The notes below the pieces were generated by a model. The model did not search any database. It was given only the letters and a program-made list of their open reading frames with translations, and had not been told where the DNA came from. From Paractinoplanes aksuensis (GTDB lineage Bacteria > Actinomycetota > Actinomycetes > Mycobacteriales > Micromonosporaceae), in NCBI RefSeq assembly GCF_024137025.1, contig NZ_JAMYJR010000031.1, positions 1 through 64,000 of the forward strand: DNA of 64,000 bases. Reading direction: 5' to 3'. The position numbers were made by a program, and so were the translations under genes. Of the stretch, positions 1 through 64,000 are shown in pieces. Position 1 is the stretch's first letter; every line of letters begins with the position of its first letter.

Positions 1-174
1 AGAGTGAGCAGGTGGCCGCTTGCTGCCAGTCCCTCAACAGGGCGACTGATCACCCAACCGACGTTAAACGCGAAGCTTAGGGCACGCGGCGAAAACGTGC
101 CGCGCGTTGTCCACAGGCGCTGTTCGTGCCAATCCGGTTGCTGCGGGGACCACGATCGAGGTAGTCAGGACGAC

Positions 175-684
175 ATGGGGAGCTGGACTGTGCACCGGGT
201 GACAGGCGACGACGCGGCGCGCATGCGGGCGCTACGGCTCGAGATGCTGGCCGACACCCCGCTGGCGTTCCTCGAGACGCTCGCCGACGCCGCGGCCCGC
301 TCCCACGAGGGCTACCGGCGGCGCATCGTCGAGGCCTCGACCGGCAACAGCCTGGCCATGTTCGTGGCCGACCCGGGCAACGGCGGGCGGCTGATCGGGC
401 ACGCGGGCGGCACGGTGATGCCCGAGTTCCCCGGCGAGACGGTGATCTTCGCGGTCTACGTCACGCCGGCCCACCGCGGCGGCAAGGTGCTGGCCGACCT
501 GATCGAGGCGATCAACGACTGGGGCCGGGCCGCGGGCCGCCGGCGGGCCCTGCTCGAGGTGGTCGTGGGCAACGACCGGGCCGTCCGGGCGTACGAGAAG
601 CTGGGTTTCACCGACACCGGCGAGCGGGTGCCCCACCCGGTGATCCCCACGCTGACCGAGCTGCGGATGCGCCGGGCCCTCTGA
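175..684 (+). CDS. GNAT family N-acetyltransferase
   Basis: A 169-residue single-domain GNAT protein, probably transferring an acetyl group from acetyl-CoA to an amine; the substrate is unknown. The C-terminal half carries the family pattern: a beta strand (VIFAVYVTP) leading into the acetyl-CoA binding region [12 protein letters not shown], then [13 protein letters not shown], the usual final motif. The A-motif here is HRGGKV rather than the canonical R/Q-x-x-G-x-G/A, a mild divergence. I start at the ATG at 175, preceded by AGGA at 167-170; the frame stays open further upstream but that extension (rich in Cys and Arg) does not look like GNAT sequence. Its TGA overlaps the next ATG (TGATG), so it is translationally coupled to the HExxH protein. 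Family assignment is firm, substrate not. Confidence 0.85.
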
Positions 685-1169
685 TGGCCGCGCGGCACGT
701 GACCCGGGGCGTGCTCACCGCGCTCAACGGCACCACCGGCGCGGGCCTGCTGATCGCTGTGCTCACCCGCAGCCGGCTGCGTCGCGGCCGCCACGGTGTG
801 CTGATCGCCGAGGGCTACCGCCTGCCGATCCCGCCGGCCTCGTGCTTCACGGTCGGCTCGGTGATCGTGACCCGGCGCAGCGCCGAGTGGCTGCTCGACG
901 AGCAGCGGGCCGCGCTGTTCGGCCACGAGCACCGCCACGCCGAGCAGTACGCCGTGCTGGGCCCGCTGTTCTGGCCCGCCTACTGGGCCGCGTGCGGCTG
1001 GTCGTACGCCACGACCGGCTCGTGGGGCGTCCGCAACTTCCTCGAGAAGAACGCGGGGCTGAAGGCCGGCGGTTATCCCACCGACCTTCCGCTGCGTCCG
1101 TGGGCCGTCAGAGGTCTTGCTGCCATTCGATCCAGGCGTCGACCGGACGAAAGCCCATCGCCAGATTGA
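684..1169 (+). CDS. small HExxH-motif protein, unknown function
   Basis: A 161-residue protein coupled by TGATG overlap to the upstream acetyltransferase. The N-terminus has a moderately hydrophobic stretch (around residues 10-27), suggesting a membrane-associated protein. Residues about 81-85 read HEHRH, a fit to the HExxH zinc-metallopeptidase signature, followed by AEQYA and a Trp/Tyr-rich hydrophobic segment ([12 protein letters not shown]). A third zinc ligand cannot be assigned by eye. The last 62 bases overlap the convergent double-GNAT gene on the other strand. It resembles short actinobacterial proteins annotated as hypothetical; a peptidase role is inference from one motif. Confidence 0.7.
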
Positions 1170-2085
1170 TGTCGAGCATGAACGCGTTCTCGGTCGCGTT
1201 GAACGTGTCGATCGCCTCGGCCGCCGGCCGCTGCTCCCGGATGTGATCGAGGTTGTCCAGCTTGACCAGCAGGCCGAGGCGGTGGCCGCGGTGGTCGGGG
1301 TCGACCAGCGTCGTGTTCTGCCAGACGTGGCTCGGCCGGTCGAGGTCGACGACCAACCAGGTGAAGGCCACCATCTTGTCGCCGATCAACGCGCCCGACT
1401 GATAGCTGCGACGACCTCGTTTCTCGCGCGCCTCTTCGCCCTTGCGCATGCGGTCGGCGTCGAGCTTTTCCGGCTCCCAGTTGATGTCGCCGGTGGGCGC
1501 GTCGACGTTGAGCCGGGCCTCGAGGTAGGCCAGGTCGTCGATGATGTCGTCGGGCGCCACCCCGATCCAGCGCCGCAGGCGGTAGCCCTCGGAACGCTTG
1601 TCGGCCTCGGCCCGCAACTCGGCCAGCTTCGCCTCGTCGAGGGTGGTGAGGTCGAGCCGGCTGCGGGTCTCGGCCAGACCGGCTTTGGCCCCCATGGCCT
1701 CGGCGAAGGCGGCGCCGTCGGGGTGCCGGTCGACCGTGGCCGCCTGCAGATGCCGGCGATCGTTGGCCCGAGCCCGCTCGACGGCCAGGGCATGCAGCGC
1801 GCGGCCCACCCCGTGCCGGCGATGCCCCGGCAGCACAAGCAGGTCGACCTCGACATTGCTCAGATTGTCGAGCTGGGGGAACGTCAGCTCGAGGTAGCCG
1901 ACGGGCTGGTCGTCGATGTAGCCCAGATACCGCTCGTACGTGTACCCGGGTGGTGGATTGTCGAAGAGCGCAAGAAAGTTCTTTTGCGACTGGTACGGGA
2001 TGTCGGGACAGTCGTGGATGGCCGTGGCCCGGGCGATCTCGTAGGCGATCTCGGGCGAGGCGAGGGGACCCGTAGAAATGCGCAT
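1108..2085 (-). CDS. tandem-GNAT acetyltransferase
   Basis: A 325-residue protein with two GNAT-like halves. The first (residues about 60-130) has the acyl-CoA loop [17 protein letters not shown], a clean R-R-x-G-x-G/A match; the second (about 215-320) has a weaker copy, [14 protein letters not shown], followed by [18 protein letters not shown], the usual late Asn-rich motif. Such double-GNAT proteins are common in actinomycetes and usually lack a known substrate. I chose the ATG at 2085 (MRISTG), with AGGGTGG just upstream; an ATG 57 bases further out (2142) is possible but adds only basic, low-information residues. It is monocistronic, and its 3' end overlaps the convergent gene at 684-1169 by 62 bases. 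Confidence 0.85.
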
Positions 2086-2343
2086 GGCCGCCACCCTGCT
2101 CGGTGACGGCCATGAACGCGAGCGAATATTTCGCTCTCTCAAGTTGGTCGGGATGGCGGACGCACAGCGCCTCCGGCACTGGGTCGTTGGGCACCTCGAG
2201 AGATTGTCGCCAAGCTCGAAGGTGAGGGGCCTCGTACGGCGTCACGCCCTCCCGCAGAGAGCATCTTGCCGACCCTGGGAACGCGGCGCAAGTCCTCCGG
2301 CGATGGAATTCTCACTTCCTGGCGGAATGCTGACTACTCAGAG

Positions 2344-3624
2344 TCATCCGAGCAGGCCCGCCTCGCGCGCGCCCTTCAGCGACGGCTTGATCCGATAGGT
2401 CGGCCCGACCTGCTCGGCCACGGCGTCGATGGTCTTGAGGCCCTCGCCGGTGTTGTAGACGACCGTCTCGAGCTCGGGGTCGAGCTTGCCACTGGCGACC
2501 AGCTTCTTGAGCACGGCCACGGTCGTGCCGCCCGCGGTCTCGGCGAAGACGCCGGTGGTCTCGGCCAGCAGCCGGATGCCGGCCCGGATCTCGTCGTCGT
2601 CGGCGTAGTCCATCCAGCCGCCGGTGCGCTTGACGGCCTCGATCGCGTACGCCCCCGCGGCCGGGTCGCCGATGTTGAGCGACTTGGCGATGCCGGTCGG
2701 CTTGACCGGGGTGATCTCGTCGGTGCCGGCCTGCAGCGCGGTGGCGATCGGGTTGCACCCGGCCGACTGCGCGCCGAACACCTTCCAGCCGCCCTCGGGC
2801 GCCTCGACCAGGCCCGCCTCGACCAGCTCGGAGAACGCCTTGTCGACCTTGGTCAGCAGCTCGCCCGAGGCCATCGGGATGACCACCTGGGCCGGGATGC
2901 GCCAGCCGAGCTGCTCGGCCACCTCGTAGCCCAGGGTCTTGGAGCCCTCGGCGTAGAACGGCCGCACGTTCACGTTGACGAACGCGGTGTCCTCGAACTC
3001 GTCGGTCTCGACCAGTTCGCCGCAGAGCCGGTTCACGTCGTCGTACGAGCCCTCGATGGCCACCAGGTCGCCGCCGTACACCGCGGTCGTGATGACCTTG
3101 CCCTGCTCGAGGTCGGACGGGATGAAGACGATGCTGGGGGCGCCGGCCCGGGCCGCGTGGGCGGCCACCGAGTTGGCCAGGTTGCCGGTGGAGGCGCAGG
3201 CGAAGCGGGTGAAGCCGAGGCCGCGGGCCGCGGTCAGCGCCACCGAGACCACCCTGTCCTTGAAAGAGTGGGTCGGGTTGGCCGAGTCGTCCTTGACCCA
3301 CAGCGGCGCCCGCAGCCCGACCGCGGCGGCCAGGGCGGGCGCGCTGACCAGCGGGGTCAGGCCGGGGTCGAGGGTGACGCGGGTGGCCGGGTCCTGTCCG
3401 GCCGGCAGCAGGCCGGCGTAGCGCCAGATGTTCTGCGGCCCGGCCTCGATCTGCTCACGGGTGACCCGCGCGAGGGCGGCCTGGTCGTAGGCCACCTCGA
3501 GCGGGCCGAAACACTCGTAACAGGCGTGCTGGGCGATCAGCGGGTACTCGGCGCCGCACGCGCGGCAGACCAGGCCCGTGGCCGGCGAAGAGGTAGCGGT
3601 GGGTGCGCTGACGGCAGACGTCAT
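2344..3624 (-). CDS. thrC: threonine synthase
   Basis: Threonine synthase (426 aa), the PLP enzyme converting O-phosphohomoserine to threonine, the last step of threonine biosynthesis. Residues 19-41 form a zinc-ribbon-like pair (CRAC ... CYEC) found in one threonine synthase class. The PLP lysine is K122 in NPTHSFKDR; later blocks include CASTGNLANSVAAHAA, which would contact the phosphate, and GGTTVAVLKKL near the end. Length is normal. The ATG at 3624 follows AAGG at six bases and is directly downstream of a SAM-I riboswitch (3639-3768), so expression should respond to S-adenosylmethionine, the product of the competing branch from homoserine. The gene is alone on its strand between the ABC operon terminator and the GNAT gene. 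Confidence 0.97.
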   Translation of the reverse strand: MTSAVSAPTATSSPATGLVCRACGAEYPLIAQHACYECFGPLEVAYDQAALARVTREQIEAGPQNIWRYAGLLPAGQDPATRVTLDPGLTPLVSAPALAAAVGLRAPLWVKDDSANPTHSFKDRVVSVALTAARGLGFTRFACASTGNLANSVAAHAARAGAPSIVFIPSDLEQGKVITTAVYGGDLVAIEGSYDDVNRLCGELVETDEFEDTAFVNVNVRPFYAEGSKTLGYEVAEQLGWRIPAQVVIPMASGELLTKVDKAFSELVEAGLVEAPEGGWKVFGAQSAGCNPIATALQAGTDEITPVKPTGIAKSLNIGDPAAGAYAIEAVKRTGGWMDYADDDEIRAGIRLLAETTGVFAETAGGTTVAVLKKLVASGKLDPELETVVYNTGEGLKTIDAVAEQVGPTYRIKPSLKGAREAGLLG

Positions 3625-3625
3625 T

Positions 3626-3640
3626 AGAGGCCTTCCCTCT
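3626..3640 (-). promoter_or_regulatory. Shine-Dalgarno hairpin before thrC
   Basis: In the thrC mRNA, AGAGG (3640-3636) can pair perfectly with CCUCU (3630-3626) around the loop GAAGG, immediately before the AUG. The ribosome-binding purines lie in the stem and loop. The two outermost bases of the 5' arm (3640, 3639) are also the last two bases of riboswitch helix P1, so the two structures compete. This is what base pairing shows; whether it forms in vivo is inference. Confidence 0.5.
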
Positions 3641-3768
3641 CATCTTTCCCCGCGGCGACCTGCCGGACCGGGGACGGAATTAGCACCTGCCGCGTGCGGT
3701 CTCTTCAATGAGAATCGCGGTGGTTGCCGGGGCTTCAACGGGCCGTTCCCTCTGCCCCTCTGGATGAG
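3639..3768 (-). ncRNA. SAM-I riboswitch (S box) upstream of thrC
   Basis: The minus strand matches the SAM-I aptamer closely. P1 is CUCAUC (3768-3763) with GAUGAG (3644-3639). Inside are the kink-turn AGAGGGGCAGAGGGA, the block CCGUUGAAGCCCCGGCAACC, a P3 hairpin with CCGCG/CGCGG arms, then AGGUGCUAAUUCCG, a P4 hairpin with CCCCG/CGGGG, and AAAGAUGAG. These are the conserved SAM-binding core elements. Only 14 bases separate P1 from the thrC AUG, leaving no room for an intrinsic terminator, so control must act on translation initiation. Confidence 0.95.
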
Positions 3769-3798
3769 GTATTCAGTTGTGTTTCCAACACCTTACGA

Positions 3799-3830
3799 CG
3801 GGATCCCTCGAAACAGCGCGAGGGATCCCG
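3799..3830 (-). terminator. rho-independent-like terminator after ABC operon
   Basis: A perfect 12-base inverted repeat (CGGGATCCCTCG at 3799-3810, its complement at 3819-3830) with an 8-base loop lies 21 bases beyond the stop of the permease gene on the minus strand. There is no U tract, as usual for GC-rich actinomycetes. It would insulate the ABC operon from the thrC riboswitch. Confidence 0.75.
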
Positions 3831-3851
3831 AGGTGTGAGCAAGACCCCGGG

Positions 3852-4715
3852 CTACGAGGTGACGTCCTTGCGGGTGAACCGCCAGAACGCCAGGCCCCAG
3901 CACAGGGTGGCGTAGGCGACCGCGCTGATCGCCCCCTTGACCAGGTCGTCCGACTGGGCCGGGGTGGAGAGCAGCCCCTGCCAGGCGTCGCTGAAGTGGG
4001 TCGGCAGCAGGTACCGGATGGTCCCCAAGGCGGTGATCTGGTCGAGGATGCTGGACAGGATCCAGATCATCACCGCGCCGCCGACCGCCCCCAGCGGCGC
4101 GTCGGTCAGCACCCCGAGCAGGAAGGCCAGCCCGGCCACGACCAGCATCGAGACGGCCAGGTAGCCGACGATCGCGAACAACCGCAGCAGACCAGGCCCG
4201 GGGGCGATCTCGGCCGCCACCGTGCTCCCCAGCGGATGCCAGCCGTAGCGCAGCGTCCCGGCGATCAGCGCGGTCACCACCAACGTCAGCAGGGCCAGGG
4301 CCGAGTAGCCGAGCGCGACGATCAGCTTGACCGCGAGCAGCCGGGCCCGCGGCACCGGCACGGCCAGCAGGTAGCGCAGGCTGCCCCAGCTGGCCTCGCT
4401 GGCCACCGTGTCGCCGCAGAACAGCGCGACCACCACGATCAGCAGGAAGCCGGTCGAGACGGCCAGGCAGAACAGCGCGAAGTTGAGCCCGCCCGAGGTG
4501 GCCAGCTGGACCAGGCTGTCGAAGGCCCCGCCGCTCTCGTCGTCCTCGCCGGTGCCGAACTCGAACGCGATCAGCACGATCAGCGGCAGCAGAGCCATGA
4601 AACCCAGGGCCAATTGCGTACGCCGCCGGGAGGCTTGCCGCCGCACCTCGGCCCAGATGGGCAGGGTGCGCGACGGCCGGTAGCCCGTGGCGCCTGCGCT
4701 CGTCGTGACGCTCAT
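3852..4715 (-). CDS. ABC-2 type transporter permease
   Basis: A 287-residue integral membrane protein of the ABC-2 permease class, with a first membrane span at about residues 35-55 (LALGFMALLPLIVLIAF) and five more hydrophobic segments, including LNFALFCLAVSTGFLLIVVVALF and ALGYSALALLTLVVTALIAG. The segment SEASWGSLRYLLAVPVPRARLLAVKL is the typical cytoplasmic coupling region of this family. Its ATG overlaps the stop of the upstream hydrolase-ABC fusion gene (ATGA), so the two are co-translated and very likely form one exporter. Substrate unknown. Confidence 0.92.
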   Translation of the reverse strand: MSVTTSAGATGYRPSRTLPIWAEVRRQASRRRTQLALGFMALLPLIVLIAFEFGTGEDDESGGAFDSLVQLATSGGLNFALFCLAVSTGFLLIVVVALFCGDTVASEASWGSLRYLLAVPVPRARLLAVKLIVALGYSALALLTLVVTALIAGTLRYGWHPLGSTVAAEIAPGPGLLRLFAIVGYLAVSMLVVAGLAFLLGVLTDAPLGAVGGAVMIWILSSILDQITALGTIRYLLPTHFSDAWQGLLSTPAQSDDLVKGAISAVAYATLCWGLAFWRFTRKDVTS

Positions 4716-7489
4716 CGGTCTCCGCTCCCCCGCGAGTTCTCCCCCACCAGCGCGAGGAAGGCGTCCTCGAGCCGTCGCCGCGGCACCACCCGGTCGACCG
4801 CGACCCCGGCCCGCACCAGCGAGGCCACCACCTCGGAGCGCGGCGTGCCGTTCATGTCGACGATCAGCCCGGACGGGCCGTCGGGCAGCACCGAGCGCAC
4901 GCCCAGCTCGTCCAGCACCCGCTCGGCCGCGGGCACGTCGGACACCTCGAGCTGCACCGACGGCGAGTCACCGACGATGTCCTCGACCGGGCCCGAGGCG
5001 ACGATCCGGCCCTTGTTGACCACGACCGCGTGGGTGCAGGTCTGTTCCACCTCGGCCAGCAGGTGGCTCGAGACCAGCACGGCCCGGCCGTCGGTGGCGT
5101 AGCGCTTGAGCACCCGGCGCATCTCGGCGATCTGCGGCGGGTCGAGCCCGTCGGTCGGCTCGTCGAGCACCAGCAGCTCGGGCAGGCCCAGCATGGCCTG
5201 GGCGATGGCCAGCCGCTGCCGCATGCCGTGGCTGTACTTCTTGGTGCGCCGGTGGACCGAATCGCCCAGCCCGGCGATCTCGAGCGCCTCGTCGAAGCGG
5301 GCGTCGGCCCACGGCCGCCCGGTCGCCTTCCAGTAGGCCTGCAGGTTCTCGAGCCCGGTCAGGTGGGGCAGGAAGCCGGGCCCCTCGACCAGCGCGCCGA
5401 CCCGCGACAGCACCGGCGAGCCGGGCACCAGCTTGTGGCCGAACACCAGCGCCTCGCCCGCGGTCGGCATGGTCAGGCCCATGAGCACCCGCAGCGTCGT
5501 GGTCTTGCCGGCGCCGTTGGGTCCGAGCAGACCGACCACCTGGCCCCGCTGCACGGTGAAGCTGATCTCTTCCACCGCGACGAACCCGTCCCCGTACGCC
5601 TTGCGCAGGCCACTCACGACCAGCGGCGTCTCCGCGTGCTCGGGCACCGTCGGGGTCTGGCCGCGCCGCAACCGCCGCCGCCGTACGAGAAGCACGACGA
5701 CCAGCCCGATCGCGATCGCCACGAGCAGACCGGCCAGCACGTAGCGCCAGACGGTCTGCGGGTTGGCGATCGGCGTGCCGACCGCGGTCGGCAGTTCCAG
5801 GGCCGAGGCGACCTGCACCGTGTACGTGGCCGGCGCCACCGGGGAGAGGAAGGCCTGGTCGGTCGTGGCCACCACGACCCGTACGGTGTGCCCGGCCTCG
5901 ATCCGCCGCACGATCGCGGGCAGCTGGATCGTCCGCTCCTCGGCTTCGTCGACCGAAGCCGGCAGGTCAGTCAGCCGGACCGGGGCGACCAGGCCCGCGC
6001 TCAGCGTCGGGGCGCCCGACTCGTCGACGTCGTAGAGCTTGACGAAGAGGGTGGCCTCGCCGGTCGGTGAGGCGGCCCGCAGCCGTACGGTGGGCGACCC
6101 GACCACGTCGATGGCCGAGCCCACCGGCGGCGTCTCGAACCGCGCGAACTGCCCCGGGATGTCGGCCGCGACCCCGGACAGCAGCTGGCTGAGCCGTCCC
6201 CCGGTGCCGGGCAGCGACGAGATCGCGCCCGGGTTGCCGTTGGGCGGGTTGGCGATCGGCTGCGCCGGGCCCTGCAGCTCGAGCCGGGTGCGACCGGTGC
6301 CGGCCAGCCCCGGGTACGCGTCGGCCGAGTACCCGTTGGTCACGAGCCCCCGGTCGAGCGCGCTGAAGCCGGCCACCCGCGAGTAGGTGAAGTTGTCGGA
6401 CGGCGCCTCGCCCTCGCCCTTCACGTAGTGGTCGAGCCACTGCACGGTCAGGAACTTCACCCTGTCCTGGTCGCTCTGGGGCCCGGCCCCACCGTCGTGC
6501 CCGCCGGTGAACCAGGCCACCCGCACCGGAGTGCCCGCGGCCGCGATCGAGCGCGCGTTGGCGTCGGCCTCACTGAGCGGGAAGAGCGTGTCGACCGCGC
6601 CCTGGACGAGCAGCGTGGGCGCCTTGATCTGCCCGACCGTGGCGGCCGGGCTCGACCGCCGCAGCAGGTCGAGCGTCGACCGGTCGGGGTCGCCGGTGGT
6701 GGCCACGTCGAGATACGCCTTGCAGACGTCGGCCGCGAACCGCCCGCACGCCGGGTCGACGGTCATCCCGACCGGCGGGCCCGCCGCCAGGTCGGCCGCG
6801 TCGTCGCCCGTGGGCACCGCGCCCCCGTTGCCGAAGAAGACCCCGGCCCAGCCCTTCTTGAAGACGCCGGTGGCCGACGTGTCGGCCGACTGCGGCAAGA
6901 ACACGTTGGTCAGGTCGTTCCAGGTGATCGAGGGGACGATCGCGTCGACCCGCGGGTCCTGCCCGGCCAGCATCAGGGCCAGGGCCCCGCCGTACGAGCC
7001 ACCGACCACGCCCACCCGGGGGTCGCCGGCCGCGTCGGTCTGGATCTCGGGCCGGGCCGCCAGCCAGTCGAGCAGGCCCTGGGCGTCGCGGATCTCGTAG
7101 TCGGGGCTGTTCAGGTGGATCTGGCCGCCGCTGCGCCCGAAGCCCTGGGCGGTGTAGGTCAGCACCGCGTAGCCGCGCTCGGCCAGCGACTCGGCGTCGC
7201 TGCTGACCGACTCCTTGGTGCCCCCGAAGCCGTGCGCGAGCAGCACCGCGGGCACCTTGCCATCGCGGTCGCGGGGCAGGTAGAGCCGGGCGTCGAGGGC
7301 CACGTTCTCGTTGCGCTCGGGCCCGGTGACGACGGTGATCATCTCGTCCTGGGTGGTCCACGCGTCGCGCTCGGGCCACACCACCCAGCCGACCAGACCG
7401 GCGACGAGCACGAGAGCGGCCGAGCCGGCGACGATCCGCCGGCGACTCGGCCGGGGCAGGGCACGGCGCAGCCGGCTCGTCCAAGACAT
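4712..7489 (-). CDS. alpha/beta hydrolase (S15-like) fused to ABC ATPase
   Basis: A 925-residue two-enzyme fusion. Residues about 20-40 are a membrane span after an Arg-rich start; residues 45-575 form an alpha/beta hydrolase of the X-Pro dipeptidyl-peptidase (S15/CocE) type, with LLAHGFGG (oxyanion region), nucleophile motif GGSYGG near residue 165, and a C-terminal beta-sandwich. A second span lies at about 580-602, followed by basic RRRRLRRG. Residues 630-925 are a complete ABC ATPase: GPNGAGKT (about 655), signature KYSHGMRQR (about 750), LLVLDEPTDGLDP and the switch His in LVSSHLL. By topology the hydrolase faces outside and the ATPase the cytoplasm. It is coupled to the permease gene. 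I infer an exporter with a built-in extracytoplasmic hydrolase; such fusions occur in actinomycetes but their role is unknown to me. Confidence 0.9.
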   Translation of the reverse strand: MSWTSRLRRALPRPSRRRIVAGSAALVLVAGLVGWVVWPERDAWTTQDEMITVVTGPERNENVALDARLYLPRDRDGKVPAVLLAHGFGGTKESVSSDAESLAERGYAVLTYTAQGFGRSGGQIHLNSPDYEIRDAQGLLDWLAARPEIQTDAAGDPRVGVVGGSYGGALALMLAGQDPRVDAIVPSITWNDLTNVFLPQSADTSATGVFKKGWAGVFFGNGGAVPTGDDAADLAAGPPVGMTVDPACGRFAADVCKAYLDVATTGDPDRSTLDLLRRSSPAATVGQIKAPTLLVQGAVDTLFPLSEADANARSIAAAGTPVRVAWFTGGHDGGAGPQSDQDRVKFLTVQWLDHYVKGEGEAPSDNFTYSRVAGFSALDRGLVTNGYSADAYPGLAGTGRTRLELQGPAQPIANPPNGNPGAISSLPGTGGRLSQLLSGVAADIPGQFARFETPPVGSAIDVVGSPTVRLRAASPTGEATLFVKLYDVDESGAPTLSAGLVAPVRLTDLPASVDEAEERTIQLPAIVRRIEAGHTVRVVVATTDQAFLSPVAPATYTVQVASALELPTAVGTPIANPQTVWRYVLAGLLVAIAIGLVVVLLVRRRRLRRGQTPTVPEHAETPLVVSGLRKAYGDGFVAVEEISFTVQRGQVVGLLGPNGAGKTTTLRVLMGLTMPTAGEALVFGHKLVPGSPVLSRVGALVEGPGFLPHLTGLENLQAYWKATGRPWADARFDEALEIAGLGDSVHRRTKKYSHGMRQRLAIAQAMLGLPELLVLDEPTDGLDPPQIAEMRRVLKRYATDGRAVLVSSHLLAEVEQTCTHAVVVNKGRIVASGPVEDIVGDSPSVQLEVSDVPAAERVLDELGVRSVLPDGPSGLIVDMNGTPRSEVVASLVRAGVAVDRVVPRRRLEDAFLALVGENSRGSGDR

Positions 7490-7593
7490 GCATGAAAGCT
7501 AGCCCGAGCCGTCTGAGCGATGCTGTGAAACCTCTCAGCTACCAGTGGACGATAGCGTGGACCCTGGAAGGAACGATCTAGCGACAGGGGCCC

Positions 7594-9864
7594 GTGCGCG
7601 TGGATGAGGAACTGAAGCTGACCGCTACCCTGCGGGCGGCCGGGCTCGACGACCGTCGCGGGATCGTGCGGCTGCACCCCGAGGTGATGACCGCCCTTGA
7701 GATCAACGCGGGTGATCCCGTACGCCTCAGTGGGGTCACCACGACGGCCGCGCTGGCGGCCAAGGCCGAGCCGGGCGCGAGCCGCGAGTTTCTCTACGCC
7801 GACGACCTCACCCTCGGCAACCTCGGTCTACGCGACGGTGGGCAAGTGACGATCGCCCGGCAGCCCGCAAAGGCGGCCCGGCGGGTGACGCTGGCCGGCG
7901 AGGCCGACGTGGTCGCGCTGGTGTCGCCCGAGATTCTGCGGCTGGCCCTGCTGGGCAAGGTGGTGAGCACGGGCGACCGGGTCTCGCTGCGCCCGCAGGA
8001 CGTATTGCCGCGCGGCGATCGCCCCCAGGTACCCGATGTCGGCCGCCGGCTGCGCAACCGGCTCGGCTACCAGTGGAACGTCGCCCTGCTCAGCGTCGTG
8101 GAGGTCGCCGACGCGGAGGCGGCTGTCATCACCATGGACACCGTGGTCGGCTGGCAGGACGGTCCGGTCTCGACCCCGGTGCCCGGCCCGGCCGCCGAGC
8201 CGCAAGCCCCGGCGACCACCGACCCCGAGGTGCCGCCGCTCAGCATCGACGACCTCCCCGGCATGCGGTCTCAGGCCAAAGAGCTGGAGGAGCTGCTCGA
8301 TCTGGGCTTCAACCACGGCGAGGTGCTGGCCAAGCTGGGCACCAAGATCTCGCTCGGAGTGCTGATCTCAGGCCCGGCCGGTTCGGGCAAGTCGGCGCTC
8401 GTGCGGGCGGTCGCCGCTCAGGTCAAGGCGCGTGTGGTGCAGGTCTGGGCGCCTGGCCTGGCCGCGCTGACCAACACCGCGGCCGCCGGCCGTCTGCACG
8501 AGCTGGCCCGCGAGGCCCGCGAGGGCGGCGCCACCGTGCTGCTCTTCTCCGACGTGGATTCCATCGCGCCCCGCGACGAACCGGGACCGATCTCCATCGT
8601 CTTCCGCCAGGTGCTCGAGGAAACGCTGCGGGCCGGGGTGGCGGTGGTCGCCACGACCAGCCGGCCCGAGTCGGTCGACACCTCGCTACGCTCGCCCGAA
8701 CTGCTGGCCCTGCAGCTCGCCGTGCCGCTACCGGACACGGCCATGCGGCTGGAGCAGCTGCGGGTGCTGACCCGCGGCATGCCGCTGGCCGAGGACGTGC
8801 GCCTGGACGACATCGCCGGGCGCACCCCGGGCTTTGTCGCCGCCGACCTGGGCGCGCTCGCCCGCGAAGCCGGCGTCCGGGCCGCGCTCCGCCAGACCGA
8901 GAAGCCGAAGGCGGAGCCGGGCCAGGCGACCGAGAAGCCGGGTGCGGGCCCGGAGGCCGAGACCGATACGGATGCTCCGAAGGTCACCATGGCCGACTTC
9001 GAGGGCGCGCTCGACGTCGTGCGGCCGACCTCGATGGCCGACTCCACCCTCGAGGTGGCCGCGGTGACCCTCGAGGACGTCGGCGACATGGTCGAGACCA
9101 AGCAGATGCTGACCGAGTCGGTGCTGTGGCCGCTGACCTACCCCGACACGTTCGCCCGGCTCGGCGTCTCGCCGCCGCGCGGGGTGCTGCTCTACGGCCC
9201 GCCCGGCTGCGGCAAGACCTTCCTGGTCAAGGCCATCGCCGGCACCGGCAAGGCCAACGTGCTCTCGGTCAAGGGGGCCGAGCTGCTGAGCAAATGGGTC
9301 GGCGACAGCGAGCGGGCCGTCCGCGAGCTGTTCCGCCGGGCCCGCGAGGCCGCGCCCACGCTGGTCTTCCTGGACGAGGTCGACGCGCTGGCCCCGACCC
9401 GCGGGCAGGCCACCGACGGCGGCACCACCGACCGGGTCGTGGCCGCCCTGCTGACCGAGCTCGACGGCGTGGAAGACCTGCGCAACGTGGTGGTGATCGG
9501 GGCGACCAACCGGCCCGACCTGATCGACCCGGCCCTGCTGCGGCCGGGCCGGTTGGAGCGGCTGGTCTATGTGCCGCCGCCGGACGCCGAGGCGCGGGCC
9601 GCGATCCTCAAGGCGTCGGCCAAGTCCGTGCCGCTGGACGGCGAGGTCGACCTGGTCGAGCTGGGGGCCGAGCTCGAGGGCTTCTCGGCGGCGGACTGCG
9701 CGGCCCTGATCCGGGAGTCGGCGCTGTCGGCGATGCGCGAGTCGCTCGACGCCACGACGGTCACCGCGGCCAACGTGGCCACGGCCCGCCGGCGCGTACG
9801 GGCCTCACTCGACCCCGGGCAGGTGGCCTGGCTCGCCGCGTACGCCGAGACCCACCAGGCCTAA
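7594..9864 (+). CDS. cpa: Cdc48-like AAA+ ATPase of actinobacteria (Cpa)
   Basis: A 756-residue p97/Cdc48-architecture protein: double-psi barrel-like N domain (residues 1-180), D1 and D2 AAA modules. Homologues (Cpa) have been reported as interactors of the actinobacterial 20S proteasome. D1 has Walker A GPAGSGKS (about 260) but a degenerate Walker B, LLFSDVDSIAP, where p97 has IDELDAIAP, so the catalytic Asp-Glu is replaced by Ser-Asp, and the expected arginine-finger motif is not apparent. D2 is intact: GPPGCGKT (about 536), LVFLDEVDA (about 590), GATNRPDLIDPALLRPGR, and an aromatic pore loop KGAELLSKWVGDSE. D2 is therefore probably the main motor. I give the GTG at 7594; a GTG at 7600 sits at better spacing from AGGGG (7586-7590). 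Its end overlaps the convergent DUF3263 gene by 4 bases. Confidence 0.92.
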   Translation: MRVDEELKLTATLRAAGLDDRRGIVRLHPEVMTALEINAGDPVRLSGVTTTAALAAKAEPGASREFLYADDLTLGNLGLRDGGQVTIARQPAKAARRVTLAGEADVVALVSPEILRLALLGKVVSTGDRVSLRPQDVLPRGDRPQVPDVGRRLRNRLGYQWNVALLSVVEVADAEAAVITMDTVVGWQDGPVSTPVPGPAAEPQAPATTDPEVPPLSIDDLPGMRSQAKELEELLDLGFNHGEVLAKLGTKISLGVLISGPAGSGKSALVRAVAAQVKARVVQVWAPGLAALTNTAAAGRLHELAREAREGGATVLLFSDVDSIAPRDEPGPISIVFRQVLEETLRAGVAVVATTSRPESVDTSLRSPELLALQLAVPLPDTAMRLEQLRVLTRGMPLAEDVRLDDIAGRTPGFVAADLGALAREAGVRAALRQTEKPKAEPGQATEKPGAGPEAETDTDAPKVTMADFEGALDVVRPTSMADSTLEVAAVTLEDVGDMVETKQMLTESVLWPLTYPDTFARLGVSPPRGVLLYGPPGCGKTFLVKAIAGTGKANVLSVKGAELLSKWVGDSERAVRELFRRAREAAPTLVFLDEVDALAPTRGQATDGGTTDRVVAALLTELDGVEDLRNVVVIGATNRPDLIDPALLRPGRLERLVYVPPPDAEARAAILKASAKSVPLDGEVDLVELGAELEGFSAADCAALIRESALSAMRESLDATTVTAANVATARRRVRASLDPGQVAWLAAYAETHQA

Positions 9865-10166
9865 CGGCGGCGGGTGCGGGCCCGGGTCGAGCGCAGGCGG
9901 CGCAGGCGGCCGACCAGCACCGGGTCGTGGGCCAGGGCGGCCGGGTCGTCCAGCAGGGCGTTGAGCAGCTGGTAGTAGCGGGTCGAGCCCAGACCGAAGG
10001 TGTCGCGGATGGCCTGTTCCTTGGAGCCGGCGTGCTTCCACCAGCGGGCCTCGAAGGCGAGGATCTGCTGCTCACGCTCGCCCAGGGCAGGCGTGGAGGC
10101 CGCCTCTTCCGAGCGTGGGGCCGGGATGTGTTGTTGCTCTTCGGACGGGTCCGCGGCGGGCTGCAT
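9861..10166 (-). CDS. DUF3263 helix-turn-helix protein
   Basis: A 101-residue protein of the DUF3263 family, small actinobacterial proteins with a predicted helix-turn-helix. The diagnostic core ILAFEARWWKHAGSKEQAIR followed by DTFGLGSTRYYQLLNALLD occupies residues about 36-75; the N-terminal 30 residues are acidic and Pro-rich and the C-terminus is strongly basic (RRLRRLRSTRARTRRR). I start at the ATG at 10166, which has GGAG four bases upstream; the frame is open nine codons further. Function unknown; DNA binding is inferred from the basic tail and predicted fold. Confidence 0.85.
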   Translation of the reverse strand: MQPAADPSEEQQHIPAPRSEEAASTPALGEREQQILAFEARWWKHAGSKEQAIRDTFGLGSTRYYQLLNALLDDPAALAHDPVLVGRLRRLRSTRARTRRR

Positions 10167-10200
10167 GACGCTCCAAAGAAGAATGACAAGCACAGATGTA

Positions 10201-10243
10201 CGAGGCGGGGACCGTCAGCATAAGTCCGACGGCCCCCGCCTCG
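10201..10243 (-). terminator. terminator-like hairpin after ABC permease
   Basis: Arms of 16 bases at 10201-10216 and 10228-10243 (GAGGCGGGG... with ...CCCCGCCTC, one mismatch) form a strong hairpin 22 bases past the stop of the minus-strand permease gene and upstream of the DUF3263 gene. It likely ends the ABC operon transcript. Confidence 0.7.
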
Positions 10244-10264
10244 CATTTCGCGGCTGACGTTACC

Positions 10265-11275
10265 TCACGTCACGTCACGGCTACGCATAGTCCACATCGC
10301 AGCCCCCACAATGAGCACAAAAACGGCGGCCAGGATGCCGCCGGCCATCGGCCAGGTCAGGGTCAGCGAGTCGGGCACGCAGCCGTTGGCCGAGGAGAAG
10401 TCGCAGGAGTTGTAGTCCTCGATCTTCACCTCCTTGTCCATCCACGCGATCATCCAGATCGGGATCAGGTAGGCCTCGGCGAACTTCACGCTGGCCAGCG
10501 AGAGCACGGTGCCCAGTCCGAACTGGAAGACGATCACGGCGCCGATGGTCACGCCGAGCGCCATCGCGGTGTGCCGGCCCAGCGAGGCCAGGCCGAAGCC
10601 GACCGCGCCGGCCACGATCACCAGGGCCAGGCCGCGCAGCTCCATCAGGCCGATCGACTGCCAGGCGCCCGAAGTCATGCTCTCGCTCGTGCCCCGGGCC
10701 TGGGCGATCAGATAGAACAGCCCGGTCCACACGGCCGAGAAGACCACGGTCAGCGCGGTGAAGAAGACCAGCAGCGCGGCCAGTTTGGTGCCCAGCACCT
10801 TGAGCCGCTGCGGCCGCCAGAGCAGCAGGTTCATCATGCCGCCGCTGCTCCACTCGGCCCCCACGAACGACGCCCCCACGATGAACGCCACCAGGGCCAG
10901 CAGCGCGGCCAGGGTGGTCACCATGTCCGGGAAGCTCTCACGGAAGTCGAAGGTCGGCGGCATGAACCACTGCGCCTGGAAGTCGTCGGCGGTCGGCTCG
11001 ACCATGCCCTCGCAGCCCGGCGGCCAGTTGCTGGCTTGAGCCGTGCCCTGGTCGGCCTGACACTGAGTCATGTCCCGCTGGAACTGCTCCTGCGAGCGCT
11101 GGAATTCCTGCTGGGCCTGGGCCTGGGCCGAGGCGATCTGTTCCGGGCCGACCTTCTCGTTGGTGAAGAACATGCCGGCCGCGACAGCGAGCAGGATCAG
11201 CGTCACGCCGAGCAGGAACAGCTTGGTGAAGCGGCGCTTGGTCAGCCGCCGGGTCTCGGCACTGTAGAGGCTCAC
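10265..11275 (-). CDS. ABC-2 type transporter permease with large external loop
   Basis: A 336-residue permease. A single N-terminal span (residues about 19-40) is followed by roughly 100 residues of soluble, Gln-rich coiled-coil-prone sequence (IASAQAQAQQEFQRSQEQFQ) with a Cys pair (MTQCQ and PGCEG), presumably extracytoplasmic, then five more spans between about 130 and 335. The start is the GTG at 11275, which shares GTGA with the stop of the ATPase gene. A second Cys pair (NSCDF, NGCVP) lies in the last external loop, suggesting disulfides. It forms a two-gene exporter with the upstream ATPase; the substrate is unknown. Confidence 0.9.
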   Translation of the reverse strand: MSLYSAETRRLTKRRFTKLFLLGVTLILLAVAAGMFFTNEKVGPEQIASAQAQAQQEFQRSQEQFQRDMTQCQADQGTAQASNWPPGCEGMVEPTADDFQAQWFMPPTFDFRESFPDMVTTLAALLALVAFIVGASFVGAEWSSGGMMNLLLWRPQRLKVLGTKLAALLVFFTALTVVFSAVWTGLFYLIAQARGTSESMTSGAWQSIGLMELRGLALVIVAGAVGFGLASLGRHTAMALGVTIGAVIVFQFGLGTVLSLASVKFAEAYLIPIWMIAWMDKEVKIEDYNSCDFSSANGCVPDSLTLTWPMAGGILAAVFVLIVGAAMWTMRSRDVT

Positions 11276-12264
11276 TGACCCCACCCTCCGTTCGCGGGCG
11301 CCGGCGCGGCCGCCGTCTGATCCACCTGGCGGTTCTGCCCCTCGACCGGCGCGGTGCCGGTGAGCTGCAGGAAGACGCTCTCCAGGTCGGCCGAGACCGG
11401 GGTCAGCTCGCTCACGTAGATCTCGCGCTCGGCCAGGATCCGGGTGATCTGGGCCGGGTTGCCGGCGTTGCCGACGGTGAAGTGGTCGTGCTCGACGGTC
11501 ACCTGGGCCCCGTTGGCCCGCAGCAGCTCGATCGCGTTGCGCATGTCGACGCCCGGCTCCAGGGCCACCTTCACCGACGACGAGGTGTTGCTCTTGAGCA
11601 CGTCGGCCACCGAACCCGCGGCCACCCGCCGCCCGCCCGAGATGATCGTGACGGAGTCGCAGATGAGCTGGATCTCGCCGAGGATGTGGCTGGACAGCAC
11701 GACGGTCATGCCGGACTCGGCCAGGTTGCGCATCAGCGTGCGCATCTCGCGGATGCCGCCCGGGTCGAGGCCGTTGGCCGGCTCGTCCAGAATCAGCAGC
11801 TTCGGCTCCTTGAGCAGCGCCGACGCCACGGCCAGGCGCTGCTTCATGCCGAGCGAGTAGGTCTTGACCCGGTCCTTGGCGCGGTCCCGCAGGCCGACCA
11901 GCTCGAGGACGGCGACGACCCTGTCCTTGTGCACGCCACCGGCGTCGGCCAGCAGCGAGAGGGTGTCCTGCGCGGTGAAGTTGCCGAAGAACTGCGGGCT
12001 CTCCACGATCGCGCCGACCTGACCCGCGACCTCGGGCAGGCTCTCGGGGACCTCGCGCCCGAGGATCGCCATGCGGCCGCCGTTGGGCTTGATCAGCCCG
12101 AGCAGCGTCCGCAACGTGGTCGTCTTGCCCGACCCGTTGGGCCCGAGGAAGCCGTGCACCTGGCCCGCCTCGACGGTCATGTCGAAGCCGTCGAGCGCTC
12201 TTCGCACCCCTTTGCGGCTGCGATACGTCTTCTGCAGCCCGGATATCTCCAATACGGCAGTCAC
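11272..12264 (-). CDS. ABC transporter ATP-binding protein
   Basis: A 330-residue ATPase of the BcrA/DrrA-like exporter group: Walker A GPNGSGKT near residue 37, Q-loop region VGAIVESPQFF, signature TYSLGMKQRLAVA, Walker B LLILDEPANGLDP and switch LSSHIL. After the ATPase core come about 100 C-terminal residues typical of this group and a Pro/Ala-rich tail. I take the GTG at 12264 (VTAVLEIS) as start; a TTG at 12291 would add nine residues that do not fit the family. It is coupled to the permease by GTGA. With no recognisable substrate gene nearby, drug, peptide or lipid export are all possible. Confidence 0.93.
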   Translation of the reverse strand: MTAVLEISGLQKTYRSRKGVRRALDGFDMTVEAGQVHGFLGPNGSGKTTTLRTLLGLIKPNGGRMAILGREVPESLPEVAGQVGAIVESPQFFGNFTAQDTLSLLADAGGVHKDRVVAVLELVGLRDRAKDRVKTYSLGMKQRLAVASALLKEPKLLILDEPANGLDPGGIREMRTLMRNLAESGMTVVLSSHILGEIQLICDSVTIISGGRRVAAGSVADVLKSNTSSSVKVALEPGVDMRNAIELLRANGAQVTVEHDHFTVGNAGNPAQITRILAEREIYVSELTPVSADLESVFLQLTGTAPVEGQNRQVDQTAAAPAPANGGWGQ

Positions 12265-12315
12265 GGGCGAGACTCTAGACAGACCCGTCAATATGCGCTG
12301 CTGGATCGCCGCCGT

Positions 12316-13101
12316 TCACGCCGTGACGACGTGAACTCCAGCCTCCCGGAAGCGGGCCACGACATCGGCCGGGGCGCCGGAGTCGGTCACCAGAGTCTCG
12401 ATCTTGGTGATCGGGCAGATCCGGGCGAACGCGTGCCCGCCCAGCTTCGACGAGTCGGCGATCACCACGACCCGCTTGGCCCGGGCCACCATCAGGCTGT
12501 TCATCGCGGCCTCGCCCTCGTGGTGGGAAGCGGCGCCGAGCTCGACGTCGACCGCGTCCACGCCGAGCAGCACGATGTCGAGCGTGACCTCCTTGAGCAG
12601 GGCCCCGCCGAGCGGCCCGACCACCTCGAACGACTGCGGGCGGACCACGCCGCCGGCCACGACGATCTTCATGCGCGAGCGGACCAGCAGCTCGTTGGCG
12701 ATGTTGAGCGCGTTGGTGACCACGGTGAGCTGGGAACCCTCGCTGCCGGCGTTCAGGTCCGGGCGTACGGCCAGAGCGCGCGCGACCTCGGTGACCGTGG
12801 TGCCGCCGTTCAGCCCGACGACCGTGCCCGGGGTGACCAGGCCGGCCGCCGCCTCGCCGATGCGCTGCTTCTCGGCCGAGTGCTTGGCGCTCTTGTAGCG
12901 CAGCGGCAGGTCGTAGGAGACGCCGTTGGCGACCGCGCCGCCCCGGGTCCGGGTGATCATCTGCTGCTGGGCCAGCTGGTCGAAGTCGCGGCGGATGGTG
13001 GCCTGCGAGACGTCGAGCCGGCCGGCCGCGTCCTCGACGCTGACCCGTCCGCTCTCGGCGAGTAACTCGAGCAGGGCATTCCACCGCGCGTACCGGTCCA
13101 C
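12316..13101 (-). CDS. DeoR family regulator of amino-sugar operon
   Basis: A 261-residue DeoR-type repressor: N-terminal winged helix (LLELLAESGRVSVEDAAGRL, then DVSQATIRRDFDQLAQQQMI, the classic DeoR signature), then a phosphosugar-binding DeoR C domain with GLNGGTTVTEVARAL, VTNALNIANEL and LGVDAVD. In this family the effector is normally a sugar phosphate. It is divergently transcribed from the SIS-ROK-nagA operon, so an intermediate such as GlcNAc-6-P or GalNAc-6-P is the likely effector (inference). The start is the GTG at 13101 with GGGAG at five bases; an ATG at 13143 would lie inside the palindrome I propose as operator. Confidence 0.9.
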   Translation of the reverse strand: MDRYARWNALLELLAESGRVSVEDAAGRLDVSQATIRRDFDQLAQQQMITRTRGGAVANGVSYDLPLRYKSAKHSAEKQRIGEAAAGLVTPGTVVGLNGGTTVTEVARALAVRPDLNAGSEGSQLTVVTNALNIANELLVRSRMKIVVAGGVVRPQSFEVVGPLGGALLKEVTLDIVLLGVDAVDVELGAASHHEGEAAMNSLMVARAKRVVVIADSSKLGGHAFARICPITKIETLVTDSGAPADVVARFREAGVHVVTA

Positions 13102-13118
13102 CCAGACTCCCAGCTGCA

Positions 13119-13156
13119 CGTTTCGTGATAAGAGTGTGCACATTAGTGCGCGAAAG
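13119..13156. promoter_or_regulatory. putative operator between DeoR gene and nag operon
   Basis: The palindrome TGTGCACA (13135-13142) is flanked symmetrically by TTTCG (13121-13125) and CGAAA (13151-13155), giving a roughly 35-base extended dyad centred at 13138. It lies in the divergent promoter region between the DeoR gene and the amino-sugar operon, the expected place for autoregulated DeoR control. Binding is inferred. Confidence 0.5.
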
Positions 13157-13287
13157 CACGGGAAGCAAAGCTCAGCTCTGCGCGGTGCGGCGGCGACGGT
13201 TGCGTCCGCGCCGGGCTTCCACGCAGAATGACGCTCGAAAGTGCCGGGTACCGAGCGCTTATGCGCACGCGGTGTGAAGGGTGGCCC

Positions 13288-14211
13288 ATGACGTACGTCA
13301 AGGCGGAGATCGCCAGCCAGCCGGAGTGCTGGCGCCAGGCCGCGAAGCTGGCCGACGCCCCCGGCCTGCCGGAGCGCGGCGAGCGGGTCGCCGTCGTCGG
13401 CTGCGGCACCTCGTGGTTCATGGCCAAGGCGTACGCGGCCCTGCGCGAGCAGGCCGGCCAGGGCGAGACCGACGCGTTCCAGGCGTCCGAGTTCCCCCGT
13501 CGCCGCCGCTACGACCGGGTCCTCGCGATCACCCGTTCCGGCACCACGACCGAGGTCCTCGACCTGCTCAACGACCTCGCGGGCGGCACCTCGACCACGG
13601 TCCTGACGGCCGACGAGGCCCAGCCCGCGGCCCGGATCGCCGACCAGACCGTGCTGCTCGACTTCGCCGACGAGCAGTCGGTGGTGCAGACCCGGTTCGC
13701 CACCAGCACCCTCGCGCTGCTGCGGGCCCACCTGGGCGAGGACATGGAATCAGCCGCCACCGACGCCGAGGTGGCCGTGCGGCTGCCCCTGCCCGTGCAC
13801 CCGGCGCTGGCCGAGCAGATCACCTTCCTGGGCCGGGGCTGGACCGTCGGCCTGGCCGAGGAGGCCGCGCTCAAGTGCCGCGAGGCCGCCGGCTACTGGG
13901 CCGAGGCCCACCAGGCCATGGACTACCGGCACGGCCCGATCGCCATCGCCGCCCCGCGCCGCGCGGTGTGGGCCTTCGGCGACGTCCCGACCGGTCTGGC
14001 CGACGAGGTCGAGGCGACCGGCGCCCTGTTCGTGCACAGCCGCCACCACGGCGGGTACGCCGCCCTGGGCAGCTGGTGCGGCGGCCGGGCGCCGCTCGAC
14101 CCGATGGCCGACCTGATCGTGGCCCAGCGCGTCGCCGTGCTGCTCGCCACCAGCCAGGGCCTCGACCCCGACCACCCCCGCAACCTGACCCGCTCGGTCG
14201 TTCTGCAGTGA
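13288..14211 (+). CDS. SIS-domain aldose-ketose isomerase/deaminase-like protein
   Basis: A 307-residue protein with two SIS domains, as in the isomerase half of glucosamine-6-phosphate synthase, without a glutaminase domain. Phosphosugar-binding motifs include VGCGTSWFMAKA (about 37-48), ITRSGTTTEVLDLL and, in the second half, GRGWTVGLAEEAALKCREAA and EAHQAMDYRHGP, the last matching the GlmS catalytic His-Gly-Pro region. Proteins of this form in amino-sugar operons act as sugar-6-phosphate deaminase/isomerases. I start at the ATG at 13288 (MTYVKAEIASQP), the family's usual start, with GGTGG upstream. First gene of an operon, coupled by GTGA to the ROK kinase. Activity is inferred from context. 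Confidence 0.88.
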   Translation: MTYVKAEIASQPECWRQAAKLADAPGLPERGERVAVVGCGTSWFMAKAYAALREQAGQGETDAFQASEFPRRRRYDRVLAITRSGTTTEVLDLLNDLAGGTSTTVLTADEAQPAARIADQTVLLDFADEQSVVQTRFATSTLALLRAHLGEDMESAATDAEVAVRLPLPVHPALAEQITFLGRGWTVGLAEEAALKCREAAGYWAEAHQAMDYRHGPIAIAAPRRAVWAFGDVPTGLADEVEATGALFVHSRHHGGYAALGSWCGGRAPLDPMADLIVAQRVAVLLATSQGLDPDHPRNLTRSVVLQ

Positions 14212-15131
14212 GCCGGGTGGTGGTCGCCCTGGACGTGGGCGGGACGGGCATGAAGTGTGCGCTGGTCCGGCCGGACGGGACGGTCCACCACACCGAGCGG
14301 CACGCCACCCGGGCCGAACGAGGTCCGGAGGCCGTGCTGGGCACGATCCTCGACGTCGCCGAAGGGCTGGCCGCCAAGGCCCGGGCCGACGGCCTCGAAC
14401 CGGTGGCGGCCGGGGTGGCCGTACCCGGTGTCGTCGACGAGGAGAACGGCCTGGCCGCCTGGTCGTCCAACATCGGGTTCCGGGACGTGCCGGTGCGCGC
14501 CCGCCTCGAGGAACGGCTGGGCCTGCCGGCCGCGCTCGGCCACGACGTCCGGGTCGGTGGCATCGCCGAGGCCCGGCTGGGCGGCGGCCGCGGCCACCGG
14601 CACGTGCTCTTCGTCGCCATCGGCACCGGTATCGCGGCCGCTCTGGTCGTCGGCGGGGCCGGCTACTCCGGGGCGCACGGCGCGGCCGGCGAGGTCGGCC
14701 ACATCGTCGTCCGCCCGGGCGGCGAGCCCTGCCCGTGCGGGCAGCGCGGCTGCATGGAGGCCTACGGCTCGGCCCGGGCGGTCGGGCTGCGCTACGCCCA
14801 ACTGGCCGGCGCACCCGGCGCCACCGCGCTCGACGTGGTCACCCGGGCCGGTCAGGGTGACGACCTGGCGGCCACGGTCTGGCGCGAGGCGATCGAGGCG
14901 CTGGCCGACGGCCTGGTCATCGCGCAGGCCCTCTACGACGTGGACGTCCTGGTCGTCGGGGGCGGGCTGGCCGAGGCCGGCGACGCGCTGCTGCCCCCGC
15001 TGGAGGCGGCGTTCCGCGAGCGGATCACCTTCCACCGGCCGCCCGCGTTCGTCCGGGCCGGCCTGGGCGACGAGGCCGGCTGCGTCGGCGCCGCCCTGCT
15101 CGCCCTCGACCACCTGGAGAAGCTCGCATGA
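14208..15131 (+). CDS. ROK family sugar kinase
   Basis: A 307-residue ROK kinase, likely phosphorylating an N-acetylated amino sugar (GlcNAc, GalNAc or ManNAc) for the next enzyme. The ATP phosphate motif is LDVGGTGMKCALV at the N-terminus; the sugar-binding and zinc region shows AGEVGHIVV and the cysteine cluster CPCGQRGCMEAYGS, as in catalytic ROK kinases; LVVGGGLAEAGD is the late adenosine motif. Catalytic Asp is probable in LGHDVRVGGIAEA. The GTG start at 14208 overlaps the TGA of the SIS gene, and its own stop overlaps the nagA ATG, so all three genes are translationally coupled. Confidence 0.93.
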   Translation: MSRVVVALDVGGTGMKCALVRPDGTVHHTERHATRAERGPEAVLGTILDVAEGLAAKARADGLEPVAAGVAVPGVVDEENGLAAWSSNIGFRDVPVRARLEERLGLPAALGHDVRVGGIAEARLGGGRGHRHVLFVAIGTGIAAALVVGGAGYSGAHGAAGEVGHIVVRPGGEPCPCGQRGCMEAYGSARAVGLRYAQLAGAPGATALDVVTRAGQGDDLAATVWREAIEALADGLVIAQALYDVDVLVVGGGLAEAGDALLPPLEAAFRERITFHRPPAFVRAGLGDEAGCVGAALLALDHLEKLA

Positions 15132-16219
15132 CCCGCATCGGCGGCAAGATCGTCCGGCCCGGCGCCGTCGTCGAGGGCTACGTCGAGGTCGACGGGCCGG
15201 CGATCCTGTCGGTCGAGGCGGCCGGGGGCGCGGGCGACGACATCGTCGTACCGGGCTTCGTCGATCTGCACTGCCATGGCGGGGGCGGTCACACGTTCAC
15301 CACCGGTGACGCCGATTCGGCCCGCGGGGCGGCCGCCTTCCACCTCGGCCACGGCACCACGACGCTGCTGGCCAGCCTGGTCAGCTCCCCGTTCGAGCTG
15401 ATGCGCGAGGCCACCGAGGCCTACCGCCCGCTGGTCGAGACCGGGATCATCGGCGGCGTGCACTACGAGGGGCCCTACCTCTCGGGCGTCCGCTGCGGCG
15501 CGCAGAACCCGAAGTTCCTGCGCGAGCCGTCGGTCAAGGAGCTGACCGAGCTGATCGACCTGGGCCCGGTCCGCCTGGTCACGATCGCCCCCGAGCTGCC
15601 GGGCGCCCTAGAGGCCATCGCCTTCCTGGTCGAACGGGGTGTCGCGGCCGCGGTCGGGCACACCGACGCCACGTACGAGCAGACGCTGGCCGGGGTGGCG
15701 GCCGGCGCGACCGTCGGCACCCACCTGTTCAACGGCATGCGCCCGCCCCACCACCGCGAGCCCGGGCCGGTCGTCGGCCTGCTCTCGTCGCCGGTGGTGT
15801 GCGAGCTGATCGCCGACAACATCCACCTGCACCCGGGCATGCTCGGCTTCGCCGCGCGCACGGCCGGGCCCGACAAGGCCGCGCTGATCACCGACGCCAT
15901 CGACGCCACCGGCATGGCCGACGGCACGTACGACCTCGGCGGTCAGCAGGTCGTGGTGGCCGACCGGGTGGCCCGGCTGGCCCGCGACGGTTCGATCGCG
16001 GGCAGCACGCTGACCATGGACGAGGCGCTGCGCAACACCGTCGCGGCCGGGATCGGGCTGGCCGAGGCGGTGGCGATGGCCTCGACCACACCGGCCCGCG
16101 TGCTCGGCCGGGCCGACGAGATCGGCGCGCTCGAGGCCGGGCTGCGGGCCGACCTCGTGGTGCTCACGCCCGACCTGCACGTCAAACGGGTGATGCGCTC
16201 CGGTCACTGGGTGGAGTGA
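15128..16219 (+). CDS. nagA: N-acetylglucosamine-6-phosphate deacetylase
   Basis: NagA (363 aa) removes acetate from GlcNAc-6-P to give GlcN-6-P, which feeds glycolysis after deamination. It is an amidohydrolase TIM barrel: metal motif LHCHGGGGHTF (about residues 48-58), HYEGPYLS, GHTDATYEQT, GTHLFNGMRPPHHREPG, and the catalytic Asp in LITDAIDATGM. The last part, GLRADLVVLTPDLHV, is the usual C-terminal beta domain. ATGA overlap with the ROK kinase gene makes it the third gene of the operon. Its last 38 bases overlap the convergent PAP2 gene. Confidence 0.96.
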   Translation: MTRIGGKIVRPGAVVEGYVEVDGPAILSVEAAGGAGDDIVVPGFVDLHCHGGGGHTFTTGDADSARGAAAFHLGHGTTTLLASLVSSPFELMREATEAYRPLVETGIIGGVHYEGPYLSGVRCGAQNPKFLREPSVKELTELIDLGPVRLVTIAPELPGALEAIAFLVERGVAAAVGHTDATYEQTLAGVAAGATVGTHLFNGMRPPHHREPGPVVGLLSSPVVCELIADNIHLHPGMLGFAARTAGPDKAALITDAIDATGMADGTYDLGGQQVVVADRVARLARDGSIAGSTLTMDEALRNTVAAGIGLAEAVAMASTTPARVLGRADEIGALEAGLRADLVVLTPDLHVKRVMRSGHWVE

Positions 16220-16901
16220 ATCCGACGGGCTTCTCCCACCCCTTCAGGGCGGGCAGCGGCACCCGGTCGAACGGGATGCGCTCGATCAACCGAGCCAGCA
16301 CCAGCCCGAGCAGCAGCCCGGCGACCGAGTCGGTCAGCCAGTGGAAGCCGGTGTAGACCGTGGTGCAGAAGACGATCACCACCGGCGCCACCCGCAGGGC
16401 CCACCACTCCCAGCGCAGCAACGGCCGGCGCAGCAGCGCGACGGCCAGAATGGCCAGCACGGCGTACCAGGCGAGCGAGTTGCCCAGGTGGCCCGAGGGG
16501 TAGCTCATCGCGTAGACACCTTCGGCGTACGGGTTGTGCATGATCACACGATCCGGGCCGTCGAACCGCGGCGCGGCCCGGTCGGCCCAGATCTTCAGCG
16601 GGCCGATCGCCACGTAGGTCAGCACGAACGCCGCCACGAACGGCAGGATCGCCCGCACCGAGCGCGTACGCCAGGCCAGCACCCCGCTGAGCAGCAACGA
16701 CAGCGGCATCAGGATCTGGCCGCCCTGGCCCAGATAGTTGAGCACCCGAGCGGTCCAGTACGGCACCGCCGGCTGGTTATTCAGCGACCAGTCGGCCACC
16801 CGCTCGTCGAGGCGCAGCAGATGGCCCCGCATGAGCGCCACGGTGATCGCGACGAACGCCGCCACCAGGACGACGTCCAGCCACCAGCTCTTGGGTCTCA
16901 C
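16182..16901 (-). CDS. PAP2-like membrane protein with divergent catalytic motifs
   Basis: A 239-residue six-span membrane protein of the PAP2 (lipid phosphatase) superfamily. Motif 2 is intact: SYPSGHLGNS. Motif 1 reads KIWADRAAP, where K-x6-R-P would need Arg at the position taken by Ala, although an Arg sits two residues earlier; motif 3 reads TTVYTGFHWLTDSVAG, keeping His and Asp but with Thr in place of the usual Arg. The conserved catalytic histidines are thus present but two phosphate-binding arginines are replaced. Some actinobacterial subfamilies share these changes, so it may still hydrolyse a lipid phosphate or have another role. It is convergent with nagA, overlapping by 38 bases. 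Confidence 0.88.
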   Translation of the reverse strand: MRPKSWWLDVVLVAAFVAITVALMRGHLLRLDERVADWSLNNQPAVPYWTARVLNYLGQGGQILMPLSLLLSGVLAWRTRSVRAILPFVAAFVLTYVAIGPLKIWADRAAPRFDGPDRVIMHNPYAEGVYAMSYPSGHLGNSLAWYAVLAILAVALLRRPLLRWEWWALRVAPVVIVFCTTVYTGFHWLTDSVAGLLLGLVLARLIERIPFDRVPLPALKGWEKPVGFTPPSDRSASPV

Positions 16902-16912
16902 GCCCTCCGAGA

Positions 16913-18355
16913 TTAGAGCAGCTTGCCCAGCTTGGCCGCGAGCAGGTCACCGCGTACGCCCGAATTGGGACATCCGCCGAAGTGGTGCAGCGCCACCACC
17001 TTGTTGGTCGCGCGCGAGATCACCGGCGAGCCGGACGAGCCGCCCTCGGTGTCGCAGTAGTAGGCCACGTCCGAACCGGGCGCGTACCCGTCGTAGGCGG
17101 GGTCGGCCACCGCGCAGTTCCCGGCCGTCTCGCCCAGCGACCCGGCGATCCGGGCCGGCTCCCCGGCCGGGTGCTGCGGCACGTAGAGCTGCTGGTTCTT
17201 GGCCGGCCGCTTGGTGTCCAGGCTGAGGTAGCCGAACTTCTGCACCGAGGCGAACTTGTCGACCGAGAACAGGGTGAAGTCGTACGTGCGGTCGGTCGCT
17301 ACGACCTTCGAGCCCCAGACCTTCGTGGGCTGGTAGACGTCGTAGCCACCACAACTCGCGCACTGGTAGTTGAACCAGACCTCGGTGTTGTAGGCCTGGG
17401 CCGTGGTGGTGAAGCAGTGGTTGTTGGTGAGCATGCGGTTCTGGGCGCCGACCCGCCAGGCGGTGCACAGCTCGGTGCCGTTGATCAGCAGGCGGGCGAT
17501 GGCCTTCGACTTCGTGTACGCCACCGGGTCCTTCGACCGGTAGCACGCGGCATCGGCCGACGTGTCCGCGCCGCAGACCGACTCCTCGCGGCCGGTGCGG
17601 CCCGGGGCGGTCAGCTGCTTCTCGGGCTGGCGGTCCTGTTCCGTACGGCTGAATCCGCGCGCCACCCGGTCGACGTCGACGCCGAGCGAGCCGACCGCGT
17701 CATCCGCCCCGAGCAGGCCGGATCCGCCGCCGCGGTGCACCTCGAGCACGGCCGTGTCGCCGGTGACCGACATCGCCCAGCGTCCGCCCCGCTCGGTGCG
17801 GTCGGCCGGGGCCTCGTACCGGTAGCTCTCGGTGCCGTCGGCGTTCGAGACGGTCACATAGTCATCCGGCCTCAGCGCCATGCGCGAGAAGTGCAACTTC
17901 ACATAGGACGCGCCGGGGTAGCGGAACGTCTCCTTCCGGGACTTGCCGCCGAGGTAGCCCAGCAGCTTGGTCACGCTCTCCAGCTCGCCGACGCGCTGGC
18001 GGCCGTTCGCATCCGCCTTGGCCGCGCCCGACTCGACCGGCCGTTCCGCGCTACCAGCCTCGGGGGCGGCGGTGCTGGGCTGGACAGTCGCCTTCTCCGG
18101 CGCGAGTCGCGTCGTCGACGGCGCCGGCTCGGCCGAGGGGCTTCCGGACGCCGCCGGCCGGGAACGATCCCCCGCCCGCTGCTCGGCCGACACCGGGGTC
18201 GGTGCCGCGGCCGCCGGCGCCTCCTGCCAGGAACCCACCGGTTTCCCGTTGCCGGCGGCGTGCCAGGCGGTCGTCCCGGCCGCGCCGGCCAGCGCCAGGG
18301 CGGCACACGCCGCGATCGCCAGGCCTGCCTTACGTCGACCGGTCTTGAGGGGCAC
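16913..18355 (-). CDS. secreted trypsin-like serine protease
   Basis: A 480-residue exported protease. The N-terminus (MPLKTGRRKAG followed by a hydrophobic Ala/Leu core) is a signal peptide, then a Ser/Pro/Ala-rich linker of about 80 residues, a beta-rich pro- or adhesion domain, and the chymotrypsin-fold protease: His in TNNHCF (about 313), Asp in YDFTLF (about 359) and Ser in GGSSGSPV (about 441). Cysteine pairs around the active site (CTAW/NHC, CASC, CAV/YYC) suggest disulfides. It resembles the V8/glutamyl endopeptidase-like group. I use the GTG at 18355 because it gives a standard signal peptide; an ATG at 18391 would add 12 residues. Specificity is unknown. Confidence 0.9.
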   Translation of the reverse strand: MPLKTGRRKAGLAIAACAALALAGAAGTTAWHAAGNGKPVGSWQEAPAAAAPTPVSAEQRAGDRSRPAASGSPSAEPAPSTTRLAPEKATVQPSTAAPEAGSAERPVESGAAKADANGRQRVGELESVTKLLGYLGGKSRKETFRYPGASYVKLHFSRMALRPDDYVTVSNADGTESYRYEAPADRTERGGRWAMSVTGDTAVLEVHRGGGSGLLGADDAVGSLGVDVDRVARGFSRTEQDRQPEKQLTAPGRTGREESVCGADTSADAACYRSKDPVAYTKSKAIARLLINGTELCTAWRVGAQNRMLTNNHCFTTTAQAYNTEVWFNYQCASCGGYDVYQPTKVWGSKVVATDRTYDFTLFSVDKFASVQKFGYLSLDTKRPAKNQQLYVPQHPAGEPARIAGSLGETAGNCAVADPAYDGYAPGSDVAYYCDTEGGSSGSPVISRATNKVVALHHFGGCPNSGVRGDLLAAKLGKLL

Positions 18356-18474
18356 TGTGACAAACCGCCATTCACGTAAGATCAAGGACATATGTTCTAA
18401 TCCGGCGTTCTTGTACCTGTGTAACGAGCCACGTGCGGCAGCGACGCGCCGAACCGAACGTGCACACTGGTTCC

Positions 18475-19695
18475 GTGCGCATCACTTCCGCTGTCGTCGA
18501 CCCAGCACTGCTGGATCTGCCGTGGGACATTCCGCTCGAGGAGTGGCCGGCCGAACACCTGGTCGCCCTGCCCCAGGGCATCTCCCGCCACATCGTGCGG
18601 TTCGTGAAACTCAACGACGTGGTCTATGCCCTGAAAGAGACCCGCGAGCGGATCGCCGAAAAGGAGTACGACCTGCTGCGCGCGCTGGAGCGCATCGACT
18701 TCCCGGCCGTCGAGGCCGTCGGCATGGTCAACGACCGGCTGGACAAGGCGGGCGAGCCGCTCGAGACCGTGCTGATCACCCGGCACCTGCAGTTCTCGCT
18801 GCCCTACCGCGCGCTCTTCTCGCACACGTTGCGGCCCGACACGCTCAACCGCCTGCTCGACGCGCTGGCCGCGTTGATCGTGCGCATGCACCTCACCGGT
18901 TTCTCGTGGGGTGACTGCTCGCTGTCCAACACGCTGTTCCGCCGGGACGCCGGCGCCTTCGCGGCCTACCTGGTCGACGCCGAGACCGGCAACCTCTACC
19001 CACGGCTCTCCGAGGGCCAGCGCAGCGAGGACATCGAGATCCTGCGGCTCAACATCTTCGGCGAGCTGCTCGACCTCGAGGCGGCCGAGCTGCTGCACGA
19101 GTCGATCGACCCCGAGGCCGTGGTCGACGACATCGTGGCCCGCTACGAGCGGCTGTGGCACGAGGTCACGTACGAGCAAGAGGTGCCCCGCGACGCCCGG
19201 CACGACATCGAGCGGCGCATCCGGCGGCTCAACGAGCTCGGCTTCGACGTGGCCGAGGTCGACATGTCCACTGTCGACAAGGGCTACCGCATCCGGCCCA
19301 AGGTCGTCGACGCCGGCTACCACACCCGCCGCCTGCTCCGCCTGACCGGCCTCGACGCCGAGGAGAACCAGGCCCGCCAGCTGCTCAACGACCTCGACAC
19401 CTACCGGGCCGAGAGCCTGCTGACCGACGAGCAGCAGGCCGCTCACCGCTGGCTGACCGAGGTCTTCGAGCCGGTCGTCCGGGCCGTGCCGGCCTCACTG
19501 CGGCGCAAGCTCGAGCCGCAAGAGATCTTCACCCAGGTCATCCAGCACAAGTGGCTGCTCTCGGAACGGGCCAAGCGCGACGTCGGCATGGCCGCCGCCG
19601 TGCAGTCCTACCTCACCGACGTCCTGGCCAAGAAGCCCGACGAGCAGGCCGTGCTCGGCGTCGAGGTGGGCTCACTGGCCGGCGGCGGGCTCTAA
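18475..19695 (+). CDS. DUF4032 domain protein, kinase-like fold
   Basis: A 406-residue protein of the actinobacterial DUF4032 family. The N-terminal 240 residues look kinase-related: VYALKETRERIAEKEYDLL (Lys/Glu pair of a kinase N-lobe), GFSWGDCSLSNTLFRR (catalytic-loop-like with Asp and Asn) and YLVDAETGNLY (Asp of a DFG-like motif). The rest is helical and ends with the DUF4032 region rich in charged residues (VDKGYRIRPKVVDAGYHTRRLLRLTG). The start is taken as the GTG at 18475; another in-frame GTG is at 18460. No RBS is obvious, so it may be leaderless. Phosphotransfer activity is possible but unproven. Confidence 0.85.
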   Translation: MRITSAVVDPALLDLPWDIPLEEWPAEHLVALPQGISRHIVRFVKLNDVVYALKETRERIAEKEYDLLRALERIDFPAVEAVGMVNDRLDKAGEPLETVLITRHLQFSLPYRALFSHTLRPDTLNRLLDALAALIVRMHLTGFSWGDCSLSNTLFRRDAGAFAAYLVDAETGNLYPRLSEGQRSEDIEILRLNIFGELLDLEAAELLHESIDPEAVVDDIVARYERLWHEVTYEQEVPRDARHDIERRIRRLNELGFDVAEVDMSTVDKGYRIRPKVVDAGYHTRRLLRLTGLDAEENQARQLLNDLDTYRAESLLTDEQQAAHRWLTEVFEPVVRAVPASLRRKLEPQEIFTQVIQHKWLLSERAKRDVGMAAAVQSYLTDVLAKKPDEQAVLGVEVGSLAGGGL

Positions 19696-21450
19696 CGCCG
19701 GTCCGGCCTGCTCGCGCAGCACGCGCAGGCCGGCGCGGCGGGCGACGACCACGATCTCGTCGCCCGCGGCCAGCACCCGGCGCGGGTCGGGCTGCCAGTC
19801 GACCCACTCCGAGCCGGCCGCCGTCATGCCGACCACGCGGGTGCTCTCGACCCGGTCCGCGCTGCTCAGCGGGGCGCCGTCCAGCAGCGAGCCGGGCTGC
19901 ACGCGGATCGCGGCCACCAGCAGCGCGTGCCGCTCGACCGGGATCGTGGTCAGCACGTCGCGCTCCAGCATGGCCGCGGCGAAGGCGGGCGCGCACAGCC
20001 GCGAGACGCTGCGCGAGATGTTGATGGTGAAGGCCGCCTCGACCCGGCGGGCGAAGTCGTCGTCGAACAGCCGCAGCACCACCCGGATGTCCTCGCGGGC
20101 GGCCCGGGCGTGCAGCGCCGCCTGCAGGTTGACCGCGTCGTCGGTCGACACGACGACCAGCGCCTGGCAGTGGTCGATCGAGGCCGCGCGCAGCGTCTCC
20201 TCCTGCGCGGCGTCGCCCTCGATGACCGGGATGCCCAGCGACGCGGCCACCTTGACGCCGCGCGCGGCCGGGTTGCGGTCGATGGCCACCACGTCGAGAC
20301 CCAGATCGACCAGCTGCCGCAGGACGCGGGTGCCGACCGTGCCCAGGCCGACCAGCACGATGTGCCCGGTGTGGACCTTGAGCACCTCGCCCCGGTCGAG
20401 GGCCAGCCGGGTCTTGACCACGCCGTCGACCACGGCCGCGGTGATCAGCGGCAGCAGCGCCACCCCGGCCACCGTCAGCACGAGCTGGGCGCCCTGGGCG
20501 GCCGGGGTGTTGTCGGGCTCCACATCGGACGAGCCGACCATGGTCAGCAGCGTGATGTAGATCGACTTCCAGAACCCGCTGACCCCGGTGAAGTGGGTCA
20601 GCAGGGCGCCCGAGACCGCGGTCAGCGCGAGCGCGACCAGCACGGCGATGCCCAGCTTGCGGGTGAGCCCGATCCGCAGGGCCCGCCCGATCGACAGCCA
20701 CGGGCGCCGGCGGCGACCGGCTCGGGCCAGACGGCGCGCGGTCACCGCCTGCGCCGCCGGGCGGCCGGTGGCCTCGGCCAGCACCACGTCGGTCGGCTGC
20801 TGCGCGCCGGGCGACGGCTCGGACGGCAGCACGGTCAGGCGCCCGCTGTCGTCGGTCGTGGCCAGGGTGAGCAGGGCCGCCCTGTCCGGCACATCGTCGC
20901 GCTTGGCCACATGCAGCGTGCGGGCCGCGTACCGGAAATGGGTCGGGGCGACCTCACCCAGCGCGGCCGCCACGAAAGCGGGAGCGGCCATGGCCGCGTC
21001 CGAGAGCACCGCGCAGTCGGCGAACAACCGCCGGACCCCGTACGCCAGGCCGGTGGTGAACATGCGGATCACGAGCCGAAGTTCGCCCTCGACGGCCCGC
21101 GCGCACAATGCCGCGTGCAGGTTGACCATGTCGTCCGGCATCACCAGGGCCAGCGCGTCGGCACCGGCCAGGCCGGCGTCGCGGAACGTGCGCTCGTCGA
21201 GCCGGGCGGCCGTGATCACCCGCACCCCACGGGTCCGCAAACCGTTCAGGTCGGGCACGGCCGGGCGCAGGTCGGGCGGCGTGATCACGGTGAGCCGGAT
21301 GCGGCCCGAGCTGGCCAGCTCGTCGGCCAGCGTGTAGACGAGCGCGTCGGAACCGCACACCACGAAGTGGGGCCGCGGATCGGCAGTTCGATCTCTCAAG
21401 CGGGCGACCAGAGACCGCCGTACGCCGTCTCTCGCGGTATCCGAAGCCAC
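19672..21450 (-). CDS. RCK/TrkA-N channel-like protein with atypical filter
   Basis: A 592-residue protein arranged RCK_N - two transmembrane helices - RCK_N - RCK_C. The first nucleotide-binding domain (about 25-150) starts HFVVCGSDALVYTLADEL; spans lie near 265-285 and 320-345, separated by a pore-loop-like segment FWKSIYITLLTMVGSSD (about 290-306). Where K+ channels have TVGYGD, this protein has TMVGSSD. The second RCK domain begins HIVLVGLGTVGTRVLRQL (about 360), a Rossmann glycine motif, and the C-terminal RCK_C (about 510-585) includes VLAAGDEIVVVAR. The architecture recalls CASTOR/POLLUX-type channels more than KcsA. Ion selectivity cannot be predicted. Convergent, 24-base overlap with the DUF4032 gene. 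Confidence 0.87.
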   Translation of the reverse strand: MASDTARDGVRRSLVARLRDRTADPRPHFVVCGSDALVYTLADELASSGRIRLTVITPPDLRPAVPDLNGLRTRGVRVITAARLDERTFRDAGLAGADALALVMPDDMVNLHAALCARAVEGELRLVIRMFTTGLAYGVRRLFADCAVLSDAAMAAPAFVAAALGEVAPTHFRYAARTLHVAKRDDVPDRAALLTLATTDDSGRLTVLPSEPSPGAQQPTDVVLAEATGRPAAQAVTARRLARAGRRRRPWLSIGRALRIGLTRKLGIAVLVALALTAVSGALLTHFTGVSGFWKSIYITLLTMVGSSDVEPDNTPAAQGAQLVLTVAGVALLPLITAAVVDGVVKTRLALDRGEVLKVHTGHIVLVGLGTVGTRVLRQLVDLGLDVVAIDRNPAARGVKVAASLGIPVIEGDAAQEETLRAASIDHCQALVVVSTDDAVNLQAALHARAAREDIRVVLRLFDDDFARRVEAAFTINISRSVSRLCAPAFAAAMLERDVLTTIPVERHALLVAAIRVQPGSLLDGAPLSSADRVESTRVVGMTAAGSEWVDWQPDPRRVLAAGDEIVVVARRAGLRVLREQAGPALEPAAGQ

Positions 21451-21600
21451 ATTCGCGATCGTAACCAGCCGGAACCCGCGCCCGGGGCCGCTCGTTGCCC
21501 CATCCGATGCTTTAGTCCGAATTCGAGGCTTTCCCTCCCAGGGCTAGTCCGACGCCCTGGTCGGATCGCTTTCCCTCGGCTCTCTTCCAGGAGGAGAACA

Positions 21601-22521
21601 GTGCGCAAGTTGTGGTACGCCGGAGCAGCTCTCACCGGTGGGCTCGTCCTGTTCGCGGGCTCCCCTGCACAGGCCGACCTGCTGCCCGGCGTGGACGCCG
21701 CGGCCCAGCAGGCCGACGAGCGGCTCGCCGACCTGCTGGGGCAGAGCAACGGGGTCAATGTGGACAACCCGCTGCGACACAGCACGCTGAAGGACAGCCC
21801 CGCCGGCCGGACCCCGGTGACGCAGTTCAAGGCCGGACAGAACAAACCCGACCTCGACCCGCTGCTGCCCGGCGAGGGCGACGGCGGCCCGCGGCGGGGC
21901 CTGACCCCGGACGAGTCGACCCGGGAGGTGCCGGCCGACGAGGAGCCCGACGCCGACGTCGTCAGCGGGCCCACCTCGGCGTTGCCGATCCAGGAACTGC
22001 CCCTCTTCGGTTCGGGCGGTCTGCCCCTGCTCAGCGGGTTGCTGCCGAGCGGGCAGATCCGCGACTTCAACGAGCCGCCGAGCCGGCGCCAGGCCGAGAT
22101 GTTCGACGGCGGGGTTCCGCTGCTGGGCGGGCTGGGCGGCCTGCTGCCGGCCAACGAGTCACCGCGTACGCCCCCGGCCGTCGACGACTCGCCGCGCACG
22201 CTGCCGGCCACCGACGAACCCGACCTCTCCGGCATGCCGGCCGGTGGAGTGGCGATCATGCCCGCGGCTCCGTCGTCCGCCACCCCTTCCTCGGCGCAGC
22301 AGCCCGCGAAGCCCGCCAAGCCGGCCGTCAAGCCGCAGAAGAAGGACAAGCCGCAGCCGAAACCGAAGCCGACGGCCACGCCCGACGACCCGCGTCTGTT
22401 CGAGGAGCCGGTCGAGATCGACGACGCCGACGACACCGACGTCGCCGTCGACGAGCCGGAGCGCCGCCCGTTCTCGGCCGACGGCCGCCCGGTGGCCGGC
22501 GTCGACGAGCAGTACCGCTGA
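21601..22521 (+). CDS. secreted Pro/Asp-rich hypothetical protein
   Basis: A 306-residue exported protein without recognisable enzyme domain. Residues 1-27 form a signal peptide ending FAGSPAQA, a good signal peptidase I site. The mature part is low complexity: LPxLxGLLP-like segments (LPLFGSGGLPLLSGLLPSG, VPLLGGLGGLLP), two SPRTPPA/SPRTLPA copies, a Lys/Pro stretch (KPAKPAVKPQKKDKPQPKPK) and an acidic tail (VEIDDADDTDVAVDEP). A perfect AGGAGG lies 7 bases before the GTG start, so strong translation is expected. A terminator follows. It may be a cell-wall or surface-associated structural protein (inference). Confidence 0.85.
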   Translation: MRKLWYAGAALTGGLVLFAGSPAQADLLPGVDAAAQQADERLADLLGQSNGVNVDNPLRHSTLKDSPAGRTPVTQFKAGQNKPDLDPLLPGEGDGGPRRGLTPDESTREVPADEEPDADVVSGPTSALPIQELPLFGSGGLPLLSGLLPSGQIRDFNEPPSRRQAEMFDGGVPLLGGLGGLLPANESPRTPPAVDDSPRTLPATDEPDLSGMPAGGVAIMPAAPSSATPSSAQQPAKPAKPAVKPQKKDKPQPKPKPTATPDDPRLFEEPVEIDDADDTDVAVDEPERRPFSADGRPVAGVDEQYR

Positions 22522-22533
22522 CCCAGCCCGACA

Positions 22534-22568
22534 GAAAGGCCCGCCCGGCGTACTGTCGGACGGGCCTT
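22534..22568. terminator. bidirectional terminator between convergent genes
   Basis: Inverted repeat GAAAGGCCCG (22534-22543) with CGGGCCTTCT (22561-22570), flanked by A and T residues, lies between the stops of the secreted protein gene and the convergent subtilase gene. An alternative CCGACAG/CTGTCGG pairing overlaps it. It can serve both strands. Confidence 0.75.
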
Positions 22569-22581
22569 CTGCTTGTGCCTA

Positions 22582-25500
22582 CTAGCCGGTGACGGCTGTG
22601 ATGGCGATCGGGCCGCGGCCGACGACCGCGCCCTCACTGGTCACGATCGCGACCTCGCCCGACAGCGCACGACCGGCCGGCGGCACCGCGAGCGCGGTGA
22701 CCGAGGCGTTGACCGTGGTCGACGCGCCGTTGGCCAGCGTCGTCGGCGTGGCCGTCGTGCTGACCGAGCCGAGCGCCGGGCTGAAGTAGACGTCGAGGTA
22801 GTCGTAGGCCGTGGTGCCCGCGGGCACCGCGTAACCGTCGACCACCGCGGTGTACGTGCCCGCGACCGGGTTGGCCAGCGAGATCGACTCGTCCGAGTCA
22901 CCGTCGGCGTCCTGGCCGACCAGGGTGTCACCCCGGTACAGCGACAGGTCGAGGTCGGCGGTGGCGTCGGCCGGGTTGCCGATCGTCACGTCGAGCCGGC
23001 TCGCACCGGCCGGCACCACGATCTCGTACTCCTGGCTCGCGCCCTCCGCGATGGACGGACGCTGGCGGCTCGCACTGCCGAGCGGACCACCCTGCGCGGT
23101 CACCGTGACCGGGCCGAACAGGTTCTTGGCGGTGAAGGTCACCGGCGCCGGCTGGTTGACCGTCACGCTGGGCAGCGTGACCGAGGCCGGCGTCAGCTGC
23201 ACACCCTGGATCTTGGCGTCCAGCTTGAACGGGTTGCTCAGCACCGCCGTGGTGCGCCGCGCCTCGACCTCGAGCTCCCAGACACCCGGGATCGGGTTCT
23301 CGTAGGAGCGCTCGGACGGCTTGCAGACGTTCGCGTCGGAGTAGTTCGTGTAGCAGTTCGCGCTGGCCGTGTCGTCGGCCGGGACGCCCCACGGGTTGAT
23401 CGCGATGAAGCGGGTCTGCGAACCGGTGGCGATACCGGACAGGTCCACCTGCAGCGCCTTCGCGCCCTCGGGCACCGTGACGTAGAACGACGTGGTCGAG
23501 CTGCGGTCGACCTTCCCCGAGAAGGCGGTCGCGTACGACGGCTTCTTGGTGTCGACGCCGGTGACGACCGTGCTGAGCACCTCGAAGTCGACGGCCGGGG
23601 TCGACGGGTCGTCGACCTTCAGGAGCGCGCTGGCCACACCGTTCTTGGCCCGCACCACGACCGGCACGCTGACCGTCTTGTTCAGCGGCAGCAGCACCAG
23701 CGGGGAGGAGACGAACGCGTCGCGGTCGCCCTGCCACGAGAGCTTGTGCAGCACCGGGTAGCTCGGGCCAGACGTACGGGTCAGCTTGATGGTCTGGACC
23801 TTGACCTGGCCCGGCTTGAAGCCACCGGCGGCCGCGGCGCACCGGTTGTAGAGGCCCTCGCCCTGGTTGGGCGTGGCCAGCAGGCCGGACAGCGGGGTGC
23901 AGACCGGGGCCGACGCCGTGTACGTGCGGGTGGCCGACTTCTTGGCAAGCAGCTTCCACGCGTCGGGGACGTTGAGCTGGCCGTAGCCCTGCTCGTTGAC
24001 CTGCTCACCCGGGATCGAGTCGGCCGTCGAGTAGATCGCCCGGCGCAGCGACAGCGGGGACACCTTGATGCCGTTGGCCTTGGCCGCCGACAGCAGCAGC
24101 GCCGCACCACCGGCGGCCTGCGGGGCCGCCATCGAGGTGCCGTTCTGCATCGAGTAGCCCGGCGGCAGGGTGTAGGGCACAGTGGTCAGACCGGGGACGA
24201 CCTCCCAGGTCGGCGACAGCGAGACGGCCGAGCCCGGCGCCGCGATGTTCGGCTTGAAACCGCCGTCCTCACGCGGGCCCCGCGACGAGAACGGGATCAG
24301 CTGCAGCGGCTTGCGGGTGTCCGCGCCGTAGTTGGCCTTCCACGTGTCGTCCGAGATGCTGGCCGCGACGCTGACCACGCTGGTGGCGCCCGAGGGCTCG
24401 CCGTGCGTGTTGACACCCGGGCCGCTGTTGCCGGCCGAGATGAACAGCTGCACGCCGTACTTGGTGATCAGGTCGTTGTACAGCTTGGCCTGGGCGTTGC
24501 TGCCGTCGTTGAGCGCCGGCAGACCGCCGATCGACATGTTGACCACATCGACGCCGCGGTTGATGACCAGGTCGGACATGCCGGTGGTGAGCGCGACGTT
24601 GGTGCAGCCGCCACCCCACGAGCAGGCCCGCGACGAGACGATCTTGGCGCCGGGCGCCTGGCCGTCGAACTTGGCGTTGCCGAGCAGGTCGTTGCCCGCG
24701 GCGATGCCGGCCACGTGCGAGGCGTGCAGGCTCTCCGGGATGCCGATGTTGACGAAGTCGGCGACCTGACCGGGCAGGCCGGCCGGGTCGAGCTTGACGT
24801 CCTCGCGGTACTCGACGACGAACGGCATGCGCTCGGTCACCGCGGTGGCCGGGTTGTCCGTGCCGAAGTGGCCGATGTCGAACTTCTCCTTGTACGGCCG
24901 CATGACGGCGTCGTCGGTGAAGTCGAGGTTCTGGTTGGTGTCGACCCGGATGTCGTGGCTGACCGGGTCGTACAGCACACCCCACGTGTCGGTGGTGTCG
25001 CCGTCCCGGTTGACGTCGCCCAGAGCGTCGGAGTTGGCGGTGATCGACTCGCTGAAGCGGTTGATCCGCCACGTGCCGGCCGGGGCCTTCCACGAGGCGC
25101 CCGCGAACGTGAAGGCCGGGCCGGCCACCTCGGTGAGCATCGCGCGCCACGACCCGTCGCCCTCGAGCAGCGGGTCGGTCGCGGTCACCCAGTCGACGAT
25201 CTTGCGCTCGCCGGTCGTGGTCTTGGCCAGCGCCGGGTGGTCGATGTCCACACCGGAGTCCATGATGCCGATCGTGATGCCGCGGCCGTCGTACTTCGGG
25301 TTCTTCTTCTTGAAGTCCACCGAGCCGGTCTCGTCGACCGGCAGGTACGGGTTGGCGGCGGGCGTCGACGGCCCGGGCGCGGCCAGCTGCTGCGCGGGCT
25401 TACCCGGCTTGTCGGGCCGGCCGCCCGTCTCGGGCAGCTTGATCGTCTCTTCGAGGTCGACCGCGGCGACGCCGGACAGCTCGGCCGCGGCCACCACCTT

Positions 25501-25872
25501 GGCGATCGGCACGGACGCCAGCACGTAGCCGATCTGGTCGAAGCGCCGGGTCACGATGCCACCGAGCGCCTCGATCTTCGACGCGACCTCGGCCGACTTG
25601 CCCTCTTCGGCGGCGACGATGGCCGTCACGAACTTCTTGTTGGCCGCTTCGGCCTTGGCCAGCAGCTCGGCGTCGTGCGCGCCGAGGGTGTCGGCGGGCG
25701 ACTCCTTGGGGGTGGCGGGGTTCTCGGCCGCCTTCTGCAGCGCGGCGAGAACGGCGCCCTGGTCGGGCGCCGCCGCGGCCGGAAGCGCACCGCTCAGCGT
25801 GACGCCGGCGGCCACGCCGACAGCCAGCACCGAGGTGAACGTTCGCCGGCCCCATGTGGATTGTTGTCTCAC
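22582..25872 (-). CDS. large secreted subtilisin-like serine protease
   Basis: A 1096-residue exported S8 peptidase. The GTG at 25872 has GGAGG at eight bases and begins a signal peptide (RRTFTSVLAVGVAAGVTLSG, cleavage after ALPAAAA); the longer open frame upstream is not needed. Residues about 35-160 are an inhibitor I9-like prodomain. Catalytic residues: Asp205 in GIMDSGVDIDHP, His386 in SLHASHVAGIAAG (Ser replaces the usual Gly-Thr), Ser580 in QNGTSMAAP, with the oxyanion Asn in FISAGNSGPG. The Asp-His spacing is long, about 180 residues. The C-terminal 450 residues look like beta-sandwich and prepeptidase-type domains (SRLDVTIGNPADATADLDLS). Single gene, probably digesting external protein. 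Confidence 0.94.
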   Translation of the reverse strand: MRQQSTWGRRTFTSVLAVGVAAGVTLSGALPAAAAPDQGAVLAALQKAAENPATPKESPADTLGAHDAELLAKAEAANKKFVTAIVAAEEGKSAEVASKIEALGGIVTRRFDQIGYVLASVPIAKVVAAAELSGVAAVDLEETIKLPETGGRPDKPGKPAQQLAAPGPSTPAANPYLPVDETGSVDFKKKNPKYDGRGITIGIMDSGVDIDHPALAKTTTGERKIVDWVTATDPLLEGDGSWRAMLTEVAGPAFTFAGASWKAPAGTWRINRFSESITANSDALGDVNRDGDTTDTWGVLYDPVSHDIRVDTNQNLDFTDDAVMRPYKEKFDIGHFGTDNPATAVTERMPFVVEYREDVKLDPAGLPGQVADFVNIGIPESLHASHVAGIAAGNDLLGNAKFDGQAPGAKIVSSRACSWGGGCTNVALTTGMSDLVINRGVDVVNMSIGGLPALNDGSNAQAKLYNDLITKYGVQLFISAGNSGPGVNTHGEPSGATSVVSVAASISDDTWKANYGADTRKPLQLIPFSSRGPREDGGFKPNIAAPGSAVSLSPTWEVVPGLTTVPYTLPPGYSMQNGTSMAAPQAAGGAALLLSAAKANGIKVSPLSLRRAIYSTADSIPGEQVNEQGYGQLNVPDAWKLLAKKSATRTYTASAPVCTPLSGLLATPNQGEGLYNRCAAAAGGFKPGQVKVQTIKLTRTSGPSYPVLHKLSWQGDRDAFVSSPLVLLPLNKTVSVPVVVRAKNGVASALLKVDDPSTPAVDFEVLSTVVTGVDTKKPSYATAFSGKVDRSSTTSFYVTVPEGAKALQVDLSGIATGSQTRFIAINPWGVPADDTASANCYTNYSDANVCKPSERSYENPIPGVWELEVEARRTTAVLSNPFKLDAKIQGVQLTPASVTLPSVTVNQPAPVTFTAKNLFGPVTVTAQGGPLGSASRQRPSIAEGASQEYEIVVPAGASRLDVTIGNPADATADLDLSLYRGDTLVGQDADGDSDESISLANPVAGTYTAVVDGYAVPAGTTAYDYLDVYFSPALGSVSTTATPTTLANGASTTVNASVTALAVPPAGRALSGEVAIVTSEGAVVGRGPIAITAVTG

Positions 25873-26082
25873 GTACGGGTCCTCCGGAAGGAAGGCGCCC
25901 CAGCGGGGGTTCACTGGGCGCGATCCCCGGATCTTCCGATCGATCGGCATAGAAGTCACTACGGTCGATGACGTTGTGACATCCCCGTGACATTCGATTA
26001 TGCGCATCAATTCCGGCGAGTCACCGCAGGTCATTTCGTATCGACGGATGCGAAAGCAATTGTCCGGATCGAGCGAGCACTC

Positions 26083-26529
26083 TCAGCTAGATGGCCGTTC
26101 GGGCACAATCTCGGGTCGGATCAGATCCCAGTTCAGCAACGTGAACGGCGCCTCCTCGTCGGCGCCCGCTTTGCGGTAGGTCGCCAGCGCCGCCTCGTTG
26201 TCCGGTTCGGTCCCCACCCACATGCCGTAACAGCCGTTGCGGCGGGCGATCGCGGCGAGCTCGGCCGCCAGCGCGCTCCCGATTCCTTGCCGGCGAGCTT
26301 CCGGTACGACGGAGAGCTCGTACACGAACATCTCCGTGCCCTTGTCCGGGTGGATCATCTCGACGCCCGTGATCATCCCGACCGCCCGGCCCTGGTCGTC
26401 GTAGGCGAGCACCAGGTGATGACCGGGCGCGGCCAGGAAACGTTCGGTCGCCTCGGCCAGCGGCGGCCCGTCGAAAAGCTCCGCCGCCGCATGCACCGCC
26501 GCGGCGTCCACGATCCGCTCGATCCGCAT
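26083..26529 (-). CDS. GNAT acetyltransferase, AAC(3)-I-like
   Basis: A 148-residue GNAT protein resembling aminoglycoside 3-N-acetyltransferase I family members: VYELSVVPEARRQGIGSALAAELA is the acetyl-CoA loop, followed by GMWVGTEPDNEAALATYRKAGA, a hallmark of that group. Resistance is not implied: many chromosomal relatives have no known drug substrate. Start taken at the ATG at 26529 with AGGGGTGG upstream; an ATG at 26553 is the alternative. It is divergent from the Hsp70-propeller gene, with only 20-44 bases between starts. Confidence 0.85.
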   Translation of the reverse strand: MRIERIVDAAAVHAAAELFDGPPLAEATERFLAAPGHHLVLAYDDQGRAVGMITGVEMIHPDKGTEMFVYELSVVPEARRQGIGSALAAELAAIARRNGCYGMWVGTEPDNEAALATYRKAGADEEAPFTLLNWDLIRPEIVPERPSS

Positions 26530-26573
26530 CGACCACCCCTTGGTTCGTTCCATCGTCGTCCCCGGGTCGTAGC

Positions 26574-29372
26574 ATGACGCGAGTGACCGAAGGCTTCGAG
26601 CTCGGCGTCGACCTGGGCACCTCACACACGGTGGCCATGCTGCGACGACCCGACGGGCGAACCAGGCCGCTGCTGTTCGACGGCCGGCCGCTGCTGCCGT
26701 CCGCCGTCCACCTCGACCCGTCGGGCCGGCTGCACGTCGGCGCCGACGCCATCCGCCTCGGCCACGCCGACCCGGGCCGGCTCGAACCCCACCCCAAACG
26801 TCACATCGACGAAGAATCCGTCATGCTCGGCGACGGCGCCACCGTACCCGTGGCCGACCTGCTGGCCGCCCTGCTCGAAGCGGTCGCCCGCGAGGCCGTG
26901 GCCACGGCCGGCTTCCTGCCCGAGGCCACGGTCACCCACCCGGCCGCGTGGGGCGCGCCCCGCCGGGCCGTGCTGATCGAGGCGCTCGACCGGGCCGGCT
27001 GGCCCCGCGAGACGGCGCTGCTGCCCGAACCTGTGGCCGCCGCCCGCTACTTCGCCGAGGTGCTGCGGCGGCCGCTGCCGGTCGGATCCTCGCTCGGGGT
27101 GTTCGACTTCGGCGGGGGCACGCTCGACATCGCCGTGGTGCGCCACGACGGGCCGGGCGCGGCGTTCTCGGTGACCGCCTCGGGCGGGGCCGACGACCTG
27201 GGCGGGCTCGACCTCGACGCGGCCCTGGTCGACCATCTGGGCAAGGCGCTGGCCGGGTCCGAGCCCGAGGCGTGGCGGGCGCTGACCGAGCCGGTGACGC
27301 TCGCGCAGTGGCGGGCCCGCCGGCAGTTCTGGGAGGACGTGCGCGGGGCCAAAGAGATGTTGTCGCGCAGTTCCTTCGCCCCGGTGGCGGTGCCGGGGGT
27401 GGAGCACGCGGTGCATCTGACGCGCGATGAGCTCGAGGCTGTCGCCGATCCTTTGGTACGGCGGGGAGTGGCCGAGGCGGGGGCCGTGATCGCGGCCGCG
27501 GGGCTGCGACCGGACGAACTGGGTGGGCTGTTCCTCGTCGGCGGGTCGTCACGGGTGCCGCTGGTGGCCCGGCTGCTGCACGCTCAGCTGGGGATCGCGC
27601 CGACCGTGCTCGAACAACCCGAGCTGCCGGTCGCCGAGGGCGCAACCCTCCCCTTCGCCGCCGCGCCCTCTGCTTCCCCTGTTTCCGGCCCTCCTACTGC
27701 CGCTGCTGGGCCTCCCACAGCCACCGCTGCTGCTGGGCCTCCCACAGCCACTGCCGCTGCTGAGCCACCGACTCCGCTTCCGGCGCCGCCTGTTGCTCCG
27801 GTTCCCGCACCAGCTCGGCCCGCCGACGACCGGCACTACGTCGACCCCGTCGACCCGTGGGCCACCGGTGAGGCCGCTGCCATCGCCGCCGGTGGGCACG
27901 CCCTGCCCGGCTCGCCGTCCTACTCCGGCTCGTCCTCCTCGGCCGGCCCGTCGTCCGCCTTCGGGCCGCCCAGCGCCGAACCCTGGCTCGCCTCCGACAC
28001 CCCGCAACCATCGTCGCCCGCGAGGCCACGCCGCAACCGCCGCCGCTGGATCATCGCGGGCGCGGCCGCGGCCGCCGTCGTCGTGGCGGCCGGCGCTACC
28101 CTGACCTGGGCGTTCTGGCCGCGCTTCCCGGCCCTCGGCTACCAGAACCTCGGCGAACCCGTCCGCGTCACCCCCGCCGTGCCCCTGGGCTCGGCCTGGA
28201 AGGATGCCGTCATCCGCGGCGACCGCGCCTACCTGGGCAGCGCCGACTACAGCACCGGCCGGGTCGGCGTCGTAGCCATAAACACCGGCGACAACAAACC
28301 CGTCTGGACCAACCCCACTGCCGGCACCGCCAAAAGCTGGGAATCCATGGTCGCCCTCCCCGACGGCGTCGCCCTGTTCAGCGAGACCGACTACGACACC
28401 GACAGCAGCCAGCTCATCGTGCTCGGCGCCGACAACGGCGAGAAACGCTGGGAACGCACCCTCGGCGAGAACGATGTCGTCCACTTCGCCGGCAACTCCG
28501 CCGTCGTCGCCGACCGGGCCGGCAAACGCCTGATCGGCCTCGAACTGGCCACCGGCAAGGAACGCTGGGCCCAGCCCGACCCCGAAGGCACGCCCGCGCC
28601 CACCCTCGTCGCCGTCACCACACCGGCCGACCTCTCCGGGCCGGCCAGCGCCCAGGGCCGCGCCCTCGCCCCCGACTTCGGCGACGACCCCCGCCTCGTC
28701 CAGATCGCCGCCGACCGTTCGGCCCGGGTCATCAACGCCGACACCGGCGAAGTCCTCGCGTCCCGGCCCAACGTCGCCCGCCCCGACGACGAGGTGATCG
28801 CCCACAACGGCCGCCTCATCGTGCGCGGCTCCGAGGACATCCACCGCATCGTCGCCTACGGCCTGGACAACCTGGACGGCGACACCATCGCCTACACCGC
28901 CGGCTCGTCCAAGGCCCGGCTGAGCGCGCTCGCCCCCTGCGGCGACAACCGCATCTGCATGATCGAGGGCCTCGGCTACGGCGACGACCTGGCCAAGGTC
29001 ATCTCCGTCGACGTCGCCGACCGCAAACGGGTGTGGGCCGCGTCCGCCCCCGGCGCCGACCGGGTCATCCCCGTCGGCGAGGCCGTCCTGGTCAGCTACT
29101 CGACCACGACCCGGCTGATCGACGCCGACGGCAAGGAGGTCTGGAACCGGCCCGCCGCCGCCGCCCGGCTCGACGCCACCAACGTCCTCGAATTCAGCAA
29201 ACCCCTCGCCGGGTACGCCGACGACCCGGCCCTGGCCGGTCGCCACCTCGGCGACGACCCCGTGCAGCTCGGTCCGCTGGCCGACGTCGAGACCGACACG
29301 TGCTCGTGGAACACCAGCCACCTGGCCTGCGCGACGCAGAAAGACTTCATCGTCATCCAGTACGCCAAATAG
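26574..29372 (+). CDS. Hsp70-like ATPase fused to membrane-anchored propeller
   Basis: A 932-residue fusion. Residues 1-355 are an Hsp70/actin-fold ATPase: GVDLGTSHTVAML (phosphate 1), VFDFGGGTLDIAVV (phosphate 2), GLFLVGGSSRVPLV (adenosine). The DnaK substrate-binding domain is absent. A Pro/Ala/Ser-rich linker follows (about 360-485, with a nine-residue tandem repeat), then basic PRRNRRR, one span at about 491-515, and an extracytoplasmic PQQ/WD-like beta-propeller to the C-terminus with repeats such as VVAINTGDNKPVWTN, VLGADNGEKRWERT and GLELATGKERWAQP. The architecture suggests a cytoplasmic ATP switch coupled to an external sensor (inference). GTG at 26583 is an alternative start. Similar fusions exist in actinomycetes; the function is not known to me. 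Confidence 0.88.
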   Translation: MTRVTEGFELGVDLGTSHTVAMLRRPDGRTRPLLFDGRPLLPSAVHLDPSGRLHVGADAIRLGHADPGRLEPHPKRHIDEESVMLGDGATVPVADLLAALLEAVAREAVATAGFLPEATVTHPAAWGAPRRAVLIEALDRAGWPRETALLPEPVAAARYFAEVLRRPLPVGSSLGVFDFGGGTLDIAVVRHDGPGAAFSVTASGGADDLGGLDLDAALVDHLGKALAGSEPEAWRALTEPVTLAQWRARRQFWEDVRGAKEMLSRSSFAPVAVPGVEHAVHLTRDELEAVADPLVRRGVAEAGAVIAAAGLRPDELGGLFLVGGSSRVPLVARLLHAQLGIAPTVLEQPELPVAEGATLPFAAAPSASPVSGPPTAAAGPPTATAAAGPPTATAAAEPPTPLPAPPVAPVPAPARPADDRHYVDPVDPWATGEAAAIAAGGHALPGSPSYSGSSSSAGPSSAFGPPSAEPWLASDTPQPSSPARPRRNRRRWIIAGAAAAAVVVAAGATLTWAFWPRFPALGYQNLGEPVRVTPAVPLGSAWKDAVIRGDRAYLGSADYSTGRVGVVAINTGDNKPVWTNPTAGTAKSWESMVALPDGVALFSETDYDTDSSQLIVLGADNGEKRWERTLGENDVVHFAGNSAVVADRAGKRLIGLELATGKERWAQPDPEGTPAPTLVAVTTPADLSGPASAQGRALAPDFGDDPRLVQIAADRSARVINADTGEVLASRPNVARPDDEVIAHNGRLIVRGSEDIHRIVAYGLDNLDGDTIAYTAGSSKARLSALAPCGDNRICMIEGLGYGDDLAKVISVDVADRKRVWAASAPGADRVIPVGEAVLVSYSTTTRLIDADGKEVWNRPAAAARLDATNVLEFSKPLAGYADDPALAGRHLGDDPVQLGPLADVETDTCSWNTSHLACATQKDFIVIQYAK
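27688..27761 (+). repeat. 27-bp tandem repeat in Hsp70-propeller linker
   Basis: Two full 27-base units (27708-27734 and 27735-27761) differing at three bases, preceded by a partial copy from about 27688, encode the GPPTATAAA repeats of the linker. It lies in a Pro/Ala-coding stretch and may vary in copy number between strains. Confidence 0.7.
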
Positions 29373-29390
29373 CTGTTCTTCACACAAAGA

Positions 29391-29422
29391 GCCGGGCGGC
29401 TCCCCGAAGGGAACCGCCCGGC
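29391..29422. terminator. bidirectional terminator
   Basis: GCCGGGCGG (29391-29399) pairs with CCGCCCGGC (29414-29422), with an inner CTCCCC/GGGAA extension, between the convergent Hsp70-propeller and msiK genes. AAAGA on one side and CTGTTGG on the other give weak A/T tracts. Confidence 0.8.
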
Positions 29423-29441
29423 CCTGTTGGCGCTAGGACGT

Positions 29442-30527
<1,086 letters not shown>

Positions 30528-30699
30528 GCTGAAACAGACTTCCTTTCCACCGGCAGGAACGTGCCGGACGATCCGAGTGGAGGAACAGCCCTGTAAACGT
30601 AAAGCCTTTTTCACGACATGCCAAGACAGCCAGCAAGTTCACAGCCAGTATGCTTAGCCACCGACGCCACAAGCCCGGCGTCCAACAACTGAACATCAA

Positions 30700-30773
30700 G
30701 CCGCCTTGGCGCAGTCCGGTAGCGCAGCGCCCTTGTAATGCGAAGGTCGCCGGTTCGAATCCGGCAGGCGGCT
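30700..30773 (+). tRNA. tRNA-Thr (anticodon TGT)
   Basis: A 74-base cloverleaf: acceptor GCCGCCT/AGGCGGC, D-stem GCGC/GCGC, anticodon loop CTTGTAA (TGT, Thr), T-arm GCCGG-TTCGAAT-CCGGC, discriminator T, no encoded CCA. The anticodon stem GCGCC/TGCGA is imperfect: 27:43 is G-A and 31:39 is C-U, leaving three Watson-Crick pairs. Confidence 0.93.
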
Positions 30774-30992
30774 CTCATACTCGCCTGGGGCCCGAGCCCC
30801 AGACCTCACGTTACGGTGCCCGCCGCACGTGGTGGTTGGCCTGGAAGGCCCTTCGGGCCCAGCCCCACAGCCCTCGGCTTGGGTGATCTCCTCGCGCCGG
30901 CCGGGGTTCGGGGCAGCGCCCCAAGGTCTTCAGGTGCAGCACTACCTGGGCAAACGATGCATCCGGAAGCCCGAACGCTCGTTGGTCTCGGC

Positions 30993-31133
30993 ATGAAGAT
31001 CAAGTTGTACGCGGCGGTCGTCGTGCTGGTGTTGCTCCCGGCGCCTGCGGCCGCAGTCGCTTACTTGACGCCGTCGGCCAGCGCAGCGAAGGCAACGCCC
31101 GCATCCGCGACGGAGCCACGATCGGGTGAATGA
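30993..31133 (+). CDS. possible 46-residue membrane or secreted peptide
   Basis: A short frame starting MKIKLYAAVVVLVLLPAPAA, a basic start and hydrophobic core typical of a signal peptide or single span, then an Ala/Thr/Ser-rich tail ending SGE. It lies alone between tRNA-Thr and the convergent rlmB gene. No strong RBS is visible. I support it only because of the well-formed signal-like N-terminus. Confidence 0.35.
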   Translation: MKIKLYAAVVVLVLLPAPAAAVAYLTPSASAAKATPASATEPRSGE

Positions 31134-31187
31134 ACGCGACGAGCCAGCCACCCACCCGCGGTCGCGGGCGAGTGGCTCCACGCCCAG

Positions 31188-32306
31188 TTACTGACCGTAC
31201 GTGCGGCGCCGGGCCACCTCGGCCAGCGTCACCGCAGCGGCGACGCTGGCGTTCAGCGACTCCACGTCGGTGGCCATTGGGATGCTGACGCGCAGGTCGC
31301 AGGTCTCGCCGACCAGGCGGGAAAGGCCGCGCCCCTCCGACCCCACCACGACCAGCAGCGGCCCGACCGCCGCCTCCAGGTTGTAGAGGTCGGTCTCACC
31401 ATCGGCATCCAGCCCGATCGCGGTGAACCCCGCCTGCTGCGCCGTCTTGATGGCCCGCGTCAGGTTGACCACCTGCGACACCGGGACGCGCGCGGCGGCC
31501 CCCGCGCTGGTGCGCCAGGCCGTGGCCGTGATCCCCGCGGCGCGGCGTTCGGTCATGAAGACGCCGTGGCCACCAAAAGCGGCGACAGACCGGATGACCG
31601 CACCCACGTTGCGCGGGTCAGTCACCCCGTCGAGCGCCACCAGCAACGGCGCCGTCTGCTCGAGCGCAGCTGCCACCAGGTCGTCGTAGTCCTCGTACGC
31701 GAAGGGCGGAACCTGCAGCCCGATGCCCTGATGAAGAACACCGCCGGTCATCCGGTCGAGCTCGTTCCGCCCGATCTCGAGGATCGGAATCCCCCGGTCC
31801 CCCGCCGTACGGACGATCTCGTTGATCCGGTCGTCGATGTCGATCCCCTGGGCCACGTACAGCGCAGTAGCCGGCACCGCCGCCCGCAGCGCCTCGACCA
31901 CCGGATTACGCCCGAGCAGCAGCTCGGGACCTTCCCGGGTCGGGTTGGAGCGCCGTCCCGGCGCGACCCGCGGCCCGCCCCGCCCGGGGACCTTGCCCCG
32001 CTGCGGCGCCTGCTTGCCGTACGCCCGGCCGCCGCCGCGGCCCCACGTGGTGTCTTTGCTGCCGGGGACGCCGACCTTGGGCGCCCGGCCCTCGGCGGCC
32101 GCCGCGCGGCGCTCTTTGTCCTGCTTGCGGGCGGTTTTGTCGGGCAGCTTCTCGGTGCCCGAGTAGCCCTTGTGCCAGGGGCGCTCGTCGGCCGGCAGGG
32201 TTTTGCCCCGGCCTTTGAGGCCCGAGCGGTTCTTGCCGCCCGAGCCCATGGCGGCGCCCTTCTTGGTCGTGACTCGTTTGCTCGCGTTGCGCGAATTGCC
32301 TGGCAT
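31188..32306 (-). CDS. rlmB: 23S rRNA 2'-O-ribose methyltransferase, TrmH/RlmB family
   Basis: A 372-residue SpoU/TrmH (SPOUT knot) methyltransferase. The N-terminal ~120 residues are a basic Gly/Lys/Arg-rich extension ([18 protein letters not shown]...) common in actinobacteria; then a substrate-binding domain from [15 protein letters not shown], and the catalytic knot with [20 protein letters not shown] (motif 1, Asn/Arg), [14 protein letters not shown] (motif 2) and [18 protein letters not shown] (motif 3). It probably methylates G2251-equivalent of 23S rRNA. The ATG at 32306 overlaps the cysS TGA by one base (TGATG); longer upstream open frame lies inside cysS. The cysS-rlmB pairing is usual in actinobacteria. 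Confidence 0.95.
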
Positions 32307-33718
32307 CAGTGCTCTCCTACCGTCCAGCGCGGCCCGGCCGGAGTGTCCTCCACCTGAATTCCCGCGTTCTTGAGCTGGTCGCGGACCGAGTCGGCCGCCG
32401 CCCAGTCCTTGCGTGCCCGCGCCTGCGTACGCTGCTCGAGCGCGAGCTTGACCAGCGAGTCGACGACCGGCTTGAGGTCGTTCGGGGTCGCCCCGCCGCT
32501 CCACACCTGGTCGAGCGGGTCGAGGCCGAGCACACCCAGCATGGCCCGTACGGCGGTCAGCGCCCCGCGGATGCCCGCCTCGTCGCCGGCGGCCAGCGCC
32601 GTGTTGCCCTCGCGGATGCAGTCGTGCACGACCGCCAGCGCGGCCGACGTGTTGAGGTCGTCGTTCATGGCCGCGGCGAACGCGGGCGGCACGTCCTTGG
32701 GGCGGCCGGGGCCGACGATCTCGAGGGCGCGCTGCACGAAGCCCTCGATCCGCCGGTAGGCCACTGCCGCCTCGGCCAGCGACTCGTCGGAGTAGTCGAT
32801 GCGCGAGCGGTAGTGCGGGGTGCCCAGGTAGTAGCGCAGCTCGACCGGGCGGATGCCGTGTTCCCGCACGTACGGCAGGTCGATGACGTTGCCCAGCGAC
32901 TTGCTCATCTTGGCCTCGCCGAGGTTGAGCAGCGCGTGGTGCACCCAGTGGCGCGCGAACGGCAGGCCGGCCGAGCGGGACTGGGCGATCTCGTTCTCGT
33001 GGTGGGGGAACGTGAGGTCGAGCCCGCCGCCGTGGATGTCGAACTCGTCACCCAGGTAGCGCCGCGCCATCGCCGAGCATTCGATGTGCCAGCCCGGACG
33101 GCCCTGGCCCCACGGCGACGTCCAGGACGCGTCGGCCGGTTCGTCGGCCTTGACGCCCTTCCACAGGGCGAAGTCGCGGTAGTCGCGCTTGTCGGGTTCG
33201 CCGCCGTCGCTCGGCGGGCGCATGTCGTCGGGGTTCTGGCCCGACAGGGCGCCGTACTGCGGGTACGACCGCACGTCGAAGTACACGTCGCCGGTGCCCC
33301 CGGCGGCCGGGTAGGCGTGGTCGGTGCGGATCAGTTCCTCGATCAGCTCGTGCATCTCGGGGATGTGACCGGTGGCCAGCGGCTCGTACGTCGGTGGCAG
33401 CACGTTGAGGGCGCGGTAGTCGGCGTCGAGGGCCAGCCTGTTCTCGTACGCGATGGCCCAGAACGGCCGGCCCGACGAGTGCGACTTCTCGAGGATCTTG
33501 TCGTCGACGTCGGTGACGTTGCGGACGAACGTGACCTCGTAGTTGGTGTGCAGCAGCCAGCGGCGCAGCACGTCGTAGTTCACCGCGGAGCGCAGGTGAC
33601 CGATGTGCGGCGTGGACTGCACGGTGAGCCCACACAGGTACACACCAACCTGGCCGGGCGTCATCGGGACGAAGTCCCGGACCGATCGGGTCGCGGTGTC
33701 GTACAAGCGCAAACTCAC
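32306..33718 (-). CDS. cysS: cysteinyl-tRNA synthetase
   Basis: Class I aminoacyl-tRNA synthetase (470 aa) charging tRNA-Cys. It has [11 protein letters not shown] (HIGH motif), the early zinc Cys in [16 protein letters not shown] and the [19 protein letters not shown] block with the other zinc ligands, and KMSKSLGN (KMSKS). The C-terminus ends with the usual helical domain ([22 protein letters not shown]). Start is a GTG. Coupled to rlmB by TGATG. Confidence 0.97.
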
Positions 33719-33747
33719 CGTACAAGACTACCGGCTGTGGAAAATCG

Positions 33748-35145
33748 TCAAGGACGCGTCATCCGCAGGACGTCGAGAGCCTCGTCGAGCTGCTGTTCGG
33801 TCAGCTTGCCGCTCTCGAGATGACCGCGTTCGACGACGACTTCCCGGATCGTCCGGTTCGAGGCCAGCGCGGCCTTGGCGATGGCCGCGGCCTCGTCGTA
33901 CCCCAGGTACCGGTTGAGCGGGGTGACGATCGAGGGCGAGCCTTCCGCGTACGCCAGGGCGACCTCGACGTTCGGTTCGAGGCCTGCGATGCACTTGTCG
34001 GCCAGCAGCCGCGCGGAGTTGGCCAGCAGCCGGATCGACTCGAGCAGGTTGCGGGCCATCACCGGCAGCATCACGTTGAGCTCGAAGTCACCCTGCGAGC
34101 CGGCGAAGGACACCGTGGCGTCGTTGCCGATCACCTGGGCGCAGACCTGGCGCACCGCCTCGGGCACGACCGGGTTCACCTTGCCGGGCATGATCGACGA
34201 GCCCGGCTGCAGGTCGGGCAGGCGCAGTTCGCGCAGGCCGGCCCGCGGGCCCGAGCCCATCCAGCGGATGTCGTTCACGATCTTGTAGAGCCCGACCGCG
34301 ATGACCTTGAGCTGGCCCGACGCCTCGACCAGCGCGTCGCGGGCGCCCTGGGCCTCGAAGTGGTCGCGGGCCTCGGTGACCGGCAGGCCGGTGCTCTGCC
34401 GCAGCCGCTCGATCACGGCCGGGGCGAACCCGGGTGGGGTGTTGACGCCGGTGCCGACCGCGGTGCCGCCCAGCGGCAGTTCGCCGAGGCGCGGCAGCGT
34501 GGCGGTGAGCCGTTCGATGCCGTTGGCGACCTGACGCGCGTACCCGGAGAATTCCTGCCCCAGCGTGACCGGGGTCGCGTCCATGAGGTGGGTGCGCCCG
34601 CTCTTGACCACCTCGGACCAGGCCTCGGACTTCTCGAGCAGCGCCGACCCGAGGTGTTCCAGGGCCGGGACGAGCTCGCTGGTGATCGCCTCGGTCGCGG
34701 CCAGGTGGATCGAGGACGGGAAGACGTCGTTGCTCGACTGGGACGCGTTGACGTGGTCGTTCGGGTGCACCGGGCGGCCCAGCTCGCGGGCGGCCAGCGT
34801 GGCGATGACCTCGTTGGCGTTCATGTTGGACGACGTGCCCGAGCCGGTCTGGAACACGTCGATCGGGAACTGGTCGTCGTAGCCGCCCTCGGCCACGTGC
34901 GCGGCGGCCGTGGCGATGGCCTCGGCCAGATCCTCTTCCAGTACGCCGAGGGCCGCGTTGACCTGCGCGGCCGCGCCTTTGATCTGGGCCAGCGCCTTGA
35001 TGTGGGCGGGTTCGAGCCCGCGCCCCGAAAGGGGGAAGTTCTCGACCGCCCGCTGGGTCTGGGCGCGCCACAGGGCGTCGGCCGGCACCCGGACCTCGCC
35101 CATCGTGTCCTTCTCGATCCGGTACGCGCTCTCGTCTGTAGTCAC
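33748..35145 (-). CDS. fumC: class II fumarate hydratase
   Basis: FumC (465 aa), the oxygen-stable fumarase of the TCA cycle, cofactor-free tetramer. Family blocks: [16 protein letters not shown] (active site), [39 protein letters not shown] and the signature [16 protein letters not shown]. The GTG start at 35145 shares GTGA with the stop of the AfsR-like gene, so the two are translationally coupled, an unexpected pairing. A class I fumarase is encoded at 51232-52899, so the organism has both enzyme types. Confidence 0.97.
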
Positions 35146-38132
35146 TGCTCCATCGTCTCTCCGACCGCGCTCGAACGCAGATGATCCGTACCACCCAGCA
35201 GAGCGAGCGTCCGGTCGACGTCGTGCCGATTCGGTGAGTCGAGGTCGGCCAGCGTCGCCCGGGCCCGGGTCAGCAGCCGGCGAGCCTCGTCAGGGTCCTC
35301 GGCGATCAGGCATTCGCCCAGCCCGGCCTGGGCCAGCGCGATCTGCCAGCGCAACCGGGCCCGCTCGGCCTGCGCCAGGGCCCGCTCGAACATGGCTCGC
35401 GCGGCCAGCACGTTTCCGGCCCGCAACAGGGTGGTTCCGAAGCCGTGGCAGAGCCGCGAGATCTGCTCGCGGCTGTGCAGCTGTTCGGCCATCAGGACGG
35501 CCTGGCGATGCTCGTCGATCGCCTGCTCGAGTTGCCCGCCCGCCGCCAGCAGCAGGGCGAGCTGATTACGGACGTTGGCTTCCCAGTGCGGCAAGCCGGC
35601 CCTCCGGGTCACCGCCAGCGCCACCCGCACCTGCCGCTGGGCGGCGGCCAGACCGATGGCGCCAAGACGGTACTTGACCACGGCGATGTTCATCAGGGTG
35701 TCGCCCAGCCGGGTGGGGTCACCGACATCCAGCTGGCCGATGAGGCGCAGCCGGTGGTAGCGCAGAGCCTCCCGGTACTTGCCCAGGCGCTGGAAGTTGT
35801 GGGCCAGGGTGTTGAACTCGTCGCGGCCGTGCCGCGCCACCGAGAGGCGCCGGACCTCGAACGCGAGCTCGTTGCTGCGCGCCCACTGCCCCATCTCGTG
35901 ATAGATCACGCCCAGGTTGATCATGGCGCGACTGATGTCCTCCGGGGTGCCCACCTTGCGGCGGATCGCGATGCACTGCTCCTGCAGCCGGACCGCCTCG
36001 TCCATCGCGCCCCGCCGATAGTGCGCCGAGGCCAGGTAGTTGAGCATGGTCGCGGTGGCGGCGAGGTCCCCATCGCGTTCGAGCACCCTGAGCGCGCGCT
36101 CGTGCAGGTCCTGCACGTCATCGATGTAGACCCGGTTGAACAGGTGACGCCAGGCGGCCCGGGGCAGCTGCCAGGCGTAACGCGACAGCTCTGGCACGGC
36201 CGCGGCGGCATCGACGTAGGCCGCCATGGCGGCCCGCTCCCGTTCCAGCCGCGCGAACGGGTCGGTCACCGCGGCGAGCAGATCCGGCCGCGCGGGGGCG
36301 CCGAGTCCGACGTCCCGGATCACCGCTCCGCGGTACGCCTCGAGGTTGGCGGCCACCGCGGCATGGAGCTGGAAGTCGAACAACCGCCCGAGGGCCTCGG
36401 TCCGCGCCTCCGGCGCCATCTCGGCGGCCAGCGCGGCCGCATATTCGCGCAGCAAGTCGTGGAAGCGGTAGACACCCGACTCCGGCTCGTCGATCAGGTG
36501 CACGTCGACCAGATCGTCGAGTGCGTCGCGCACCTCGTCGAGCGACCGGTCGGTCAGCGCCGCCACGGCGAGCAGGTCGAAATCGCTGCCCGGTATCAAG
36601 CCGAGCAGCCGGAAGACGTCGCTCGTGGGCTCCGGTAGTTGCCGATAGGAGACCGCGAAGGCGCTCGCTACCGACCGCTGCTCGGCCGCGAGCTCGGGTA
36701 GGACGGACTCGCCGAGCCGGCGTACGAGGTCGGCGACCCGCCAGCCCGGCCGGTGGGCCAGCCGCGCGCCGGCCAGCCGGAGGGCCAGGGGCAGGCCCCC
36801 GCACCGGCGCACCACCTCGGCCGCGGCCTCGGGTTCGGCCCAGACCCGCGCTCCGGCCATGCGAGCCAGCAGCGTCAGGCCCTCGTCGGCGTTGAGCACC
36901 GACAGCGATTCCGGGTGCACGCCGTCCAGCCCGAGCAGCCGGCGGCGGCCGGTGACCACCGCCAGGCTGCCGGGCGTGGCCGGCAGCAGGTCGGCCAGTT
37001 GGGCGCTCGAGGCCGCGTTGTCGAAGAGCACCAGCGCGCGCCGGCGGGCCAGCTCGGTGCGCCACAGCCCGACCCGTTCGACCAGGCCGGGCGGGATGCG
37101 CTCGGCCTCGACGCCGAGCTGGCCCAGCAGCACGAGCAGAGCGGCGGCGGGCTCGAGCGGTTGTTCGGCGTCGTGCCCGTGCAGGTCGACGAACAGGTGC
37201 GCGTCGGGGTAACGGTCGCCGAGCAGCGCCGCCGCGTGCAGGGCAAGAGTGGTCTTGCCGCTGCCGGCCATCCCGTCGATCACCACGACCCGCGACGACC
37301 CGGTGTCGGCCTCGTCGACCGCGGCGGCCAACCGGCGCATCACCTCGACCCGGCCGGTGAAGTCCTGGACCGTTCGGGGCAGGCAGCGCACCCGGGACGG
37401 AGGCGCCGGCCGCGGCGGAGCGGCCGTGATCGTCCCGGTCAGCATGGCCGCGTGCAGGTCCTGCAGCTCGCGGCCCGGGTCGAGACCCAGCTCGTCCCGC
37501 AACGCCGTGCGGAGGCGCCGATATTCGGCGAGCGCGTCGGCCGGCCGGCCCGATCGGTGCAGTGCCTGCATGAGCCGGCCGCTCAGCCCCTCGCGCAGCG
37601 GGAACCGGTCGACCGCGGCGGAAAGCTCGCCGACCAGCTCCCGTTCGCGTCCGGCGGCGATCTCGAGCTCGGCCCAGGCCTCCAGGGCGGCTACGTGCTG
37701 CTGGTCGAGGACCGCGGCGGCCAGGCGTACGCCGTGGGCGTCAACGCCCGCGGCCGCGTCCCCGCGCCACAGGTCGAGCGCCCGCCGGTAGAGCGCCGGA
37801 TCCTGACTCTCGCGGGCCTCGGCCACCAGCCGGGTGAACTCGGTGGCGTCGAGCTCGCCGGCACCCGGATCGAGGCTGTATCCGGCCGGATCGGAACGGA
37901 TCGCGTCAACCGGCAGCGACCGCCGCAAACGGGACACGCACGTCTGCAATTGACCCCGAGCCGTCGTCGGCGGGCCGGCGCCCCAGACGGCGTCGGCCAG
38001 AGTGCCGATGCCGAGGACGCGTCCCGCGTGCAAAAGAAGCATGACCAGGACGATGCGATCACGACCGGCCGTGATGGCGACGTCGCGTCCGTCGACGGTG
38101 ACGGACAGTGGCCCGAGGATGCGATAACGCAT
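35142..38132 (-). CDS. AfsR/SARP family regulator with NB-ARC and TPR domains
   Basis: A 996-residue AfsR-like activator. Residues 1-95 are an OmpR-type winged helix of the SARP kind ([40 protein letters not shown]), 95-245 a bacterial transcriptional activation (BTAD) helical domain, about 255-600 an NB-ARC/STAND ATPase with Walker [14 protein letters not shown] (about 283-295), Walker B-like RALVLFDNA and [15 protein letters not shown], then TPR-type helices to the end (for example [21 protein letters not shown]). In streptomycetes such proteins activate secondary metabolism or development in response to signals. No biosynthetic cluster is in the window; fumC is the coupled downstream gene. 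Target unknown. Confidence 0.92.
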
Positions 38133-38419
38133 GCCGCCCCTACCCGTTGAGACGCATCGAGCCTACTCGACCGGGTGAGAGCGGAACGACAGCGAAACAA
38201 CAGCGCGATCGGCAAGGCTGAGGGTCGCGCCGCCGCATCGTGGATGTTCTGTCATCGCCCCAGCACGATGCGGCGGTTCGTGGTCGAACGGGGGCGTGCG
38301 ACCCGTCCCTGTGGACGGGTCGCCCGTATCTCGCTGATCACTGTCGGTTGGACGATGTGGCGGCCGGAACGTACCGTCGCTGGAGCGTGCCCCCGTCCCC
38401 GACCGAACAGGATCACCTC

Positions 38420-38932
38420 ATGCGACGCGCCCTCCTGGCCGTACTGGCCGGCAGCGTCCTGCTCACCGGCGCCGCCTGCGACAGCGACGCCAAGAGCACC
38501 GAGGCGGCCCCCGAGGCCACCCCCGCGAGCACCGCTCCGAGCAGCCCCCCGCCGCCGGACTACACGGCGAACACCCGCACCGTGTGCGGCAAGCTGCAGA
38601 GCCTGTACTCCGTCGAGATGCGCGACTTCGGCGCCGCGATGGGCAAACTGGTCACCTATCGCGAGGCCAAGCAGAAGGCCGAGGCGACCAAGGCCGAGAC
38701 CACCGCGGTGACCGAGCTCAAGCAGGTGGCCGCGAAGATCCGCAAGGAGACGTCGGCCGCCCAGAACCCGGAGTTCAAGGCGGCCGGCCTGACCTCGGCC
38801 GCGAAGGTCGACGCGAGCGCGGTCAACAAGGCGTACATCAAGAAGGCGACCACCCTCAAGGTCCTCAACTCGACCATCGAGGGCCAGTTCAAGGAGTGGC
38901 TGAGCCCGGTCGCCGGCTACTGCGCGGCCTGA
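38420..38932 (+). CDS. putative lipoprotein
   Basis: A 170-residue exported protein. MRRALLAVLAGSVLLTGAAC is a signal peptide ending in a lipobox-like LTGAAC (Gly at -3 is less usual), followed by a Ser/Thr/Pro/Ala-rich linker. The mature domain (about 50-170) is helical and Lys/Ala-rich, with two Cys (VCGK and YCAA) that may form a disulfide. The ATG at 38420 has AGGA eight bases upstream; open frame further upstream is not coding-like. No function known. Overlaps the convergent LysR gene by 16 bases. Confidence 0.82.
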   Translation: MRRALLAVLAGSVLLTGAACDSDAKSTEAAPEATPASTAPSSPPPPDYTANTRTVCGKLQSLYSVEMRDFGAAMGKLVTYREAKQKAEATKAETTAVTELKQVAAKIRKETSAAQNPEFKAAGLTSAAKVDASAVNKAYIKKATTLKVLNSTIEGQFKEWLSPVAGYCAA

Positions 38933-39813
38933 GCCGAGGCCGCCCGCACCTGGTCGCGCAGCCACCGGGACGGCACGTCCTCGTCGAGCCGCTGATGCCA
39001 GCGCAGGTTGACGTCAACCTCGGGCAGTGTCAGCGGGAACTCGTGCCAGCGCAACGGCATGCCCCGTGCGGTGAGGTGCTCGGCCAGCACGCGCGGGGCC
39101 AGGCTGATGACGTCCGGCTCGAGGGCCAGCAGGGCCGCCACCGCATAGTTGGGCACGACCGCGGTGACCCGCCGGCTGAGCCCGTGCTGGGCCAACTGGT
39201 CGTCGATCGGCCCCCGGGTGAGCCCTCGGCGCGACGCCGAGATGTGCGGATAGCGCACGAGATCATCGAGCGTGATCTCGCCGGCCCGCCCGAGCCGGGA
39301 GTCGGCGGCGACCAGCGCGACGACGTGATCGCTGAACAGGGTGCGGCTGCGCACATCGGGCGGCGGCGGGTCGGCCACGCCGATGTCGAGGTCGAGAGTG
39401 CCGTCCCGCAACGGCTCCGGATCCTTGGACTGCTGCGCGACGAATCGGACGGTCACCCCCGGCGCCTCGGCCGCGATCCGACCGGTCAACCGTGAACTGA
39501 GCACCGGCGCGAGGCCGTCGTTGATCCGGATCGAGAACGTACGACGCCACGTGGCCGGACTGTCATCCGGAGCGGCCCGCAGCGCGGCCGCCGCGTCCAG
39601 CAGGGCCCGCACCTGAGCCCTCGACCGTTGCGCGAACGGCGTCGGCACCAGCCCGCGCCCGGCCCGCACCATGATCGGGTCGTTCATCGCCTGACGCAGC
39701 CGGCCCAGCGCCCGGCTGGTGGCCGGCACGGACAGGTGCAACCGCCCGGCCGCGGCCGAGACACTGCCCGTCTCCAACAGCGCGTCGAACACCCGCAGCA
39801 GATTCAGGTCCAT
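38917..39813 (-). CDS. LysR family regulator
   Basis: A 298-residue LysR protein: N-terminal helix-turn-helix (MDLNLLRVFDALLETGSVSA, AAGRLHLSVPATSRALGRLR), then an effector domain of the NodD/PcpR-like group (FSIRINDGLAPVLSSRL, LDLDIGVADPPPP). It is divergent from an NADPH:quinone-type oxidoreductase gene and presumably controls it and itself through the direct repeats at 39824-39866. Effector unknown. Confidence 0.9.
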   Translation of the reverse strand: MDLNLLRVFDALLETGSVSAAAGRLHLSVPATSRALGRLRQAMNDPIMVRAGRGLVPTPFAQRSRAQVRALLDAAAALRAAPDDSPATWRRTFSIRINDGLAPVLSSRLTGRIAAEAPGVTVRFVAQQSKDPEPLRDGTLDLDIGVADPPPPDVRSRTLFSDHVVALVAADSRLGRAGEITLDDLVRYPHISASRRGLTRGPIDDQLAQHGLSRRVTAVVPNYAVAALLALEPDVISLAPRVLAEHLTARGMPLRWHEFPLTLPEVDVNLRWHQRLDEDVPSRWLRDQVRAASAQAAQ

Positions 39814-39823
39814 GTCCCCCTAC

Positions 39824-39866
39824 TTGCACTAAACGCAAACACAGCTTGCCATCTTTGCAGTAGACG
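39824..39866. promoter_or_regulatory. direct-repeat operator candidate between lysR and oxidoreductase
   Basis: Two copies of TTGCANTANACG, at 39824-39835 and 39855-39866, start 31 bases apart (about three helical turns) in the 83-base gap between the divergent starts. They are good candidates for regulator binding half-sites. Confidence 0.5.
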
Positions 39867-39896
39867 TTATGCCAGACCTGGCCGTTCACTGATTGC

Positions 39897-40844
39897 ATGA
39901 ACATGCGACTGGTCCGCCCCACCGCCTACGGCAGCCCCGACGTCCTCGACGTGGCCGAAGTTCCCGTCCCCGAGCCCGGCTCCGGCCTCGGCCCCGGCGA
40001 AGTCCTCGTCCGGGTCAAGGCGGCCGGCGTCAACCCGATCGACTGGAAGATCTACAGCGGCGCGTTCCACGACGTCGACGACGACCACCACGACCAGGCC
40101 GGAGTCGACATCGACGCCCTCCCCCGCATCGGCCTGGAATGCGCCGGCGTGGTCGACGGCAACGAGGTCATCGTCTATCCGGTCACCGCCGCCTACGCCG
40201 ACTACGTGGTAGCCCCGGCCGACTCCCTGATCGCCAAGCCCGCCACGCTGAGCTGGGCCGAAGCCGCCGGCTTGATGCTGACGGGCACGACGGCCGCGCA
40301 CGCCCTACACGCGGCCGGAGTGCACGAAGGCGACACAGTCCTGATCCACAACGGCAGCGGCGGAGTCGGCCTGATGGCCATCCAACTGGCCACCCACCGC
40401 GGCGCGAAGGTGATCGCCACCGCCTCCGAGCACAACTTCGAGCTGCTGCGCAGCCTGGGAGCAACCCCGGTTGCCTACGGCCCCGGACTCCTCGACCGCG
40501 TCCAGGCCACCGCACCCGACGGCATCACGGCCGCCCTGGACCTCATCGGCACCGACGAAGCCCTGGACACCTCACTGGCCCTGGTCGCCGACCGAACCCG
40601 CATCGCCTCCATCACCGGCGGCCCGCGCCGGGCCAAGGAGGGCATCAAGCTCCTCGGTTACGGCCCCGGCGAAGACGCGGGCGCAGAACTCCGAGCCGCA
40701 GCCCGAACCGACCTGGCCACCATGGCCGGCGCCGGAAACCTACGCGTCCTCATCGCGGCGACCTACCCCTTGACCCAGGCCGCCGAAGCCCACCGCGCCG
40801 GCCAGTCCGGCCACACCCCCGGCAAACTGATCCTCATCCCCTGA
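39897..40844 (+). CDS. zinc-independent MDR oxidoreductase (quinone reductase-like)
   Basis: A 315-residue medium-chain reductase of the NADPH:quinone oxidoreductase group. GroES-like N-terminus (GEVLVRVKAAGVNPIDWKIY), nucleotide-binding Rossmann motif GSGGVGLMAIQLA (about 155), and closing AGQSGHTPGKLILIP. No cysteine-rich zinc lobe is present. Substrate probably an electrophilic enone or quinone. The ATG at 39897 or 39903 (MRLVRPT) could be used. Divergent from the LysR gene. A remnant of a second such gene lies at 54180-54270. Confidence 0.9.
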   Translation: MNMRLVRPTAYGSPDVLDVAEVPVPEPGSGLGPGEVLVRVKAAGVNPIDWKIYSGAFHDVDDDHHDQAGVDIDALPRIGLECAGVVDGNEVIVYPVTAAYADYVVAPADSLIAKPATLSWAEAAGLMLTGTTAAHALHAAGVHEGDTVLIHNGSGGVGLMAIQLATHRGAKVIATASEHNFELLRSLGATPVAYGPGLLDRVQATAPDGITAALDLIGTDEALDTSLALVADRTRIASITGGPRRAKEGIKLLGYGPGEDAGAELRAAARTDLATMAGAGNLRVLIAATYPLTQAAEAHRAGQSGHTPGKLILIP

Positions 40845-40856
40845 CGCCCCCAAGAA

Positions 40857-41687
40857 CTACAGCCCAACCTTCTTGACGCCGTAGTTGGCTTGCTTGGTGG
40901 TGAAGCCCTCGAACTTGAGCTGACTGACCAAGCCAGAGCGGGAGAACGAGCCGGAATCCAGATAGTCGGCCGCTTTCTTGGCGGCTTGCTCGTTCCAGTC
41001 AGCCTTCTGAGCAGCAACGCCGTAATTGGCCTGCTTCGTCGAGAAGCCTTCGAACTTGAGCTGCTTGACCAGCCCTGACCGGGAGAACGCGCTGGAATCC
41101 AGGTAATCAGCTGCCTTCCCCGCGGCCTGCTGGTTCCAATTGGCCTTCTGAGCGTCCACCCCAAAGGTGGCGTCCTTGGTCGAGAAGCCTTCGAACTTGA
41201 GCTGCTTGATCAGCCCGGACCGGGAGAAAGAGGAGCTCGCAAGATAGTCGCCCGCCTTGTCGACGGCGTTCTCTTGCGCGACGGTCAACTCCTTGGTGGG
41301 CTCAACGGCTGGTTCGGCGACGGCCTCGGCGGTGGATTCAGCAACGGGCTCTGTAGTCGGCTGAACTCCGGCGACGAGGCTGCCCTTGTAGTCGCCGCAC
41401 AACGTCACGTCCCAGAGCTCCGGGTCGTAAGCACGGGTGCCGGCAGTCATGTCGATACACAGCTGGAGCTTGTCGATCGCCTCCTGGTTCGGCGAGTTCG
41501 TGGGCGCGGTGGTCACGTCCACAGTGGCGTTAACTTCCGCCACGGGCACCTCAGCGGGCGCCTCGTCGCCTCCGCCCGCAGCCATCCCGATGACGAGCAG
41601 TCCAGCGAGGACACCACCGCCGACCAGACCGATCTTCTTACCCCGGCCCATTTTCTTCGGAGCAGAACCATATTCGGACGGAGACAT
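40857..41687 (-). CDS. membrane-anchored Ltp-repeat protein
   Basis: A 276-residue protein with an N-terminal span (about residues 20-40, IGLVGGGVLAGLLVIGM), a Thr/Ala/Glu/Pro-rich region with two Cys (LQLCID, TLCGDY) and three tandem 47-residue repeats at the C-terminus of the form AADYLDSSAFSRSGLVKQLK-FEGFSTKQANYGV. These match the Ltp (host cell surface-exposed lipoprotein) repeat known from the superinfection-exclusion lipoprotein of Streptococcus phage TP-J34. Related repeats also occur in non-phage membrane proteins. Here the anchor is a membrane helix, not a lipobox. GAGGAAATAAT precedes the ATG. Phage exclusion is a hypothesis only. Confidence 0.82.
   Translation of the reverse strand: MSPSEYGSAPKKMGRGKKIGLVGGGVLAGLLVIGMAAGGGDEAPAEVPVAEVNATVDVTTAPTNSPNQEAIDKLQLCIDMTAGTRAYDPELWDVTLCGDYKGSLVAGVQPTTEPVAESTAEAVAEPAVEPTKELTVAQENAVDKAGDYLASSSFSRSGLIKQLKFEGFSTKDATFGVDAQKANWNQQAAGKAADYLDSSAFSRSGLVKQLKFEGFSTKQANYGVAAQKADWNEQAAKKAADYLDSGSFSRSGLVSQLKFEGFTTKQANYGVKKVGL
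40866..41288 (-). repeat. three 141-bp tandem repeats in the Ltp gene
   Basis: The segment GAAGCC(C/T)TCGAACTTGAG recurs at 40902, 41043 and 41184, an exact 141-base period that encodes the three 47-residue Ltp repeats. The copies are diverged but clearly from internal duplication. Confidence 0.85.
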
Positions 41688-41869
41688 ATTATTTCCTCAC
41701 GCAGGCTGAATGGAAATCACGCCGATTGGCCGAAGAGTTTGAATTAGGCCATCCCCAGGCTAAATGCCATATGTAGCCGGGCAATCCACCAGACGTACGC
41801 GGGCATCAGCCCAACGACCGATTCATCAACGCCGTTGGTGCTGCCGATCAGGCCAGTCGGACCCGGCGC

Positions 41870-42036
41870 GGGCAGCCTTGAACGGCGGCGTGACCGACGA
41901 ACTGAGCCTCGACTTCACCCCGGTCCTGCTCAACCCGGGCGAGCGCAAGTTCGACGGCGTGGAATACTTCGGCTACAAGCCAGTCAAGATGCTGCACTCA
42001 CCGCTGACCACACGCATCCGCTATCGCCGCGTCGGC
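41870..42036 (+). pseudogene. 3' fragment of a RibD/DHFR-like reductase gene
   Basis: Translated in the frame used by the GntR domain, this piece reads VTDELSLDFTPVLLNPGE... to ...LTTRIRYRRVG. It matches the C-terminal 49 residues of the intact reductase at 57146-57751 (36 of 49 identical by hand). In the paralogue a stop follows RYRRVG; here the frame continues directly into a GntR helix-turn-helix. Upstream of about 41870 the similarity fades with an apparent one-base frame change. It is a gene remnant, so the neighbouring regulator either uses it as an N-terminal extension or starts inside it. Confidence 0.75.
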
Positions 42037-42333
42037 GGCTTACTGTACGTGCAGCTCGCCGACCTGCTGGCGGGCATGATCGAGCGGGGCGAACTCAAAG
42101 AGGGCGACCCGCTCCCGAGCGAGTCGTACCTACAGCAGGAGTACGGACTGGCCCGCGGCACGGTTCGCTCCGCCGTCCGCCTGCTCCGAGAGCGGGACAT
42201 GGTGACAACCGCACCTCAACGCGGAACCTACGTGAACCGCCCGCAACCTGACCCCAGCGTTGAGGTGCCAGGAGGACGGGCCGCCCACCGGTGGTCCCTC
42301 CCGGCCACGTCCGTAGAGTGCCGCCGTGCCTGA
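41989..42333 (+). CDS. GntR-type winged-helix protein, N-terminally chimeric
   Basis: Residues LLYVQLADLLAGMIERGELK, EGDPLPSESYLQQEYGLARG and TVRSAVRLLRERDMVTT are a complete GntR winged helix, ending with GTYVNRPQP. No effector domain follows; about 25 low-complexity residues end the protein. The reading frame is continuous with the reductase fragment upstream (frame open from 41764, GTG at 41890, ATG at 41989), so the original GntR start appears lost. I give the ATG at 41989, inside the fragment, as the latest reasonable start. It overlaps the next gene by 8 bases. Whether it is functional is uncertain. Confidence 0.55.
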   Translation: MLHSPLTTRIRYRRVGGLLYVQLADLLAGMIERGELKEGDPLPSESYLQQEYGLARGTVRSAVRLLRERDMVTTAPQRGTYVNRPQPDPSVEVPGGRAAHRWSLPATSVECRRA

Positions 42334-43243
42334 TCATGTGCCTGGCTGTTCCTGTTGCGGCGCCCCGTTGGACGGGGTGGATCTTGACGTTCGGTCGGAG
42401 TTGCCGGACGCGATGCCGGGACTGCCGGCGGAGCGACTCGCGGCGGCCTGGGGTGATCGGAATTTGCAGCGGCTCGAAGGCGTCGGCGGTTTCGTGCGGT
42501 GCCTGATGCCGGTCCGGCTGACCGGCGGCGGGAGCGTGACGTATTCAGTGTGGCTGAAGGTCGATGACGATCAACTGCGCCACGCCAACCAGGTGTGGAC
42601 GACCGACGAGTACGTCGATCTGACTCTTCGCGGCGAAGTGGCCAACGCCATCAGGCCGTGGCCCGACCTGCTGGGAGGGGCCGCCGAGGCACGGACCCGA
42701 GATGTCGGCACGCTGCCGTATCTGAGCCCCGTCGGCGAGGGTGTGTTGTCTCAGGTGCTGACGCAGGTCTGGGACCGGGATGACGTTCTCAGCCGCATCG
42801 GGCACGCCCTCCCGGTCGCCGTGCAGCAGCAGGTGACAGCGTCGTGGTCGATCGAGCGGACGGCCGGTCTCGCGCCGCGGGTGCACGGCGACATCATGAG
42901 GTTTGTCGGCCCCGGCCGGACTGTCCACTTCGAGGCGTTCGGCCTGCCGGACGGAATGACGCCCGAGGTCGTCCTGACCAAGATGACGGAGGGGACGCCC
43001 CAGCCGCGGGACGGCGAACTGTCCGAACAGGATGGTGACCTGCTGCGCCACGCCTTCTGGCTGAAGGCGACGCCGAACGGCCGCACACAGTACGAGCTCT
43101 ACGGCCACGCGGCTGCGCCTGCGGGCGGGGCTTACATCACCTGCATGTACGACAGCGCCGACGATCTCGAATGGGCCCTGGCCGTCTGGCGATCGGCCCG
43201 CCCTACGTCCACCACCTCAGGCGAGTTGAGTCAGCAGTTGTGA
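42326..43243 (+). CDS. DUF2199-like protein
   Basis: A 305-residue cytoplasmic protein beginning MPDHVPGCSCCGAPLDG; the Cys pair near the N-terminus followed by LPDAMPGLPAERL and FVRCLMPVRLTGGGSVTYSV-WLKV resembles the DUF2199 family. The C-terminal 150 residues are not recognised. Starts at a GTG overlapping the GntR frame by 8 bases. Last 27 bases overlap the convergent ROK regulator. Role unknown. Confidence 0.7.
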   Translation: MPDHVPGCSCCGAPLDGVDLDVRSELPDAMPGLPAERLAAAWGDRNLQRLEGVGGFVRCLMPVRLTGGGSVTYSVWLKVDDDQLRHANQVWTTDEYVDLTLRGEVANAIRPWPDLLGGAAEARTRDVGTLPYLSPVGEGVLSQVLTQVWDRDDVLSRIGHALPVAVQQQVTASWSIERTAGLAPRVHGDIMRFVGPGRTVHFEAFGLPDGMTPEVVLTKMTEGTPQPRDGELSEQDGDLLRHAFWLKATPNGRTQYELYGHAAAPAGGAYITCMYDSADDLEWALAVWRSARPTSTTSGELSQQL

Positions 43244-44326
43244 CCAGGCGGCCTCGGCGGCGCCGGCTATCGGGCCGGTGGGGCCCAGGGCGGCGGCGAC
43301 CAGCGGGGGTGGGGACTTGCGGCGGATGGCCATCAGGCCTGAGTGGTAGGCCGAGTGGAGTTCGGTGGGGGCGGCGGCCAGCAGGTCGGCGGCGATGCTG
43401 CCCAGGGTGACCAGGTCAGCGTCCAGGCCGTTGACCAGGCCGGCGATTCCGCGGCCGAGGGCGGCGGCGGCCATGGTGACGGCGGCGCGTTCGGCGGGGG
43501 CGTCCGAGGCCAGAACCTTCCGGGCGTACGCGACGGGGTCGGCCGGTGGCGGCTGGCCGAGGTGACGGGCCAGGGCTGTTCCGTCGACCGCTGTGCCCCA
43601 GCAGCCGCGGGCGCCGCAGGGGCAGATCACGGCGGGGTCGCCGAAGGGCATGTGGCCGAATTCGCCGGACGCGCCGTGGGCGCCGATCACCAGGTGGCCC
43701 TGGTCGACCACCGCGCCGCCCAGGCCGTATTCGATCAGCAGGTGCAGGGCGACCGAGGCGCCGGCGGCGGCGCCCCGGGCTGATTCGGCGGTGGCGGCCA
43801 GGCTGGCGTCGTTGCCGGCGACCAGCAGCGGCGCGCCGGGCCACAGGTCGTGCAGGTCGACGTCGTGCCAGCCCGACGTGGTGGCGTCCAGCCGCAGGTC
43901 GGACGTGACCGGGCCGGGGGCCGCGACGCCCAGGGCGCGCACCCGCTCGCTGTACGTCTGGCGCATCTGATTGATGCCCACCGTCACGCCGGTGACCACG
44001 TCGGGCCAGGACGTGCCCGCGTGGCCGGCCGAGACTGTCGCTACCGCGTGACCGCCCAGTTCGACCACGTCGAGGCGCCAGGCGCGGTGGGTGATCTGGG
44101 CGGCCAACACCAGCGGGCCCGCGGGGTGGGCGACCAGGGCGGTGGTCGGGCGACCGCGGGTGCCGCTGCGGGCCGCCGGGGCCTCGGCCAGCAGAGACGC
44201 CTGGGTGAGGCGGGCGACCAGCTCGGTGGTGGCGCCGGTGCCGATGCCGAGGTGGCGGGCGGCGTCGGCCCGGGTGACGCCGGGGTGGGCGTGGACCACC
44301 CGGAGCAGCTCGGTCGTGCGCGTCAC
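43217..44326 (-). CDS. ROK family transcriptional regulator
   Basis: A 369-residue NagC/XylR-type repressor: winged helix at the N-terminus (VVHAHPGVTRADAARHLGIG, TGATTELVARL), then a ROK fold with the zinc cluster CPCGARGCWGTAVDG and the sugar-site EFGHMPFG. The ATP phosphate-loop motif DxGGT is missing, as usual for regulators rather than kinases. It is divergent from an MFS transporter gene, with a perfect palindrome between them at 44349-44363, so it likely represses that transporter and itself in response to a sugar. Confidence 0.92.
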   Translation of the reverse strand: MTRTTELLRVVHAHPGVTRADAARHLGIGTGATTELVARLTQASLLAEAPAARSGTRGRPTTALVAHPAGPLVLAAQITHRAWRLDVVELGGHAVATVSAGHAGTSWPDVVTGVTVGINQMRQTYSERVRALGVAAPGPVTSDLRLDATTSGWHDVDLHDLWPGAPLLVAGNDASLAATAESARGAAAGASVALHLLIEYGLGGAVVDQGHLVIGAHGASGEFGHMPFGDPAVICPCGARGCWGTAVDGTALARHLGQPPPADPVAYARKVLASDAPAERAAVTMAAAALGRGIAGLVNGLDADLVTLGSIAADLLAAAPTELHSAYHSGLMAIRRKSPPPLVAAALGPTGPIAGAAEAAWSQLLTQLA

Positions 44327-44348
44327 AGTCGGTCCGATCCCTTCTTTT

Positions 44349-44363
44349 GCTCTGACTCAGAGC
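44349..44363. promoter_or_regulatory. palindromic operator candidate
   Basis: GCTCTGA-C-TCAGAGC, a perfect 7-base dyad with a single central base, 23 bases before the ROK regulator start and 14 before the MFS start. Placement fits a repressor site for the ROK regulator. Confidence 0.6.
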
Positions 44364-44376
44364 TTATTCTGCGAGC

Positions 44377-45594
44377 GTGACACTGAACCGCCCGGCCCTG
44401 GCCGTTCTGGGGGCCTCCTCGTTTTTCTACGTGACCGCCGAAACTATCCCGGTCGGGCTGCTGCCTGAGATCGCGGTGGGGCTCGACGTGGCCGAGTCCG
44501 ATGTCGGGCTGCTGCTCACCAGCTATGCCGTGGTGGCCGCGGTGAGCACGATCCCGCTCACCGCGCTGACCATGCGGGTGCCGCGGCATCTGCTGCTGGC
44601 GATCACGATGGCGATCTTCGTGGTGTCGCAGGCCGCGGCCACCTTCGCGCCGACCTTCCTGGTGCTGGTGCTGGCCCGGCTGATCTGCGCGCTGGCTCAC
44701 GGCGTCTTCTGGTCGGTGATCGGGCCGGTCACCGCCCGCCTGGCGCCGCCGGGGCAGGCTGGGCGGGCCACGGCGCTGGTGTTCGTCGGCAACTCGCTGG
44801 CGATCGTGCTCGGTGTGCCGCTCGGCACCGCGCTTGGGCAGTGGCTGGGCTGGCGTACGGCGTTGGGCGCGATGGTCGTCGGCGGGGCGATCTGTGTGAT
44901 CGGGCTGATGAAGGTGCTGCCGAAGTTGCCGCCGCGGCCGCACGACCTGAACGTGCGCCCGGTCGCCCAGTTGCGGGCCGCGATCGCCCTCGGGCGGGAC
45001 CGCCAGGTGCTGCTGCTCTGCGTGATCACGGCCTTGCTGGTGATCGGCCATTTCTCGGCGTACACCTACATCGCCCCGCTGGTGCGGCGCGACGCCGGGC
45101 TCGAGGGCGCCGGGCTGAGTGTGCTTCTTCTCGGGTACGGATTTGTCGGCCTGATCACCAACTACGCCGTGGGCCGCTTCGTCGACCGGCGGCCGGGCAC
45201 CATGCTCGTCGGCCTGCTCGCCGTGCTGGCGGTGTCGGTCGCGCTGCTGGCGCCGGTGCTGGGCCTGGTGCCGACCGTGATCGTGACCCTGCTCTGGGGC
45301 GGCGCCTTCACGGCCATCCCGGTGCTGCTGGCCGCGGCCCCGCTGCGGATAGCGCCGCGGGCCCGGGACGCGGCCTCGGCCCTGTACGTGGTCGCCTTCC
45401 AGATCGGGATCGGCGGCGGCGCCTTCCTCGGCGAGCGGATGATGCGCGCCGATCACCTGGGCGTGCTGCCGCTGGTCACGGCGGGCTTCGCCGTCCTCGC
45501 GATCATCGTCATCGTCACCGTCGGCCGGCGCGCCTTCCCCGCCCGCCTGAGCGAGGAAGACCACCACCGAGCCGAAGCGCAGCTTGTGAGCTAA
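44377..45594 (+). CDS. MFS transporter
   Basis: A 405-residue twelve-span major facilitator, DHA1-like (AraJ/YdhP-type sugar or drug efflux): FFYVTAETIPVGLLPEIA in helix 1, the cytoplasmic loop TMRVPRHLL after helix 2, and RLICALAHGVFWSVIGPV in helix 4 region. GTG start at 44377. Its TAA stop is made by the first three bases of the MITE-like element at 45592. With a sugar-type ROK regulator beside it, export of a sugar or sugar analogue is possible. Confidence 0.92.
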   Translation: MTLNRPALAVLGASSFFYVTAETIPVGLLPEIAVGLDVAESDVGLLLTSYAVVAAVSTIPLTALTMRVPRHLLLAITMAIFVVSQAAATFAPTFLVLVLARLICALAHGVFWSVIGPVTARLAPPGQAGRATALVFVGNSLAIVLGVPLGTALGQWLGWRTALGAMVVGGAICVIGLMKVLPKLPPRPHDLNVRPVAQLRAAIALGRDRQVLLLCVITALLVIGHFSAYTYIAPLVRRDAGLEGAGLSVLLLGYGFVGLITNYAVGRFVDRRPGTMLVGLLAVLAVSVALLAPVLGLVPTVIVTLLWGGAFTAIPVLLAAAPLRIAPRARDAASALYVVAFQIGIGGGAFLGERMMRADHLGVLPLVTAGFAVLAIIVIVTVGRRAFPARLSEEDHHRAEAQLVS

Positions 45595-45757
45595 GGCGTG
45601 TTTCATAACTGGGGTCGGCCGGCGGCGAGGTCCAGACTTCGGCTGCGTGCGGCCCGCGGAAGGCAGGCTACCGGTGTTGTAACCGGCCTTTCGCGGGACG
45701 TGCGCAGCCGGAATCTGGGCCCGGCGCAGGTCGGGTCCAGTTACGAAACACGCCTTA
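45592..45757. mobile_element. 166-bp MITE-like long imperfect palindrome
   Basis: Terminal inverted repeats of 21 bases (45592-45612 and 45737-45757) differ at one position: TAAGGCGTGTTTC(A/G)TAACTGG. The interior is also inversely repeated, with matching blocks such as GGCTGCG/CGCAGCC, CCCGCG/CGCGGG and CCGGT/ACCGG, so the whole unit can fold into one hairpin. There is no ORF inside. TA at each edge may be a target duplication as in IS630/mariner-type or IS5-type elements. It sits exactly between convergent genes and supplies both TAA stops. It may also act as a terminator. Confidence 0.7.
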
Positions 45758-46837
45758 GTTCTTGAGGGCCACTTCCGCCGCGGCCAGGAAGGCGTCGTTC
45801 TCGTCCGGCGTGCCGATCGTGACGCGGACGCCGTCGCCCTGGAACGGCCGGACGATCACCCCGCGCGACTCGCAGACCTGGCCGAACGCCACCGCGCCGT
45901 CGCCCAGCGGCAGCCAGACGAAGTTGGCCTGGCTGGTCGGCACGCTGGCGCCCATCGCCCGCAGCGCCTCGGTGACCCGGTCGCGCTCGGCCACCACCAG
46001 CGCGCACCGGCGGCGGACCTCCGCCTCCTGGGCCAGGGCGGCCATCGCCGCGGCCTGGGCGACCAGGCTGGTCGAGAACGGGGTGAGCACCTTGCGGATG
46101 GCCGCGGCCACCTCGGGCTGGGCCACCAGATAGCCCATCCGCAGACCGGCCAGGCCCCACGCCTTGCTCATCGTGCGCAGCACCAGCACGTTGGGCCGGT
46201 CGCCGTACGTCTCGAGCCCGTCCGGCACGTCGGGGTCGGTCACCAGTTCCCGGTACGCCTCGTCGAGCACGATGAGCACGTCCGAGGGCACCGAGGCGAT
46301 GAACCGGTCGAGCTCGGCCCGCCGGACGGCCGTACCCGTGGGGTTGTTGGGGTTGCAGACGATCACGAGCCGGGTCCGGTCGGTGATGGCGGCGGCCATC
46401 TCGTCGAGGTTGTGCCCGTGCCCGTCCGTGTTCGGCACCCGCACGCTGGTCGCGCCGACCCCGGCCGAGATGATCGGGTACGCCTCGAACGAGCGCCACG
46501 AATAGACGATCTCGTCGCCCGGCAGGCAGGTCGCCTTGACCAGGATCTCGGCCAGTGCCACCGACCCGCAGCCGGTCACGATCCGCTCGGCGGCCACCCC
46601 GAAGCGCTCGGCCAGCGCGTCCCGCAGAGCGGTTGAGCCCATGTCGGGGTACCGGTGCGAGTGCAGCATGGCGTCGGTGACCGCCTCGACCACGCCGGGC
46701 AGCGGGCCGTACGGCACCTCGTTGCTGGCCAGCTTGATCGCCTCGGCGATGCCCAGCTCACGGGTGAGGTCGGCCAGGTTGCGGCCGGGAACGTAGGCGG
46801 GCAGACCGTCCAGGTCGGCGCGGGTGAGGCGGGTCAT
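45755..46837 (-). CDS. pat: HisC-like aromatic amino acid aminotransferase
   Basis: A 360-residue class I/II PLP aminotransferase of the HisC/Pat group: [43 protein letters not shown], and the PLP lysine in [16 protein letters not shown]. These enzymes transaminate histidinol phosphate or aromatic amino acids. hppD lies three genes upstream on the same strand and no his genes are present, so I prefer a phenylalanine/tyrosine aminotransferase role supplying 4-hydroxyphenylpyruvate. Its TAA stop lies within the MITE-like terminal repeat. Sequence alone does not exclude HisC. Confidence 0.88.
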
Positions 46838-46847
46838 CTTCCGTCCT

Positions 46848-47882
46848 TCAGTTTTGTCCGGTTGAACCGTTTCCGCCGGTGGTGGCGTCGACGGGCTGGC
46901 GGTCGTCGGGCGGCAGCGCGATCACGACCGTGCGCGCCGTCTTGTCGTGGAAAGCCTGGCGCAGCTGCTGGTCGAAGATCGGCGACACGCAGTCGATGAG
47001 CTGCAGCACGAAGCCGATGCCGGCGCAGCCCCAGGCCGGGGTCCACAGCCCGAGGCGGGCCCACCGCCCGAACGCGCGGCCGAAGCCCAGCGGCTTGGTG
47101 TCCTCGACGGCCACGACCTTGATCCGCATGATGCGTTTGCCCAGCGTCTGACCGCTGCTGCCGATCGAGGGCGCCTCATAGGCGAGCCAGAGCAGGGTGG
47201 CGATGATCAGCATGGCCCAGAGCAGCCCGTCCATGCGGCCCGAGGCCTGCACGTCCCAGGCGCTGCCGCCGTTGGCCATCTCGTCGAGCGTGGCGCGGTA
47301 CATCGGCACGAACTCGCGCGCCCACTGGTACGCGAACCAGCCGTTGATCACCACGTTGAGCAGCAGCACGGCGCCGATGTCGATGAGCCGGGCGACCAGA
47401 CGCGGACCGAGCCCGGCCAGCGCGAACCCGTGCGGACGGGCCTGCATCGGCGGGAACATGCCGGGCGGCGGCTGCCATCCCGGAGGCGGCTGCCACCCGG
47501 GCGGGGGCTGCTGACCGGCCGGCGGCTGCCACCCGGGCGGGGGCTGCTGACCGGCGGGCGGCTGCCACCCAGGCGGGGGCTGCTGACCGGCGGGCGGCTG
47601 GTGCCAGCCCGGGGGCGGCTGCCAGCCCGGCGGCGGTGGAGGCTGCGGCCCCCAACCGGGCGGCGGGGACTGCGGAGACTGCGGCGCCGGAGTGGCGGCC
47701 GGGCCGGCCGGCGTCGCCGTGGGCTCGGGCGCCGGGGGTGGTTCCTCCTCGACCGGCGGCGGGCCGTCGGGTGGCACCGCGTCGGCCGGGATGGCCTTCC
47801 CCAGCCATCCCTCCCCGTCCCAGTAACGCTGGGTATCGGGCTCGGCGGGGTCTTTGTACCAACCGGCGGGCAGCGAGCTCAT
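46848..47882 (-). CDS. DUF2510-RDD membrane protein with PPGWQ repeats
   Basis: A 344-residue protein. Residues 4-27 ([20 protein letters not shown]) are a DUF2510 motif; about 30-145 is a Pro/Gly/Gln-rich region with repeats of [12 protein letters not shown]; the rest is an RDD membrane domain with [36 protein letters not shown] and four hydrophobic segments. Overlaps the upstream RDD gene by ATGA. RDD proteins include proposed Na+/H+ antiporters, but function here is unknown. Confidence 0.88.
47500..47610 (-). repeat. 36-bp tandem repeats in RDD gene
   Basis: Three near-identical 36-base units (GGCTGCCACCCGGGCGGGGG and CTGCTGACCGGC...) encode [12 protein letters not shown]. High identity suggests recent expansion and likely length variation. 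Confidence 0.75.
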
Positions 47883-48469
47883 GCAGAAACCTTAACGACC
47901 ACTGTCTGAGCGGCTTTGTCGTGCAGGGTCTGCAGGTACGGCTTGTCCCACAGCAGCCACAATGAGTCGATCCAGCTGAAGGCCGGCACCACGGAGCCGA
48001 CGAGGAATTCGACCGCGTAGCGCTTGGCCGCCATGCCGCGGGTGAGCCGCCGGGACGGGTCGATCGGCACGATCCGGATCTTCATGGCCTTCTTGCCCAG
48101 GGTCTGCCCGGTGCGGTATGCGAGTTCCACCGCGTACACGTAATAAACGAGCATCAAGAAGACAAAGATCCCCAATCCCAGCAGAAGCATCGGTACGACG
48201 TATTCGCCGGTGAAATCGGCGAAGGTCACCACCCCATCCGGCTCGTCGGCCTCAGGCAGGCGCGTCAGCATCACGATCACCACCGGAATGATCACGACGA
48301 ACTGCACGACCGACAGCAGCGCCATGTCGATCATGTAAGCCAGCAGGCGCTGGCTGAACTCGGCGAGCGGCACGCCGGCCGGGCTCAACGGCGGCGGGGG
48401 CGGCGGCCGGAGGCCGGGCCCCGCCGAATAGCCCGGCGGCGGCCCGTACCCAGGTGGTGGCTGATTCAC
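47879..48469 (-). CDS. RDD family membrane protein
   Basis: A 196-residue RDD protein with a short Pro/Gly/Tyr-rich N-terminus (MNQPPPGYGPPPGYSAGPG), then FSQRLLAYMIDMALLSVVQF (the Arg/Asp of the RDD domain), a second pair of spans (MLLLGLGIFVFLMLVYYVYA) and RTGQTLGKKAMKIRIVPID. It lies just downstream of hppD and is coupled by ATGA to the larger DUF2510-RDD gene, so the two likely act together in the membrane. Confidence 0.9.
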   Translation of the reverse strand: MNQPPPGYGPPPGYSAGPGLRPPPPPPLSPAGVPLAEFSQRLLAYMIDMALLSVVQFVVIIPVVIVMLTRLPEADEPDGVVTFADFTGEYVVPMLLLGLGIFVFLMLVYYVYAVELAYRTGQTLGKKAMKIRIVPIDPSRRLTRGMAAKRYAVEFLVGSVVPAFSWIDSLWLLWDKPYLQTLHDKAAQTVVVKVSA

Positions 48470-48479
48470 GCGAACAGTG

Positions 48480-51147
<2,668 letters not shown>

Positions 51148-51231
51148 CGGAACAGACTTGACCGAACTGGTACGCGCTGATCGGCGGAGTGGTTCGCCGA
51201 TGCCCGGGCGGCTTGTCTAGGCTTGCCGGTC

Positions 51232-52899
<1,668 letters not shown>

Positions 52900-52974
52900 T
52901 CTCGGCCGAACGGTCCCGTACACCAGCACCGTCGGCCCACTACAGCCGTAGTTCCGAGCCATAAGCTGACGCCG

Positions 52975-53885
52975 ATGGCACCTGACGACAGCATCTACGA
53001 GGCCTTTCCCGTACCACTGAACTACGGGGATTCGGACCGCTGGCCGACCTGCAACGGGAACTGATCAAGGCGCTTGCCGGTCTGCTCGTCGTCGGCGCCA
53101 CCGCGGCGGTGAGCCAGGCCGGGCGGGCCCTACCCGCCGTGATCTCAAACTTGCGGCCTCGCAAGCCGGTCCGGCCGGCCCTTGCGGCTGCGCCTCCGAC
53201 CGAGACCCAGCAGGTGGTGACCACCCTCGAGGCGGCCCAGGCCGCGATGCACACCAGCGAAGCGCGAATCGCATTCCTGGCCGCTCTCGTGACCCGGTTG
53301 TACAGCGAGGACCAGCTGAGGCTGCCGCGCGCAGCCCGGATCGACGACGTCGGCGGCCTCGTGGCTCTGGACGGCATGGTGGCCGCGCTGACCACCGAGC
53401 AGGTCCGGTCGGCCATTACGGCGCTGATCGACGAAAACCCGCCCTTCGTCGAGGCCAGCGCCCACGCTGAGCTGCGGCGGGTTCTCCGTCTCGGCCGTCC
53501 CGAACCGGTCCGGGTGTCCCGGGCCCAGGGCCGCGCTCAGGACTCCGGCGAATTCCTCGTCGCCGGCCGCCGGCTGAACCCCGGCGACAAGCTCACCTCG
53601 GCGAACGGCCGCTACACGCTCGCGATGCAGCCCGACGGCAACCTCGTCGGCTACGACGGAACCAAGGCGTTCTGGGATACCGGCACGTGGGGACGCCCCG
53701 GCTGCTACCTCGTCGCGGAACCGAACGGCCGCTTCACCGTCATGACACCGGAAGGAACTGTGGCCTGGTCCCAGGCCTCGGGCAGCCCTCACGCCTTCCT
53801 GTGCATCCAGGACGACCGCAACATCGTCATCTACTTCAACGACGCGACTCCCGCCGCCGCCTGGGCCAGCCACACCAACATCTGA
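52975..53885 (+). pseudogene. B-lectin protein gene, frameshifted near the 5' end
   Basis: The C-terminal half (from about 53560) is a bulb-type mannose-lectin domain: LNPGDKLTSANGRYTLAMQP-DGNLVGYDG, YLVAEPNGRFTVMT, LCIQDDRNIVIYFND, i.e. three QxDxNxVxY-like strands. The only normal start in its own frame is a GTG at 53109, which lacks an RBS and would cut off a good hydrophobic segment (LIKALAGLLVVGATAAV). An ATG at 52975 in another frame reads MAPDDSIYEAFPVPLNYG and then stops at 53062. Adding one G to the GGGG at 53026-53029 joins them as LNYGGFGPLADLQREL, a smooth protein. I therefore call one gene with a one-base deletion, or a sequencing error; a recoded frame is less likely. Confidence 0.65.
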
Positions 53886-53988
53886 ACGCTCGAAGATGGG
53901 AGGTGGCTCACCGCAGACAAGTGGGCCTATGGCATCGTCCCTGGGCAGGTGAGCGAGTCCAACGTCGACGGTCTTCCGGGAGGTCACC

Positions 53989-54252
53989 ATGCCGAGCAGC
54001 GCGAATGCCGACCCGATGCGCCGTATTGCGCAGCAGGTCGCGGATTGCTTTGCCGGCAACGGCTACGCCTTCGTCGAGGATGACCAGCTTGACGTGCTTG
54101 CGGCTGCGCTCTCGTCGTTCTTGGTGAACGCCAGGATCGCTATCAACGTGCCGGTCTCCGCATCGACTGCGAACTCGGATCAGGGCATGAGGACCAGTTC
54201 GTCCGGGACGTTTCCGGCGCGTTGGGTGTCGGCCGCCTGGGCCAAGGGGTAG
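53989..54252 (+). CDS. short hypothetical protein
   Basis: An 87-residue frame with an excellent RBS (GGGAGG five bases before the ATG). The first 50 residues (MRRIAQQVADCFAGNGYAFV, EDDQLDVLAAALSSFLV) look like a folded helical segment; the last 25 residues are read antisense across an oxidoreductase remnant (54180-54270) and are probably accidental. It may be a truncated gene. No family recognised. Confidence 0.45.
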   Translation: MPSSANADPMRRIAQQVADCFAGNGYAFVEDDQLDVLAAALSSFLVNARIAINVPVSASTANSDQGMRTSSSGTFPARWVSAAWAKG

Positions 54253-54270
54253 GCGTCCTCGGCGGACCGC
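54180..54270 (-). pseudogene. 3' remnant of an MDR oxidoreductase gene
   Basis: On the minus strand the last 28 codons read AEDAYPLAQAADTQRAGNVP then DELVLMP-stop, matching the C-terminus of the MDR reductase at 39897-40844 (AATYPLTQAAEAHRAG ... GKLILIP-stop). Upstream similarity ends. It is a decayed gene end. Confidence 0.7.
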
Positions 54271-54306
54271 AGTACAGCCGTCTGATGTTCGAGTAGCGTC
54301 ACCGGC

Positions 54307-54969
54307 GTGGGCGAGTTCATCGCGGCGGCCGCCTTACGAGCGGATGACGTGGAGAAAGTCGCCGCGGCCGTGTTCCGATACGCCGAGAAGCACGGTGCGC
54401 CGGCCGAATTCGTCGAACCGGACAGCGGGGACGGAAGATCGACGGTTGACCTGTGGGCGCCCCGTAACGGCTGGATCGTAACGATCTGGCCGACGCATTT
54501 CACCGGGCTCAATGCGGTCGCCCAGTGGCTGTCCGGTGAGCTCACCACCCTGGTCAGCACCATCGACGTCTACGACGGCGACTTCTGGAACCACGTCTTG
54601 TGGCGCGACGGCGCCGAGGCGGACCGGTTCAGTTCCTGGCCCGACCATTTCGAGGCGGACCGGCACGAGGCGAAGCGCCTGAAACAGGAATGGGCGGGCC
54701 GGCCGGACGTTCTCGCGGAGAGCTTCGGCGTACCCGAGAATCACATAACCCCGTACCTGATCCCGCCATACTCGTCTGGCGTCTTCGGCTGGTGGATGCG
54801 GCGCCGCAAACCTTTCCCCGACGACACCACCGAACTCGCCGACATCTGGATCTTCATCGACTTCTGGCGACGCCTGGGCATCCACTACCCGGATGCCCCA
54901 CCGGCCCGCTCGATCCGCTTCACCGGCCGCGGTTCCGACGGACTACCGGTCGGCGGCCCCTCCTTCTGA
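54307..54969 (+). CDS. hypothetical protein
   Basis: A 220-residue soluble protein, acidic and Trp-rich, with no domain I can name. Notable blocks are WAPRNGWIVTIWPTHFTGLN, STIDVYDGDFWNHVLWRDGA and the aromatic C-terminal part WIFIDFWRRLGIHYP. Its style (small, Trp/Asp-rich, beside another unknown acidic gene) resembles immunity-type proteins, but no toxin gene is nearby. GTG start at 54307. It overlaps the next, convergent gene by 27 bases. Confidence 0.7.
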   Translation: MGEFIAAAALRADDVEKVAAAVFRYAEKHGAPAEFVEPDSGDGRSTVDLWAPRNGWIVTIWPTHFTGLNAVAQWLSGELTTLVSTIDVYDGDFWNHVLWRDGAEADRFSSWPDHFEADRHEAKRLKQEWAGRPDVLAESFGVPENHITPYLIPPYSSGVFGWWMRRRKPFPDDTTELADIWIFIDFWRRLGIHYPDAPPARSIRFTGRGSDGLPVGGPSF

Positions 54970-55449
54970 GGCCTGGTCGGGCATCGTCAAAGCGGCGAGG
55001 GTCAGCACGATGGGAAACTCCTTGTCCATCTGGCCCAGCAGTAGCGCAATGATCCGAGACCCGTGCCGCCAGGCCGGAAACGGTTCGCCGCCGGTGAACA
55101 TCGCCAGGTCGTACTCGAGCTTGGAGACACTCTCGTCGCCGGCCCACACCCGGTCGTGCTCGGGCCGGAACGAATGCGACTGCGGCGGTCCCCATTTCGC
55201 GGCCAGCGCGGCGACGGCCTCTTGCCGCTGCTCCTCGAAGCCGTGGAACGCCTCCTCCCACAGCCGCCAGGCCGTCCCGTCGTAGTCCGCGGGCGTCTCG
55301 TGCAGACTCTCGAAGACCGCGATCGGCGCGAAGGCCGCTCGGGCTCCGATCTGCGGCACACCTTCGAGCCAGTCGCTGGTGTCCTCGGCTCCCTCGGGGA
55401 ATTGCTGCGAGACCAGTTCCTGGGCTGATGCCACGACGTCCGCGATCAC
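54943..55449 (-). CDS. hypothetical protein
   Basis: A 168-residue acidic soluble protein beginning MIADVVASAQELVSQQFPEG. It contains WRLWEEAFHGFEEQRQEAVA, and ends QMDKEFPIVLTLAALTMPDQ. No motif recognised. Overlaps the end of the 54307 gene on the opposite strand by 27 bases. Its start is 62 bases from the tRNA-like sequence at 55512. Confidence 0.65.
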   Translation of the reverse strand: MIADVVASAQELVSQQFPEGAEDTSDWLEGVPQIGARAAFAPIAVFESLHETPADYDGTAWRLWEEAFHGFEEQRQEAVAALAAKWGPPQSHSFRPEHDRVWAGDESVSKLEYDLAMFTGGEPFPAWRHGSRIIALLLGQMDKEFPIVLTLAALTMPDQASEGGAADR

Positions 55450-55511
55450 GGCCAGAGCCTACGGGGCAAACTCGATGACAGCGGGTGAGGCTCTGTCTTA
55501 GGGTCGGCGGG

Positions 55512-55584
55512 CGGCGTGTAGCTCAGTCAGCAGAGCACCGGGCTATGGACCCGGAGGGCGCAGGGGCGGAACCTGCCACCCCGG
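55512..55584 (+). other. tRNA-like sequence (His-like, anticodon ATG), probably degenerate
   Basis: A 73-base cloverleaf can be drawn: acceptor CGGCGTG/CACCCCG (6 of 7 pairs), TA, D-stem GCTC/GAGC, anticodon stem CCGGG/CCCGG with loop CTATGGA (ATG), variable AGGGC, T-stem GCAGG/CCTGC. It resembles tRNA-His in its 5' half. But the D-loop AGTCAGCA lacks the GG pair and the T-loop GGCGGAA lacks TTC, so the elbow contacts are missing. It ends one base before the ATG of the next gene. Confidence 0.55.
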
Positions 55585-55585
55585 C

Positions 55586-57164
55586 ATGAACAGTGAGCAG
55601 GCAGGTGAGGCGTACCCGCAGGGGCAGCTGGCGGCCGCTTTCGTCACCGCGCTGACCCACGAGAACGCGGCGACCCGGTCGCGGGCGGAGACTCGGGTCG
55701 CCCGCTGGATGCGGGTGCTGACCGGGATGGCCGCCGGCTCGTTGCGGATCGGGTCGCGTACGCCGGTGGCGGGGTTTCCGGCCTGGGTGACGCCGGAGGT
55801 TGTCCGGGGTGGCTTCGCGACCGGCACAGCAGCCGCGGGCGGACCTCTGCGCCCGCACGAGGCAGCGATCGCCGACGATCGGGCGGCGGTGTTCGCGTAC
55901 TACCTGACCGACGCCGGACAGGCGGAGTTGTGCTCGCGGCTGGACAGCGGCCGCTACCGGCTCGAGTTCGCGGAGCAGGCCGCCCTGCTGGCGATGGCCT
56001 GGCTGCTGCGTTCCGGCGACCGGGACCGTGCTCTCGGCCTGCTGGAGGAGATCGGCCCGTACGGCGGGCAGTTGAGTTTCAGCCCGGTGCCGGCGGACGC
56101 GGGCGAGCAGGACCCGTCCGTGGTGTGGCGGGCCGACGCCGGTGAGGTGCGGACGGCCCTGGCCGCCCGGCGCGAGAACTCGCGGGTCGAGGCGATGCGG
56201 GAGGCCATGACGGTGTGGAATCCGTTCGCCGACGAGCTGCTGACCCTGTGGCTGACGACCGGCGACCCGGTGGCGACGGTCTTCCCGGGCGATTGGCACG
56301 GTCACGCCGAAGCGCTGCTCGCTCGATACGACGCTCTAGCGGCCGCGCACACGCTCTGCGGCAAGCACCGCAAGCCGAAGGAGAACCTGGCGGTCCTGCG
56401 TGCCGCGGCTCAGGACGTCGTCCATGGTGGCGAGCTCACGCCCCGGCAGCTGGGTCTGCTGCGATCCGTCGTGGCCGCCATGGTGGTGGACGATCTGATC
56501 GCGGCCGGGGTGCTGCCCTCGGCCGAGGTGCTGGCCGAACTCGTGCCGCAACTCGCGGCGCAGACGAACGCGGCCGCGTATCCGGACCCGGCCCTGCGGA
56601 CGTTGATGGCCGCGACGTACCGCGCTTTCCGCGAGCGGCGCTCGCTGCTGCTGCTGAACCTGCAGCACCAGGTGCGGCTGACCGAGCTGCCCTGGGTGCG
56701 GGCCCTGCGTCCGTACCGGGAGGAGGGTGACGAGACCCGCCGCGACGCGCAGGCGACGTTGCGGCGCCTGGGTGAGCTCGCGGTGGACGGGTTCCCGGCG
56801 ACGCTGCTGCCCAACCCGCTCGTGCGGGAACTCGCGGGCCTGTCCCAGGAGGCCGGCGCGGCGCAGCTTCGCCACCGTGCTCAAGCTGGCCGAGCGGATC
56901 GAGGGCCATCCCCGGCCGCTACCGGTGATCAAGGACGTCGCGTACGCCTGGCGGCACTTGATCTTATTCTTGTCGCTCCCGGACGCCGGTGACCCCGGCC
57001 CGCTGCTCGACCAGTTCCAGGCCGAACTGGCCGAGGCGCCGACCGGCGTACGCACGAGGATCGCGCCCGCCCTGGCCGGGCTCCGGCGCGTCGCCCAGGG
57101 TGACCGGATCACTGGCGAGCAGCGTCTGCTCGGCTGGACCAGGGGTCAACCGACGCGGCGGTAG
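55586..57164 (+). pseudogene. conserved actinobacterial protein gene with internal frameshift
   Basis: Two frames make one protein of about 525 residues: 55586 to about 56863 (MNSEQAGEAYPQGQLAAAFV, RTPVAGFPAWVTPEVVRGGF, HTLCGKHRKPKENLAVLRAA) and then to 57164 in the next frame (SFATVLKLAERIEGHPRPLP, VIKDVAYAWRHLILFLSLPD, LLGWTRGQPTRR). Removing one base in the GCGGCGC run near 56865 restores GAASFATVLKL. Both pieces look like parts of one helical protein I recall from other actinomycetes without a known function. Without the shift the first frame ends at 56992 with unrelated sequence. Pseudogene, sequencing error or recoding cannot be separated here. The last 19 bases overlap the next, convergent gene. 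Confidence 0.65.
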
Positions 57165-57751
57165 CGGATGTGCGTGGTCAGCGGTGAGTGCAGCACCTCG
57201 ACCGGCTCGAAACCGAACGATTCCACGCCGTCGAACATGCGCTCGCCCGAGCCGAGCAGGACCGGGGCGATGTCGAGGGTCAGCTCGTCGATCACGCCGG
57301 CGTTGAGGGCCTGGCGGACGGTCGAGGCGCCGCCCGCAATGTCCACGCCCTTGCCGTCAGCGGCCTCGAGCGCGGCCGCGTACGCCGCGTCGAAGCCGTC
57401 GGTGACGAAGTGGAAGGTCGTTCCGCCGTCCAGCGCGATCGGGTCGTGCGCGTGGTGGGTCAGCACGAACACCGGCGCGTGGTACGGCGGCTCGTTGCCC
57501 CACCAGCCGGTCCATTCCTCGTCCCAGTCGCCGCGGATCGGGCCGAACATGTTGCGGCCCATCACGTACGCACCGCGAGGACGCATCAGCCAGGACTTCG
57601 CGACCTTGTCGGCCTCGGTGGCCCGGGGATCGCCGATGTGCCAGCCGTGCAGCTCGCGGCCCCGTACGCCCAAGGGGTTGTCCCGGCTCTGGTCCGGCCC
57701 GGCAACGAAACCGTCCAGCGAGATCGACATGTGACAGGTGGTGTCCACCAT
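57146..57751 (-). CDS. RibD C-terminal/dihydrofolate reductase-like protein
   Basis: A 201-residue reductase of the RibD_C (YwjB-like) family, likely NADPH-dependent. MSISLDGFVAGPDQSRDNPL is the N-terminal signature; AYVMGRNMFGPI and VDIAGGASTVRQALNAGVID (cofactor-binding Gly-Gly) follow, and it ends HIRYRRVG. The ATG at 57751 follows GGAGG at six bases, an ideal site. A truncated paralogue is at 41870-42036. Substrate unknown. Confidence 0.9.
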   Translation of the reverse strand: MVDTTCHMSISLDGFVAGPDQSRDNPLGVRGRELHGWHIGDPRATEADKVAKSWLMRPRGAYVMGRNMFGPIRGDWDEEWTGWWGNEPPYHAPVFVLTHHAHDPIALDGGTTFHFVTDGFDAAYAAALEAADGKGVDIAGGASTVRQALNAGVIDELTLDIAPVLLGSGERMFDGVESFGFEPVEVLHSPLTTHIRYRRVG

Positions 57752-57803
57752 CGCGAACCTCCAAGCGGTTGCAAAGTGCAAGCGGTTTCGGACGATAGCA
57801 CTT

Positions 57804-58688
57804 TTATCGGCTGCGCAGGGCGGTCAGCACCGCGGTAACTTCCGGCCGCGAGGTCGACGGCCGGCGCGCCGCCGCCGTGATTCGGCGATACAGCGCGGGC
57901 GCCAGTGGCCTGGTCACGACCTCGTAGCGCGAGTCCACGGCCAGGCTCGGCAACAGGGCGATCGAGCGCCCGGCCTCCACGTGCCGCAGCGTCAGCATGT
58001 AGTTGTTGAAGCGGCAGATCACCGTCGGTTCGAAGCCGGCCTCGCGGCACAGCCGGGTGGCCAGTTCCGACATGTACGCCCCGGCCAAGTCGAACGTCCA
58101 GCGCTGGTCGGCGCAGGCTTCCAGGGCCACCGCGTCCAGGGCGGCCAGTGGATGGTCCGGCGGCAGCACCAGCACGACCTCGTCCTCGGCCAGCGGCACC
58201 AGGTCGATGGCCGGGTCGAGTTCGGCCCCGGCGAAGTCGGTGGTCGTGATGATGACGTCGACGTCGCCCCGGCGCAGGGCGGGCATGCTGACGTGCGGTT
58301 CCATCTCGAGCAGCACCACCGTCACGTCGGGGTGCCGCGCGGCCAGCAGAGCCACCGCCGGTTCGGCCAGGGCCGGCACCGCGCTCTGGAACACGCCCAG
58401 CGTCACCGTGCCCACCGGCTCGTCGGTCAGCCCGCGCAGCGACGCCTCGGCCGCGTCCATGGCGGCCAGGATCTCGCGGGCCCGCCCGGCCAGCAGCACC
58501 CCGGCCGCCGTGAGCCGGACCCGGCGGCCGGTGCGTTCGAGCAGGGCTGTGCCGGTCTCGCGTTCGAGCGTGGCCAGCTGTTGCGACACCGCCGACGGGC
58601 TGTGATTGCCGCGCTGGGCGACCGCGCGGACCGTCCCGTACGTGGACAGGTCGACCAGCAACCGCAGGCGCCACGGATTCAGCGTCAC
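57804..58688 (-). CDS. dgdR: LysR regulator of dgdA (DgdR-like)
   Basis: A 294-residue LysR protein: helix-turn-helix LVDLSTYGTVRAVAQRGNHS-PSAVSQQLATLERE, then a periplasmic-binding-like effector domain (GVFQSAVPALAEPAVALLAA, FEPTVICRFNNYMLTLRHVE). GTG start at 58688. It is divergent from the 2,2-dialkylglycine decarboxylase gene with 75 bases between; the dgdR-dgdA arrangement is the same as described in Burkholderia, where DgdR represses dgdA until 2-methylalanine is present. Symbol by arrangement, not by close homology. Confidence 0.85.
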   Translation of the reverse strand: MTLNPWRLRLLVDLSTYGTVRAVAQRGNHSPSAVSQQLATLERETGTALLERTGRRVRLTAAGVLLAGRAREILAAMDAAEASLRGLTDEPVGTVTLGVFQSAVPALAEPAVALLAARHPDVTVVLLEMEPHVSMPALRRGDVDVIITTTDFAGAELDPAIDLVPLAEDEVVLVLPPDHPLAALDAVALEACADQRWTFDLAGAYMSELATRLCREAGFEPTVICRFNNYMLTLRHVEAGRSIALLPSLAVDSRYEVVTRPLAPALYRRITAAARRPSTSRPEVTAVLTALRSR

Positions 58689-58734
58689 TGTGCGGCTCTC
58701 CTTAACAGCGAGCGCGGAAATGTGGGATGGACCT

Positions 58735-60134
<1,400 letters not shown>

Positions 60135-60150
<16 letters not shown>

Positions 60151-61217
60151 ATGATCACCGGGTCGGCGGAGAAATAGTGCCCGTCCGCCGACAGCCGCTC
60201 GATTGCCACGAAGTCATCGGCGACCTGCCACCGACCAGGCTTCCAGCCCAGCCCATCGGACCCAACAGCCAGCGCAAAATCCAGCTCACCGTCGATCCGC
60301 AGATGCCGGTCGGCGGTGAGCGTCACCGACCGTCCCCGCGAAGTCCCCAACACGTGGACGCCGGAAGAAACGCTTACCACCCGGCCGCCGATCACCGTAG
60401 CGTCCGTTTTGTCCAACTCAAGCGACCGCCGAGGCGTCGCACCATCCACCAGGTAACCCTGCCCGTCCTTGTCGCGCAGCCCGCCGCAGCCCGACCACCC
60501 GACTTCACATGACAAAGGAACAAAAGGCCCAATTAGGTACGGGGTGAGAGCCGCCCCGTTCGCCAGCGAGTACCCGCCGAAGGGCTGCTGGGCCGGCTCG
60601 CGGTCGGAGCAGAAGAACTGCCCACCCAGGGTCGTGAAGCCTGCCGCACATGGGACGTCCTCAACCGCCCAGCGCTGCACTCCGCCGGCCACCTCGTAGG
60701 CGACCAACCGCCCAGCCCCGGCCACCAGCACAGCCCCGTCACCGACATAGAGCCCGGCCGGCGCCCACACCATCGACGCCCCGGTGCGATCCCCTCCGGC
60801 CTTCGACACCGACAGCCCGGTGTCGACCCGCCATATTTCACGGCCGGAACGCCCGTCGATCGCGATCAACTGCCCGTCCGACCACCGGCTGATCACCGTC
60901 GACCCCGAGGCCACCACGCCCGACACCCGGGCCGGCCAGCGCCGCAACGACCACCGAGGCGTCACCATGCTCTTGGCGTCAACCGGGGAGTCGGCCCGAA
61001 CCTGGCGTTCCCCCGCGTACACCCGCAATTGCCCGTCGACGATGAGCGGCGCCATTTTCGTACGCCCAGTAACCCCCGGCCCGTCACTGACCGCAGCCGA
61101 ATAGCCCCCGACAGCCGGCGACAACACCTCAGCCGGCCCGAACACCCGCCACCCGATCAGTCCGGTCGCGGCCACCAGCAGCACCGCCGCCAGCGATCGC
61201 AGCAGCACCCGGGACAC
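60135..61217 (-). CDS. membrane-anchored PQQ-like beta-propeller protein
   Basis: A 360-residue exported protein with a single N-terminal span (LLRSLAAVLLVAATGLIGW) and propeller repeats: GQLIAIDGRSGREIWRVDTG, GRLVAYEVAGGVQRWAVEDV, HLRIDGELDFALAVGSDGLG. Cysteines cluster in VPCAAGF, FFCSDRE and SCEVGWSGCGG, likely disulfide-bonded. GTG start at 61217. It is a paralogue in type of 49843-51147. The last 16 bases lie inside the tandem duplicate of the dgdA end. Function unknown. Confidence 0.85.
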
Positions 61218-61231
61218 CCGGGGAGCCTATG

Positions 61232-61690
61232 TCAGGCGACCGCGGCCAGGTCGTCGAGGTCGCGTCGCAGGGCGCCCTCGGCTGTCTCGGCGGCCAGCCC
61301 GCCGAAGATCAGGCCCAGGATGCGGGCCGCCGGAGCCGTGGCCGACCCGTCCTGCTTCACGGTCACCATCGTGCCGCCGCGGTGACGGCCCGACATGACC
61401 GGCACGAACGAATACGTCATGCGGTAGTCGGCCCCGATGCCGGGCGAGGTGACCACGAACTTCTCGGGCACCTCGCACTCGCGCACCCGGAACTCCTCGG
61501 TGACCTCGCCGCCGTCGGCCATGCCGCGGGTCTCGCGCCACACCGTGCCCGCGCCGAACGGGCCGTGGCTGCGCACCTCGACCCGGGTGACGGCGGTGAG
61601 CCACTCGCGGCGCCGGTTGAGATCGGTGAACACCGACCAGACCGCCGCGACCGGCGCGTCGATCAGGCGGGTCACCACGACCGTCGACAT
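61232..61690 (-). CDS. SRPBCC (START-like) family protein
   Basis: A 152-residue helix-grip protein of the polyketide cyclase/dehydrase type: VVVTRLIDAPVAAVWSVFTD-LNRRREWL at the start, SFVPVMSGRHRGGTMVTVKQ in the middle and a long C-terminal helix. Such proteins bind hydrophobic ligands. ATG at 61690 with GGGGGTG upstream. It lies 33 bases downstream of fah in the same direction, so it may share its transcript. Ligand unknown. Confidence 0.88.
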   Translation of the reverse strand: MSTVVVTRLIDAPVAAVWSVFTDLNRRREWLTAVTRVEVRSHGPFGAGTVWRETRGMADGGEVTEEFRVRECEVPEKFVVTSPGIGADYRMTYSFVPVMSGRHRGGTMVTVKQDGSATAPAARILGLIFGGLAAETAEGALRRDLDDLAAVA

Positions 61691-61723
61691 AGCGTCACCC
61701 CCGGGTACACCGTACGACAGAAC

Positions 61724-62824
61724 TCAGGGCACGACGGTCCCCGAAACCGAGCCGAGCGATATCTCTGCGCCGGCAGCCGAGATCGCGGTGCCGCCGATGC
61801 GCACGTGGTCGCCGTCCTCGAGGAAGCCGCGCCGGCTGCCATCGGCCAGTTTGACCTGCTCGGCGCCGTTCCACGTCAGTTCGAGGAACGAGCCCGCCTC
61901 GTCGCGGGCCGGGCCGCTGACGGTGCCGGAGGCGTACAGGTCGCCGGTTCGGACGGCGGCGCCGTTGCTGGTCAGGTGGGCCAACTGCTGGGCCGCCGTC
62001 CAGTACATCGAGGCGAACGGCGGCCGGCTGACCGGGGTGTCGTTCCATTCGACGCGCAGGCGCAGGTCGTACGCGGGACCGGCCGGCCGCAGATAGGCGA
62101 GCGGTTCCGGATCTTGCGCGACCGCCGGCACGGTGGCCAGCGCGTCCAGCGGCAGCACCCACGGCGAGACCGAGGTCGCGAACGACTTGGCCAGGAACGG
62201 GCCGAGCGGGCGGTACTCCCAGGCCTGCAGGTCGCGGGCCGACCAGTCGTTGACCAGGGTGAGCCCAAAGACGTGCTCGGCGAAGTCGGTGGTGGTGAGC
62301 TGCCGGCCGGGCACGCCGACCACGAACCCGACCTCGGCCTCGATGTCGAGCCGCCGGGTCGGCCCGAACACCCCCTCGGCGAGCTGGCCCGACGGCCGCC
62401 GGATCGGGGTGCCGCCGACGACCACCGTGGCCGAGCGGCCGTGATAGCCGATCGGCAGGTGCTTCCACTGCGGCGGCAGCCCGGGCGCCTCGGGCCGCAG
62501 GATCTTCGAGACGGTCAGCGCGTGCTGCTCGGACGAGTAGAAGTCGGTGTAGTCGGCCACCTCGAACGGCAGGTGCAGCGTCACCGCGCTCAGCGGAATC
62601 ACCGGCGGACCGGCCGTGACGTGCGCGATCACGGCTTCGCGGGCCGCCCGCCACGCCGCCCGCCCGGCCGCCATCAGCGGGTTGAGCGAACTCGCGGCCA
62701 GGTGCCCGCCCAGACTCGAAAGATCAACAACATCGGTTCCCAGCCGTACGCCGAGATGCCGGCCACCCCCGGGCCGACTGAACACGCCGTACGGCAAATT
62801 GTCGAGCCCGAAGCCGTCGCTCAC
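61724..62824 (-). CDS. fah: fumarylacetoacetase
   Basis: Fumarylacetoacetate hydrolase (366 aa), the final tyrosine-degradation enzyme, giving fumarate and acetoacetate. Residues 1-95 are the SH3-like N-terminal domain; then ADYTDFYSSEQHALTVSKIL (catalytic His and first metal Asp), LPIGYHGRSATVVV, LDIEAEVGFVVGVPG (metal Glu pair) and LVNDWSARDLQAWEYRPLGP-FLAKSFATSVSPWV, all diagnostic. The GTG start overlaps the stop of the unknown gene upstream (GTGA), and hmgA is divergent, so the region is a homogentisate-degradation locus. Confidence 0.97.
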   Translation of the reverse strand: MSDGFGLDNLPYGVFSRPGGGRHLGVRLGTDVVDLSSLGGHLAASSLNPLMAAGRAAWRAAREAVIAHVTAGPPVIPLSAVTLHLPFEVADYTDFYSSEQHALTVSKILRPEAPGLPPQWKHLPIGYHGRSATVVVGGTPIRRPSGQLAEGVFGPTRRLDIEAEVGFVVGVPGRQLTTTDFAEHVFGLTLVNDWSARDLQAWEYRPLGPFLAKSFATSVSPWVLPLDALATVPAVAQDPEPLAYLRPAGPAYDLRLRVEWNDTPVSRPPFASMYWTAAQQLAHLTSNGAAVRTGDLYASGTVSGPARDEAGSFLELTWNGAEQVKLADGSRRGFLEDGDHVRIGGTAISAAGAEISLGSVSGTVVP

Positions 62825-63666
62825 TCGTAACCCCCGTTGATCAGACCCAGCCGCACCAGTTCGGTGAGCGGCTCGACGACGCCGACCGCGCCGAAACCCG
62901 CGAACATCGGCCGCGGTTCACCCCGCCGGGCGCGGCAGGCCTCGACCAGCGGCACCGGATGGGTCGCGGCCAGCACCTCGGCCACCTCGGCGACCTCGCC
63001 GCCGTCGTGGGCGCTGATCGACGCGGTGAGCACGTTGAGGAAGCCGTGATGGGTGAAGCCGGTCTCGGGGTCGGTGTGCCGGATGGCGTGGCGCAGACCC
63101 GCGGCCAGCCGGAACGGCAGCTCACGGTCGCGGCAGGCGCAGAGCACCGCGGCCAACTCGACCGGGGTCGGGAACAGCTCGGCGGCCAGCCCACCGACCC
63201 GGAATTTCGGCGCGATGCGTAAACCGGCAGCACGGGCCTCGGTCAGCGCGTCCAGAGCGCCCAGCAGACCCCAGCTCAGCGGAATCTCGGCGTACACCAG
63301 AAGGTCTGCGTCACCCTGGCAGAGAGCACGCAGACCGGCGAGGCCCGGTTGCGGGTCCTCGCCGCGGCGGGCCACGGCGGCCTCGATGTGCAGCACGCGC
63401 CCGCCGGACGCGCGCAGCTTGTCGACCGCGATCGGGAGCGCGCCCACGCTGACGTCGCCGACCAGCGCGAGCGGCACATCCGGGGCGGTCAGATCGGCGG
63501 CTATCAATGACGCGGGCACGAGGAGGGGACCGAGCAGCCCGGCGAACCAGCCTGCACGGTGCTCGTCGTGCTTGGCGACGGCCTCGGCGACGCCGGTGGG
63601 GCTCGGCGGCAGCAGCGACGCGTCGTCCACCAGCCCGGCGAAGAGCGGAGGCACCAGCGTTGACAC
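62821..63666 (-). CDS. unknown protein in homogentisate locus
   Basis: A 281-residue soluble protein with no domain I can name. Alternating strands and helices (LALVGDVSVGALPIAVDKLR, GRVLHIEAAVARRGEDPQPG, DLLVYAEIPLSWGLLGALDA, GLRIAPKFRVGGLAAELFPT, ELPFRLAAGLRHAIRHTDPE) look like a TIM-barrel, with candidate functional residues His/Glu in LHIEA, Glu in YAEIP, Lys/Arg in PKFRVGG and a His-rich HAIRHTDPETGFTHHGFLN. It is translationally coupled to fah and divergent from hmgA, so it probably belongs to this pathway. No glutathione-dependent maleylacetoacetate isomerase is visible; this gene could fill that step, but this is conjecture. Confidence 0.8.
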   Translation of the reverse strand: MSTLVPPLFAGLVDDASLLPPSPTGVAEAVAKHDEHRAGWFAGLLGPLLVPASLIAADLTAPDVPLALVGDVSVGALPIAVDKLRASGGRVLHIEAAVARRGEDPQPGLAGLRALCQGDADLLVYAEIPLSWGLLGALDALTEARAAGLRIAPKFRVGGLAAELFPTPVELAAVLCACRDRELPFRLAAGLRHAIRHTDPETGFTHHGFLNVLTASISAHDGGEVAEVAEVLAATHPVPLVEACRARRGEPRPMFAGFGAVGVVEPLTELVRLGLINGGYE

Positions 63667-63684
63667 GAATCCGAACCTAATAGA

Positions 63685-63715
63685 CGCTTCCAGAAGCGGA
63701 CAACCACGTCCAGAA
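63685..63715. promoter_or_regulatory. operator candidate between hmgA and the fah operon
   Basis: A perfect palindrome CGCTTC-CA-GAAGCG (63685-63698) is followed by a second TCCAGAA (63709-63715) exactly 20 bases after the first TCCAGAA (63689). Two turns of helix apart in a 75-base divergent promoter region, they fit a regulator controlling both directions. Confidence 0.5.
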
Positions 63716-63741
63716 TGTCGTAATTAAGGTGGGTGGCAACG

Positions 63742-64000
63742 ATGCCCTACTACCGCAGCGTCGGCGAGGTGCCCCACAAGCGGCACACGCAGTTCCGGCG
63801 CCCCGACGGCGGGCTTTACTCCGAAGAGCTGATGGGCCAGGAAGGCTTCTCGTCCGACTCGTCGCTGCTCTATCACCGGCACCCGCCGACGGCGATCGCG
63901 TCGGCCGAGGTGTACGAATCACCGGCGCTCACCAGGTCGGCCAACCACCCGCTCAAGCCGCGCCACCTGCGCACGCACAAACTCGACGCCGGCCCGGCCG
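63742..64000 (+). CDS. hmgA: homogentisate 1,2-dioxygenase, 5' part
   Basis: The window ends inside this gene; 86 codons are present. MPYYRSVGEVPHKRHTQFRR, then DGGLYSEELMGQEGFSSDSS and LLYHRHPPTAI are the conserved N-terminus of homogentisate dioxygenase, the Fe(II) ring-cleaving enzyme that makes maleylacetoacetate. The ATG at 63742 has AAGGTGG upstream. Iron ligands lie in the missing part. It is divergent from the unknown-fah operon, sharing a palindromic regulatory region. Confidence 0.93.
   Translation, partial: MPYYRSVGEVPHKRHTQFRRPDGGLYSEELMGQEGFSSDSSLLYHRHPPTAIASAEVYESPALTRSANHPLKPRHLRTHKLDAGPA

Follow-up and report, generated by a model that had tools for sequence, protein, structure and literature searches.

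A SAM-I riboswitch in Paractinoplanes aksuensis is probably a translational OFF switch on a metM-type gene annotated as threonine synthase

In the window (the whole stretch of DNA that was analysed, 64,000 nt from contig NZ_JAMYJR010000031.1 of Paractinoplanes aksuensis) a SAM-I riboswitch aptamer precedes a gene that is annotated as threonine synthase. The elements of this locus are the following, with conservation counts referring to the 158 leaders described further below:

2344..3624, minus strand: gene, very probably metM-type, for a PLP enzyme of 426 aa annotated as threonine synthase; ATG at 3624-3622
3637..3770, minus strand: SAM-I (S box) riboswitch aptamer; RF00162, 76 bits, E 4.7e-16, full length
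3763..3768, minus strand: P1 5' strand CUCAUC, read from the sequence; CTCATC in 153/158 leaders, TTCATC in 5/158
3639..3644, minus strand: P1 3' strand GAUGAG; GATGAG in 157/158 leaders; its GAG is also part of the ribosome site
3630..3640, minus strand: purine-rich ribosome-binding site AGAGGGAAGGC; best duplex with the 16S tail that we assumed
3626..3640, minus strand: predicted 5-bp anti-P1/SD hairpin AGAGG-GAAGG-CCUCU; P1-to-start segment -7.0 kcal/mol

The Rfam scan of the window gave a match to RF00162 that covers model positions 1-108 and lies well above the gathering threshold (76 versus 44.4 bits), and the aptamer at 3770-3637 on the minus strand is the sole match to this family in the genome at E ≤ 0.001. 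The cmscan alignment shows the P1-P4 architecture and the conserved core; the outermost part of P1 contains two non-standard pairs. The original prediction of a SAM-I aptamer at this place is therefore confirmed, and we infer that the element binds SAM. The RF00162 match ends 12 nt before the start codon; for P1, which we read as six pairs (CUCAUC/GAUGAG), this distance is 14 nt. The single exception to GAUGAG as 3' strand among the 158 leaders is GAUGAC. As anti-SD sequence we used what we take to be the 3' tail of the 16S rRNA, since no 16S 3'-end pattern was found in this assembly. With this tail, the best duplex in the window spans positions 3-15 of the segment that starts at the P1 3' strand, i.e. 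3630-3642. The predicted hairpin has the arms AGAGG (3640-3636) and CCUCU (3630-3626) around the loop GAAGG, and the bases it has in common with P1 are exactly 3639-3640. Our base reading thus agrees with the SD hairpin that had been proposed at 3626-3640 in a two-base conflict with P1. Further upstream, a perfect 12-bp inverted repeat, CGGGATCCCTCG, with 8 nt between its arms (3799-3830), lies in the gap that separates the leader from the upstream gene, where the terminator search gave no hit. The motif ACAACT is found at most 25 nt 5' of P1 in 122/158 leaders and lies within 3771-3790 (minus strand) in the window.

To see how far this arrangement extends, adjacency of aptamer and gene was checked on 161 leaders, namely the window, 80 relatives and 80 stretches that are mostly one per genus, with some genomes possibly in both sets; loci L008-L036 (same genus) and L121-L150 are outside these counts. 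Of these leaders, 158 have the aptamer with P1 ending 8-20 nt before the start codon, and the other three (L079, L172 and L230) were left out as they carry too little upstream sequence. The starts of L173 and L186 were refitted (spacers of 0 and 2 nt beforehand), and those of L189 and L206 (TTG) are doubtful. Merging of duplicates gave 116 unique segments and 154 leaders, 153 of which were within the length limit of the pairing-bar test described below. Transcription termination is the usual mode of SAM-I riboswitches in Firmicutes, and by this precedent the aptamer might control a terminator here as well. However, a P1 that close to the start codon, both in the window and in the 158 leaders, leaves little room for one, and no terminator-like site was found in 2100-3900. 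For these two reasons we rejected termination control, which we regard as very unlikely.

The original prediction took the downstream gene to be thrC, and indeed the window protein passes the curated cut-off of the 'threonine synthase' model TIGR00260 (232.8 versus 167.1 bits). But the genome encodes two ThrC-like proteins at E 1e-30 or better, 36% identical to each other, and the second one, which adjoins hom (homoserine dehydrogenase), matches the same model better (320.1 bits). Against four solved threonine synthases the hom-linked ThrC scores 424-463 bits, whereas the window protein reaches 143-152 bits with the same chains (for 2d1f, 463 and 143 bits). The place of the best ThrC of the genome, beside hom, is taken by this other protein. 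Canonical ThrC (2d1f, 1uim, 6cgq) and the window protein are homologous PLP enzymes that both carry the S-F-K-D-R lysine motif; the window protein differs by an N-terminal C-x2-C...C-x2-C extension and in a loop (PxASG versus PxGNA). It is 57-75% identical to 16 actinobacterial ThrC-like proteins and 87-98% identical to 4 from Micromonosporaceae, its best relative among those listed being that of Paractinoplanes pyxinae (98% protein identity). This comparison used the proteins obtained from 20/25 loci; they were chosen with the cysteine motif as a requirement, so that conservation of the motif in this set holds by construction.

A ThrC-like enzyme with another function is known from Streptomyces, where the enzyme MetM was found to synthesise homocysteine (Hasebe et al. 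2024, doi 10.1128/aem.01247-24, as reported in the accessible part of PMC12172450). According to the same account, metM of S. albulus has an upstream SAM riboswitch, and a metO gene of S. albulus resembles a sulfur-carrier gene next to cyanobacterial thrC. The window gene shares with S. albulus metM this upstream SAM riboswitch before a ThrC-like gene. Based on the paralogy with the hom-linked ThrC and on its closest relatives, it is very probably of the MetM type and not a threonine synthase, a grouping made by pairwise identity rather than by a tree and with S. albulus MetM itself outside the comparison. Its product would then make homocysteine from O-phosphohomoserine, as MetM does. The rest of the pathway was searched with profiles. 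We found no match to MetA in the genome (the control was detected in 8/14 known genomes) and no full-length match to MetX, the best one having 28 bits over 48 model positions (the control was detected in 9/14 known genomes, in none of them above the very high cut-off of the family). Thus the acyl-homoserine routes appear to be absent. One protein lies above the cystathionine gamma-synthase cut-off and one above that for cystathionine gamma-lyase; given these matches, transsulfuration from O-phosphohomoserine may be a possible route too.

The riboswitch and the gene also occur together across the class. In a sample of 296 genomes RF00162 was found in 202 and a metM relative (E 1e-80 or better) in 193; both are present in 191, the riboswitch alone in 11, the gene alone in 2 and neither in 92. 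The genomes with RF00162 and no metM relative at this threshold are G055, G061, G083, G122, G133, G141, G305, G312, G322, G329 and G337. As for the sulfur carrier, a MetO-like protein ending in GG is encoded just downstream of metM in 12/20 other actinobacterial neighbourhoods. In contrast to these, no metO-like gene was found beside metM in the 80 Micromonosporaceae loci (flanks of at most 3 kb). In this genome the carrier that comes closest is a CysO-like protein at another locus, 44-48% identical to the MetO-like carriers; among the four ThiS-type matches of the genome it is the one that, by eye, adjoins a cysM-type gene. We therefore treat a neighbouring metO as the usual context of metM and not as its defining feature. 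A further MetO/CysO-like protein of the ThiS family, 31-39% identical to the MetO-like carriers, was noticed at locus L119, where its neighbour looks by eye like a BNR-repeat protein.

Could the window gene still be a true threonine synthase that SAM turns off or down in order to balance the aspartate family? Apart from the TIGR00260 score, a cyanobacterial homologue speaks for this: it is 51.6% identical to S. albulus MetM and was reported to serve mainly in making threonine, to act as a deaminase when threonine is high, and to replace MetM only incompletely in vivo (PMC12172450, accessible part). Against it stand the second ThrC beside hom, the co-occurrence with SAM-I in 191/296 genomes, the metO-like neighbours elsewhere in the class and the lack of MetA and full-length MetX matches in the genome. 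Weighing these points, we consider a threonine synthase unlikely, and the claim of a thrC target finds no support. With a gene that is very probably metM-type, the apparent paradox of a SAM-I riboswitch on threonine synthase dissolves: a probable homocysteine synthase passes the threonine synthase model and is named accordingly. At least one published table files a riboswitch of this kind under threonine biosynthesis. For S. lividans TK24, Table 3 of PMC8079986 lists RF00162 before SLIV_16930-SLIV_16925 in this category, with no other RF00162 row in the portion of the table available; SLIV_16930 is presumably the same gene as the metM-type gene of the window. This element differs from ours in that filing, and the accessible part of the account, in which 21/22 cis elements are highly transcribed, does not describe an expression platform. 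An earlier survey saw no conserved RNA structure upstream of actinobacterial methionine or threonine operons (PMC1262725, accessible part). As 191 of the 202 genomes with SAM-I in our class sample also have a metM-type gene, how this gene is named has consequences for modelling actinobacterial methionine synthesis.

We then turned to the spacer between P1 and the start codon. In 75 unique, mostly one-per-genus segments from P1 to the start codon the mean folding energy is -4.06 kcal/mol, compared to -2.06 kcal/mol after shuffling of the spacer bases (z -11), and the P1 strand is engaged in 3 or more pairs in 47/75 segments versus about 18% of the shuffles; as the genera are related, these statistics are no clean covariation test. 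Two further sets differ with respect to the P1 strand: 21 Actinoplanes-like segments fold at -4.44 versus -1.00 kcal/mol for shuffles and pair with the P1 strand in 10/21 cases (13% in shuffles), while 21 Micromonospora-like segments fold at -3.69 versus -1.29 kcal/mol with P1-strand pairing in 4/21 (21% in shuffles), which is not above the control. Some short motifs are overrepresented in the spacers: CCTC occurs in 42/75 (1.7 expected), and CTT (14 versus 4.3 in shuffles) and TCC (22 versus 8.7) are enriched 2.5-3.3-fold. Swapping the last 8 bases between genera gives a mean of -3.45 kcal/mol, and 0/200 swaps reach the observed mean.

The spacer also competes with P1 in predicted folds of complete leaders. 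When the P1 3' strand was kept from pairing with the spacer, the median predicted probability of P1 without SAM rose from 0.14 to 0.60 (153 leaders), with an increase of more than 0.2 in 64/153 leaders and a decrease in 1. Barring pairs to the coding start raised P1 in 1/153 leaders, and barring pairs between the P1 strand and the aptamer interior raised it by more than 0.2 in 51/153, so that the hairpin is one competitor of P1 among others. When the whole leader of the window is folded, the spacer captures the P1 3' strand with a probability of 0.64 and P1 forms at 0.35. Little of that strand is thus left for other partners, which bears on the alternative OFF reading of the original prediction, in which CCUCU might pair with AGAGG in the aptamer. 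Here the spacer bar lifts P1 from 0.35 to 0.95. Because the hairpin competes with P1 in these calculations, we read it as an anti-P1 arm. Its conservation in homologous leaders, which had been put forward as a test of the original prediction, is found in most relatives and not in all: 16/75 one-per-genus segments have no hairpin (above -1 kcal/mol) and still keep the aptamer.

The hairpin, which exceeds the shuffles in most sets and competes with P1, had been proposed as the basis of a translational ON switch, in which it hides the ribosome site without SAM, and SAM, by closing P1, breaks its outer pairs, frees the site and raises expression. Of the 116 unique segments, 106 have their best duplex with the assumed 16S tail in overlap with P1 and 7 have it no more than 1 nt away, leaving 3 in which the duplex stands clear of P1. 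In a local model, with the six P1 bases barred from pairing, the SD pairing becomes weaker by more than 0.5 kcal/mol in 84/116 segments, stays within 0.5 kcal/mol in 16 and becomes stronger in 16. In a full-leader model with P1 enforced, it is weaker in 104/149 leaders, neutral (within 0.5 kcal/mol) in 28 and stronger in 17, where 149 are the leaders scorable in both states; L154, L189, L194, L219 and L226 have no allowed SD site with P1 held, L189 in neither state. With a ceiling value for these five, the counts for all 154 leaders are 108, 28 and 18. Both models leave out the energy of SAM, tertiary structure and the steric effect of the aptamer on the 30S subunit.

For the window itself, SD pairing comes out 0.9 kcal/mol better with P1 held in the local calculation (-0.9, the ON sign), but the full-leader calculation gives +0.6 kcal/mol (the OFF sign). 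As the two disagree, the energetics of this single leader leave room for the ON logic, whose sign is shared by the 17 leaders above. Across the set, however, the OFF sign prevails. A clash between aptamer and 30S subunit, which lies outside the calculation, is expected to push the balance further to OFF. Moreover, among the 16 segments without hairpin P1 weakens the SD pairing in 13 in the local and 12 in the full model (neutral in 1 and 1, stronger in 2 and 3), and thus the hairpin cannot supply an ON mechanism there. Finally, induction of a metM-like gene by SAM would amount to positive feedback, and end-product repression is the sign to be expected for a MetM-type target. On these grounds, the mostly OFF sign of the leaders and the probable nature of the target, we rejected the ON switch as the main reading and hold it to be improbable; the proposal that SAM favours expression finds no general backing in the leaders. 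In the literature consulted, mostly that which is openly accessible and in part only, we found no published experiment on the sign of regulation by a metM SAM-I riboswitch.

Taken together, we think that the SAM-I riboswitch is probably a translational OFF switch on metM, whose product, annotated as threonine synthase, would be a homocysteine synthase in the methionine pathway. Once SAM is bound, P1 (CUCAUC/GAUGAG) would close and hold the 5' part of the SD stretch right before the start codon; ribosomes would load poorly, and less homocysteine, methionine and SAM would be made. When SAM is lacking, CUC/CCUC just before the start codon would pair with the end of the P1 3' strand. This short hairpin would keep P1 open, and the 30S subunit would, as we suppose, melt the hairpin and translate the gene. 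A point against this OFF switch is that some of the SD is also masked by the hairpin that forms without SAM. The SAM-I riboswitch of the Xanthomonas campestris met operon, SAM-IXcc, offers a parallel (PMC7270179, accessible part): it acts mainly on translation, SAM represses, a short anti-SD hairpin forms without SAM, and the switch is still ON in the SAM-free state despite this hairpin. It differs from our leader in that its platform also hides the AUG, its target is the met operon and uncharged initiator tRNA has been demonstrated to make the SD accessible. By analogy, it is conceivable, if only with a small probability, that many actinobacterial metM leaders are three-strand devices in which the strand containing the SD is common to P1 and to the anti-SD CUC/CCUC arm. 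The SAM-free hairpin would then be opened by a second signal, such as uncharged initiator tRNA as in Xanthomonas, and metM would be on only when SAM is low and this signal is present. The anti-SD arm is in any case a specific feature that may help to explain how a SAM-I aptamer operates when P1 ends just 8-20 nt before the start codon.

Elsewhere in the window we noted an msiK RNA (RF01747, 46.5 bits) at 30537-30590 on the minus strand, near a tRNA-Thr gene (tgt) at 30700-30774 on the plus strand. A tRNA-like gene at 55512-55585 (plus strand) was assigned to tRNA-His and has an unusual anticodon, atg; by eye the T-arm looks poor, and the gene is possibly a degenerate or mobile-element tRNA. 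An ORF of 925 aa at 4712-7489 (minus strand) appears by eye to join an alpha/beta-hydrolase region to an ABC transporter ATPase.
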